A stretch of DNA of 64,000 nt from Pseudisothecium myosuroides. Its lineage: Eukaryota > Streptophyta > Bryopsida > Hypnales > Lembophyllaceae. The DNA lies in NCBI GenBank assembly GCA_951799445.1, contig OX637288.1:8248501-8312500 (forward strand), read 5' to 3'. Positions 1-64,000 of the stretch are shown here, piece by piece (position 1 is the first letter of the stretch; every line of letters begins with the position of its first letter). A program made the position numbers and the translations under genes. The notes under the pieces are model-generated. The model was given only the letters and a program-made list of their open reading frames with translations, made no database searches and was not told where the DNA came from.

Positions 1-1045
1 TGGTGTAAAAATTAGACAAGCAACCAAAAGATGAAGCAAAATAGTGATGGAAATAATGTCATCAATAGGGTTGTAACAATCAATTGCGGCACATTCTGTC
101 TTAGAAATTTGTTTATTTCATTGTTCCTAGTTTGTAGACAACTTTGTAGTAACCTTAGTAAACAATCTTTCATAGGTGAATTACAACCGCAATGGCACAT
201 AAGTTTGAGATGTAAGACATGCCCATAGCAATAAGACAATGCTTTTTGATTGAATGGACTCAAAAAACAAGCCATCCCTCTTAGAAGTCTCATAATTCGC
301 AAGAGTATAGATACTAGTTACTTGTTACTTGATACTTGAACATTGGCCAATCAAAATTAAAAACAAGACATGTGGGCCCTAAAGAATCTCCTTTAAAAAC
401 AATATTATACATCAACATCAAAGGACTTATTCTTGCAAAATGTAGGTGGGGATTACTCTTAGGAATTGAGTGATATTGTTTGTAAAACCCAAGGGGATCA
501 CTAACATATATCTATAGTAACCACATGCATTAAGAGGGTATTTAAATGGGGGCTATCACATACTTGGAATATTTGAGGTATATTCTAGGCATATTCTAAT
601 TAGATTCTCAAATTATTCCTTTGTTGAATTTAAAGTGCACTACATTACATGTTACCTTTCATGAAGAAAAAGGACCCTTAACTCACATGGTTTCTAACTC
701 AACCCAAGTGTCCCCCCAGATTGTAAAGGAAGTAATAACGTTAGCATTGAAGTAGGTGAGGTACATGGAATTGAAAAAACTTTTCTTTTATGTAAATAGT
801 CTTTACGAGAGGAACATCAAAATAAAGACTTTTTATCTATGCAAGTGCTTTCTAGGTTCTTGTGGCATTTGACTTACATCCGTACCACACGAATCTTGAA
901 AATAAGATGTTCTGAATATTTGAAAATAACTGAAATGGTTTACGTCAAGCTTCTTTTCTTAGTAGAAAAAGTGAGATTTTAAAAATGAGTTCCAAAAATA
1001 AGTAGAATTCAATAATGGAAAGAGACAAAATCTCATAGTGCTCAC
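1..1045. other. No coding exon recognised; presumed intron of the minus-strand gene
   Basis: This AT-rich sequence has short open frames on both strands, such as 12-302 on the minus strand, but none resembles a known family. It lies downstream of the last recognised donor of the KIX-like gene and is most simply intron or continuing gene body. Confidence 0.35.
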
Positions 1046-2816
1046 CGAACGTGGTGGCTGCTTTGGCTGCATGCGCCGTGCCACAAATTGCAGTCGTCGC
1101 TCCAATGTTTTGAGATCAACATATTCATCCTAAAGAACGCCAGCAGCATTTGTTGTACATCAGCACACACTCTTCACTAATCCAATTCACTACTCAACAT
1201 GCCCTTACGATATCTATCATAACAACAAATAACAGAAACACATATATTTTCAGTGCTACAAATATTACTTGAAAATCCAGAGAACCTCATTATTTATGAC
1301 AAATTGTTAATGAAATGCATGCTGAAGCCGATAGTAACTGTTCTAGGTTAAAAACGCGGAATATAACCGAACCCAAATTGCGGTATCAAAAGCTCACACC
1401 TTGCTGGCTGCATTCTTATACAAAGCTTCTTCCAGACGCTTCACAAAATCAGGAAGCTTTTGTTGCCATTCAGGAGTCACATGTGGTTTCCGATACGTGA
1501 AGAGCTGCAGTCTGTTGAATGCGCAGAGAAGTCACAAATTAGCGCATGTAATGTGTAAACAAGCATGAAGCTTGTGGTGTCCATCCCCAGACTGATACAT
1601 AGAAGTGAACTCGGAGGGCCGATAGAAGACCAAAAAACAGCAGAAACTCTCTCTTGACAAAATCATCATAGAGTTATCGAAAGAGCATCGAGGAAAACCG
1701 ATTCCATGGATCGGATTGAGAACACCAAAACTCCTATAAAATAAGACAAAACTTGTAGCACAGAAACTCTCAAATCCTGGCCCACATCGTACAAACTTCA
1801 AACTAGAAAACAAGCAAACTGGCAGCCACCTACGAAGATTCCACGACAAACTTGTTAATCAAAAAACTAAGAACAAAACTCGAAACGACAGGTGAGAATT
1901 AACAAAGGGTTCATCCACCGCTACGCCTTCTAAAGCTTCATCAATCGCCACTTCAATGAATTCAGTTTATCACAAGCCCAGCCCCATTAGGAAAAGAGAA
2001 TAAAGATGTAATCCATCAAAAAGATCATTTCAGACTTCCAAAAATTGCGTAGGTGCACACACTTCAGTAAAATACAAACCGGTACAATAAGGTCTCACCC
2101 GCACTCAATGAGGTGTACAAACAATTTACATCCAAGTCTAGGCACAAGTAACACTCGCTCTCAATGAGCTAATATGTCCTGTCATATCCCATTCGTACGA
2201 CAGCAATTAGATGTAGCTGGAAAATTCGCTACTTCTCGTTGATAACCTCGGTGAAAAACAGTCACCATTCTGCCTAAATCCTCTCTGGACAGCTATGTTC
2301 TTCAATATCGACCTATCAATTGACGAAGCCTTGCTTCTTAGCACAAATGTCACGATTCCTCGGTATATGTGTAAACAAAGCAAAAGAACCCAATTTTTGG
2401 AATATTATACCTCGGTTATGATTAAATATTACTAGTGCTGCCTAGATTCGTTTTCCAAAAATGTACAAAAAATCTACCATTGTCTGGCAAAATCAGCCAG
2501 CTCTGAAGTCTTTTCATACTCAAGGATTTTCAAAATCAAATACGAACCAAAGCACTTCACAGAGGTACTGAACAACATTCGTTCTTCGAAAACTGCATAT
2601 GGACTGATAAGCCCAGGATATATATCCAGGCGCAGGCCACAAGCCCAAACCTTAAGCTATTCACTCCAACATCATCATGTGATGATCGTCAAGACATCAG
2701 GGACTAAGCAGATAAGGTACTCACATGAAGTGCTCAGTCCGACGACGGACACGAGTGTCCTGGTCAGATTGCCACGGGCGACCAGGGCAATCCAGTACCA
2801 TTGAGGGCATTTCCAT
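1046..2816 (-). CDS. 5' part of a gene with a KIX-like helical segment (HAC/p300-type coactivator candidate), partial
   Basis: Three minus-strand coding exons fit together: 2816-2725 (ATG at 2816-2814), 1511-1400 and 1129-1046. Each has GT-AG borders, and the phases match exactly: a split ATA codon between the first two, phase 0 between the next two and at the last donor. The predicted 96 residues start MEMPSMVLDCP and contain VKRLEEALYKNAASK followed by DEYVDLKTLERRLQ, a helix-turn-helix pattern that I associate with the KIX-like segment near the N terminus of plant HAC/p300-type histone acetyltransferases. MED15 or another KIX protein is an alternative. No downstream exon could be recognised between 1 and 1045, so the rest probably lies beyond the left edge. 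The start is the first ATG after a possible acceptor at 2835. The exons are more certain than the function. Confidence 0.5.
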
Positions 2817-3710
2817 TTTGCTGAGCCCCACGGGCTACCTGACTTAGAACTTGCCCTGGTACGTGTGTTCGTGTATGCATTTACACGTTTGTTCCGCGAT
2901 GTCAAGGTCCTGATAACAAGGAGAGAGCACATGCATAAGTACAATTGCATAAAACTTTCCCTCGAACAAACAATACGTACAAAGAATACATAAATATCAA
3001 ACAAAGAAAACGTAGAATAATCAATGAACATTACCCTAAATGCATTCAAAAAATCTTTGGACCATGGTTCCCATTACTAAACTATTTTACTTTTAGCCTT
3101 AGATCTAATAAAATTACCAAACGGGTCCAATGCATTATCACATGTTGGGCACCAAAGGAAGTAAGCTTTGAATTTGTAAACCCTATTAAATCAAGACAAC
3201 CATTCAAGTCATCACTATCCCTATATGCTCGTAACGCTCAATACAAGCAAGGAAGGTTTAGCATACTCTCAATGAACTTCAAACAGCACGTTCTTGGAGT
3301 GCATCCTCTTGGCCATTCGATTCAAAGATGTTGTTTGCCTTTAGTTGTTCCATAATAGTCAATTGAAAGGCATACATAATAAGCCAAGTTCTCCGGAGCA
3401 CATTCACGTAACTAGAAAGTTTAATAACTACGCACAGATTAGTTTGTCTTAACGCCCCACAGTCGTAATGCACTGTCAGTGTAAACTGATGCTAGCTCGT
3501 TTTGGAGATAAAAATCTCACAGAAGGTACGGCTTTCGGGTGACCCTTGAATACAAAAAAAGTGGGTTGCTTGGATACCGCAAGTCAAAACAACGAATGCT
3601 ATGATCGGCTGCACCAGCCAGCAACCAACAGAATATACATCGTGACGTGTGAATATCAATGGCAGAATACGAACCAACACACCACAACTACAGATACATA
3701 CGCGAACATA

Positions 3711-4070
3711 AGCTTGAAATCGATAGAAATATGGAACGGGATCAGCCAAACCACTCACCATAGCTTAGCTTCAGAGAGACATGCCCAGAAGCTTGAGATA
3801 GATATGACAAAACAGGACTAGCAAAACCACTCACCTTAGCTAACTTGAAGGCAATCATGCATGGACAGGAGCTTGAAATAGATATGGCAAACCACTCACC
3901 ATAGCTAGCTTCACAAACATGGACAGAAGCTTGAGATCAACACGGCAAAACAGGACTAGCAAAGCCAGTCAGCATAGCTTAATTCAGATACATGGACAGA
4001 AGCTTGACACTGAAACGGTAAAACAGGACTAGCAAAGCCACTCACCACAGCTTGAGATCGATATGGCAGC
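3711..4070 (-). repeat. Tandem repeat of 5-6 units (48-80 bp), each built around a splice-donor sequence
   Basis: Units begin with AGCTTGA at about 3712, 3790, 3870, 3928, 4001 and 4049 on the plus strand. Most carry CCACTCACC, which reads GGTGAGTGG on the minus strand, a consensus 5' splice site. The unit covering about 3966 has CAGTCAGC instead, so its donor GT is lost. The array sits at the leader/intron-1 border of the minus-strand gene. Confidence 0.75.
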
Positions 4071-4250
4071 AGGGCCGGCCAGAAGACGGAGACGAGAGCA
4101 ACTGAACGTCCGAGCATGTCCGAACAAGCGCACTCAGCTCCACCCAAACACGAAGCAAAGCAGCAAACCCTGGCGTGTGCTTGGGCTTCTCGGGGTTTTC
4201 ACTGGAAGTTACACCAACTGTTCACCTCCGACACGACTGCCAGCCCACCT
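4047..4250 (-). other. Probable 5' leader exon of the minus-strand KIX-like gene
   Basis: This GC-richer stretch lies upstream of the KIX-like coding exons and ends on the minus strand in CTGTG|GTGAGTGG, a good splice donor with its first intron base at 4045. No ATG-initiated frame of interest is seen, so it is read as untranslated leader. The upstream boundary is arbitrary because no TATA box or start site could be fixed. Confidence 0.35.
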
Positions 4251-4688
4251 CTGACTTCGCCGAAGGTCCTACATGCACAGTTCAAGTAGACTTGTCTGCA
4301 ATGACTTACGGCCACGCGTGATTTCAGATTGGGTGCCTTCGAATGGATTCCCGATTGACTGGAGATGTCTCGTCATTGGGACGACGCCTGTAAAACTGCA
4401 CAACAAAGTCAAGTTAAGTTACTGTAACAGTGTAACGTATCAGTTTTGTTGTTGTTTGTTTTTTGTTTTCGTTTTTATTTTTCAGAAACAAATGGAACGC
4501 ACCGGCACGTTACCACTTACCAGTTCACATTGAAATATTGAATATTTTGCTCCAGTGAGCGGTCCCCATGCTCCGCAAATATTTCAAGGCTTGGGGCCAC
4601 GATGCTACAGTAACTTAGTCGGAACTCCGTCGGAAGCCTGTGCTGCATGAACAGTACAACACGGTTTGTTTGTTTTGAAACCGGAGTT

Positions 4689-5143
4689 TACAGTAAGGTA
4701 ACTACATCTAAAATCGCACAGTTGAGCTTTGTGGCATGACAGTATGCTCTAGAAAATGAACAACAATTTCTGTACATATGTGAAGGACTATGAATCAAAA
4801 TGCAAGTGATTCTATAATTTTTGGACACATTGTGAATTAGTTACAAATTTTCAAAGATACAAGGTGTAGGGTGCTTAAAGTGTCATCTAGGTGATGCCAA
4901 AATTAATTTGATGCACATGAAGAAATGTCAAAGAAAAGAAGTTAAACCAGTGGAAAGTGTACCCAAAATGGACCACTTGTGAGGTTGCCACCTTCACAAT
5001 TCTATTAATAGAGCTACACGCTACTCAAAATGGAGTCTTACACTTATCCTTTAATATGCACCATTTCAGAATTCATTTTCCCTTAAAAAATTGGGGTGGA
5101 TTGTAAAGAGCAGTCCATTTTAGGTGTAGTTACCTTACAATAG
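4689..5143. mobile_element. MITE-like element with about 25-bp terminal inverted repeats
   Basis: The left end has AGTAAGGTAACTACATCTA (from 4693) and the right end (5119-5143) has its complement, matching AAGGTAACTACACCTAAAAT with one change. About 450 bp lie between the outer ends and there is no coding frame. The flanks give no clear target duplication, so the superfamily is open. The end motif ACAG-TAAGGTA resembles the ends of the element at 48.7 kb. Confidence 0.6.
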
Positions 5144-5217
5144 GATTGTCTACAATGAATTTGGGGGGCAATTTGGGGGCCTTGGGTTGGTTCAAGATTG
5201 ACCAAAAATGGTCCAGT

Positions 5218-5502
5218 GGTCAGCCATGCAAGACGCTAAATCTTCCATTCAAAGTGGGACCAACAGGGAGAATTTTGTGTTCTCCGGGGTAAACGTAAAA
5301 AAAAAGCCCCTATTTTGTGTCATGTTTAGGGTATGTTCTTCACCTCTCTCAACTATTTCCGGGTCTCTGATTGCAAGTATGAATTCAAAATTTGCAAATC
5401 TTATCATGTGTGGAAAATTAAAAAATTCCTCCTTTTTCCTAAAGGGCAAATTTGGCCCGCAAGGCCTACTTTGAATGGAGGATTTTGCGTCCTCTGTTAG
5501 CC
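5218..5502. mobile_element. Hairpin-forming inverted-repeat element
   Basis: Arms of about 45 bp at 5218-5263 and 5459-5502 are imperfect inverted complements sharing TCCATTCAAAGT. Because of this, both strands encode the same short DAKSSIQS peptide, which betrays a palindrome rather than a gene. It is a foldback or MITE of about 285 bp. Confidence 0.5.
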
Positions 5503-5960
5503 ATATTTGATGCTTGAAAGCACATGCAACTGTTATCATTATTTTATCTTTTCTTCATGGTATCAATGTAGGCCAAGGGGATTGATGACCCCCTTATTGC
5601 CCTGCATTTTATTCCCTGGAAAAACACTAGAATTTTTTATTCATCACCCATAATAAAATTTGGAAATTTTGAATTCATATTTGCAATTAGAAGCCCCTAC
5701 ACTAGTTAGGATGGGTGATAAAATACAAAATTGAAACAACACAAAATAGGTGGCTATTTTTTACATTTATGGTTGGTAGGGGCAATTAGGGGGTCCCCCC
5801 CTTGCCTATCAACTATCAGACTGGAATTGCCATTTGGCCAACCTTGAATATAACTTTATTAACCCTCAAAGGATGTCAAAAAAATTTTGTGTCTTTTGAT
5901 GGCCAACCAAGCTTTGAGTACATTAATGTTTGAGAAGTTTTTGCAGTTGCCCTAGTAATT

Positions 5961-6058
5961 TGCTTCCTCTTTGTAAAAGGAGACAATTTTTTTTCAAAGA
6001 ACCAGTTGCATCCTCTTTGTAAAAGGAGACAAATTTTTTCCAAAGAACCAGTTGCATC
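5961..6058. repeat. Two-copy tandem repeat, about 46-bp unit
   Basis: The block TCCTCTTTGTAAAAGGAGAC occurs at about 5966 and again at about 6012, each followed by a T-rich run and CAAAGAACCAG. A third partial start follows at 6055. Confidence 0.7.
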
Positions 6059-6266
6059 CTCTTCTTATCAAAATCTCTTGGTTCATTTCCTCTAGTATCA
6101 AACTCTCACCAGACACTTTTTTCCAACTTCAAATTTGCAAAGGCTACACTCATCTTCTTTCAAAGGCATGCCAATTTTGAAACTAAATTCCAAATTTCAT
6201 TACATCGGGCAAAATCAAATGATGGAGCAGGATTGGCTGACAGGACCAACCTAATCATGTTTCCAG

Positions 6267-7156
6267 TTAACCTCTAAACCCCTGAAGGACCAAGGCCTTT
6301 TTTTTTGCCAAAAAACACTCAAAACTGCCATTTTTATAGCAAAGAGTAAAAGTATTTGAAAACTGTTTTGTTTTCTACATCTAACCGTAGGATCTTACAC
6401 CTAACTAGTATGAGAATGTGTAGAAAAAATTCAAAAATTTTGACCGCAAAGATTGCAAGATATCTGCGTTTAAAGTGAAAAAAACACAAAGTTAAATTTC
6501 TGCACTACAAAGTTTTGAGCTTTAAATCTTTATGGTAAATAATTGAGTTGAGAGTCTAGGATAAAAAAAAAAAAAAATTTAATTTTAATTTGTTAAAAGA
6601 TTATGAAGTAGAAGTAGATATGAAATAGTAGGAAAATCTAAATTATTAATATCTCTAAGATGGAATTAAATTGCACAAATCCCAATGGTGAGATTGTTCT
6701 AGCAAGCAAATTAAGCTATGCAAAACTTTTTTTTTTGAAAAATTGTAAGAATTGCATTCAAAAATGAATCCTACAAGTTATTTTTCCAAGAAGATGCTCT
6801 AAATCCTCTAATTGCCCAAAAAACAAGATTGTCCATAACTTTCTCATAAGAAATCCAAATGGAATGAATCGAATATTTCCATGTACACAAAAATGTAATC
6901 TATGAGAAAATAAATAAATAAATTCTATTTTTTGGATTTTTTTTTACTACCCAATCTCCCCTATTTTGAGCTTATTTGAGCATAACTTTTGTTGTCGGGC
7001 ACCAATTGAAAAAAAATATTATATTTCCATGAAGCTAATCAATTTTTCTATCTTCAAAAAAAAGTTTCAAAAAATCATATCGAAAATTGAGCCCATAGAT
7101 ACCTGCCTGAAATCCCATTTGTGTCCTGAAGGGACAAATGGTCCTTTAGAGGTTAA
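6267..7156 (+). mobile_element. TTAA-family element, copy 1
   Basis: This copy begins TTAACCTCTAAA and ends TTTAGAGGTTAA. The left end carries a small insertion before GAAGGACCAAGG. The body shares the T-run, AAAACACTCAAAACTGCC, the core CTAACCGTAGGATCTTACAC (about 6380) and the right-end GAAGGGACAAATGGTCC with the other copies. It is 890 bp long and has no coding capacity. Confidence 0.85.
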
Positions 7157-8288
7157 CATTTAGTATTTTGCTCAACGCTTGAGTGTACTTCCCATGATCC
7201 ATGAATAATTCAAGGCTTGAGACTACCATGCTAGTCTAAATTTTGTGCTACATGAACAGGACAATTTGGAGGCCTAGTTTGGATTGGTTCAAGATTGATT
7301 AGCAATGGTCATCTATTAGGGTCTGTCACACCTTCTTTCCATCTTTAGAAAATAGGGATGTGGCACTCTCTTGTTGGCTTGCGGGGGTCTACTCTCTGCA
7401 AATTGAGAATGGATATTCTTCTCCTCTGGAAATGAAAAATGGACGTGGAGAACATTGTGCATGTGAAGTTTTCATCTCACTTTCTGAAGTTTCACCCCCT
7501 GTTGCCAATTTAGGGTCCTTGTTGCTGCCAATTGCACCTTTGTCATTAGTGAAGAGGCAGAAAGACGCCACTTGGTATTTGTAGAAATTGATCGAGAAAT
7601 TATCCACAATGTTTAGTGTGTTTGGATTCATATGCAGGCAGTAACTGCCTCTTTTCAGTGCATTGTGCGACAAAAGTGTCACAATGCATTGAAAAAAAAT
7701 TCATTTAACCTCGTCCCCTCCCCCTATTTCATTTAAACAAAAAAAAATTGAAAATTTACCCTCCCAACCCTCCCAACCCTTTGTAATTTCCAGGTGGGGG
7801 TGGGACTAGCAATTGATATGAGATATATCCCGTATTTCTTACCTGTATTTGTATTGTATTGTATTTGTATCTATATTTGTACATGTATCATATCCAAAGT
7901 TGTTTTTCAAGATCAACGGCATCGGGGGGGGAGGATTTAAAAAAAACATAATCAACGGTTATCAAATTTTCAGGCCGGGGGGAAGGAGGAAATGGAGGAA
8001 TAAGAGTGTGCAGCCTCTTTTCAGTGCATTGTAGATTGGGGTGAAGTTGATGTTCAATTGTGAGGTAATTAGGATCATTATTATGGTGTTTTTAATATGT
8101 TGCAATCAGTTTCTGCTCCTAATTTTCTCATAGGTTTTGTAATTGCTCGTTTTTTGTCAACTTCTAAATTGAATATTTTTGTGCTTAGTAAAACTGAATA
8201 TTTACTTTCTCCGGTTTGAAATTTAGCAACAATTTGAACAATTTTTTAATCATTTTCAATCTTTGAATGTCAGTGTACTTGTTACAAT
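7157..8288. other. Gene-free DNA between TTAA-family copies 1 and 2
   Basis: No coding family was recognised. The sequence CCTCTTTTCAGTGCATTGT occurs twice (about 7648 and 8014), with low-complexity G- and C-rich runs between. Confidence 0.45.
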
Positions 8289-9437
8289 TTGACCCCTATA
8301 GGAGTATTGTTCCTTCGAAGGATAAATGGAATTTTGGTCAAGAACCTACGGTCTGAATTTTTGTTGTAATTTTTTGAAACTTTTTCTGAAGATAGAAAAC
8401 CTGATCAGCTTAGAGGGAATCTAATTTTTTTTTTCAATCGGTGCTCAGAAACAAAAGTTATACCCAAATAAGCTCAAAACATGGAAAAGGGGTAGCAAAT
8501 TTTTTTCTAAAAAATTTGAATATTTAAAAAAAAAACTAAACTCATAGATTAGTTTTTGTCTACATGCAAAGATTTGATTCATTCCATTTGGATTAGTTAT
8601 GAGAAAGTTATAGTGACAATCTTGTTTTTTGGGCAATTAGAGCATCTTCTCAAAAAAATAACTTATAGGATTCATTTTTGAATGCAATTTTTCCAATTTT
8701 TCTAAAAAAATAAAATTCCACATGGTTCAATTTATTTACTGGAACAATCTCACCATTAGGATTAGTGCATTTAAATTCCATCTTAGAGATATTAATAATT
8801 TAGATTTTCCTTCTATCTTGTACCTATTTCTAAATACTTGACAATCACTAGAAGAAACTCGCGTTTTAGGTAACGAATTCCAATTTTTTTAAACGGATTT
8901 TAGGTGATGTCAATGTTGACAAACCAATGTTTTTATGTGAACATTGATGTTACATGGGACGTTCTTGTTGATATAAAAACATGGGTTGTCAACATTGACA
9001 TCATCTAAAATCCATTTAAAAAAATTGGAGCTTGTTATCTAAAACACGGCGTTCTTATAGTGAATTTTTTAAAGAATAAAAATTAAGTTTTTGAATTTTT
9101 TTTCCTAGACTCTCAATTCAATTTTCCACCAAAAAGAACTAAAGCTCACGACTCTGTAGTGCAAAAAATTAAAGTTATGAAGGCTCAAAGTCAAATAATC
9201 TAGTCCCACAATGTACTGAATTTTTTTTTAATACTTTAAATACAAATATCTTGCAATTTGTGCAGTCAAAAATTATGAAACTTTTCCTACACATTCTCAT
9301 ACTAGTTAGGTGTATGATCCTACACTTAGATGTACAAGAAAAAAAACAATTTTCAATTTTTTTAATAGTTTGCTATAGAAATGATAGTTTTGAGCGTTTT
9401 CTAGTAAAAAAAAAGGTCTTGGTCCTTTAAGGATTAA
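8289..9437 (-). mobile_element. TTAA-family element, copy 2 (inverted; carries a nested CACTA MITE)
   Basis: Lying opposite to copy 1, it starts TTGACCCCTATAGG (first A of TTAA mutated) and ends GGTCCTTTAAGGATTAA. After removing the 217-bp nested element and its 3-bp duplication it is about 929 bp, the family's usual size. Its last TTAA (9434-9437) is also the first TTAA of copy 3. Confidence 0.85.
8846..9062. mobile_element. Palindromic CACTA-type MITE nested in TTAA-family copy 2
   Basis: It begins CACTAGAAGAAACTCGCG and ends with the complement of CACTATAAGAACGCCG. The two arms, each nearly 100 bp, are inverted complements, so nearly the whole element folds back. It is flanked by the 3-bp duplication AAT (8843-8845 and 9063-9065). 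CACTA ends with a 3-bp duplication are the hallmark of CMC/CACTA transposons. There is no coding capacity. Confidence 0.9.
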
Positions 9438-10351
9438 CCCCTATAGGAACATTGTCCCTTTGAGGGACAAATGGGATTTTGGGCAGGTACCTACGGTCTG
9501 AATTTTTGTCCTAATTTTTTGAAACTTTTTTTGAAGATAGAAAAGCTAATAAGCTTTGTGGGAATCTAATTTTTTTTTCAATTGGTGCCCAGGAACAAAA
9601 GTTATGCCCAAATAAGCTCAAAGAAAGGGAAAGGGGGCAACAAAAAAAATTAAGAGATTGAATTGAATTTTTTTTCTTCGTAGAATATATTTTTGTCTTC
9701 ATGGAAAGATTTGATTCATTCTATTTGGATTGGTTATGAGAAAGTTATGGTGACAATCTTATTTTTTGGGCAATTAGAGCATCTTCGCAAAAATATAACT
9801 TGTAGGATTCATTTTTGAATGCAATAATTATAATTTTCTTAAACAAAATTCTACATAGTTTGCTTTGCTTGCTAGAACAACCTCACCACTGGGAATAATG
9901 CATTTTAATTCCATCTTTGAGATAGTAATAATTTAGATTTTCCTTCTATCTTGTACCTACTTCTACTTGACAATTTTTTGAAGAATAAAAATTGAGTTTT
10001 TTTTAATTTTAATTTTTTCCTAGACTCTCATTGCAATTCTATACCATGAAGATTTAAAGCTCAAAACTTTGTAGTGCAAAAAACTAAAGTTATGAAGGTT
10101 CAAAGTCAAATAATCTAGTTTCGCAATGTGCTGAAAAACTTATTTTTTTCACTTTAAATGCAAATGTCTTGCAATTTGTGCAGCCAAAATTTCTGAAATT
10201 TTTTTTACACATTCTCATACTAGTTAGATATATGATCCTATAGTTAGATGTGCAAAAAAAACAATTTTCAAATTTTCTTACTCTTTGCTATAGAAATGGC
10301 AGTTTTGAGTATTTTTTGGTAGAAAAAAGGCCTTGGGACTTAAAGTGTTAA
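9434..10351 (-). mobile_element. TTAA-family element, copy 3 (inverted, abuts copy 2)
   Basis: It starts TTAACCCCTATAGG and ends with a decayed complement, ACTTAAAGTGTTAA. Near the left end is a hairpin, TTGTCCCTTTGAGGGACAA, typical of that end of the family. It is 918 bp and noncoding. It keeps an uninterrupted version of the site where copy 2 carries the CACTA MITE (about 9965-9985). Confidence 0.85.
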
Positions 10352-10458
10352 GAATTAAAAATTGGGGCTAAGTATGGGTTACCAGTAGCTTGAATGCACT
10401 GGATTACCGCGCATCTTGAGGCTGCCTAGACTATTTTGATTTTTTGAACTACAAATTG

Positions 10459-10813
10459 AGAGCATCTCCTGCAGTCCTCTAGATATCTCCTCCCCACTAG
10501 AATTTGGATGAAAAGCAATTAATTCTAGCGTTTGTTAAGCTCGGACTTCTCTTTCCTCTTCAAAAAAGCCATTTCTACAAGGACTATTACAGGGGCCACT
10601 AGTCTTAAGAGTAGCAAATCATCATAATAAATCCAAATTATTTGACTTGTGATTGGTTGGGAGTATATTTTGGGGAGTTGTGTGACTAGTGATTGGTTGG
10701 AAGTATGTTTTATGAAGTTGCACTGTTTGGGGATACAAGTGGCCATCTCCTCTTCATTGGATAGATCTTGAATCACGGAGCGGGGATATGTTGAGGGCTG
10801 CAGGAAATGCTCT
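10459..10813. mobile_element. MITE with AGAGCATCTCCTGCAG terminal inverted repeats
   Basis: The left end is AGAGCATCTCCTGCAG (10459-10474) and the right end (10798-10813) is its complement with one mismatch. It is 355 bp and noncoding. The interior holds the direct duplication GTGATTGGTTGG (about 10651 and 10690). Ends of the form GAGCATCTCC are common in plant MITEs; the superfamily is not fixed here. Confidence 0.65.
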
Positions 10814-11538
10814 AACAACAAATTAAGAGGTCTTGACCTTTATCATGATTTTTGAGCGAATTTTTTCTTTCACATGTTGAATTACTATTAGCTCGGATTT
10901 TAGAAGCAAGAAAGTGTGTGGTAGTTTGAAAGCTCACAAACATGGTGCTTGACTTCCAAAACAATGGCCAACACGTGGCGTTTACGAACATAGTATAAAC
11001 TGTTTTTTCGTATATGTTTTGGTTGTGAGCATTATTGAATTTATTCTCTTGTGATTTTACAATAACAAGTAGTGGTAACATGTAGACACCTTGTACACAT
11101 CTATTGACACACTAACAATTTGTTGGTTGGTATGGATGAAGGTGAGGGTTACCACCTCTTAAGGGTTTTTTCAAAATCTTCAAACTACACTACTAGCGGA
11201 TGAAGTTTGTTTGTTTGTCAGTAGCAAATTGTGCTTAGACCGACTTAACTCGAATCTAGCACAAATACTCGCTTTGCACAATTTCTATAAGTTTTAAATT
11301 GGTCATCTTTTGGTGCTTCTCTAAGTTCTAGTCTGAATTTGGAGATTCGGTTGCTCAATTATGTATCGGTTGCAGAATTTACAATACCCAAAGGTATAAT
11401 GCTTGCTTATGGCTTATTGCAATCTGGTGGGGGAAACAATTTTCTACTCCCTATTTTTGGGGGTATAGCTATGAGTATTGTCGGATTGCTATAGTATAGC
11501 ATATAAACTAGACAAACACTACCGCCCATTTTTGGAAA

Positions 11539-12467
11539 TTGACCCCTAAAGGACCGAGGCTTTTTTTTCCATCAAACAACACTTGGAACTGCCATTTCTA
11601 TTGCAAAAGCAAAAAACTTTAAAAATTGTTTTTTTTGCATATCTAACCGTAGGATCTTATACTAGACTAGTATAAGTACGTATGGAAGAAATTTCAGAAA
11701 CTTTGACCGCATGGATTGCAAAATATTTGCATCCAAAGTGAAGAAAAAAAGTTTTTTTACACCTTCTATGACTAGATTTTCTGGCTTTGAATCTTTTTAA
11801 CTTAAATTTTTTGTACTACTGATTTTGATTTTTTAACTTTTTATGTTACATATTTGAGTTGAGAATATAGGAAAAAAATTCAGGAAAAAAAACTTAATTT
11901 TCACTCATTAAAAAATTGTTAAGCAGAAGTAGGTTCAAGAATAAAGGAAAGATAAAACCATTAATAACTCTAAGATGAAGTTGAAACACAATAATCCCAA
12001 TGGTGAGATTGTTCTAGCAAGCAAATTTAACCATGTCCAACAATTTTTTTTGGAAAATTGTAAAAATTGCATACAAAAATGAATCCTGTAGGTTATTTTT
12101 TCAAAAAGATGCTTAGATTGCCCGAAAAACTAAGATTGTCCATAACTTTTTCATCACAAGTCCAAATTGAATGAATCAAAGCTTCATGTATAGACAAAAA
12201 TATAATATTTTAGAAGAAAAAAAATTTAAAAATTATTTTGACTTTTTGTGATTTTTTTGGCTGCCCGCCAATCTCCATTTTTGGCTTATTGTGCCATAAT
12301 TTTTGCTCCCGGGCACCAATTTAAATAAAAATTATATATCCACAAAGCTCTTGCAAAACTACACAACCTTAAAAAATCCCAAAATATTTTACTACAAATT
12401 GTAACAATAGGAACCTACCTGGACCCAAATTGTCCTTTGAGGGGACAAACGGTCCTTTAGGGGTTGT
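11539..12467 (+). mobile_element. TTAA-family element, copy 4
   Basis: It starts TTGACCCCTAAAGGACCGAG and ends GGTCCTTTAGGGGTTGT, so both flanking TTAA motifs are mutated. Internal landmarks match copies 1 and 6, including CTAACCGTAGGATCTTA at about 11644. It is 929 bp and noncoding. Confidence 0.8.
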
Positions 12468-13250
12468 TCAATACTTTGCATACTATTGTGCCAATAGTCT
12501 CAGTATTACAATAAGTATATGGAATATATATGGGTGGTCTTGTTATTTTTACTCTTTTTTCTATAAGATATGGGTTATGTATAATACACAACTGATTCTT
12601 ATTTATAAACAATGAGTTTGAATTTCAAAAGGGATTTAGAATCTACCTTAAATTCTATTAGAAAAGTATCAAAAAAATAATTTTTTCAGCCACTGTTCCT
12701 TACTGTCTGGGAACTCATAGACCCCTTGAGGACTCATTTTTTTACTAATATTTCTAAAGATCTTAAGCTCACATGCTAGCAACCTTGCATTAAAGTGGGC
12801 ATTGAAGTTATGATTCCTCTTCTTATATAAACAATCCTTTGGATACTGAGAGAGTACCCTTACATGGTTTTTAGTTTAACCCTAATGATTCAAGGGATCT
12901 AAAATAAAACTTAAATGTGCAATTAAATATATTTTTTACAAAATATTGAGGGTTTTATTAAGAGAGATTATATAATTGTGTATTATGAATATAAGTGATT
13001 TAAAAATTATTATTATTATTAATTTTAAAATTTATTTAAAATCATGAATTTTGGTTTTAAAAATCACAAAAATAAAATTTGTATTTTTAGCATTAAAAAA
13101 TCAACTAGTTGAAATTTTACCTTACATTGATTAGAAAAAATTGGTCAAAGTTATTATCTTAAGAAATGTATTACTTTCCTCTTATTAAAATCTTTTGACA
13201 TTAATAATATTTTTCAATTTTTGTTCATTTCCTTGTTAAAAAAATCTAAT
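12468..13250. other. Gene-free AT-rich DNA, nothing recognised
   Basis: Long A/T runs with no terminal repeats or coding frame that resembles a family. Confidence 0.45.
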
Positions 13251-14358
13251 TTATAATATTTTTAGTAAAAAAATATTTTTCTACTATACATAAATATATA
13301 AAAATTGGAACAAGATTTATTTCCCACTCAATCAAGCATGGTGCAAGACAACAAATAGCTACAACAAAATGGTTGCACAAGTCATCAAGTTTAGCTCTAA
13401 AATGTTTCAAAGAACAAAAAAATTACTTTCAAAGTTGTTGTAGAAACAAAGAATGTATAATTGGGTACCATTCAAAATGGCGTTTTTGTATTTGCAGGGA
13501 AGGAAATTTCACATCTGCCAACTTTGACAACCTTCCGATGGCTCAAAAATTAGTCTTTGACTATGAAATTTTTACCACAACATCATCTGTAAGTTAGTTA
13601 TATGTGTGCTAAATTTCAAGGCCAAAAGACTTACACAAAAAAAGATATTCAAAATCTACCAACATGTATAGCCATGAGAAATTTTTTGCTACTGCCAACT
13701 TTGACACCCTCCCAAGGACTAAATTTTTTTTTCCCATGAAATTTTTGGCATAGGACCATATATGTGTTGATTAAATGTATGAAAAATTTCAAGTCCAAAA
13801 GACACCCACAAAAATAGATATTCCAAATCTACCAACATGTGTAGTTGTGAGAAACAATTTCACTACAACCAACTTTGACACCATCCCAAGGGTTGAAAAG
13901 TTGTTTATTTATCATGAAATTTTTATGATGAAATCATCTCTATGTTAGTAATATGTGTGACAAATTTCAAGTTCAAAAGATTCACACAAAAAAAAATGCT
14001 AGTTCTACCAAGGCATGTGTAGTTGCGAGAACGATTTTTTCAGGCCTTGGGATAGTGTCATTTTTTGGGTAAAATTTCACACGGATGCAGAAAGTCATTC
14101 TTACAACTACACATGTTGGTAAAAAATTTAGATAATACAAATTTAATTTATAATATTTTTAGTAAAAAATTATTTTTCTACTATACATAAATATATAAAA
14201 ATTGGAACAAGATTTATTTCCCACTCAATCTGAAAGCATGGTGCAAGACAACAAATAGCAACAACAAAATGGTTGCACAAGTCATCAAGTTTAGCTCTAA
14301 AATATTTCAAAGAACAAAAAAATTACTTTCAAAGTTATTGTAGAAACAAAGAATGTAC
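13251..14358. repeat. Direct repeat pair (about 207 bp) enclosing a 3 x 175-bp tandem array
   Basis: The block at about 13251-13457 recurs at 14148-14356, nearly identical and in the same orientation. Between them lie three diverged units of about 175 bp, marked by CCAACTTTGACA at about 13518, 13694 and 13869 and by ATCTACCAACATGT further along. No TG..CA ends, primer-binding site or polypurine tract is evident, so this is not a convincing miniature LTR element. Confidence 0.7.
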
Positions 14359-15289
14359 TCAACCCCTAAAGTTCCTTGACTATGTTCTCACCAAAATGCT
14401 CCAAAACTGCCATTTCTAGTACAAGTACCAAATTTTTGAAAAATATCATTTTTGGACATGTGTAACCATAGGATCTTGTAGTACTCTGGTTTGAAAATAT
14501 GTAGAAAAAATTTCAGAAATTTCCATTGTGTAGATTGTAAGATATTAGCGTTTGAAATGGCAAAAGTCCTTTTTTTGCCCCGGCGAAAAACCGAGCAGCT
14601 GCACTTCACAAGGTCAAATTATTATGAAAAAATTTCCAAAATGGTTGTGCTTCTTTGGATTCATTCTTCAGGTCAAGTTGGCTATGTGCTTGAAAATTTT
14701 CAGATCATTTGGAATTGTACAACATATAGCAAAAAAATAACAAGTAGAAAGAAGTAGAGAATGGTTCAAAACACTAAATTGTTAAAAAGTTAATTATGGA
14801 ATTGAAAAATGCCAATCCCAATGGTTGCAATGTTGTAATAAACAATCTACATCCTACAATTTTATTTTTTTTGAAAAATATTGAAAATTGAGTGAAATAA
14901 ACAACTTCAAAGTTTATTTTAGAGTGGACAATCCATAAGTGCCCGCAAACTAAAAATCTTCATAACATTTGACTCATTAATCAAAATGGAATGATTCGAA
15001 GCTTTCCACGTATGTGTAAATCTAATAAACTGATTTCAAATTTTTATTTTTGAAAAAAGTGATTTTTTTTATCTGCCCGGACTGCCCGAGTTGAGAAACA
15101 AACAACGTAATAGGCCATAACTTTTGACTCGTATTTCCAAATGTCATGAAATTTGGTGCATATGAAAAATATTCCTCGTCCCCACCTTCTATAAAAATTT
15201 CAGCCCAAAATATGAATATATCCAGTCACTTGTACCTGCCCAAAATTTCTATGTTGCCAAAAAACGCATGTTGGTCCTTTAGGGGTTAA
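14359..15289 (+). mobile_element. TTAA-family element, copy 5 (divergent subtype)
   Basis: It starts TCAACCCCTAAAG (TTAA mutated) and ends GGTCCTTTAGGGGTTAA. The core motif is altered to GTAACCATAGGATCTTG. Its right end resembles the left end of copy 8 in reverse. It is inserted exactly at the end of the second 207-bp direct repeat, followed by GGGGTACC. The first repeat has GGGTACC at the same place without an element. It is 931 bp. Confidence 0.8.
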
Positions 15290-15796
15290 TGGGGTACCTA
15301 AATTCCATTAATCCAATCATTTTTGGCTAACTACTTTGGTGAAAGACTCTTCTTTTCTAGAGAATAACACTTTTTTATCTTGCAATTTTAAATTTATAAT
15401 TCACACTTTCATCAATCTTGTTGTGAAAGTACCCTTGGAGTACATTTACAACAAAGCAAGAGACACATAAAATGCAAGAAGATAAAATTTCAAACTCAAC
15501 TCAATTGTTTGTTCCAAAGGGGCAAATCTTTGCTCTTAAAATAATTCCAATGTAGCACATAACATGGAGGCCTATATCTTGCAGGTTCAAACAAAGCTAC
15601 CAAGATGCCAAATGTTAAAAAATTAAAATCATATTCAATGCTACTATTTCAATGCTACTATACATGAAGATCTATTTTGGTACTTGAGTACCAAAGTATT
15701 TTTTTCCCTCATTACATTAGAATAGATTTGAGGTCAAGGGAGGGTCGTTTCAATCATGTTTTCACTGCTATTTAAATATTTAATAAATAAAATATA
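15290..15796. other. No gene or clear element seen
   Basis: AT-rich sequence between copy 5 and the Helitron-like array. No recognisable coding frame or terminal repeat was found. Confidence 0.5.
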
Positions 15797-17494
15797 ATTA
15801 TACTACCAAAATCATAACTCCCTCTGTAATATCACAAATGCCATTAATAATAGGGGCTCATGCTTGCTATGCTACGCATTCATTGTATCACATATTAGTA
15901 AAATTTTGATATATTTGAATATAATGCATGATAATGATTTCAATAAGTCTTTGAAATAATTAATTTTAATATTTTATAAAAATATTTTCAATCATGCATA
16001 CATAAAAATAATATTTTCACACAATGTTATATTGCAGATATAGAGTAGTAGTTTGCAATCACCATTCACCATTGCATATATTTCATTCATCATTCAATAA
16101 ATTTCTATTGGTACGTTTCAATATATGCTTACTTATAAACAAAATTATACAAAGATTTTAGTAATTTTTATTTGAAGATTTATTGAAATTTTTGTTCTGC
16201 ATTTTATCTAATATATAAAAATTATAATAAAATTCTAATGATGAATGCGTAGCATAGCAAGCGTCAACCGCTAGTTATACTACTATACTACTAAAATCAT
16301 AACTCCCTCTGTAATATCACAAATGCTACCATTAATAATAGGGGCTCATGCTTGCTATGCTATGCATTCATTGTATCACATATTAGTAAAATTTTGATAT
16401 ATTTGAATATAATGCATGATAATGATTTCAATAAGTCTTTGAAATAATTAATTTTAATATTTTGTAAAAATATTTTCAATCATGCATACATAAAAATAAT
16501 ATTTTCACACAATGTTATATTGCAGATATAGAGTAGTAGTTTGCAATCACCATTCACCATTGCATATATTTCATTCATCATTCAATAAATTTCTATTGGT
16601 ACGTTTCAATATATGCTTACTTATAAACAAAATTATACAAAGATTTTAGTAATTTTTATTTGAAGATTTATTGAAATTTTTGTTCTGCATTTTATCTTAT
16701 ATATAAAAATTATAATAAAATTCTAATGATGAATGCGTAGCATAGCAAGCGCCAACCACTAGTTATTATTTATTTTTATTATTATACTACTAAAATTATA
16801 AATCCCTCTGTAATATCACAAATGCTACCATTAATAATAGGGGCTCATGCTTGCTATGCTATGCATTCATTGTATCACATATTAGTAAAATTTTGATATA
16901 TTTGAATAGAATGCATGATAATGATTTCAATAAGTCTTTGAAATAATTAATTTTAATATTTTGTAAAAATATTTTCAATCATGCATAAATAAAAATAATA
17001 TTTTCACACAATGTTATATTATAGAAATAGAGTAGTAGTTTGCAATCACCTTTGTAATATCACTTTTACAGCTTTTATGATTTCAAAATTCTATTGCTAC
17101 TACCAAATGATTTGAGAAATTTATTCAATTGAAGCGATTTTGGATTTCACAACAATTAAGTTGTTCATGAAGTTTTTGAAATTTACAAATTTTTCTTTTT
17201 AATTCACCAAGTTTTGGGGTTGCCATTGTTCGTAACAATTGAGTCAACTTTTGAATGCATTACAATAAATGTGTATCTTTTATAGTATTCACCATTGCAT
17301 ATATTTCATTCATCATTCAATAAATTTCTATTGTATGTTTCAATATATTTACTTATAAACAAAATTATACAAAGATTTTAGTAATTTTTATTTGAAGATT
17401 TATTGAAATTTTTGTTTTACATTTTATCTAATATATAAAAATTCTAATAAAATTCTATTGATGAATGCGTAGCGTAGCAAGCGCCAACCGCTAG
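15797..17494 (+). mobile_element. Tandem array of three Helitron-like units
   Basis: The units are 15797-16274, 16275-16762 and 16763-17494. Each opens with TACTACTAAAATCATAACTC or a variant, has GCTTGCTATGCTACGC near the left end and its exact inverted partner GCGTAGCATAGCAAGC near the right end. Each finishes with a short stem, AGCG-CCAAC-CGCT in unit 3, with minor changes in units 1 and 2, running into CTAG followed by T. A hairpin plus CTAG with a T after it is the 3' signature of plant Helitrons. Units 1 and 2 are almost identical. Unit 3 carries an extra block of about 236 bp at 17051-17286. No Rep/helicase frame is present, so these are non-autonomous. Confidence 0.7.
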
Positions 17495-18150
17495 TTTAAT
17501 AAATAAAATATAAAAAATAAACATTCAAAAAATTCATTTTTTTTTAAAATTAACTAAATATTACTATGTAACATGGCACTTTCTTGACCACGTTAGCTGC
17601 GGGTGTGACAAAGTTCCAAGAGTTTCCACAGTCCGAGAACTCTCTGAGAACTCACAGTCTTCGGAAGCCCTCAAATCTCTTCTAATGAAGCTTTTAGTAG
17701 ATGGAACTATTCATGTTAGAATTTTGGCATTCCAACGTCCAAGTTTTCTTGTGTTCGGCAACTTTTAGGTTTTCTTGTTTTCCGAAACTTGTCATGTGGG
17801 GCTTAAGGCACGATGTAGGTTTTCAAAAATATTCAAAAATTAGACAATGTGGATGAAAAACTTCTGCAGCATTTTGGACATTTCACTTGTAATATTCCTA
17901 ACATTCAAACATTTCAAAAAACACTTAATTCATGTCTAATTCTAACCCTTGAAATAGGAAAATTTTCTTTTAAATAAAACATTAATATAAATCATCTTTG
18001 AAAAAAGATTTCTAAGACAAATCTTTCTAAAATCTTGCTCAAAATCTCATACTCCACCTCTTTTCATCACCTTTGGTGTGAAATGTACCCTAGATGAGGG
18101 TTTATCTCAAATTTAATAATATATATATTATTATTAATAATTTATTACGG
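17495..18150. other. Upstream region of the UDP-xylose synthase gene
   Basis: Gene-free DNA, AT-rich on the left and becoming mixed towards 18150. No TATA box or other promoter element could be assigned with confidence. Confidence 0.4.
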
Positions 18151-18332
18151 AGTACTATTAGTGTGTGGAGTGCCGTAGCCTTTCTTCAGCCGGCGAAACT
18201 GGCATTGTGTGTTTTTTCGTGGAAGCGGCGTTGTCGTTGCCGCACCAGATCACCTTCCATAGCCCGCGATCTCTCAGACAACGTGCTCACTCACTTCAGT
18301 TCGTGAAGCTTTTCCGCACGCCACCTTAACAG

Positions 18333-18854
18333 GTAAGGTCACGATAGAAAATGCATTCAACCCCTTCAAAAACACTTCCAAAAACAGTCTCAGAATGTCT
18401 TTCTTGCGGTGCATTGGATGGGACGGACGTCGCAGCATTTTTTTTTTTTTTCTCTCAATTGGTGTGTGTTTTAGCTTAGTTGCGTGGATCTCTGTACGTG
18501 GTGTGGAGAGTTGGAGTTTCCGGATCAATACGCTCCGACCTCGCATTTGTACGTTACTTGGATTGAGAGATCGAGATAATCTTGAATCATCACAAGGTGG
18601 TGTGTTATATTCCTGCTGAGCTGAGTCACAGCTGAGTCATTCATACGGCAACATTTCCGCTTGCTCGAATCCAGAATAGTGCGAGAATTCGCTCTGGTCT
18701 CGAAATGTCGTGGTTAGGAATGCTTCAGGGAGTCGCATTGATCAGATCGAAGAAGAAATTTGGTGAAATTTGGTGGTGGAGTGAACAGGGGAGAGGGGAG
18801 AGGGAACGCGATCTGGCTTACCTTCGTTGGATTGTTTTGTTTTGTTGGATTTTA
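18333..18854 (+). other. Probable intron in the 5' leader of the UDP-xylose synthase gene
   Basis: The donor is TTAACAG|GTAAGG and the acceptor GGATTTTAG|GATTGG lies 11 bases before the start codon. An open frame inside it (18395-18619) has no recognisable product. Confidence 0.45.
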
Positions 18855-18865
18855 GGATTGGCGAA

Positions 18866-21800
18866 ATGGCAGCAGCAGCAGCGGTAGGGAATGTGGATGG
18901 TGCATCGAAGACGCCTCCTGCCCCTTCACCGTTTCGGTCGTCGAAGTTGACGACGGTAAGGGGTTTCAATTAGATGTTTTCGTTCCTGATTGAAAAATCT
19001 GTGTGAATTGTTGTCAGATTTAAGCGTTTGCTGAATTAGGTTTTTGATAATTTTATGCAGACGAAGATGAGGATTTTGATTACAGGAGGCGCTGGATTCA
19101 TTGGATCTCACTTGGTCGACCGGCTCATGCAGGAAGGCACAAATGAGGTGAGGGTTTTGTTGGAGATTTCAATTCGGGAGACGAAGATGGGGTTTAGGGT
19201 TGAGAGGCCTTGGAGCATAGTCTTATTAGGTTTATTCAGTTGGTTGAGGGGAGATTGCTTACATGGAATGCAAGTTCTCAGGGAACGAAAGAGAAGCCGT
19301 AATTGGTTATGTTTTGGGAATGGAAATTGGAGAGTAGTGGAGTAGTGGAGTAGTTTACAATTTGAAGATGTCGTGAGGGGACTATGGAACGCTTATGTGG
19401 CTACCGTTGGGTCTACTTCGACGTTATTGTCTCACAAAGATGTTTTTCTTATTTAATATGCAGGTTATCGTTGCTGATAACTTCTTCTCAGGGTCCAAGG
19501 ACAATTTGAAGAAATGGATTGGTCATCCAGACTTTGAGCTTATTCGACACGGTTTGTCCTCGTTCCTCTTTTTGCATGTTATACACTCTGATCATCTGAC
19601 TGAGTCCATACTAATTAGTGTATATTGCTTGCTAGAGATAACAGGGTCTGGACATCTAATACTCGAATTAAGACCACCATAAACCTGTTGAATCAGTTTC
19701 AACCATTTTTGTGAAAACCACACTTGTATTTCTGGAAAGTGGCCTTTTCGTCTGATTCCTTTGCGTATTTTTTCATGTTTGCAGATGTGACCGAGACACT
19801 ATTGGTTGAAGTGGACCAGATTTACCATCTCGCTTGCCCTGCCTCTCCCATTTTCTACAAGTATAATCCTGTGAAGGTGAACTGTGAACTCTACATGATT
19901 CGTCTCGGCTATTTGTTCCTATATTTGAGTTCAAGAGCCTTTGTTTCCTGGTTGTAGCCTGAAGACAGTTATTTTGCAGACCATCAAAACAAATGTGATG
20001 GGTACGCTCAACATGCTTGGACTCGCAAAACGAGTTGGAGCGAGGTATGTGATTTTTTCCGTACTCTTCAGTTTTTGAGTCTTAAATTTGTTCATAATAG
20101 GTTAATTTATCTATCTTAGATAAATCCCACTATCGTCTTCAAGTGTAGGTAATTAGAGTTTTCAATAACCGCTTGGTCGTTCATTTTGTTTGAAAGGATT
20201 TGCCATCTTCGGATAGTCGTATGGATAGTGATTACGACTAGTGGCTCATGTTCATTACTTGTGTCGTAGCAGAATTCTTCTTACTTCCACGTCTGAAGTT
20301 TATGGGGATCCTTTGGAGCATCCTCAAACTGAGGAATATTGGGGAAACGTGAACCCGATTGGTAAGTTACACCTGTTGCTGCATAATTGGATTCAGCCTG
20401 TAGGACTTCCGTGCAAATATGCTGCACAACGATGTGCGCCTTATTCCTCGAGAGAAATTAGCAACCTTCAGTTTAAATCAAACTAATAAGAAAAAAATTC
20501 TTAAAGTTACTTTCGCAGATATCGGCGATAGTGATAATGAATCGGACGGAATAGATGAAATTCAATTTCCTCAAGTATCACCAACTCCATATTATCATAC
20601 ATTTGATCACATACAGAGAAATGGATTACATCTTCAACCTTAAGAGGTTAACTCGGATTCTCCCCTTGTGTAGGAGTCAGAAGCTGTTATGACGAGGGAA
20701 AACGTGTTGCTGAGACCCTTATGTTCGACTACCATCGGCAGCATGGCCTTGGTATGCGTCCTTAATACTGTGGATATGGCCTATCACAATAAGCTTGTAC
20801 AATGTTCTCCGCGTTTATCCTTTTATGTGCTGTCCTAAACATAGTATCTAAGGTTGGAAGATTTAGGCATTGTTTCAGTGATGTCTTGTTCTTGCTATAG
20901 TGACTGGGATCCAGAACATACCATGGACATCTTGAAATGCGTCTTTAAATGTGGTAGCTGCACTAAAGACTTTGAGCCTTGGTCATCGACCATTCTGTGG
21001 GGACAGAAATCCGTGTAGCACGAATTTTCAACACCTATGGACCTCGCATGAACATTGATGATGGACGAGTGGTCAGCAATTTCATTGCTCAGGCTTTAAG
21101 GTACTGACTTTCTACACATTTGTTTTCAGTTATTGCTCCAAATGAGGACTTCAATTTTTTGTGCTTCTGGTTTTCTCGAGGTTATGTACATGCATTAGAA
21201 ATCGAGACGATGTACATGATTTTTCTGGAAATGTATGGCAAATGTCCCACGTTCCTTTATTTTAATACTGGAACTTGTTAAGGGTTTGGATATCTGATGC
21301 ATCTCTTGGTTGTGCAGAGGAGAGACCCTGACAGTGCAGGCGCCGGGCACCCAGACTCGTAGTTTTTGCTACGTCTCTGATATGGTAGATGCTCGATTTC
21401 TTCATGACTGAAGTTCTGAATTCAATTCTTTGCAGTTCTTGATGGCAACGTTTATTTTTTAGCACCTGTCTGTGAATTTGGTTTGTGACTTGGTAGTATC
21501 TGTGCGCAGGTGGATGGTCTGTACCGGCTGATGAATGGAGAGCACACTGGGCCAATCAATCTGGGCAACCCAGGTGCTCTTTTGTTTTGGTCGATTATTT
21601 CATTGATTTCCTTTTGCAAACCTTTTCTAGTTCAAGCGTTTCAAAAAGCAGTCATGCACACAATCTCCAAGCACGGTTATTTTTCATATGCAATTGCTTT
21701 CAGAGTCATCAATTAAAATTTGTGGGCTTTTCATATGGAACAGGGGAATTTACAATGTTGGAGCTTGCTGACGCAGTGAGGGAGGTAGTACTTAGAACTT

Positions 21801-22556
21801 TAGAACAGAGCATCCAGTGTCCCAAAGCTCATTATGAATTTTGGATATGGCCAGATGGTTAAGTTTGTCTAATGTCCTGTATCTGTAATCCTAGGATTCT
21901 TGGCAGCATGGCAGCTATTCTATTTTGTCTTATGGCAGAGTTACAGCTTACTTGTCTTCTGGATTTCTAATAATGATTTTCTGGGTTGGTGGATGGAAAA
22001 CACAGTTGATTGAGCCTTCTATAGAGACCAAAATTGTTGAGAACACTCCTGATGACCCTCGCAAGCGCAAACCAGACATTACCAAGGCCACCAAGCTTCT
22101 TGGATGGGAGCCCAAGGTGAGCTTTTAACCCTCAACTTCAATTATTGACTGTGGACCGAAAGGAGAGGCATTGCATCAACAGAAGCTACATCTGTTATTT
22201 AGTGAGAGAATTTGTGTAGGTCCTTAAGTTTTATGATTGCTACATGATAACTGACTCTTGTCCCTGACATTAAATGAGGTACATCTGCAGTGCAGCTTAA
22301 CCATGAAAATAAGCTACAGAGCCTCTTGTAGCTTTGTAGCTGCACTACGAAAGGGGCACAGCCTTTTTGAGTAGCATAGATTCGTGTTGTAATGTTTTAT
22401 GTTCGAGCAATTTCTAAGATGAAGTTGTTGTGACGTTTATTATTTCTTCCAATGTGTCTCTCTTATTGTCAGGTGACATTGCGTGAGGGCCTTCCTCTGA
22501 TGGCGGCAGATTTTAAGGAGAGACTAAACTGCGTGAAGAAACCTGAGAAAAAATGA
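18866..22556 (+). CDS. UXS: UDP-glucuronic acid decarboxylase (UDP-xylose synthase), cytosolic type
   Basis: Converts UDP-glucuronate to UDP-xylose using bound NAD, supplying xylose for cell-wall xylans and glycoproteins. There are thirteen coding exons: 18866-18955, 19061-19147, 19464-19551, 19785-19876, 19980-20044, 20273-20361, 20674-20751, 21007-21100, 21318-21384, 21510-21573, 21744-21784, 22006-22116 and 22473-22556. They join in frame to 349 residues. Visible motifs are the Rossmann NAD loop GGAGFIG (39-45), ADNFFSG (from 63), TSTSEVYG (145-152), and Tyr176 and Lys180 of the YxxxK catalytic pair in SCYDEGK. The short Ala/Pro-rich N terminus has no membrane anchor, which fits the soluble cytosolic isoforms rather than the Golgi ones. 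No broken exon was seen. The start is the first in-frame ATG after the leader acceptor. Confidence 0.97.
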
Positions 22557-22642
22557 TTCACTCTTGTGAGGAATGGCGTAAGTAGTGTAAAGAGGATCCC
22601 TTTGGGAATATTACATTGAGTTTTCTCATCAATTTCTACCTT

Positions 22643-22648
22643 AATAAA
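22643..22648 (+). terminator. Poly(A) signal AATAAA of the UDP-xylose synthase gene
   Basis: A canonical AATAAA lies 87 bases after the stop codon, followed by T-rich sequence. Plant poly(A) signals are loose, so this is likely but not certain. Confidence 0.45.
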
Positions 22649-22649
22649 G

Positions 22650-23620
22650 GTCTCTGATTCTGTAGTGAACATTGTGATACCTGGTGATTGTCAAAAGTTT
22701 TGGCCCTACAGCCCTACACTCTCTTTTTAAGGGGATATAAGTTCACTGCAGAGAATGATATACCGTACGCATAGGGCAGTTTCGGCACTTTCTTGTCAAA
22801 AGAGTTTACTTTTTCTAATTCGGCAATTTGGCACCTTGAATTAGACATAACATTATTGACGTTTGCTGGGGGTTCCCTTTTGCTCCCCCCGGACCCGGAA
22901 CCCCCCAGCGTTGAAAACTCCCTACGTGGCAAGTTAGTAGCAACTTGTCAGTACACTGATGCAGCCTAGCCATTCACAACATTCAAGCCTTACTTGTCTG
23001 ACCCAATCAAATGGAAGGGGATTATAACTAAATTCCCTCCTCTAACATCCCAGGCATCCCAGGGGGATTATCCCTCCTTTGACAAGGATGGACCCCCCCA
23101 ATTAACAATGTTATGGATTTCTTGACTTTCGGCACTTTGCTTTTTTAATTATTCAACACTCCTAATTTTGGATTGATTTTTTCTATTCATCTGTAAATGT
23201 GTTCTTTTTTTAAAAATTTTCTCAAGAATAATTTTTGGATGTTCAAAATTAACAACAATGAAAATTTTCAAATTTTCAAAAATAGTTGTAGAATTTTTAA
23301 ATTTTTTGGCATTTTCCAAATTTTCCTGAGTTATTTACGAAATTGACATTCACGTATGATAGTATCAACTTTTCACTTGCAATGGAATAATAGTTTACAT
23401 TTCTAGTTTTCTACTAAAGTGAAAACACCCCAAATCGTCCTTGTATCCACTCTTGACAAGTAGACTTTCATTAAATTGTGTCCCTTGAAGTGTGATTAAA
23501 TTGTTTGCATATTTGATTGTAATTGATGGATTCTTGACTTCTCTAGGTTTTGGTTTTAGGACCAAGCTATGTGATAGCTTTAATGGCCTAGGGAGTTCTA
23601 CTTTAAAAATTCATAGAAAC
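22650..23620. other. Intergenic region, no gene seen
   Basis: It contains the 3' flank of the decarboxylase gene, a C-rich patch near 22880-22910 and then AT-rich DNA. No coding family or clear terminal repeats were recognised. Confidence 0.45.
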
Positions 23621-23622
23621 TA

Positions 23623-24406
23623 CTCCCTCTGTCCCAAAATAAATCTAAGGTTTCTAAATATGCTTGTCCCAAATTAAATTTGATACTGGCTCTACACAAC
23701 TTGAAGGACAAGAATTTGAAGCTAGTTTGAACACCCTGAAGCAAAAGAATCCACAAATGTCATGTCCAAGGACTATATACACAAGAAACTTGTAACGCGT
23801 TCCCGGTGTTGATTCTCGGTGAGTCTCACATTTCCTTCTGTTTGAGTCGTTGTGACATGTGTTCAAAATTATTGTAATTAGTAATGTTTGTACAAGTGTC
23901 AAATTTTAAAAATCAGTGGGAAAAGTGAGACTCACTGGGAATGCACTAGGAATCAACACCGGGAACGCGATACAAGTTTCCTATCATAGCAATTCAATCC
24001 CTACAAAGAGAATTGAAACACACCTTCTAACCAACCAAAGGTGAAGAATTCATCCCAAAACTTTACAGAAATTGCTTCTAACAAATCTCTTGTTGAGAAT
24101 TTCCTTGAGTTGAAGCACAAGACATTGTCAAAATTAAATAGAGAGGACATCAATGGACGTCATTGCATCAACGTTGCTCAGAATGATCAAAATTAATACC
24201 ATTGGAGCAGTTCCCAACAAGGCAAAAATTTGTCACTTTTGCTACTTGTTTTCAACATGCGCCACTTCACTGTTGACTTCCATTCTTTCACACCTAGTAG
24301 GCTTTAGTAAAAGCTACAATATTTATGTAATCCCTTGAAAATAGGAGCAACTCACACGTTAATCTAGCCATTTTTAGGAAACCTTGGATTTATTTTCTGG
24401 TGGAAG
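23623..24406. mobile_element. Stowaway-like (Tc1/mariner) MITE carrying a nested inverted repeat
   Basis: It opens CTCCCTCTGTCCCAAAATAA and closes with the complement of CTTCCACCAGAAAATAA, flanked by TA (23621-23622 and 24407-24408). The subterminal AAATC(T/C)AAGGTTTC(C) is shared in inverse at the two ends. The TIR and TA target fit Stowaway elements. The 784-bp length is unusually large, partly because of the nested inverted repeat at about 23782-23980. Confidence 0.7.
23782..23980. mobile_element. Nested inverted-repeat element inside the Stowaway-like MITE
   Basis: The left arm has GAAACTTGTAACGCGTTCCC and the right arm the complement of GAAACTTGTATCGCGTTCCC. The match continues through CGGTGTTGATTC and beyond. 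It spans about 200 bp with arms over 35 bp. No clear target duplication was seen, so the superfamily is open. Confidence 0.65.
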
Positions 24407-24610
24407 TAGTAAGTGTTTTATCCCCATTTTTTTATTTATTTTTATTTTTTAATTCTTGATTTTCAATTTGCTAATACCACAAAATATTTTTTTTCTTAAA
24501 AAAGGTGCCTTCAACCATGTTGAATTGCTCATTTTAATGGTTCCACCTTATACTAGATTTAGTATTAGATATGTGTGGATGAAAAGTCTAAAAGTATGAT
24601 ATTTTATGCA

Positions 24611-24838
24611 GTTGGCAGTAAAAAATATTGGTGGTTACAGAGTAGGTAGTGCATAAGAGCTAAGAGGTTCAAGAGCATAATGGTCATAATGTCAAGTTTG
24701 AGTATTTAATCAAAACATTTATGTTTGTAAAAAATATTAGTGATTATAGAGTAGATAGTGCACGAGAATTAGGAGGTTCAAGAGCATTATAGGACATAAT
24801 GTCAAGTTTGAGTACTTAATCAAAACATTTATGCTTGT
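24611..24838. repeat. Two-copy tandem repeat, about 110-bp unit
   Basis: The unit starting near 24619 (AAAAAATATTGG) recurs near 24729 (AAAAAATATTAG). Both halves contain GAGGTTCAAGAGCAT and CATAATGTCAAGTTTGAGTA and run into CAAAACATTTATG. Confidence 0.75.
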
Positions 24839-26347
24839 ACTTTTGAGTTGGTCCTAGGGTTTAGAAAGAAGAGAAGGATTATGGTTTATAACTCTTCTAA
24901 CTACCTAAATAGATAGTGACAATTGCCTCAAATACCAAATTTAGCACTATGTGGCAACAACTGTGTATGGAGGTGTATATTGGATTATTTTATAATGTTG
25001 GACCTAATATTGAATTCAACTTGTATGATTGAATTTTAATATCACTTTTTTATTTCATTTTTCACCAAAAACCTTAGTACCCCTTTCTTCATAAAGGGGT
25101 ACTAAAATTTACATTTTCTAAAATTATCATTTTGAACTTGTTAAAATGTGTTATAAGGGATAAATTTTACAAAAAAAAATGTAAAGAGTCATATTCAATT
25201 TGATTCTTGCTTTTCTTTATAGAAGATTTTTGTTAAAACTTGTTAAAATCTATTATTTTAATAAGGTTTTACGCATTTTCACAAACTACATCTGAGGATT
25301 GTCTACATAAAAATCTTGAAAAACGTAAACATAAGAGCAGTTTTGTACAAGTGAAAGGTCCAATGATAGTAAATGAATTTTGGATGATAATTATACTATT
25401 TGAAATAGTGTAAATGTAGCGTAGGTCGGATTATATTAATTTATCAAAATTCTTGTAAATTTTTATATTAGTGCACCTTCTAAATATTCATAATTTTCAA
25501 ATTAGTATTATTTCTACAGGATGTACTAGTTGAATTAACTTGGATAGCATGATAGTTGTATATTATTGTTAGTATTGTAATAGTAGTTAAAAGCTATTAT
25601 TAACTAAATTCAATTGATATTGAGTTTGCACTAATACATTGGTCCAATACTAGAGCCAAGCTAAAAGTTATATTCAGTATCATTGACGTATATCATATAT
25701 TAAGTCAATATTATAAATGTCTATACATTTGTTATGTATTATAACTAGTTGTCATGAGCCTTGATAATATCTTTATGGATAATATCATTTAATTAGTAAA
25801 TGCACTAATTAATGACAAGATGTACTCTAATTATATTTTTTTTATAGTTAGCGTGCAAGCAGAGATTGCCTTTAAATAGATCTCCAAATGAAGGATTTGT
25901 AAACTTGAGTTAAATGACTCTATTTGGACAATAAGTGCGCCGGAATTAGATAGCTCTCAAAAGAAGACAAATGTATTAGACAATGTATTAGAGTTATACA
26001 ATTTTGAGATGATGACACAAATAGTAGACAATGCACTAGACTTCTACATTTCTCAAATGATGATACAAGCACTAGATAATGTCTTAGACTTATTTAATTC
26101 CCAGATGATGGCAAAGACATTAAACAATACACTAGATTTAGATAGCTCAAAAGTGAAGACAAATGCATAGGAGTTTGAATACAATATTGTATATACAATT
26201 TCAAACAATCCCTTAAGGGTAGAAAACTATATTGGTACTTGGTCCAACACTAGAACTACATTGATTTGTCTCACAAGGAAAGGAGGAGAATTAGCATCAC
26301 CTAGTTAATTAAGGTCACTTAAAAAAATTAAATTGTTTGAAAATTGA
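24839..26347. repeat. Gene-free AT-rich DNA with a diverged tandem repeat of about 50-60 bp
   Basis: Between about 25955 and 26165 four diverged units carry TAGACAAT or a variant, then TTAGA or CTAGA, then GATGATG. The remainder shows no coding family or terminal repeats. Confidence 0.45.
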
Positions 26348-26349
26348 TA

Positions 26350-26917
26350 CTACCTCCGTCCCAAAATGATCTTCCTGTTGGACAAAACATTCTAGATTAA
26401 GGCAAAAAATAACATTTTAAAAACCTGTTTTGTGCTGTAAGTAGAGTTTGGTGTACTCCTAGCATTCTAGAAACTTTGAGTTTCAAAGTCCTTTTTGAAA
26501 TGTAGTTTTTGGAATATTGAAAAGTAGAATTTCTTGGGCATTTTCAAAGATCACCAATGGTCAAATAATTGTTGAAAGTGAGGTCATCATTTTGTAGGCA
26601 TTTAGTATATGCCTAAGCCCATGTGTGGCCTTTTATTCCAGCTCCAAAAGCTTCATCTCCTTCAATTGAGCAATATTCAAAGAGATGCAAAAAATACGAA
26701 CAAACAGTGTTGACTGACCCCATTAATCATTTTATTTATCTTTTGACTAATGATTGCATGAATGGAGGGGGAACTACTACTCAAAGTTGTTTTGTTGGTC
26801 CCTAATAGCAATCAGAAGTCAAATTTGGCCAATTCGCATGTCACAAACTACAACAGGAAGATCATTGTGGGACAAAAAATGAAGGCCAACAGGAAGATCA
26901 TTTTGGGACGGAGGGAG
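26350..26917. mobile_element. Stowaway-like (Tc1/mariner) MITE, subfamily 2
   Basis: The ends are CTACCTCCGTCCCAAAATGA and, inverted at the right, CTCCCTCCGTCCCAAAATGA. Both continue into TCTTCCTGTTGG. It is flanked by TA on both sides (26348-26349 and 26918-26919). It is 568 bp and noncoding, and shares interior sequence with the element at 30871, for example TGTAAGTAGAGTT. Confidence 0.85.
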
Positions 26918-26919
26918 TA

Positions 26920-28190
26920 CAATACAATAATATTTCAAACCTCACCAATTATATGAGTTTGAAAATAACATAACAGATAGTCAGATTCAACATTCCCTAC
27001 GTACCAAATAATTAAAACAGAGTTGAAAAAAGTGATTCAAAAAATAAAATAATTTGCAAGATTCATTTTTTGCCCATTTAATTCTTTTTAAGACAAAATA
27101 GTTTCTAAAAAAAATCCATCTATTTTAAAAAATATTTTTTTGGCAACCTTGACCACCCAATCCAATAGTGTCCCTTCTGTACATCCATAATTTAAATGAG
27201 GTTGTTTGTTTGTTGTCTTTATTATAGTGAGATCACCTAGACCGTCTTGTTTTTGGTACCCTCAGAAAGCTTTCTGTTAAGAGGGGTGCACAAACTTTGT
27301 TTTCTGGAGTTCCAATTCACAGCAAAAATTACACTAATTAGTGAAATTAGGTTGCCCAAGTCTAATTTCTGAACATTCTATACTAAATAGATATGTGCAG
27401 TTACAATAGAAGGATGCAATGTAGGAACTATAAGTGCTCCATGGATTGGTGCATTGTTTCATGGCCTGGGTTTAGAGAATGGCATGTGCCTCCATCTGGA
27501 CAAGCAATTGAGTCATGAGGTAACTTTTCTAGTGAAGGCAACCTAATTGTTAAAGGCAACCCAATTTCACTATTTAGTGTATATATTGAATTTCAAAGTT
27601 TTTTATGAATTAAAAAATTATAGAAAACTACTTTCACTTTTATTGTACGGTATTATACTGTGGCAAAGGCACCGGCGCAATAGTAGTTCAGCTATTGGAA
27701 AGAAGTGGATGAACAGAATTGCTTAGACAGTTGAGGATGAAGATCGTTTTCATCGGCTCGTCGTCTTCTTCCTTGGCAATCACTCCCCCTATGAACTTGT
27801 GTTTTCCGCTCTCTCGCTTCGCCATTTTGTGTTCTCCAGGTCGAAAACAAGCTTACGAATTCGCAGGCATGTTTGTCTCCCCCTTTCCTTTGTCTTCAAT
27901 TTCTTGCACTGTATCTTTTTCTATTCTTGAGAAATAGTGACGATTACGCACAGAAGTCTCTAATCGAACGGCGTTTTCTTCCGAGGGTTCCTATTTGTGA
28001 TCGAAATGTATGAATATTTCTATTGATGAATCCCTTGGAGATGATCTGTCCTGAGTGCTAAACCTGAATTCGCTGAAACTGAGTATTGATCTCGTTCCTC
28101 TGGGGCTGTTGCTGGTTTTCCAGGTTTTCCAGGAGCTAGGGTTCCAATTAGGGTTTGTTCCCTCAGGATTTCATCAAAGAGCTTGCGGAG
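26920..28190. other. Intergenic DNA and upstream region/5' leader of the proteasome gene
   Basis: AT-rich up to about 27700, then mixed composition typical of a leader. A possible splice acceptor, CCCTCAG|GATT, ends at 28166, 25 bases before the start codon, so the leader may be spliced. A matching donor could not be fixed. Confidence 0.4.
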
Positions 28191-30127
28191 ATGTCGATGA
28201 TGTTTGCCCCTCGCATGGCTGAAGCTGCGGCGGCCACTGAGCATGCTTCGTGGAGTCCGTACGACAACAATGGAGGGTAAGCTTTCTCACTTCGGAGGAT
28301 GATTTTTGCATTAATATTCATTCTTTTGTGATTAGCTTGTTGCATCGATTTCTAGGGTTACGAATTGTGGTGGTGGGTGGATATGTAGGACATGCGTGGC
28401 GATAGCTGGAGCAGATTACTGTGTGATCGCTGCTGATACAAGGATGTCGACTGGGTTCAGCATTTTAACCCGTGAGCACTCGAAAATTTATCAGATGTGA
28501 GTTTGTGTATACCCTCTCTTACTGCTTCAATCTTTTGTTGGTGTATACTTTTCTTGTCTACAAGAGGATCTTATGTTCAGGGACTGTTGAGGAGGTTAGG
28601 GTGTAGATTAGGGTTTTCCGTGAACTGACATGTTTGCTGTTTCTTGGATGGTTAGAACGGACAAGTGTGTGCTGGCTTCGGCGGGATTTCAAGCAGACGT
28701 TAACGCTCTTCAAAAGAATTTAAACGCTAAGCACCAGGTAGTTTTTCCGGATACTCTGATGCTTTCCGGCCCCTAGATTGACAAAATTCTTAGTTTTAAA
28801 TTACTAGGTGATGTGATGTTAGTGTCATTGCCATAGACATTGATATTACTTTGATAACTTTACCTTAACATTATTTTTAATATACCTTAATACTGATCAA
28901 ACGTTCTACTTAGATTGACATGAATTTACCATTCATGACTACATGAATTTAATAGGAGATTTTTGAGAAAGTATAACAGGAACGGGGAGTACAAGGCTAA
29001 AATGTGCCCTTTGTTTGATTATAGATTTATCAGCACCAGCACAGCAAGCAGATGAGCTGTCCAGCAATGGCGCAATTGCTGTCAAACACACTCTACTACA
29101 AGCGTTTTTTCCCATACTATGCATTCAACGTTCTTGGTGGGCTGGACAGCGAAGGTGCGCGGTTTCGTCGTACTGAATGTATTTGAAACTGGTCAGTTTT
29201 AGTATTGTGAGGAGTACATTGTTTTGTAGTCGTAGTCTAGCTCCTGGAATATTTTCATTTTGAACCTTTTAGTTATTTTGGTATTGATGATTGTCGTGGG
29301 CAATCAGGCAAAGGCTGCGTCTACACATATGACGCAGTTGGTTCCTACGAGCGTTCTGGATACAGCTCTCAAGGTTCTGGCCAGACTCTCATCATGCCAG
29401 TCCTTGATAATCAACTGAAGTCTGCTAGCCCTCTTGTTCTGCCAAAAAGGGTGAGTGTTAAGAACCCTAGTCGAGAGTCGATGATATCATAGACTGCATA
29501 TGTTATAGATTATGCTTTTGATGTATAATAATGCAGCTAGTTTGTAGTACAGTACACGGAGGAAACCTAGCATACTATAACTTTTTTTTCCTTCAGGTCT
29601 GATGCTTTGAAGACTTTTGATCTTGGCTTCAGGGTGCTCTCTGAAGACCCTTTTAAATCACAAACGCTAACAATCGAAGCGAGTAGTGTTGTACTACTCG
29701 CTAGGCCTTGCAGAACGTCCCGGTTAGGGTCTAGTGACGGTCCGACTACCCATAGGGTCTATACGATGTCATAGGTGTGATGCATGTCTTTTCAGCGATT
29801 TAATCTCCCTATTTTTTTGAGTACAGGAGTCAGCAACGCCTCTTTCAGAGAACGAAGCAGTCGATTTGATCAAGGATACTTTTGCCTCGGCTGCTGAGCG
29901 GGACATCTACACGGTATGTTGAGACCTGAAAAGTTTCTGTGCTAATCATCATGTGTTGTCTAGAGTTGCATATTGTATTCTCCTATAATGGTCGTTTAAA
30001 TCATGGCGAACCATCACTGTTTGTCCTGTATTTACAAGCTCTGGATGTGCAGGGTGACGGTGTGGAGATTGTGATCATTAACAAAGATGGGATTAGAAGA
30101 GAATCAATGCCCCTCAAGCGTGATTAG
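28191..30127 (+). CDS. PBF1: 20S proteasome subunit beta-6 (beta type-1, PBF1)
   Basis: A structural subunit of the beta rings of the 20S proteasome core, which degrades ubiquitinated proteins in cytosol and nucleus. The exons are 28191-28276, 28389-28496, 28656-28737, 29025-29154, 29308-29450, 29827-29913 and 30053-30127. They join in frame to 236 residues. Family landmarks are [19 protein letters not shown] (21-39), [40 protein letters not shown] and [19 protein letters not shown], with [13 protein letters not shown] near the end. Beta-6 is one of the non-catalytic subunits by family knowledge. The N-terminal extension ([18 protein letters not shown]) is somewhat longer than I expect for plant PBF1. 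Other in-frame Met codons at residues 3, 4 and 9 are alternative starts. Confidence 0.97.
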
Positions 30128-30425
30128 GTTGATCCAGTGTTGGCCTGATTAATGTAACTCAGTGCTGGAAGTTACATTGATGAGTCGATACAATGTGCAT
30201 AACTTTTCACGTGTAAAACCTTGTTGAATCTCTGCACTTCATATAGCGAATTAGAAGGTGCCATCTCTCATGTTTATGACAATGCGAAGAGCGTGGACAT
30301 TTGCCCTATGGATTCTCTGCTGATTTGACACGTGTAAAACCTTCATCTGTGTTCCAAGGCTCGCTCTTTTCGTTGTTTCGTGTCCTGATTGTAGTGATCT
30401 GGCGTGTGATCCAAGGTTTCAACTA

Positions 30426-30868
30426 CTCCCTCCGTCTCAAAATAAATCCTGGGTTTCCTGGAAAACAATGGATTAACATGGAAGGTGCTCCTATTTGGAT
30501 GGGAATGCATAATTGTTGTAGCTTCTAATTGACCCAGTAGGCATGAAAGTTTCGAAGTCAAAAGTCAAGTGGACCATGTTGAAAATAGGTTGCAAAATTG
30601 TTAGTTTTCTCCTATTATGCTAATAGCTTTAGTGCAATGAATTTCAATCATTTTGCTAGCAGCTCTAGTGCAAAAAACTTTGATTAGTTCCTTTGCACTC
30701 AACTTTGATCACCTCTTGTTATTCAACTTTAGTCAACTTCAATGAGCACAGCTCATTGTTCTTTGATGAGCTCATGTGATTCAATTGCAACCAGAGCTTG
30801 TGATTCAACTTTAATGAGCATTTTGTCAACATTCTTCCATAAGCTCTTGTGCTTAAGTTGCAATCTAT
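30426..30868. mobile_element. One end of a Stowaway-like element (truncated or decayed)
   Basis: CTCCCTCCGTCTCAAAATAA followed by ATCCTGGGTTTCCTGG matches the left end of the element at 23.6 kb. No matching right end was found before the next element begins at 30871, so only one terminus is supported. Confidence 0.5.
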
Positions 30869-30870
30869 TA

Positions 30871-31454
30871 TTCCCTCCGTTCCAAAATGATCTTGTTTGA
30901 CAAATTGTTTTAGATTAAGGTTGAAAATAACATTTTTGTAAAACTGTTTTGAGTTGTAAGTAGAGTTCAATGTTCTCCTATTATCTTAGACATTTGAGTT
31001 TCAAATTATTTTTTCAAAGTGTAGTTTGGGACATCAAAAAGTGAGATTTGAGGGGTGTTTGAGAAAGCACCGGTGGCCATTGATTTCCAATAACGATTAC
31101 ATGCAGCACCTCACATGTAATCAAAAAGTCTCAAGGTTGGAAATAGCTTGCACTAATTGTGTCAGATAAAATAGTAAGGTCAATCAATTTTTAGAATCCA
31201 TTCAATAAGCAAGTACTAGGATTGGCCCAATTCTCAGGTGTCAATGCTGAAAAGAAGTTGCAACCTTTTTAAAATGGTCTTCTATTCTGTTTTTGGATTG
31301 CAGCTTTGATTAGATAGCATATGCGGCAGACATGAGCGACATGGTTTTGATATTAGTAGATAATTCAAAGCTAATTTAGGGAACATGCAGTTGGAAGATC
31401 ATTTTGGAATAAAATATTGAGGAAAACCGGAAGATCATTTTGGGACAAAGGGAG
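30871..31454. mobile_element. Stowaway-like (Tc1/mariner) MITE, subfamily 2, second copy
   Basis: It starts TTCCCTCCGTTCCAAAATGA and ends GATCATTTTGGGACAAAGGG, flanked by TA (30869-30870 and 31455-31456). Its interior parallels the copy at 26350 (TAGATTAAGG, AATAACATTTT, TGTAAGTAGAGTT). It is 584 bp and noncoding. Confidence 0.8.
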
Positions 31455-31456
31455 TA

Positions 31457-32465
31457 AAAAATTTCAAACTACTAAAAAGATGAAAATGAGCTATAATATT
31501 AGATTGTCTCAAAAAGCAATTCAAGTCTAAATGACAACTTTCATAGTATAGGTACAATTTTACATAACCCTTTAATAGTATGGTTGTAGTTGTCTTTGTA
31601 TATATGTAGTGATTATTTATAACTGCATGGGTCACCTTAGTAGTGGTTAGATTAGGAGATGCAATGCGCTAAGGTGGGTACCCCAAAACCTCCACTTTTT
31701 GCTATTGTGCCTAATTACCATTATTAGACTCATGAAATTTTCATATTTTCACCAAAGAACACAACACTGGGATACCATATGCAAAAGTTGTGAAGGGTCA
31801 AAGTTTTTTTCATTTCTTTAACATACGTACATATTGATTTTGGAAATGTACAAGAGTGATGATGGCACTTTAAGGCAGGGTGCAATTTTGGGTGTACCCA
31901 CCTGATGTGGACACCTGATGTGGAGTACAGACATTTTGCTTTCATGTGGAAACAATGAAGCACCTCACACAAGGAGCCCGGGGTCAGTATCTCAAGGCGA
32001 TGGTTGCAACATTTAAACTGTTCCGTTGCTTTGCAACAAAACTAATCATATTCTGCTTCAAACCTTGTGTGTTCATCATAGTCAGGACATTCGTTTGCTC
32101 ATAAGCAAGTTGGGTGTAAACAATGAGTAATTACTGATGCGTTTGCCATACAATCAACAACTGCTGGTATGAGTACGTCATTTAGCAGCAGTTGGAATCA
32201 CTTACTAACTGATTTGGTAAAGAGTCACAGATCTATCCAAAGCTGTTACTAAAGTATACAAATTAACGTACAAGTACCAGCGGGATCCACTCAAAAGAAG
32301 AATCTGGGTGTCATCAACACATGAAGACTTTGTAACATATGCACATGAAATCATGAAATCACCATTCTCAATTTGTCAACTCGAGTGACAAATATGAGTT
32401 CCAAACACTACCATATGGGCCTGTACTACTAGCTACTTACTGTCTTCCAACTGGAACCGAACTAA
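31457..32465. other. Intergenic DNA and 3' flank of VPS60
   Basis: No gene was recognised. A small tandem duplication, ACCTGATGTGGA, occurs at about 31900-31924. The 3' untranslated part of the minus-strand VPS60 gene must lie just left of 32466. Confidence 0.4.
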
Positions 32466-34614
32466 TTACGTTCGTATTGATGTTCTTGGGACTGTTGGAA
32501 AGCCATACTCATCTGCAGCCTGTTCAAAGTGATCATGCGTTGTTAAAGTTGATTCTCTGGGATAGTCTCCAGGTTAAAAACATTGAGACCTTCAAAGGAT
32601 GGCATATAAACACGAATTGACATTTAAGATATGCAAAAACTTCTAAATATTCAGAAAAAATATCCTGTATCCCCAAATACTTCAAGAATATGCAAAAAAA
32701 AGCTTATAGCTATCCTAGTGTCCTCTAATACTAAAAAAATATCCAAAATACAGTTACGGAATTGAGACCACTGATACTTCGTGCTTATGCTTGTCCAATA
32801 CAACATCATTAAGAGACACTAACCTGTGGCTGCGCTGCATGACCCGAGGGAGCGGCAGGCAAATTAATGTCGGACTCCACCTCCGGCTCTTTGTCATCTT
32901 GCAAATAGGATGGCATCCCATCTGATTCTGTTTCCAATCCCATGTCGGCTTCCAAAGCATCCAACTCTGTTACATGTATACCACGGCCAAAATGAGCATT
33001 CTCTTTGAGTCACTTAGTGTTAGAATGGAAATTACTGATGACTGAAGCAGAGAAGTCTCAATTTAAAACTACTGAAAGAACGATGTTATACCTCCCATGA
33101 GTTCCTCTTCATCAAGATCATCGGGCACACCATAGCTGCGACCAAGCGTCTCCTGAATTTCCGAGCTGTAGTCAACTAAGTCCATCATTTCATCTTGCAT
33201 TTTCTGCAGACAAAAATTCACAAGAAATTCGTGAGTAGCCTTGTACAACGCGTAGTAGAAGCTTATCATAAATCTCTGTCGATGCTTATAATCCTTGAAC
33301 GCCAGATATGCAAGACCTGAGACAAAGAGGATTCACATAACAAACAATTGAGATATAGAGACGCACATCAATATCATCCATCTTGAGTGTCTTCATGGTT
33401 CCCTTCAAGTCCTTGTTCGCAGCTTTCATGGCTGACATCTGCACAGACAAAGTACCAAAGACTCAAACATAGTGCAATAATAACAGGAATTAAAAAACAC
33501 TCCTGTCCAAAGTTCTCCTGTCAGCTACGTTTCGAGTTCTACGTCATAATAGACGTGAACACAGCAAATTAAACCCTAAAGAGCCGAAATTTCATGGTTT
33601 TATAATAACAAATTCTGAATAACATGCTTCAGACACGGACAAATATTATATCACCAGAATCGGTGAAGAACACTGCATATGTTGGACAGTAAATAAATAA
33701 AATTAAACATAATTACGTTCTCGTATGACCTGCTTAAGAAAATGCAAAAAAACAAAAAACCATGAGGCCCAATTTGGGCTGGTTCGTCCTTTTAGGGTTT
33801 AATTCCGCCTGACCCCTACCACAAAAAAAACGCAAAGTTAGAGCAAGGAGACGAAAAATCGCACCGTTTGCTGCGCATCCTTGAGTCCCTCTGTTGCAAA
33901 AGAAACTTGCTCCAAGTTGAAAGTTTGACTGTAAATTTGATCCCGTTGTCCTTCATACCTGCCAAATAAGCGTAATTCGAATTAAATTCCACCCACAGAA
34001 CTGAAATCCACGACAACTCCACACTCCAACCTGAAACCCTAAATTACAAAATCTCATTCATCACCGATTGAGTGCTTGTTCAACTTCACACCTCTGACCG
34101 AACTCAAACCGCTCTGTAGATTCTCTTTCCCCAAAGCGATTGTAACCTACTTATCTACATCCTCCGAATCCTTCAATGTTTATCACGTGCAAATCCTCTT
34201 TCTATTCAGTGAGCGATGACATAAACACTAATTCCATGAAAAAAACGCAGAGAAACATTTACATCTTTTTTTGCTTTAAAATTCGCATAGCACGAGCCTT
34301 GATAGCCTCCTGCGCAGGGCCAGGCCGAGTCTTCTTGATCTGCTCCCGGTACCTAAAGAGCTCCCCATCCAGCTTCTTTATTTTCTCATCAATTGTATCG
34401 CCCCTTTTATTAATCTGCTCCCCCCCATAACCATAACCACCCAATCCTTTGGTCACCCTAGATCTACACACAACCAAGACCATGCATCCCCAATCGAAAT
34501 TCTTTTCAGAAGAGCTAAAAGACACGGTGCGAAGGCATCACTAACCCTCTGTGTCGCCTCCTCAACCGTAGGCGCGGGCGCCTTCTCCTTCTTCACACCA
34601 AAAACGCGCCTCAT
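32466..34614 (-). CDS. VPS60: ESCRT-III accessory protein VPS60/CHMP5 (SNF7 family)
   Basis: Acts at endosomes in late ESCRT-III steps of multivesicular-body sorting; in other organisms VPS60/CHMP5 binds LIP5/Vta1 to tune the VPS4 ATPase. Exons on the minus strand are 34614-34546, 34414-34263, 33958-33865, 33438-33367, 33203-33092, 32966-32824 and 32519-32466. They join in frame to 231 residues. The basic N terminus MRRVFGVKKEKAP leads into INKRGDTIDEKIKKLDGE and YREQIKKTRPGPAQEA, the SNF7 helical core. The acidic region DEEELMGELDALEADMG (about 157-173) is where the LIP5-binding segment lies in the family. The C terminus has the family motif DEYGFPTVP. IKKTRPGPAQEA and RSYGVPDD separate it from CHMP2/4-type paralogues. 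All exons are open and splice sites are canonical. Confidence 0.96.
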
Positions 34615-34977
34615 TATTCCAAAGTCCGAATCGAAAAAACTGGATAATCAGTATCCGCGGAAGTTGTACTATGAAGCGAACCGCAAGCTTGAGCAATGAA
34701 ATCGGCGATGGCGGAGACGTGATTTGGTCGCAGCAGCGAAAGCTATGGAGAGTCTGTCCTGGAGAAACCTGCGAAGTCGGAACGCGGACTGAGACTTGGA
34801 AGAGACGACTGCAGAAGATGGATGAATGAATAAAGTATCATTCATTCGTAAGTACATCCAGTTGCGGATTTATACGGACTTTGTGGATTACCGTCAACTT
34901 ACCGCCAATTATTTTAATTACCGACTTGCAGGACCAGAGTAGCCAGAGTGCCTTTCATTCATTCCGACTAGACTTCG

Positions 34978-35006
34978 AAAAGTAAAAGTAAAAGTAAAAG
35001 TAAAAA
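34978..35006. repeat. Short (AAAAGT)n microsatellite
   Basis: Four to five hexamer units of AAAAGT lie upstream of the VPS60 start region. Confidence 0.85.
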
Positions 35007-35109
35007 CATTTACTAGCATATTCTGAATGTGAGGGTCAGTTTTGCCAAGGAAATTGGCTGAAATTGAGGAATCATCAATGCAAGTATCGTAGTTTCCTAG
35101 CAGCTTGGT

Positions 35110-35907
35110 CAAAAAATAAATAATTAAAAAGGTGCATTTTTCAAAAATTAAAAAGGTGTACTCCGTATTTGTTTACTATGTTTTTTTGATGGAATTAGTC
35201 TTCTTTGGGAAATTTTTGACCTAGTTTGCCCAATAATATATATACAAAGATTGCCTAATTTATAGAAATTCAACTCGGTCTTCACAATCTTATTGTAAAT
35301 CTTTTTTGCCTTGCCATTATTGATTGTCTAAAGCACAATCTTTCACAAATAAAATATATCTCCAATATGCAACAAACCTTGACACTTAACAAAATACAAG
35401 ATAGAACCTCAACACATAAAGAAGAAAGTTTACAGTTTGGAATTCAAGACAAGGGTTTAGATATAAGGTAGTCTGCTTTAAAAGCAAGCAAGCTCTAAAA
35501 GCGAACATGACACAGAGGTACATTTTGCTTTCTTCAATGTACCAGCTGGAAACATTTCAGGAGGTGGTTGGTTTTAGTGACCACTGCATTTCAACTTCAA
35601 AAATTTGTAACTAATTCCACGAAGGTCCAAAAAATATGAAACAACTTGGGTTAGATGCCAATTCCATTTTTCTTCCTCCATAAAATAACTGAAAATTGTT
35701 TCAAGGAGTTTAACTTCCCCGAAAAGGCAAACAACTCTTAAATGGTCGCTTTAAGAGAGACTACCTTAAACCTTAGATGAAAGTAACAACAACCATTCAA
35801 AAATTGTAAGAACAACTTAGACGAGTACCTAATATTTAAAATAAAATTCAATTTTGATATATTATTTTTGGATTGGCTAATTATTTTTTGCACTTTAAAT
35901 AATTATT
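35110..35907. other. Intergenic DNA, no gene seen
   Basis: AT-rich sequence with no recognised coding frame, terminal repeats or RNA gene. Confidence 0.4.
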
Positions 35908-36165
35908 AGGCAAAAACATTACAAAAAAATTGGGCCCTGTAAAAGGCCATTTGACTTTTGGCCGTGGTGCAAATACAAGGAAAATTTAAAAATATTTTTA
36001 TTTTTAATATTTTTGTGAATAAAAAATAAAAAAAATGTTTTTAAAATTGTCAATCTAATGTGGCACTACTAGTGATCACGCAGGATAAAAAAATTATTAA
36101 TTTTTGGCTATAATTGCACTGTTGCATGCAATCAAACAGCCTTTTGCAAGCCTAGAATATTTTTG
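35908..36165. mobile_element. Decayed CACTA-like MITE (CATTACAA ends), copy 1
   Basis: The left end CATTACAAAAAAATTGGGCC resembles that of the copy at 39877. Both share GTGGCACTACTAGTG in the interior and AATTGCAC towards the right end. The right end is poorly preserved. Confidence 0.45.
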
Positions 36166-36215
36166 ATAGTTGCCAAAGCAACTAAGAAGCTGTGGTAGCA
36201 AACTAACTTGATAAA

Positions 36216-38300
36216 TGAAATAAGTCTTGAATGATTGATATGAGCAACAAAAAGGTTTTAATTTCAATTACAATCAATGCACCAAAATGGAAAATTTTGA
36301 CTATTTTACTTAAAAAAAAACCCTCTGCTTTTTAGGAGTCAACAAAAATTGAATGAATTTAGTTGAAAGTAGATGCCAAAGTAGATGACAATTATACTAT
36401 TTGAGATAGTATGACAATAGTGTGGACCAAACTTTAGATAATATTGTTCTCTAAAATAATTTGAAGTCTCATATTTGCACTCCAATACAAAATTGCATAA
36501 TTCTTTAACCCCTAAAGGACCGAGGCCCTTTTTTTGCCAAAAAACACTCAAAACTGCCATATCTATAGCAAAGAGTAAAACAAATTGAAAATTATTTTTT
36601 TTTTCCACATCTAACCGTAGGATCTTACACCTTACTAGTATGAGAGTGCGTGGAAAAAAATTCAGAATTTTTGACCACACAGATTGCAAGATATCTGCGT
36701 TTAAAGTAGAAAAAACAAGTTTTTCAGCACATTGCAGGACTAGATTTTTTGAGTTTGAAAATTTTTAACATAAAATTTTTGCACTACAGAGTTTTGAGCT
36801 TTAAATCTTTATAGTGGAGAATTGAGTTGAAAATCTAGGAAAAAAAAAGAAATTCAAAAAAACTTAATTATCATTCTTAAAACAATTGTTAAGTAGAAGT
36901 AGGTATGAGATAGAAGGAAAATCTAAAATATTAATATATTTTAGATGGAATTAAAATGAACAAATCCCAATGGTGAGATTGTTCTAACAAGTAAATCAGA
37001 CCATGCAAAAAAAAAAATTGAAAAATTTGAAAAATTGCATTCAGAAATGCATCCTACAAGTAATTTTTTTCAAGAAGATGCTCTAACTGCCCGAAAAGCA
37101 AGAATGTCCATAACTTTCTCAAAACATATCCAAATGAAATGAATCAAAGCTTTCCAAATAGGCAAAAATATAATCTACAAGAATAAAATAAATAAAAATT
37201 CAAATTCAAATTTTTGTCCATTTTTTTTGGCTGCCCGGGCTGCCCGCCATCCCCCATTTGATAACTTTTTTTCCTGGGCATTGATTGTGAAAAAAATTAT
37301 ATTCCTACAAAGCTTATCAGCTTTTCTACCTCCCAAAAAAGTTTCAAAAAATCTGGAGAAAATTTCAGCCCGTAAGTACCTGCCCGAAAACGCATTTGTC
37401 CCTCGAAGGGACAACGGTCCTTTAGGGGTTAAACTAAAATAAACACTCTGAAGTAAAATTATAATTGAATTATCTTTGGTAGTATCATTTTTAAAATTTT
37501 TGATATTTACACCTACATGTCACATTAATCAATATTTAATTGAAGAATACAAATACCATTTTTTATTAACTTCATTCATAAATTTGATATATTCAATCCA
37601 ATCTTTAAAACTAAATTTCAATTTTTATTTTTATTTTTATTCCTTGAGATTAAAAATAATCTATTAATGTGAAAATCCCTATTAGTTTCTAAAAATTGTC
37701 ATTGTCATAATTTCTATAGCAAAAATTGTTAAATATAATACAAAGAATTAAGCTAATTAGAATTTTTGCAAAATATACAAGTGACAATGAAGAATAGAAC
37801 GAAAATTTTCCAATTAATTATTCTAGTTTTTAGACAAAAAACACCTTTACCAATGACCTTGGAATCAAATTATTAATATTAATCTAAATTTAGTCTTTAT
37901 ATTAGATTGATATCTTTTAATTGGATAAGAACTTTTATTGTATATATATTGACGGTCTCAAAAATTTTGAAGAAAAATAAAATATTTTTGAATATAACAT
38001 GCTGAAGGCTCTATATTTGTCGTATGGGTGGACATGCTCTTAGGGCCCCAAACTTAGCTAAGCTCACAATTCCCTTATTCATACTTTATGTCTCCATGTT
38101 CTCTTTCTGCATTCCCAAATTTTCCAACCATTGATTCCTATGAAGCTTCCATCCATGGTTATTATTTATGATCAAGTCCCTCCCGTCTTCTCCATCTTTT
38201 TGAGTTTTCCTTTCCACACAATTTGTAATAAGGGTTTTGTTGAAGTGCGTGTGAAGTTTGAAGAAATTGGTTGCCCTAACTTTGTCTGTTAAGTTGCATC
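36216..38300 (+). repeat. Segmental duplication, copy A (paralogue of the TAP46 upstream region), interrupted by TTAA-family copy 6
   Basis: Outside the insertion at 36505-37432 this block matches 42835-44720 in the same order and orientation. Shared stretches include TGAATGAATTTAGTTGAAAG, AGTAAAATTATAATTGAATT, ATCTTTGGTAGTAT and GAAGCTTCCATCCA. The right end corresponds to the sequence just upstream of the TAP46 start, but no TAP46 coding sequence follows, so only the upstream part was duplicated. Confidence 0.8.
36505..37432 (+). mobile_element. TTAA-family element, copy 6 (best-preserved ends)
   Basis: It begins TTAACCCCTAAAGGACCGAG and ends GGTCCTTTAGGGGTTAA, with a right-end hairpin TTGTCCCTCGAAGGGACAA. 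The core CTAACCGTAGGATCTTACAC is at about 36611. It is 928 bp. The paralogous duplicated segment at about 43098 has a single TTAA at the corresponding position and no element. Confidence 0.92.
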
Positions 38301-39876
38301 TGGTTTCTGAATTTATGGTATGATAAATTTATAAAATATTGTTGTACTAGAAATTTATCATGCCTTTTGCATCACTTGTAGGCCACCAATGCAACTATTT
38401 CTTTCTAAAAATGCTTTCTATCATTGATTGTGGCTTAAAAGTGATGTAGCCTTTATTTTTTGGTAAGTTGTCTTTGTCCATCTTTGACCAAAGTTTTGCT
38501 TGCCTCTTAACAAAACTATCTTTCACAAATTTTATCATAGGTGGACAAAACTTTGTTAGAGAATGTTTGGTTAGAGGCGGACAAGCGTGGAACTTGCACA
38601 TGGGCATTTTTATTCTCACCTTGAAGCCTTTCTGGTCTTTATTTATTTTATTTTTTGCTCAAATAAATGAAGACTTCAAGACATTCAAGTGACTTGTGGA
38701 TGTCCATAATTTGGATTGCTTTTAAAGTACTCTCTCTCCTTGTGTCATACAACTACTATATCACCATTCCTATTGATATCAACATGTGATTTATTGACCA
38801 CACCAATCCAAGGGATCACAAGAGGATATGCTTAACCTTCCAAAACCTACACATACATAATGCACAGATGCTATCCATAAGAATATTGCACCCAATATAT
38901 ACTCAAACACCGTATGTATTCTACGTGGCAAAATTTTTATGCCGTAATGATTGTCGTACAACATTGTCTTTTTGATGTGTATATTGTTTTGAACTAAGCA
39001 ATTGCTTTTTTTCCCCTGCAAATTCAAAACTTACATCCATAGCATTTGTGCCTCTGTCTATGAGATCTAGCTTGGTCAAAACTTCAAATGTCATCTGGCT
39101 TAATTAAGTTAATTGTGATTTCAATGACACATTTACAACGAGAAGATAATCTAATTAATTAATCATGCATTAGCTAGTAGATAGCAACAATGGAACAATG
39201 CCAACAAGATTAGTGAAATACTTCTATGATCAACAAGCTTTACAATATCTGACATTGCAATGCTCTGTTTGGCAGTGTTATTGCTAGAATGAGAGAGCTT
39301 GGCTATAGCAAAGGCAAATCAACATCCCTTGCCAAATTCTAGAAAAGACTAACAGAAGATCCATACACTAAATTATAGACTAATCTTATAGTTAAACAAT
39401 TCAAATCACCAATTGCAACCATCTTTATAAGTCAAATTTCTTATGTTGAGAATCAATTGAAAGAAGATTAAATTAAATAGGATCTTGACCCACCTTTTCA
39501 ATTTAAGACTTCACTATGTAGTCAATATTGGCTACAATATTTTCTGATTGTCCTTCTATGTAATGAAATCATACAATCTAGTCAATATAAGAGCATTTAT
39601 ATGGCACATATCTTATCTAGAAGGGAAGGATTCACACCATGTACACAAGATATTGAAAGCTTTTTCACTCTTATGCAACTAGCAAAAGAACGACTGGTTG
39701 TTCTAAAATCTAAATGACTTGACTATGACTGCTACAATGAGAAGCCAAAGTTATGACAATCATGACAGCTATGACGGACAACAAGGTTTACAAGATGTCT
39801 TATTTACATCTAGGTTGCCCACTATGGTAGATATATTATCCCCTAGTAATGAACATTCTATCTTGATGGACGCTAG
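38301..39876. other. Gene-free region, no supported coding sequence
   Basis: Open frames here, such as 38468-38692 and 39719-39919 on the plus strand, do not resemble known families. A block near 39558 (AATGAAATCATACAATCTAG) resembles the repeats at 41.87 and 42.62 kb. Confidence 0.4.
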
Positions 39877-40150
39877 CATTACAAGAAATTTCAGCCCCCG
39901 AAGGGCCCGCAAGTTTTGACCCCCCCGGGTGCAATTTCAAAAAAAATTCAAAAAAAAAATTATTTGATTTCGGGTGCTAATGTGGCACTACTAGTGCCAC
40001 GTCAGACTTTTTTATTTTTTTAATATTTTTTAAAAATAATAAAATAATAAGAATAATAAAATAAAATTTTAATTATTCTGTAATTGCACCGCAAGGGTGT
40101 TGAAAATCATCTGTTAACGGCCTCTTCAAGGCCCGAAACTTCTTCTAATG
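39877..40150. mobile_element. Decayed CACTA-like MITE (CATTACAAGAAA ends), copy 2
   Basis: The left end CATTACAAGAAATTTCAGCC pairs with a right end that reads CATTAGAAGAAGTTTCGGGC on the minus strand. It is 274 bp. The first base change from CACTA and the absence of a clear 3-bp duplication suggest an old copy. Confidence 0.6.
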
Positions 40151-40422
40151 GGTTATGGAAGACGTTTTGGTGGACATATTGATGTCATGACATGACGTAG
40201 GCAATCCTAATTTATACTCATCAAAATTCAACAAAAATAGTACTTGTACCATTGTAGGCTTGTTGTGATATGCTCACGCAAAATAAGAATTATTATAGTT
40301 TGAAATACAACAAAACAAGACATTTTTGCAAGCACCAATTCAATAAAATTCATTAGTATTGTAGCAAATGACAATAGACGTGAACATTCTTCTGTACATA
40401 AATATGCTATTTTACATTCATT

Positions 40423-40431
<9 letters not shown>

Positions 40432-40493
<62 letters not shown>
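40432..40493. repeat. (TA)n microsatellite
   Basis: About 30 uninterrupted TA dinucleotides. They create a meaningless Tyr-Ile frame on the minus strand. Confidence 0.97.
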
Positions 40494-40499
<6 letters not shown>

Positions 40500-41859
40500 G
40501 GCTATTGTCTTGACAAGTTTGTTGCATCAACAACTATTGTATTAAGATCTTTGTTTATGAATTGAATCAAAGTTAATATTGCATTTGCTTCCTCTAAATT
40601 CAAGCTTGGTTCTAGTAACTTGTCTGTCTTTGAGCGCAATTAGAAACATTGTTGGTACAAAATGTATTATTAATCTATGTACGTCATAGAGAAAACAACA
40701 TAAACAAAGAGCTTTTTGGCACATCCTAGAAAAATTGCAATAATTTGTAGTCTACTCGTTTGCTGAACATTTCACAATTGCATTTTCAAACCAACTACCT
40801 CATGAATGCGGATATGCAATTTCCAAGAGAGTGCACCTTGAGTAATTGGAGATTATAATGTTTGATGTTCAGGGATTTCCTTAGATTCGGGGCATTTTTT
40901 GGGCATATTGCATCATTGGGAACTTGTGGAGGATAGTACACGAATCAAATGTTTGCAAACTTCGAGAATGACGTAGGCTGTAGAGGTAACAAAAAAGTTT
41001 TGCCCAAATTCGACAAATCCAGACTGTTGTTGAGTCCGAAGTTGCAAGATTCGAGGCAGGTATCCTGTGGTAGCTCGATACAATTAAGCATGCACTATAT
41101 CTGTCGTAGTGGGATTCTGGCAACATCAGGCCAATCCATCGCGTGGATTAGCACATTTCACAACCCCAAACTATTGTAGAATACTCTCGTACATAGGATT
41201 GATTTAATTGAACCTTAAGCTTCTGGAAAAAAAACTAATTCTCAACGTCCAAAAACGTCCGCCTTAACACACAGGGGTTAATGGTAGAACTCTACTAGTT
41301 TTCTCTCCTCAATATAGCTCTTCTTTTTAAGCTCCATAAGTAATATTTTCCAAGGCCAATGAGTTTGATGGTCTCATCAATCTACACATTCTTTGTATCA
41401 TTCATATCTACACTATCTTGTCTATTAGGAAAAACAAATCATTGCTTGAAAAATCTTATTATCATAAGTATAAAGTAGCTTTGCCAACAAATAATTCAAA
41501 AAAATGATGGCAGACTATTTTAGAAATTATGCTAAATGTTGCCCAAAAAAAATGAAAGAAAATGAAATGAATGACAAAAGATTAAGAAATTATAGCAAGT
41601 GAGCAAAACATCAAATAAATAAAAATTTCAAGATGAGAACAAAAAGCCCATGTGCAAGTTCCACATGAGTTCGATGTACACTTACAATTTGCCAAAGTGC
41701 ATTGTCAAAGTCATCGTGGAAGCATGATGGCCTATCAACATGTCAAGACATGTGCAATATTTACAATGAGGGCAAGACACGTTCTCTCACTCATTACCAC
41801 ACACATCCTATCCCCATATGATATAATTTATTTTCTTAGGCTACTTTCTAGCTGTCCCT
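40494..41859. other. Gene-free region, no supported coding sequence
   Basis: Slightly GC-richer at 40920-41170 with an open frame (40949-41179, plus), but the translation matches no family I know and has no splice context. Confidence 0.35.
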
Positions 41860-42805
41860 CTAGACAATGAAATCAAACAGTCCACTCAATTAGAGCATTT
41901 TCATGACAAGTAAATATATCTATATTTTATTTTGTCCAACTAATTCCAAAGATATTTAACATTGCCTATGCCGTTGAGTAAAATTTTGTTGAGAAGTCTT
42001 CACTTCAAAGGTATGACCTTCTTTTTTTTCTCAAATATTGTTTTCATTAGAAAAATTATCAAACCATTAGGTCAAAAAGGCTATAGTTTCTTGATGAGAA
42101 AATGTCATTTCAAATAAACTAGCAAGCATAGAGACAAGTAGAAAATATATTTTTCCCCAAGAATGAACGGCCTTGATGGAAAATCATTTGGCCATCCGAA
42201 GCTGGAAGTTTGAAAGATGTTGCCTATGCTTTGTTTTCACGCTTGTCACGTCATCAATATTGCATCATTGGCCTCCTCACCTTTCCCGCTCCAATTTTAG
42301 CGCTTCAATTCTTTTCATGATAGGTCTTTTTTGTGTTCACATTTTTTTTCTTGGCATTTTTTTTGTACATTTCATTTGGAGTGACATTCTATCTAGTCTC
42401 TATGCTTTAGATTGTCCTTAAAAAAATTTAATTGGTTGTGATGTAACTGTAACATGATTTTGCGGTACAGTGTAACATTTCTTTCACATTTTGGATTGAT
42501 TCTATTTTCATATATTTTTTGGGTTGAAAAATGGTGAGCAAACCTTCTAAACTATTCGCAACCATTGGTTCAAAATATGCGGCATTGATAAACTGGAGTC
42601 GCATGTTGCATGAACAATGAGATCAAACAATCTGGTCAATGCAAGATGTACAATTTTCATGACATGTGAATATATCTACATTTGTTTTGACTAATTAAAT
42701 CCGACAATAATTAACATCAGTTATGCCATTGAATATAAATTCTTTGAAAGGTCTTTACTTCAAAGATATGACCTTTTTTATTCTCTGAAAAATAATTTCC
42801 ATAGA
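41860..42805. repeat. Direct repeat pair of about 200 bp (41860-42060 and 42600-42805)
   Basis: Both copies run from CAATGA(A/G)ATCAAACA through TTTTCATGACA and AATATATCTA to ACTTCAAAG(G/A)TATGACC. A weaker third relative lies near 39558. The intervening DNA has no recognisable gene. Confidence 0.6.
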
Positions 42806-42834
42806 AACTTCATACACTTTTGTATAGTATGGTT

Positions 42835-44720
42835 GAAGTTCAACAACAACAAAAAATTTCAACTATGATCGATGCACCCTTAAAAAAGGAGTTTTTGACT
42901 ATTTTACTTGAAAAAACACCCTTCTTCCTTTGGGATAAAAAGAAATTGAATGAATTTAGTTGAAAGTGGATGAAAGTGGATGACAATTATAATATTTGAG
43001 ATAATTTGACAACGGTGTGTGCACCCAAACTCTATTGATGTTTACTAAAATAGTTTGAAGTCTCATATTTGTACTTGTTACAAAATTCCGTAATTCCTTA
43101 ATTCATTTGAATTAGAAAAAATACTATGAAGTAAAATTATAATTGAATTATCTTTGGTAGTATTATTTTTTTAATTTTTTTAATTTTAAGTATCCACATC
43201 TATATGTCATATTATTCAATTTTTGATTAATTAATGAAAATACCATTTTTTATTAACTTTAACCATAAGTTTGATATGTTGAATTTGATTAAGCATTTAA
43301 AATTAAAGTCTAGTTTCAATTGTACATTTTTGTCACTTAAGATAAAACATAGTCTATCTATGTGAAAATCTCTATTAGTTTCTAAAAATAGTCAATATTA
43401 TAATTTCTATAGCAAAAAGTAAATGTAAATTGTTAAATACTCAGGAGTATAACACAAAAAATTCAACTAATTTTACTTTTTTTCCAAAAGTACAAGTGAC
43501 AATGAAAAATACAAAAAATTTGAATTAATTATTCTAGTTTTTACACCAAGAGCACCTTTGGCAATGACCATAAAATCAAATTATTATTATCAAGCTAAAT
43601 TTAATCCTTAGATTAAATTAATTTTGATATTTTTCATATACAGAACAATGTCTTTTTTATGTACCTTTACATAATTGATTTGATAAAAATTTGATATCTT
43701 ACAATTGGTAGGAACTTTTATTCTATATATACTAACTATTTTAGAAATTTAGAAGAAAAATCAAATGCTTGTGAGTATAACATGCCAAAAGCTTCATATT
43801 TGTTACGCTCTTAGGGTCCCAAACTTGGCTCAACCTACAATTCCCTTAACCCCTAAATGCCCAAAGCCTTTTTTGAGCTTCTAGGAATTTGCTCTAATTG
43901 AACAAAAAGTCAACATTTCCATAAGTTGTATCAATTTTTTTTTTAATTGTAACCATACAAATTCAAACTAGACATATTAGAGATCTTATTAAAAAATAAA
44001 ATACAACAATATTACTTATGGATTTAAAGATTATAATGTTTGATCGTGAGGGTGTTAATACTGCGAAAGTAATTTGAAGTCTTCCAATCTCCTTTTTACA
44101 TGTCAAATCTAAAAAGTTGGTCACCAAAAAAATATGAGGTTAAAGGGCCTAATATATATATAACACCCCAATCAATTTATAACTTTTCAAAACCTACTCT
44201 ACAATTTTTTTAAATGAATTTCTAATGTGATTTTTTCTTCAAGATTTACTATACTTGAAGCTCATTTCCAAGAGCCCTCAACACTACGGAAGGTCAAGAT
44301 TGCAATGGACACCCTTGCACAAAATCTTGAATAGAAAAATCATAATCATTCATTTTCAAAATCGGATTTTCGATGCTAAAACTAGACTTAAACAGGATTT
44401 AAAAAATATTTATAAAACACTAAAAATAGCAACTTGGTTAGGTTTTATTTAATTTTAAAGTATTGTCGACAACCCAAATTGGGTGCCTTGGGCATTTAGG
44501 GGTTAACGTCCCCATGTTCCCTTCCAGCGTTCCCAAATTTCCTCACCGTCCATTCCTCTGAAGCTTCCATCCACGGCCATTTACGGTCAAGCCCCTCCCG
44601 TCCTCTCCAAGTTTCTCAGTGCTCGTTTTCACACAATTCGGTACAAGCCAGGGTTTTGTTGGAGCGCGCGTGAGGTTTATTCGGTTTGAAGAAATCGTTT
44701 GCCCTAAGTTTGTGTGCTAA
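42835..44720 (+). repeat. Segmental duplication, copy B (adjoining TAP46), interrupted by TTAA-family copy 7
   Basis: Partner of the block at 36216-38300. Near 43098 it has the intact site CCTTAATTC where copy A carries element 6. It also contains element 7 (43846-44506), where copy A has the uninterrupted CCCTTATTC at about 38085. Its right end is the TAP46 upstream region and leader. Confidence 0.8.
43846..44506 (+). mobile_element. TTAA-family element, copy 7 (short, divergent)
   Basis: It begins TTAACCCCTAAATGCCCAAA and ends TTGGGCATTTAGGGGTTAA, a 19-base inverted match. At 661 bp it is shorter than its relatives and most of the interior is unlike theirs, so it forms its own subtype. It sits about 700 bp upstream of the TAP46 start. 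Confidence 0.88.
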
Positions 44721-45208
44721 GATTGTGGATCGAAGTTTTGCAGGTTCCGTCATTACTCTTGGTATTTATTTCAGCCATTTCTTCTTCTTCCTCCTTTGAA
44801 ATTGCTCTACAACAGTTGCTGCAATCCTCAGTGTGAGAATCGAGTGAAGAGTCCGAGTGCAGCGAGTTTCGTTCGGTCAATTTTATCACACGTTTTGAGG
44901 GCGAATCTATTCAGCAATCAGCTCTTAGTTTCATCACTTGGAATTAGGGTTTCATGTTGATACTTGGGAGTATTTTGAGAACTTGTGTATGTGCGGTGAT
45001 TGGAATTACAGTACTTAGAGGATTTGTGTGTGTGATGTAGTGGTTGCAGCTGTGAGTTCTTAGAGAGTTGAGAATAGAGAAGAGTTTCAATTTTTGATTT
45101 ATGCAAGCAGGACGCTGAAAGTCGGTGTTTTGGCTTCATGGTCTGATTTTGATTGAGGTATTGTCTGTGCGACTCTTGCAGTGTGAAGACTAAATTAATT
45201 TGATAGCT
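44507..45208 (+). promoter_or_regulatory. TAP46 proximal upstream region and 5' leader
   Basis: This mixed-composition stretch precedes the TAP46 start and contains several CpG sites (GCGCGCGTGAGG, ACGGCC, ATTCGG). The same sequence in duplicated copy A (38090-38300) has mostly TG or CA at these CpG positions. No TATA box was identified. Confidence 0.5.
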
Positions 45209-48036
45209 ATGGGAGAAGACTTGGAGGATGTGCCTCTTCCGCAGCTGTTTTCCCAAGCGCAGCAACTGCACGGCGTGGCAAACTCATCTCGGGTTGGAAA
45301 TGTAGGCAATTTCAGGGTTCCTTTTTGGAGAGTTAGTTTTGTCTGTGTTTCACGTCATCTATGACTGTAGTTTAGGGTACCTCTTAAATGCGTCGAGAAG
45401 TTGTGCTTGAACGTTTTTCTTGGTGAAAACCCTAGAATATAAAAATCCGGCTTCCTGGAGCTCTGAACATCGTGTTCTTGGATTTTTTTGGTTCAACTAT
45501 GCGCGTATTTGTGTTCTGGTTTGTGTTGTTTTCATAGTAATGACGAGCGCTGAATTCTTACACAACAGCTATCTGGTTGAGCAGGACGATGTAAAGAAAG
45601 CTTGCCAGATATTGCAGAAGTGCCAAGAAATTGTAGACAAGTTGGCTCTGTTCTCTAGGAACGAGGAGAAGGATGACATCAGCACCGGGGATCTCAAGTA
45701 CTTGCTGGTAGGTAACCAGCTCTATCGGAATCCGTTTGCTTTCGTTTACCTTCTGAAAGCACCGTTTTTCGGAGAATTCCCAACGTTTTGAATCTTCTGT
45801 CTGCAGACGACTTCTGTAGTCTCTGAGGCTCTTTGTTATTGAACAGATGTTTGAATTTCAAGTCAGTTGTTGTTAGCACTTCCTTATTTTTCAAATTGCA
45901 GATTCCGTATTATTTGGGTGATCTTACCGAGAAGTTGGAGACAGAAGACCGAATGCAATTGATTAGGGTTTCCAAAGGACAGTTATTGGTGCGCTTTCTA
46001 TCAGAGAATTCTATCTTGCATTATTAAGTTACACTGTTGTTTGATGTATTTTCCAAGCAAAAATCGAGTGCATTTACTTAGTCATCATGATTGTTAGATT
46101 TTGTCTGCACTTTTCTCGAAATTTCTTTTCTGGATGTGCTTTACTGTTTTGTTACGCCATTTTGCTACTGTTATCTCCCTTCGTCTGTCTGAATCGTCAC
46201 TGTTGGTTATGGGCAGAGCTTCATTCGATCATGCGAGCGCTTAGAACTTCTTTCAGAAAGTGAGGCTCAGGTTCTTACCAGAGAGGGTCAGACTACTCCT
46301 GAAACAAGAAGAGCGGAAAAGGTATGTATGTTACAAGTATACTAATATTACATATCCACCTTCATGCATGGAAAATTCTCATAGATATCGGCACAGACTG
46401 TGACCGATGTTTTGAAGAGTTCTTTATGACATCAGTTTTTGGTTTTGTTGACACGCTCAATGCTTCTCCATTTTCTGAACTGGGAGCTGATGCTGTAGGT
46501 TGCACGGTTCAGAAAGCAAAGAGCTGCGGAATCTAAATTGCAAGAAATCAAAGAGAGGAAGGAGAGGCGGCGGCGCTCTATGCAAGCCACTGCTAAGACC
46601 ACGACTGTTGAGCAAGGGGAAGAAAATTTGCCAGATGAAGACGACGAAGAAGAGCGAGAGGTAAATTTACGTTACCCTAGTGCTTGATCGGGATTTCTTT
46701 GAAAGGTTTTGTTAGCTTTTTCCCACTGTTCTGAAATCTTGCATTAACATTTAGATTCTGACGTGCCTTGTACTAAATGTCATTTGTGTGGAGGAAACTG
46801 CAGGCTTGGTTCATGCAGATATCACTCGCTCTGTGCAAGGTTTGTGTAGACATCTTTCCCTACTACCTGAAATGTTTTGAAATTTGCCTCGTACCAAATT
46901 TGTGGGTCTGACTGGAACATGGGGTTATTTGTGCTTTTGAGATTGCAAAAATTGTATGGAACATTCTAAGTGAAAGCATTGGGTTGTCTTAGTGCTACCT
47001 TGGACTAGGATGGATGTCGATTAGTACATTTTTTTCCCCTTCTTGTTTACGAATCTGTGTTTTTCCAAAAACAGTCCTTGGACTTGGTCGAGATGCTGCA
47101 ACGGGAGGAAGAGATGTTAGCTTCTGTCAAAGCTGCTAACGAAGAGGTTAGCATCCTGGTACCATTGATTTATATCATTGAAATTGGCTTCATCGGGGGA
47201 TCATTTACATGTGTATCTGGATCAATGTTCGCAACTGTTTAGGGAAATGGCATTGAGGTTCTTGTGAATTAGATGCACATATGTACCGATTTAGGAATTT
47301 GGCAATTGTTGATCAAACATTTGTTGTCCTACAGGGCAGAGAGTCATTTTCTAAGGAAGTGTTGGATGAAAGGCATCAAAGAGCCGATGACTGGCACAGA
47401 CAAGGGGCTGTTAAGGCTCAGACTTCGAGACCAGCAGTACCCATAAACTGTGCAACGTATGCTCAAGACGTGATAGAGGGGCGGGTTGCTATACAGCCCA
47501 GTCATCAACACACTCATGGGAGTCCCATGTTGTTTGGGCCTGCAAGTGTGGTCAGTGGAAGCCTTTCCTCTGATCGTGAACGACAGATAGCGCAAGTCTT
47601 CCAACCTAGTCACAGGTATGGCTATGGTTTAGCGATGACGTTTTTCAGGCTCATTTGTGACATCATGTCTGTTTACACACTCACAGATGTGTATATTTGG
47701 AAACTGCGTAGGAATTGAATTTGTACAATTTCTTCTTGTGCAGTCCTTAGGTTTTGTCATTTTGAGAATCTAAGAAACTGAGTGGCTGAATTTTGCAGTT
47801 TACCAAGCATGAGTATAGAGCAGGCCGGTTTGGCAGAAATGGAAATTATGCGCACCTGGAACGAGAAAAATCAGAAGATTTTTGATGAGGCTAGACAGTC
47901 GTCATGGGTTGGGGAGGAAAAGAACGATGATGACAGTGATGACGAGGCTGCCACTAACAAGGCCCGGGCCTGGGATGATTGGAAAGATGATAATCCCAGA
48001 GGAGCTGGCAACAAGAAGCTCACACCTTGTGGTTAA
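45209..48036 (+). CDS. TAP46: TAP46 / alpha4-IGBP1 family regulator of PP2A-type phosphatases
   Basis: Binds catalytic subunits of PP2A-like phosphatases and acts downstream of TOR in growth control. The exons are 45209-45301, 45585-45707, 45902-45988, 46217-46321, 46499-46660, 46804-46839, 47075-47146, 47335-47615 and 47799-48036. They join in frame to 398 residues, the usual plant length. The N-terminal part is a helical TPR-like domain (for example LALFSRNEEKDDISTGDLKY and IPYYLGDLTEKL). Exon 5 opens with VARFRKQRAAESK; Arg139 and Lys142 probably match the phosphatase-contacting Arg/Lys pair known in mammalian alpha4 (alignment by eye). An acidic stretch, ENLPDEDDEEERE, follows. Exons 8 and 9 give FGPASVVSGSLSSDRERQIA, VFQPSH and the conserved C terminus WKDDNPRGAGNKKLTPCG. 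All junctions are canonical. Confidence 0.97.
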
Positions 48037-48715
48037 CCTCTTTGGGAATGTTTCGAATGTAGCGTGACAGCTCATTCGTTGTTGGGAGGATCCATCGTGA
48101 ATCATGCTCCCATACTTTGGTTTGGCTTGGCTTCTGTTGGTCAATTCGAGATTTAAAGGCGTCTACTCAATAGCTCTGGTCCAGGCTGACCGTAATGGGC
48201 TCTGGGAACGGACACTAGAAAAGCAGTACAGAAGCAATGTAGTATTTCCATACCCGCGAGACCTATCAGTTGGGTTTATAGTTTAGTCCAGTTAGTCACT
48301 TCTGTTTGTAAGGTTATATTAAATGAGGAATCGGAATTAGGTCCATCCCTGATTTACTAAGAGGATTGATTGAAAGCAGTTACGGTAGTTATTGAGGTGT
48401 TGAAGATAATCATAGTTACGTCACTCTTTCACGGCTACAGGTATTATTGTATTTGAAGGGAAGGTGAGTGCAGTTTTTTAGCCTTTCATTTGAAGTGAAT
48501 GCCAACCGACCTTTGGGGCAACAATCCAGAACTCAGTTGAGAGGCTGAGGTGCGCAGATGTGCACCACTGATGAGAGCCCCTAGATAGATAGAGCAACCA
48601 CACTGTCCATGTGCATGTCAATTATAACCTTGGTTTAAATTTTTATTATATTGATTTCAAGCTGACAAGAGGACTTGTATCGAATATTTTGCTTTGTGTG
48701 AACGTGCGAGTTCTA
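48037..48715. other. TAP46 3' flank, no further gene seen
   Basis: It contains the 3' untranslated region of TAP46 and intergenic DNA. No canonical AATAAA was fixed. Confidence 0.4.
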
Positions 48716-48721
48716 ATTTTA

Positions 48722-49046
48722 CAGGTAAGGTAGGAGGTCCTATAATGGAGCATTTAAGGGCTGGAACTGAATTTTGAGGAGGTGAAATATCTTGAAATTT
48801 TTTTCAGTCAATTTTCCTTGAAAAACAGATTGAACTGACATCTAACCCAAGTCATTTCATATTTTTTCATGCTTTTTTGAATTAGTTAAAAAAAATTGAA
48901 GTTAAAATGGCATAGGGCTCTAAAATGTACACAGTCTGTACATTGATGGAGGCTATGAAAAAATAACATGTACAAACAGTTTACATTTCAGTTACGGCTC
49001 CATTTTAATGCCCGCTCCATTTAAGGACCTCCTACCTTATCTGTTT
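48722..49046. mobile_element. MITE with about 38-bp terminal inverted repeats
   Basis: The left end is CAGGTAAGGTAGGAGGTCCT. The right end, on the minus strand, reads CAGATAAGGTAGGAGGTCCT, and the match continues through AATGGAGC. It is about 325 bp and noncoding. Flanks show no matching 8-bp duplication, so the CAG start is not enough to call it hAT. Confidence 0.75.
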
Positions 49047-49351
49047 ACACATCTGGTTCTCATTACATCATGTACGCCCGTGTTCTTCTACGTTATTGAA
49101 ATCTGTTTTGTGTTGAAAAAGTACAAATGCTGATATTTGCTCTTACTAGTGTCGACAGCTGATCGTCATCTTGCACTATATAAGTTACAAGACAGATGAC
49201 GCCATAGGTGACACTCCTCGTACTGTAGTTGTGGCTGTCACTCTTGTTCATGATATGGTCTCAGATGAGATTTCTGACAAATGCTTCAGCAGAGCTGTGT
49301 TAAGCCCCACCAAAGTACGTCATGTACTTTATAAAGGTTAACTCCACGAAG

Positions 49352-50214
49352 AGAAGGACGGACTAGTAACCGTGCAAATCAGGCTTTTCGGTACGGTGTA
49401 AAATCATTTGCTTAAAAAAACACAAGAGCGCTCATTGGAGGTCAAACTAGTGTGCAAACCTTCCCTTTTCACACAAATTTTCAAGGGTAAAAATTTGCAT
49501 TTCTGCCCTATATAGGGAAGATAAGCCATTCTTGACCGCTTAAGGAATTATAGATAGGTGGAGGGCGGTTTCTTCAGAGGGAAATTTTTCCCATGTGCAG
49601 AAATAGAGTTTGGATACTGTTTCTAGAATTTTCAGATTTTTTTTGTCTCAAAACAAGATTACTGTGAATTAATTAGTTGGAGATTGTGTCCATCCCATAT
49701 TGGTAACATAGGTTTTGCTATTTCCGACTAAGGTCTGGTTGCAAAATCAACTAAGGGTTGGTTGCAATATTGAGAGTCTTTGAGTCAATCATAATGCGCC
49801 ACAACTACCTTGAAAACCGTACCATAATTATCACTGTTCTTGTCCTCCTTCACAGAAAAAGAGAAGTCTACTCTACAAGAATGGGGTGCTGATCTGGAAT
49901 GGGTTATCTCCTCTAGAGGGGATTTTGCCCCAAAAAAATTCTTAGAAAGAGAAGTATTTTATCTCTTTTTGGATAGATGGGGTTTTTTAAGTTAATCCTA
50001 GAAGGATGCTATGGATTCTAAGTGTCTGATGGATGACAAAGGATCCTTCTGTGTCGGACAGAAGTGTTAATCTTCATCTTTGAAATCTTTGTGTGAAAAG
50101 GGAAGGTCTTGCACTATAGTTTGACCTCCAATGAATGCTCTTGAGAATTTTTAAGCAAATGATTCACATAATTTGTGAAAGGTTGATTTTGAAGGTGACG
50201 AGCCTGTCCTTCTA
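49352..50214. mobile_element. Long-TIR element (arms over 120 bp), Mutator-like candidate
   Basis: Arms at about 49352-49490 and 50088-50214 are inverted complements. Shared blocks are AATCATTTGCTTAAAAA, CATTGGAGGTCAAACTA and CCTTCCCTTTTCACACAAA. The outer ends carry AGAAGGAC. It is about 860 bp with no coding frame. Long terminal inverted repeats suggest a Mutator-type non-autonomous element, but no 9-bp duplication was found. Confidence 0.7.
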
Positions 50215-50295
50215 GGGTAAAGTAGAGATCAAGTAGACTCTTCACTATCACAAAAAGGGCCACCCTTATGTCAAGGAGGGCAAAGGAACCTCCAA

Positions 50296-51234
50296 TTAAC
50301 CCCTAAAGGACCGGCATGCGTTTTTTGGCCGTATAGAAATTTTGGGCAGGTCCGTGTGACTAGAGATTTCCATATTTTAAGCTGAAATTTTAATAGAAGG
50401 TGGGCGCAAGGAATATCTTTCATATGCACTAAATTTCAAGACATTTGGAAATAGGAGTCAAAAGTTATGGCCAAATATGTTACTTTTTTCCATAATTGGG
50501 CAGTTCAGGCAGCAAGAAAAATTTGGCAAAAATTTGATTTTTTTTTTTTAATATTTTTTTCTTGTAGATTATATTTTTGTCTATCTGGAAAGCTTTGATT
50601 CATTTCATTTGGATTTGTTATGAGAAAGTTATGGACATTCTTGTTTTTCAGGCAGTTAGAGCATATTCTTGAAAAAAATAACTTGTAGGAATCATTTCTA
50701 AATGCTATTTTTGCAATTTAAAAAAAATAAATTCTCATGGTTTAGTTTACTTGCTAGAACAATCTCACCATTGGAATTAGTGTATTTTAATTCCATCTAA
50801 AATATATTAATGTTTTAGATTTTCCTTCTATCTCGTACCTACTTCTACTTAATAAATTTTTTAGGAATGATAATTAAGTTTTTTTGAATATATTTTTTTT
50901 TCCTAGACTCTCAACTCAATTCTCCACTATAAAGAATTAAAGCACAAAACTCTGTAGTGCAAAAATTTTAAGTGCAAAATGTTTAAAGTCAAAAAATCTA
51001 GTCCCGCAATGTGCTGAAATACTTGTTTTTTCCACTTTAAATGCAAGTATCTTGCAATCTGAGCAGTCAAAAATTCTGAAATTTTTTCCACACATTCTCA
51101 TACTAGTTAGGTGTAAGATCCTACGGTTAGATGTGCAAAAAAAACATTATTCATTTTTTTTTACTCCTTGCTATAGAAATGGCAGTTTTGATGGATTTTT
51201 GGCAGAAAAAAGGCCTTGGGCCTTTAGGGGTTAA
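50296..51234 (-). mobile_element. TTAA-family element, copy 8 (chimeric)
   Basis: It starts TTAACCCCTAAAGGACCGGC and ends GGCCTTTAGGGGTTAA, 939 bp. The left quarter, with TTTTTTGGCCGTATAGAAAT, matches the reversed right end of copy 5. The remainder, including GTGTAAGATCCTACGGTTAG at about 51112, matches the main subtype of copies 1, 2, 3 and 6. Confidence 0.88.
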
Positions 51235-52945
51235 GGTAAAAAATGTTAGGCACTAAAATTTGCATACAATTGAAATTATTTATTCCACTACCTGAGGGTT
51301 GCTTCACACTATGCCTGACCAAGTTGAGAGTTCGTGGAAGTGAGAGTCCAAAGAAATGGACAATAAATAAGCCCTAAAATTTAGGAATTGGAGCCTTTGG
51401 CCAACCATAGTGTGAAGCCTCCAAAGGCCAAGCCCAAAATTCAAAAATCACCCATGTGTCAATTTTTTCAAGTAAAAGATAAAAAAACATGACACATAAC
51501 AAATAACAAATAACAAAAGGGGTGTACTACTACCTACCTATTGCCAAAACTATAAATCTTGTCTAATTTAACGGCTGCGATCTTGTCATTTTTGACATTT
51601 TTCTGAATTTTTTTTGACGGATTCTTGACCATAGTTTGGGTCGCCGTTTTGGGGTACTTAAAATTTTGACATCTATGTGATTTCATCGTTGAAAAATAAT
51701 ATTAAAAGATTCACACATCTAATTGCAAAATGGGAGCATATATTGTCTAAAATTTTGAAGTTTGACTGTGTGATTATAGGCTTGTCTTTTTGAAGATCAA
51801 TTTTACACCTATGTGAATGAATTGTTTGTTGGGAGTTATTCTATTAATACATTCTACCACATTGATAGTAGCATTAGATGTTTTTTGGTGTGTTCTCCAA
51901 TTTGGCCCAATTTTGTGAATAGCGGTACGCTGTTAGAAAATATTTATTAAAAAAAAAAGTTCAAATATCATTTTGAGCAAAAATAAAATTTAATAAAAAA
52001 TTTTCCTCCAAAAATGACGTGACAGTCGCTATCCCACATCACCCAGCTGTTGTAGCACGTTACCGTAGGGGAACTCACAGCCCTCTAAGACCCCCAAATC
52101 CCATCCAATGTGAGTGTTACTCTAAATCCCCCTTACATAGGATAGGTGCAATGACGGACATAGACCCTAATCCTAACCCAAAAATATGTACAACATAATT
52201 TCTCTAAAGTAATAGCCTTGGAACCAAGCTCAAGTCCCCATGCTCAAGAATCTCAAAGAACTTTTCTTATGTGTATATCCGAAATTGGGCCTAGTGCGGA
52301 ATTGGGCAATTAATACTCCATCACATTATAAAGGTAATTGCTTTAGAGAAGTTCTACTGCAGAATGCAACAAGTGATGAATAATTAATTCAATTGATGAG
52401 CAATTAGCAATAGCTATTACTTAGTGAATAGCAATGATAGGATTACTATAACTATGATTACTATTCAAATTCACTATTCAAATCATATTTGGATGCCTAC
52501 TCTAAGGTCAAAGATAATTCTAAAGATTTCCACCTATGAGTGTAAATTCATCACAAAAAGTGACATTTTTAGACCTTCATATTGTGTTCACTTAAAAAAA
52601 TATTGTGACTACTTTAAGTGAGTAAGAAGTGACCACTATGAATGCACTTTTAGTTTGTTTTGAAGTAGTCTTTGGGGCCAATTCGAGTAGCACAATTCAA
52701 AAATTCATACCAATGAAACTCGTACTTTTGCCAAAAAAAATTTAATTTCAATTGCTCTCACCATTTCTCACATTTGTCATTCTGGCTGTAATGGGCTGGT
52801 TTACTTGAATTGGACCAATCAGTGTCGTGGTTTTGAAATTGTAATACACCTCCATATTATCACGCGCGTTTTCCGCATCTTGGTTGTGACATTACAGAGG
52901 TCCGCGTATATTATTGCACCCACGCTCTATTTGGTGTAGCTCTTC
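51235..52945. other. Intergenic DNA upstream of epsilon-COP
   Basis: AT-rich with a small hairpin, TTGCTTCACACTATG at about 51300 and its complement near 51405. No gene was seen. Composition becomes GC-richer from about 52860 towards the epsilon-COP leader. Confidence 0.4.
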
Positions 52946-53165
52946 GTGCCCATCTGTGTATGGAATGACCTAAAAGACTCAGAGCAGAGCGAGACGAAGC
53001 TCGGGAGCCCGCAGATCGGCGAAGCTTTCGTCGCCACAGCACAAACAGAAAGACGCACATGTAAGCTTAGACCGAGGAAGGCAGCGAGCAACAGAAGCAG
53101 AAGAAGAAAGAGGAGCAGAGCAGAGCAGGAGGAGAAAGAGAGGTCGAGTTCGGGGCGCCATCACG

Positions 53166-55819
53166 ATGAGCGGGCCCGATGTTTTGTTTCCGGTGCGGAA
53201 CAACTTCTACTTGGGCGCCTTCCAGGCGGCCATCAACGAGAGCAGCGTGTTGCGCTCCTTGAGCGACGCCGATGCGGCGGAGAAGGACAGCTTCGTCTAT
53301 CGCTCCTACATTGCGCTCGGTCAGCACCAGGTGAACCATCCCTCGCCCTTCGTCTTCTGAACCTCCTAACAAAATGATTCGAGGCTCCGTTCTCCCTTTC
53401 GGATCCAGTCCATTGTAAATCTCTCAGTTGAATGTACTCTTCCGATCTCCTCTTTTCGATCTAGATCATCCACTGTGTCCGAAAATCGAGAAGCGGACTG
53501 TATTGCACCTCGGATCTCGTGCTCTTGCCACAATGAGCTCATTTCTGACCTTATATGCTCGAATGCTCTTTGGCCCCAATTGTTGTGAAAATTCTGCTAG
53601 CGTCAATTAGATTTTGGCAGAATTAGTGGCATTGGGGTACAATCGACTTCCTGTTGACTGTGATCTACATTAGGTTAGGGAATTCTTCAGTAATGCTATT
53701 TCGTGCACCTAAGCTCTAACTTTCTGTCTCAGTTAAGTCCTTTTGTTTATACGGCGTTGATAGAAGGCTCTTCTAAACCCTAGGGTTCGTTGAGTGATAC
53801 GTTTACATCTTCCGTATCATTTCGTTTTGATTTACCCTTAATAACCTGCTGACACACGTGACACTGTCTGGAAAACCAGCTGGTCATTGATGAAATCAAC
53901 GACGCTGCTCCAACAGCGCTTCAAGCTGTGAAACTGCTCGCATTGTACCTCTCTGGGGGAGCTCAGAAGGTAACCTCGCTTGACAAATCGCAGCATATTT
54001 GGTCCATTTGAGAAGTAGATTCGTGTGTTGTTGTCCTCGGTTCTGCGTCATGAAACTTGTCGTATATCCCCGGTGTCGACTGTGCGGGGCAAGAATCAGA
54101 AACTGATTTCCTTTCAGTGTTCTGCTGCTCACGACTTTCCATTTCCAGGACAAGGCTTTGTCTGGCTTGTCGGAGTGGTTATCTGATCCGGCTGTTTCCA
54201 GCAACCCTTCGCTGTTGCTCATTGCCGGCATGATCTACACGCATGAACAGAACTATAACGAAGCTCTTAAGCATACTCACGTGGGTGGCACTCTTGATTT
54301 GTAAGTGACCCAGCCAACCGTACCTTTATGTGATTGGAGTTTTTTCGGGCTATGCCTGTGCTCAATTTAAGTGCTGCTTCTAATCTTTCTGGCATCATGC
54401 ATCGAATTGAGTTGTTCCAGATTTTCTGCATTTCCTCTTATTATAGGTGTTCTGTTAAAAGCCATGATAGGCTTATTATAGGTGTTCTGGTTGGCTATTT
54501 TTGACAATCCGTGGCTCCTTAATGACTGCATTTTCCTGTAATGTTTTTCAATCGTGACGAGAGAGGGTTCAGGGAATAGGATTCAGCTTTCTCCATGCGG
54601 AACTGATTGGAACAGCCGCCCGAGCGAATTTCGATCCAAAGAGTACTTCTGTGCTGGTCTTTTAGATCGGTAAAAGATGTCGCATCTGTGGATCTCAGTC
54701 CAGGTGTTGCTCTATGTTTGCAGGTGCGCCCTGAATGTACAGATCTACTTGAAGATGCACCGAGCAGATTACGCCGAGAAGCAACTGAAGATTATGCAAC
54801 AAATTGACGAAGACCATACTCTTACCCAGTTAGCCAATGCATGGGTGAACCTCTCATTGGTAAGATTCATCAGTTGTATGTATTTTGCAAGGTACTTTTC
54901 TTTTGTGAGTTCAGTCTTATGAAAATTACCCTCTAATCTGTCTTGAACGTTAGTGGAGATCACATTTACGCGAGCAAAACGTCTATGAACTGGTATTAGA
55001 TCCTTATTTTGGACTGAACGTTGACGGCTTGCTAAGATCTGACCTGCTCCTCTCTTTTTGTTTAGGGTGGCGCTAAGGTCCAGGAATCATTCTACATCTT
55101 CCAAGAGCTTTGTGAAAAGTACACGTGGACAGTTATGCTGATGAACGGAAGTGCGGTTTGTCAAATGCACATGGGTCAATTTGACGAGGCGGAATCCCGA
55201 CTTTTGGAGGCTCTGAACAAGGTACATAATGCACGGAACTATTGTGCCTAGTCATGTCGTCGGTTTCTTTTTTCAGATTTTTTCCTGCTGATGATCTAGA
55301 ACGATTGCTCTTAAATAATCACAACTTCCAGGTTATATCTTTTGGGTGGAATTTTTGGTGTTTTGTCTCAGTTATTCACGGTTCAGTACTTGACGGTTGC
55401 AGTAGGCTTACTGAGCCCCATATTTAGCTTGATGAAATGGTCTTTCATTTGTAGGATTCGAAGGACGCCAACACACTTGCTAATCTGATCGTTTGTAGTC
55501 TACACTTGAGCAAGCCGACCGGTCGATACTTGAGGTGATCAGTTGGCACCAGAGCCCTTCTATTCATTTATCATTGGATAATAATTTCGTTCTAGAGTAG
55601 TCTTATGCATTGGATATCTGTATGTCCAGTTATAAACGAAGATATTCAGTTTATGGATGGCTCTTCCATAAGAATTGAAATGTTATAGCATGTAGTCCTA
55701 ATCTGTTTCGTGGTTGTGTGACCAGTCAGTTGAAGATAACACACCCAACCCATGTGCTGGTGGAGCGTGCTGGTGCTGGCGAAGCTGCTTTTGAGAGGGC
55801 GGTTCAGAGTGTTGCATAA
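53166..55819 (+). CDS. COPE: Coatomer subunit epsilon (epsilon-COP)
   Basis: A subunit of the COPI coat, paired with alpha-COP in the outer cage, for retrograde Golgi-to-ER and intra-Golgi traffic. The exons are 53166-53330, 53880-53969, 54149-54300, 54724-54859, 55066-55221, 55455-55534 and 55726-55819. They join in frame to 290 residues, the family's normal length. Landmarks are [20 protein letters not shown] (2-21), [13 protein letters not shown], the family helix [53 protein letters not shown], and the C terminus [11 protein letters not shown]. The fold is a TPR-like alpha-solenoid. The start is the first ATG (ACGATGAGC) after a purine-rich leader. No defect was seen. An overlapping 143-codon frame (52946-53377) in the leader and exon 1 is a GC-rich shadow. 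Confidence 0.97.
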
Positions 55820-56960
55820 GATGTATTTAACTACCTTCGTCTCCATTCACCTGTGCTCTTTATTTTGAATTTTCGTAAATTTGAAACTGGTAGACCGCAA
55901 TCTTTTTCTCTGTTCATATCTTTGGGAGTTAGGTTTTGTTTGGGAGTACATGAATTTTGTACTGGTAACCATAATCTCGGCGTGTTATTTCTCATGACGA
56001 GACTCTACTTTCACATTACTTTGTCGTTTTTGTTACCCCTTATCTGAGGGTTCTGATTTTTGTGTGACATGCATGTCTCTGATTCTCTATGCAGGATTCT
56101 CAAGTCGTTTGTACAACCAACCGGATATGCCGTTTCTCCCGCAGTTACCACCTCTTAATCCCAAGTTGGCATGTTTCGCACTTCCGCTTGTGGCTGCGAG
56201 GTACCTTGCCCGGCTTGCCGTATTCATTTCATAGAATCTAGTGGGTTCTATCAGTTTCGATTCCTGCTCTTCATCATTGACCAGTGATTTGATGTTCATT
56301 TTTTGATATTATCCTATGTTTCTACCCTCTTAGAAGGTCTTTATAGGTCAGACTCTCAATGCCATCTATTTTGAATTTCTGCCTCAACAAGGCACTTTTA
56401 CATGTTCCGTGCAAACCTTTGTGTTATTCTTGGGTTACGAGGAACAATTTTTGCTTTTGCGGATATGGGTCAGAGATAAAGTGAGTGTCACTTCTCATTC
56501 ATGATTGCAAATTTATTTGTTGATGTGTGGCTATGATTCCTTGTCGAGAGTAAGTGCGTTGCACCAGCGTTGTACAAGTATGTTACGTCTTAAACCTTAG
56601 AAGGACATTTTCTGCCCCTCGGACATTCCTACGTTGGAATAATGAAAATTGTCAATTGATTGGGGTGGGCTTGTTGTAATTGTACTTGCACAAGGATCAC
56701 TTATGTTGTATTGCTGCAACACATTTCAAATTTCTTGATTTGCACAAGGGGGATTGTTTGATTCAGAGGTTGGATCATGTGAAGCCCGGAGACATTACCC
56801 GTGTAGAGAGTAGTAGTGAACAATACATGAGCAAAAACTCCCCTTGTTTCCTTGCCTTACTAGGTTGACCACTCTAATCTATTTAGTTGTTGACCTACTC
56901 AATTATTCATACCCATGTCCTAAAATCTATCATAATACTATGTATCTCATAAATCTAAAA
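55820..56960. other. Epsilon-COP 3' flank, no further gene seen
   Basis: It probably holds the 3' untranslated region. A possible acceptor, CTATGCAG|GATTC, near 56095 hints at a spliced 3' UTR but cannot be confirmed. Confidence 0.3.
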
Positions 56961-57049
56961 TCTAAAATTTGATCTATCATACTTGTCCCCTAAGTGCCCA
57001 AGGGGACCAAAAGTGTCTTCACATAGTTTGGAAGTCCAATTCAAAGTGT

Positions 57050-57515
57050 TTTTGTGGTAACTTTTGCATCCAATGTCTAAATTTAATAAAACTTGTTGGG
57101 AAATTTGTGCTCTCTTTTAGTTTTTGTGGTAAAGTTTTCAGATCAATCCAAGATGTATTTATTTTATGAAAGCCATTCAAAGTTCATGGGTTCAATTTGA
57201 ATTCACCAAAATGCATTTTGATGGTTGCTATTTTGGAGGCTTGTATTTCCTTCATCCATTATTAGTTTTCAATAAAATTTGTTGGGCATGTTTTTCTTGA
57301 GGTCTAGTTATTGTGGTAAAATTTAATGTCAATCCAAGTTGTTTTGAATGTTTGGGAGCAATTCAAAGTTCAAAATTTGGACATTTTTGGATTACGGTGA
57401 ACTTCAACGGGTTGTTTCTTCTTCATACAATATTTGTTTCTAGTAATATTTTGGGGAATAGGTGCACATCTAAGTCTTGTTTGTGTAATCAAAATTTCAC
57501 ATCAATCCATGAAGT
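57050..57515. repeat. Diverged tandem repeat of about 180-bp units
   Basis: Three units are marked by AATAAAACTTGTTGGG, AATAAAATTTGTTGGG and a weaker third (AGTAATATTTTGGGGA) near 57084, 57271 and 57441. Each is followed about 50 bases later by ATCAATCCA(A/T)G. Confidence 0.6.
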
Positions 57516-59721
57516 TATAAGTGATTGAGAAGCATTTTAGTAGAAGGAGGTTCAGCCTAGCTAAATGTTTTTTTTTTAAACTTTTCTTGCTTTTTTTTTA
57601 CATTTCAAAGCCATTTCGCAAACACTGAGTCTATTGAATGATATTTTCTTTTACCAATGTGTATGTATGCTAGTTTAGAATCACATTATAGTTTAAAGTT
57701 TTTTCATTTGAGTAGGTTTAGAAATCGAATTTCACCTCCAAATGTATTGCTAAGAAAACTTCAAAATCCTTTTTCAACACTTAAAACATTAGAATCTTGC
57801 AATTTATATGGCCAAATGACTCCAAATTTGATTCACATCATCTACAACACGTACACTACAAGATTTTACCATTGAAATTTCTATACGTTAGTGATATTTA
57901 AATCTATAACCCTTCAAAAGGTCCTAGATATTTAGAGTTAAACTAAAATTTATCAATGCATGTTTTCAACTAGTGTTTCAAAACTAAAATCATGTATAAT
58001 GCATGACAAAAAAAAAATATATATTCTCTATTTCAGGTGAATTTCCAAAGTGAAATGCTTCAAGGTTTGATTTAAAAGTATTTGAAATATTATTTGAAAT
58101 TTTGACTTTATGGATATTTTCTATTCATTATGCATAGCATAATGTCTTTTGACAAAAACCTCAATAAAGTTGTAAAAGACATTTTTTAACATATTTATAA
58201 CACACTTTATAGCACGTGTATAAATAGGCAAAGTGTTGCTGATAAATTTAAACAAGAACAAGTCTAGCAATAATTACACTTGTAGTACTGACTACCATCA
58301 TACCAGATAAGAATAGATAAATTTTTAAAAAAACTAAATTTTTCTTGGCCATGATAAATTATAATTGTCAAAATCAATTAGGTTGTAATTGTGATTACCG
58401 ATTGACACATAGGTTTTCCTTGCCGCTACACAAATAGTTCAATGTAAGCCACAAAAATGTTGCCCTAAGAAGGGTCAAAAGCTTTTTTCACCTAAATTTG
58501 TCTTAAGAAATTTTAAAATTTTCTCTTTTTGTGACTCAAAATTACAAGTGTGGTGCATTTTTGCATTTTAGAGAGAAGCCTATTCAACGGGATTAGATTG
58601 CTTGGAGCCATTTCTTGTTGTCATTCCAAAAGAACATAACTTGAATAGATATTCAAGTTGTTTATATATAATTAATCTTTCAATGTAGTGATCCATTGAG
58701 ATGCAAAAAGAGGTTTTGGAAGTAGATATTTAGTGGCAAATTTTTACTAAAGCCAATTTTATAAGGTAATTAACAACAACTAATTGTGACCAGTTTGAAA
58801 AACCAACCAATCTTGATGCTTGCCTAAATTGCAAACCCTCTGAATATAAAAGCCTGGGGTTGATTTTGGTTCCACCTATTTCCTACACTTTAAAAAGTTA
58901 TAGTCTATTTTTGCATTGTCCCAAAGAGGCATACTAAGAGAGTTTCAACAAGTTCTAAGAAAAATTAGACTATTTGAAAATGGGAACTATAATCAAATGC
59001 TTATTTAGACAACCACCAATTTGACATTTAAAATTGCCATTGTAGTAAACCTATTAGACGAATAGGTCAATTATAGGAGTGATTTTTTTCTTTTTTTCTT
59101 TGTAGAAGCGTAACACACTCTAGAATGCAAACAAGTCAAACAAATCTTTCAATTGTAAACATCCATTCTTCATTTATTTACAATATTACCTAAAAATAAT
59201 AAAGTACATCCAAATATTGGTGAATCTAATAATTCTTAGATATGATTTTGGTGATTTCATTTAAATTTTATTTTTATTTTTTATGTAATGAAAGTCTATT
59301 AAAAACAAGGTAAGAGTTTAATGATTATTTGCCAACAAAATTTCACCAATCAGCAAATCACAAAGTTTGTTCCAGTAGAAAAAAGCATTGATAGACAACT
59401 ATAGGCATGTACAATGTATAACATGCCAAAAAATTGATTGCATTAAGTTGAAGTCTGAGAATGTGGAGAGAAAGAATTTGTACCAAAATCACTTAAGGTA
59501 TGTACACCTAAAATTTTAAAAAATAAGCAATAGAGCATGGTTCCAATACTATATTTAAAAAGGTTTTGTAGGGTCTCATTGGTAGTTGAAAGGGGATTTT
59601 AGATTCTCTCATAATGTAATCTTTGGACAACGAATGAATAAACTATAAATTTTCAAAGTGCTCAAAATTGGTGTGTCTAAAATCAATACTCTCATGAATA
59701 GTGGGAGTATATTTTAGGCAA

Positions 59722-59767
<46 letters not shown>

Positions 59768-60240
59768 TTATTTATTTATTTATTTATTATGTTGGTTTTA
59801 GGTGTGTTTCCCTTATTAGATTGCCAAATTTGATCTTGTATTGCGAATTCCATGTATTGAAGAACAAAAGTTGTTGCTAGGTTTATACAAATGTTATAGA
59901 CATTAGAGTTCATTGTAAGGTGGGAGGAAACTAGGGATTTCTTCCTTTAGAATAGCAAAAAATAGAAAACTAGGGATCAAACTCCTTTTTGAACCAATAT
60001 TGCTCTTTTGAGTTTCGTCCCTAGTTTTGTTTCTACCAATGAGAACTCACAAGCATGCGACATGTAGGACAAGGCAATGTGTAATCAATATCTAGGTTTC
60101 TTCTATGCTTTTTTTTGTCTAATTCTAGGCATTGCATTTTCAGCAGTGTTGATTGTGGGCAAGGATTTTTTTCTAGCGATTTGTTGCTAGATTCCAAGTC
60201 TTGTCAAAGGACTTAGCCAATATGCCTTGCTTACTCAAAA
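57516..60240. repeat. Gene-free AT-rich DNA with a (TA)n(TTTA)n microsatellite at 59727-59787
   Basis: Apart from the microsatellite (TA repeats, then TTTA tetramers), no coding family, terminal repeats or RNA gene was recognised in this stretch. Confidence 0.5.
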
Positions 60241-60257
60241 TGTTCACCTTTGCTGGG

Positions 60258-60495
60258 AGGGTACACACGCCGAAAGTGTCCTTGTACCCAAAGGTATCCC
60301 TTTCTAGGAAGGGGAGTCATTTTAGAACCTAAATATAGATATATCAAACATAGCTTATTCTTTATTGACCAAAATGATAAGCCATATATGGTCCACCTAG
60401 ATTTGCATTCCAGAATTACTCCACTTCCTAGAAAGGGACGCCATTGGGTACATGGACACCATTGGGTGCCTCTATCATATTGTGGGTGTACATAC
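60258..60495. mobile_element. Inverted-repeat (foldback) MITE
   Basis: The left arm, GTGTCCTTGTACCCAAAGG then ATCCCTTTCTAGGAAGGGGA, pairs with the right arm, which reads GTGTCCATGTACCCAATGG then CGTCCCTTTCTAGGAAGTGG on the minus strand. The whole is about 240 bp. Outer borders are approximate. Confidence 0.6.
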
Positions 60496-60555
60496 TTTAC
60501 CCCTTTTCTTCACCCATAACTAATGCTTACAAATGAAATATTATTGAGTGCACTC

Positions 60556-60700
60556 CAGGGCTTTTTTTTTCGTATTGTAGATGAACAGTGGAACCCCTGC
60601 CTGTGTGCCCTCCATATATTTGGACGGAGCCAAGCACAGTGGCGGAAATTTGTCAGAGGGAGTTGGAATTTGGCAAAATTTTGCCAAAAAAGAAGCCCTG
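60556..60700. mobile_element. hAT-type MITE with perfect 8-bp target duplication
   Basis: It begins CAGGGCTTTTTTTT and ends with the complement of CAGGGCTTCTTTTTTGG. It is flanked on both sides by GTGCACTC (60548-60555 and 60701-60708). CAGGG ends and an 8-bp duplication are diagnostic of hAT elements. It is 145 bp and noncoding. Confidence 0.9.
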
Positions 60701-60714
60701 GTGCACTCAGTGAG

Positions 60715-61672
60715 ATTCCACCCCCTCTTGTACTTTAATATACTTATAAGCTTCCTAGGAACTGCTGCAAGCGTTATGTACAGTACTGTGCAGAGCATTG
60801 CCACCATTTCTTTAAGGGTTAACTTACTTGCTGTGCAGGGCATTGCTACCTTTGGTTGCTCATTGCCACAGAGTACAAATGCACACTTATCAATTCAAAT
60901 AAATGGGTCCATCCAACGCTAACAAACAATATTGTTCACTATGAATGGGTCCTATTCCTGCAGCAAGGTACAACTCAAAAAGCCAATTTCAAAAGATCAG
61001 GTTGTGGAATCTCATGCATTTTTCTTTGTCATTTGAATTATCAAGTTTAATGAGAGTTTGCATGTTTAATGAGAGTTTGTGCAGCCTTGCTATATAACGG
61101 GAGCCCAAATGCAGTGCCAATAGCATACAGACCGTCTCACATATTCTTTGAGTAGCAATGTGGACTTGGAGCCATTTGCACTAGTCAGACTGAAGTCCTG
61201 CGACTGTGAATTCTGTGGACTTCCTGAACATCACTTGTTCACTTGCATTCAAATTGTGCCAGCCTGAGTGACTATCAATCTTTGCAGCCATGGCGACAAT
61301 GATGATGCCTTCTGGAGCTTGGAGTGTATGCTTCTCTTCAATCTCTGCTTGCCAAGCAATCCTATGTGGGCTCACCCTCTTGAATGATGACGTCGATCAG
61401 TTTAGCCTAAATTTTTTGCTCAAACTAGAGACTATGTGCAACTGTACATAGGAAATCAATGGGTAAATTAGATGTCAGTTTAGTCTCAAAACGTTTTCTC
61501 AAAGCAGTCACTAGGCTCCACAGATTGCATGAAATCTTGTTCAGACATCAGTTAAATCTAATTTTTTTGCTAAAACTAGGTCGGTCTACACTAAGCGCAA
61601 CCATATGAATTACCTGTGGAAATCAGTGGAGTCTCCAAATATTCTCTCAAATTACTAAATGTGCGCAACCAC
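60715..61672. other. Upstream region of the P450, with short direct duplications
   Basis: GTTTAATGAGAGTTTG is duplicated at 61047-61079. A diverged duplication of about 100 bp (61402-61505 and 61554-61655) lies before the P450 start. An ATG at 61290 opens about 50 codons, preceded by CTTTGCAG; it could be an upstream exon of the P450 but no good donor was found. Confidence 0.4.
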
Positions 61673-64000
61673 ATGTCTGAATGTGATGATGGTGCTGTGC
61701 AGGTTGTGAGTGCAGTGGTGCTTGGCCTTCTTCTGCTTGCCAAGCTGCTCACAAGCGGCAAATACAAGAATTTGCCTCCAGGCCCTCGGGGTCTCCCTGT
61801 CATCGGTTCCTTGCACTTGTTGGGCAAATTCCCACAGCGGGATTTCACCAAACTGGCCGAGACTTATGGGCCACTGATGTCCGTATGGTTGGGGCCAAGG
61901 CTGGTTGTGGTGGCTACCTGCGCTGCAGCAGCAGAGGCAATTCTCAAGACTCAAGGCTCCAATTTTGCAAACCGAATCTCCACTTCTTTTTCAAATGTGG
62001 TTCTTCCTGGAGGTTGCTTCTTCTTCCTCCCCTTCATAATGAAGATTCAAACTCGTGTCTGAGGGTGTTGAATGCAATGTGAAAGTACAACCTCATCATG
62101 AGAAGTAGCATACAAGCCATGGTAATGGTGAGGGTGTTGAGGGTTGTTATTTCCATAACAAGGCTCCAATTTCATGTTGTTCGGTATAACTTCAATGAAC
62201 AAGCTAAATGGAGAAAACAATAAATAATGCTATTCCGATCCAAAGTTTTGGAAAATTACATACCTCTTCTTACTCAATTTGTGATTGCCATTTTTGCCAT
62301 TTGAACCAACGGAGTTTGGTTGAGGTCATGGAGATGATATTCTTGATTGTTGTATTTTGTATTCAAGTACAAAAAAATAAAAACTTCATTGTGTAGAATG
62401 CTCAAGATAGTTAGTAGTAGAATGGTGGAGTGAAGTACCTCTAATTTGTAGATCTCTAGGCATTTGAAAGTCCCTCATTTTTAAACTTGAATTGAAATTC
62501 ATTTCATTTTAATCCTTTTTAACTCAATCCAGGTTTTGTAGTTTCAAACTCATCTTTCTTTAACAATTTTGACCATATTTGATATCAGATATAGCTATGA
62601 CAAACGACTCACCTGTGAGGTTGCACTTGAAGAAGACACTACATATACAACTCAGCACCAACAAACAACTTCAACTAGCAACAAATGTGCGAACGGAAGA
62701 AATTGCTCATGTCATGCATGTCATTCCTCAAGATGGTGTCACAATGGTGTCTGTGAGGAGTCACATTCAAGTGGCTATAACTAACATCATGTCACGCATG
62801 ATTCTCAAAAGGCGTTTCACGGCAACGGCTTCCGATGACAAGATACATGATGAACAAGAACTCGAGCAAGTGAGCAATTTTAGAAAGATTTTGATGGACA
62901 TGAGCAAGTACGGAGTAATTCTAAATCCAGGAGACTTCATCCCTATATTCAAGTGGATGGACATCTTTGGGCTTGAAAGACAAATGAGAGAGGTGAGAGA
63001 GAGAATGGACGATTTCATGTCCTCAATCATATCTGAGCATGTTGTGCAACGGAAGCGTGGTTCCATTTTTGTCAAAGATATGGTAGATGTCCTTTTAGAC
63101 CAAATGGAGGATGAGACATTGCAATTTGACATCACCAATGACAACGTCACAAGTACATTGTGGGTAAGGGTGCTATTCCTTTTCATTACGTAGAGGTTAG
63201 TAATAGCCTATGCAATTTTTTATTTTTTTTATTCAAAGACTCTTAATTTTTGAAATTAAGAAGTGAAAGATAGTCGCAACTAAGGAAAACGCTTGAAGAT
63301 GTTTACATTTTGAGATTGATGCTAAACCTATTTGTTGGAAAATTATATGATTTAATGTGCACATCATTCAAAGTTTCTATGCTCTTGTTGAAGTTTATAA
63401 ATTATATTGCTAAATTCAAGTCTTTAGATTCATCTTGTGAATAGGTTTAACTAACACAACACTAATTGTCCTTCTCTTTTGAAAATAGGATGCTTTTGCA
63501 GGAGGTATAAGTACTACTACCAATACAATAGAATGGGCAATTGCAGAATGCATTCGCAATCCCATTGTGATGAAGAAAGTGCAAGCAGAGCTTGACACTG
63601 TTGTAGGCAAGTCTCGAAGAGTGGAAGATGCGGATGTTCCTAACCTCAAATACTTGCAAGCCATCATCAAAGAAACCTTTCGCCTTCACCCAGTAGGTCC
63701 AATGTTATTTCCTCATTTGAGTGAGAAGCCTTGCAAGGTTTTGGGGTATGACATACCCAAAAAAACACTAGTTCTTGTAAATATTGCAGCAATGGCTAAA
63801 GATCCAAGGACGTGGGAGGATCCTATGACTTTCAAGCCCGAAAGATTTTTGGATGGAATGCCTCATGCTCATATTCAAGTTGAAGGTAAAAATTTCGAAT
63901 TGCTACCATTTGGAGCTGGGCGGCGACAATGTCCAGGCATCATGCTAGCTTCAACATTGGTTCACATTATGGTAGCAACGTTTTTGCAGTCCTTTGATTG
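61673..64000 (+). CDS. Cytochrome P450, CYP71-clan (A-type) candidate, 3' end outside the window
   Basis: A membrane-anchored haem monooxygenase; substrate unknown. The exons are 61673-62012, 62589-63163 and 63489 to the edge. They join in frame to 475 complete residues with no stop. The N terminus has a hydrophobic anchor (VVSAVVLGLLLLAKLL, 11-26) and the hinge PPGPRG (35-40). Later come E367xxR370 in IIKETFRLHP, PERF (422-425) and the haem loop FGAGRRQCPG (446-455) with Cys453. Two motifs are off: the helix-C WxxxR region is replaced by PVRLHLKK (122-129), and the I-helix reads GGISTT (310-315) with Ser in place of the usual Asp/Glu. The start at 61673 is chosen because the anchor follows closely; an in-frame ATG at 61616 adds 19 residues. 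It may be a divergent enzyme or an early pseudogene. Confidence 0.85.

Follow-up and report, generated by a model that had tools for sequence, protein, structure and literature searches.

Short non-coding MITEs related to piggyBac are found in animal genomes alongside autonomous elements, and they combine a TTAA flank with ends starting in CCC. In the biochemistry of piggyBac, CCCC ends are bound, excision runs through hairpins with TTAA overhangs, the TTAA is restored and a new TTAA becomes duplicated on insertion. TTAA duplications are also made by Sola3 elements. Animal piggyBac elements mostly start with CCC and target TTAA, rarely TTAG or TCAA, according to the accessible part of PMC10813416. 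For plants, the accessible text of a MITE review names PiggyBac as one of the angiosperm MITE groups, which are assigned from their ends and duplication (PMC10004981). Another review counts PiggyBac among the plant superfamilies, with no element given in the part available (PMC10794571). A review of land plants names six TIR superfamilies (Tc1-Mariner, hAT, Sola, Mutator, PIF-Harbinger, CACTA), and piggyBac is unmentioned in its available text (PMC9033089). The original prediction for the locus described here had not expected piggyBac in a land plant, an expectation with which the last review agrees and from which the second differs. Among the titles and abstract openings listed from open-licence papers, none describes a land plant, moss or otherwise, with a piggyBac transposase of its own.

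The window, a stretch of 64,000 nucleotides from Pseudisothecium myosuroides, carries eight short elements with paired inverted ends. They are interpreted as non-autonomous piggyBac members, MITE-like derivatives that obtain their transposase in trans from full-length elements elsewhere in the genome whose ends of 13-14 bp match; the probability of this reading is put at about 0.94. Copy 6 reads TTAA-CCCCTAAAGGACC ... GGTCCTTTAGGGG-TTAA and comprises the following features.

36505..37432, plus strand: copy 6, non-autonomous piggyBac element of 928 bp, inverted ends TTAA + CCCCTAAAGGACC (direct reading)
36505..36508, no strand: left target duplication of copy 6, TTAA (direct reading)
36509..36521, plus strand: left terminal inverted repeat of copy 6, 13 bp, CCCCTAAAGGACC
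37416..37428, minus strand: right terminal inverted repeat of copy 6, 13 bp
37429..37432, no strand: right target duplication of copy 6, TTAA (direct reading)

Eight copies with inverted-repeat ends of the TTAACCCCTAAAGG type had been predicted, and paired ends were found for all of them. Their treatment as one family holds for copies 1-6 and 8, while copy 7 forms a separate family with the related end CCCCTAAATGCCC. Copy 6 as BLAST query against the window retrieved copies 1, 2, 3, 4, 5 and 8; copy 7 was absent among these matches. When up to 3 mismatches were allowed, a 14-base end pattern matched the window 23 times, compared with a mean of 6.4 in shuffled sequences, and 23 or more matches occurred in 0 of 100 shuffles. 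The remaining copies are located as follows, with the outer 4-mers given left / right.

6275..7156, plus strand: copy 1, copy-6 family, TAAA / TTAA (end pattern, BLAST)
8289..9437, minus strand: copy 2, copy-6 family, TTGA / TTAA (end pattern, BLAST)
9434..10351, minus strand: copy 3, copy-6 family, TTAA / TTAA, degenerate right end (end pattern, BLAST)
11539..12467, plus strand: copy 4, copy-6 family, TTGA / TTGT (end pattern, BLAST)
14359..15289, plus strand: copy 5, related subfamily, TCAA / TTAA (end pattern, BLAST)
43846..44506, plus strand: copy 7, second family, 661 bp, ends CCCCTAAATGCCC, TTAA / TTAA (end pattern)
50296..51234, minus strand: copy 8, copy-6 family, TTAA / TTAA (end pattern, BLAST)

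Exact TTAA makes up 11 of the 16 outer 4-mers and flanks both ends in four of the eight copies (3, 6, 7, 8). These counts rise to 12/16 and 5/8 if copy 1 is started at 6267, the position given earlier, where a TTAA is found 8 bases outside 6275. The left end of copy 1 is preceded, at 6267-6291, by a short and incomplete repeat of its own end (TTAACCTCTAAA). Copies 2 and 3 adjoin and have one TTAA (9434-9437) in common. Adjoining elements with a single common TTAA were also seen at L067 147-150 and at G000:C1:3409591-3409594. The arrangement looks as if one element had inserted beside another with loss of one duplicate, or as if both had used the same TTAA. Copy 8 resembles a chimera, being copy-6-like at one end and copy-5-like at the other. 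Copy 6 and the other window copies are non-coding, and the longest stop-to-stop frame in a copy-6-family consensus from 30 genome copies has 101 codons. The window contains in addition direct repeats of about 213-767 bp that are near-identical (94-96%), at 15799-17496 and 13242-14357. It also carries TAP42, coatomer epsilon and a P450 exon, whose four best solved matches are enzymes that we take to be of plant origin.

The abundance of the ends was determined in the whole genome (388 Mb, 222 contigs). The exact 13-mer CCCCTAAAGGACC occurs 14,269 times (7203 + 7066), the reversed control 6 times (4 + 2). A tabulation of the flanking bases had been proposed, with flanks other than TTAA counting against the assignment. 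TTAA directly precedes 12,717 of the 14,269 exact ends (89%; 6438 + 6279) and none of the reversed controls; 11% of the exact ends lack it. In the first 100 places listed for C1, neighbouring ends that face inward form 24 pairs no more than 6 kb apart, with a span of 905-951 bp in 17 of them. From exact ends only, with two ends per element and 0.94 kb each assumed, a rough figure of ~7,000 elements or ~1.7% of the genome is obtained. Thirty copies of each family were fetched, the window's own copy included in both sets. TTAA flanks both ends in 29/30 copies of the copy-6 family and in 24/30 of family 7, fractions that are biased by selection for similarity to a TTAA-containing query. The 30 copies of the copy-6 family diverge by 2.6-5.3% from their consensus; having been chosen for their closeness to copy 6, they are likely the youngest. 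A corresponding family-7 consensus was discarded, the copies being in mixed orientation. One span of 4123 bp between opposite exact ends on C1 (L083) was considered as an autonomous element and rejected: it has no frame of at least 80 amino acids and its matches are short copies.

The target site was examined at empty counterparts of occupied loci. Copy 6 lies in one arm of a duplication, and its flanks, joined at one TTAA, were aligned to the other arm.

43098..43110, no strand: site corresponding to that of copy 6 in the second arm of the duplication, no element, single TTAA at 43098-43101, ~9 extra bases adjacent (alignment)

The original prediction had called this arm, at ~43098, an empty-site proof. 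The single TTAA, the lack of an element and the similar flanks stand, but the ~9 extra bases beside the TTAA led to its rejection as a clean proof, and the alignment is suggestive of an empty site for copy 6. Gapless junctions were obtained from nested insertions. At L008, a copy-6-family element is nested in a family-7 copy, for which copy 7 is the uninterrupted counterpart with a single TTAA. At L043, family 7 is nested in family 7, and several uninterrupted family-7 copies align over a single TTAA. The two nested elements occupy the same TTAA (ATGAGG-TTAA-AGGGCC) in different family-7 copies, and this site is possibly a hot spot. Two of the 30 fetched family-7 loci (L033, L059) are flanked by TTAG at both ends, so the four bases are duplicated target and not element sequence. 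Precise insertion at TTAA with duplication of TTAA, as claimed before, is borne out by the TTAA-preceded ends genome-wide and by the single-TTAA sites at nested insertions.

These flanks bear on MITEs of Tc1/mariner (TA) or PIF/Harbinger (TAA/TTA) whose ends read TTAA by chance. Both are plant MITE types, as stated in the accessible text of PMC10004981. The full TTAA before 89% of the exact ends, the copies flanked by TTAG on both sides and the one whole TTAA kept at nested empty sites argue against such an origin, as does the piggyBac transposase between matching ends that is described below. The duplication measures 4 bp, not the 2 bp (TA) of Tc1/mariner and Stowaway or the 3 bp (TAA/TTA) of PIF/Harbinger and Tourist. 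An origin from either superfamily is accordingly given next to no credence.

A profile search with PF13843 in the same genome yielded 899 candidates; 116 were scored, and 116/116 exceeded the cut-off (best E 1.7e-83). PF13843 matches were found in 0 of 14 control genomes, a set that may say little for eukaryotes. The transposase matches are distributed over contigs C1 to C11, which makes contamination unlikely. Ends were sought at six transposase loci. Full elements were delimited at four of them, with TTAA on both sides in 4/4.

L069: 5626 bp, CCCCTAAAGGACCA at both ends, TTAA both sides, stop-free PF13843 frame
L070: 6159 bp, ends CCCCTAAAGGACTA / CCCCTAAAGGACCA, TTAA both sides, stop-free PF13843 frame
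L061: 5414 bp, ends CCCCTCAGGGCCGG, TTAA both sides, transposase element
L067: 5076 bp, ends CCCCTCAACGCCC, TTAA both sides, one stop in the transposase

At L068, a single end was found (TTAACCCTAAAGCGACGG), and its partner was not found when one side was extended by 3 kb. No paired ends were present within L066 itself. Next to the 5076-bp element, L067 1-150 contains the end of another element (TTAACCCTTAAAGGACGGAC), which is similar to the one end of L068 (TTAACCCTAAAGCGACGGAC).

A piggyBac-type transposase between ends like those of the window had been named as the confirming observation. It was found in the 5626- and 6159-bp elements, three of whose four ends are exactly the window element's 13-mer; the fourth differs at the last base. 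Their stop-free frames comprise 758 and 589 codons and score 273-276 bits, the cut-off being 22.4. Compared with solved structures, the transposase matches piggyBac (6x67, E 1.8e-33) and piggyBat (9c0f, E 6.5e-23). Three aspartate motifs (VDE/IDE, xDN, GVD) align across four transposases of the genome, and their aspartates presumably correspond to the catalytic triad of the solved piggyBac enzyme. Cysteine pairs in the tail also align in the four proteins; with the default cut-off, PF13842 gave no score. In a comparison of the 758- and 589-codon frames across 467 codons, 81% of the silent sites and 19% of the amino-acid-changing sites are different, which shows that selection has maintained the protein. 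A dN/dS ratio is not given because the silent sites are saturated.

The assignment to piggyBac from TTAA and CCC ends thus rests on two full-length elements that enclose a PF13843 transposase within ends of this type, on short inverted ends starting with CCC (CCCCTAAAGGACC) and on a TTAA target duplication. Kolobok-type elements also duplicate TTAA, but their ends read 5'-RR...YY-3' in the accessible text of PMC9587614, as opposed to CC...GG here. With a piggyBac transposase sitting between matching ends, a Kolobok origin is very improbable. Sola3-type elements with TTAA duplications would fit a plant host, Sola being listed among the land-plant superfamilies in the available part of PMC9033089; the transposase between the matching ends is of the PF13843 piggyBac type instead, leaving Sola3 with hardly any weight. 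Kolobok, mariner and Harbinger are each contradicted by the ends or by the target site.

The source of the transposase for the short copies was approached by comparison with the full-length elements. The copy-6-family consensus is 73% identical to the outer regions of the 5626-bp element (over 201 bp and over 150 bp) and 77% identical to the outer region of the 6159-bp element (over 220 bp). With the left part of copy 6 in place of the consensus, identity to the end regions of the full-length elements is 71-74%. The right part of copy 5 (positions 931-559, reverse complement) aligns with the leftmost 375 bp of the 6159-bp element, with 81.5% identity in 379 columns, and interior stretches of that element match short copies as well. 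The likeness of 73-77% in the end regions indicates that neither full-length element is the direct parent of the short element. The short elements may instead have been spread by a piggyBac lineage now lost or unseen, with the 5626- and 6159-bp elements as relatives and not helpers. The low likeness of the end regions, set against only 2.6-5.3% divergence of the 30 best short copies from their consensus, speaks for this possibility. The matching 13-bp ends of short and full-length elements, the end homology, which extends over ~200 bp at one end and 100-150 bp at the opposite end, and the interior matches of the 6159-bp element speak against it, and it is considered unlikely, although it carries far more weight than the rival superfamilies. 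The preferred reading remains mobilization in trans, in which the lineage of the 5626- and 6159-bp elements, or a close relative, would have mobilized the window copies. Full-length elements would supply piggyBac transposase to the short copies. By analogy with piggyBac biochemistry, the enzyme would bind their CCCC ends and excise them through hairpins with TTAA overhangs, leaving a restored TTAA. Reinsertion would take place at a new TTAA, which would become duplicated.

Another autonomous family, of 5.4 kb, has five copies, each on a different chromosome; in the 4116 bp that were compared, their identity is 99.9-100%. TTAA flanks both sides in 5/5, and the flanks differ. One copy read fully contains a 1056-codon frame. 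The near-identity together with the TTAA at each copy suggests that this piggyBac family has probably moved recently. Six further PF13843 loci of equal score (261.1 bits) share a 1091-codon frame (G000; C1:12694405, C4:26656011, C5:9238704, C8:18677768, C9:10081009, C10:14546048) and perhaps represent a second recently copied piggyBac family.

Of 7988 candidates scored in a protein search with the 758-codon frame, 39 were reported as hits, and identity reached 67% among the closest. Three hits carry an organism label, all of them insects with 24-29% identity; the closest hits are unlabelled. A tree of 36 rows was built from the four transposases of the genome and 32 proteins chosen from the 74 found, with a midpoint root only. 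In this tree, the four transposases form two lineages within one supported clade of 22, together with 18 unlabelled proteins and apart from the three insect rows. A broader proposal is that a piggyBac fauna has long resided in a land plant and is mobile there to this day. It would comprise several autonomous lineages with their own ends, the newest with five near-identical copies, would have driven the growth of a very large family of piggyBac-derived short elements, possibly one of the largest, and would belong to a plant- or environment-associated clade apart from the named insect members. This proposal is advanced tentatively, at slightly below even odds.

The 116 scored PF13843 loci, some of them with stop-free frames, one newly copied family and more than 12,000 TTAA-flanked ends of a single short-element family would settle, in one plant lineage at least, that piggyBac exists there. 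In rice, use has already been made of an insect piggyBac enzyme (PMC10905368, accessible part), and the full-length elements could be the source of a plant-native enzyme for footprint-free genome work. They also offer a natural setting for asking how plants coexist with piggyBac elements.

The system belongs to a known superfamily, with non-autonomous piggyBac elements and autonomous relatives in one plant genome; it is ordinary in kind and unusual in host and scale. It shares with the described piggyBac superfamily (PDB 6x67/6x68; piggyBat 9c0f) a homologous transposase with aligned aspartate motifs, the TTAA duplication and short CCC ends. It differs in the plant host, in the long N-terminal parts of the transposases (frames of 758 and 1056 codons; 589 in a third) and in the element size of 5-6 kb. 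The likeness to Kolobok ends with the TTAA duplication. Like the animal piggyBac MITEs, the short elements are non-coding, have TTAA and CCC ends and coexist with autonomous elements; unlike them, they measure 0.94 and 0.66 kb and reside in a plant. In contrast to the angiosperm PiggyBac MITEs (PMC10004981) and the mention of PiggyBac in PMC10794571, as given in the accessible text of both reviews, the transposase itself is present here between matching ends.
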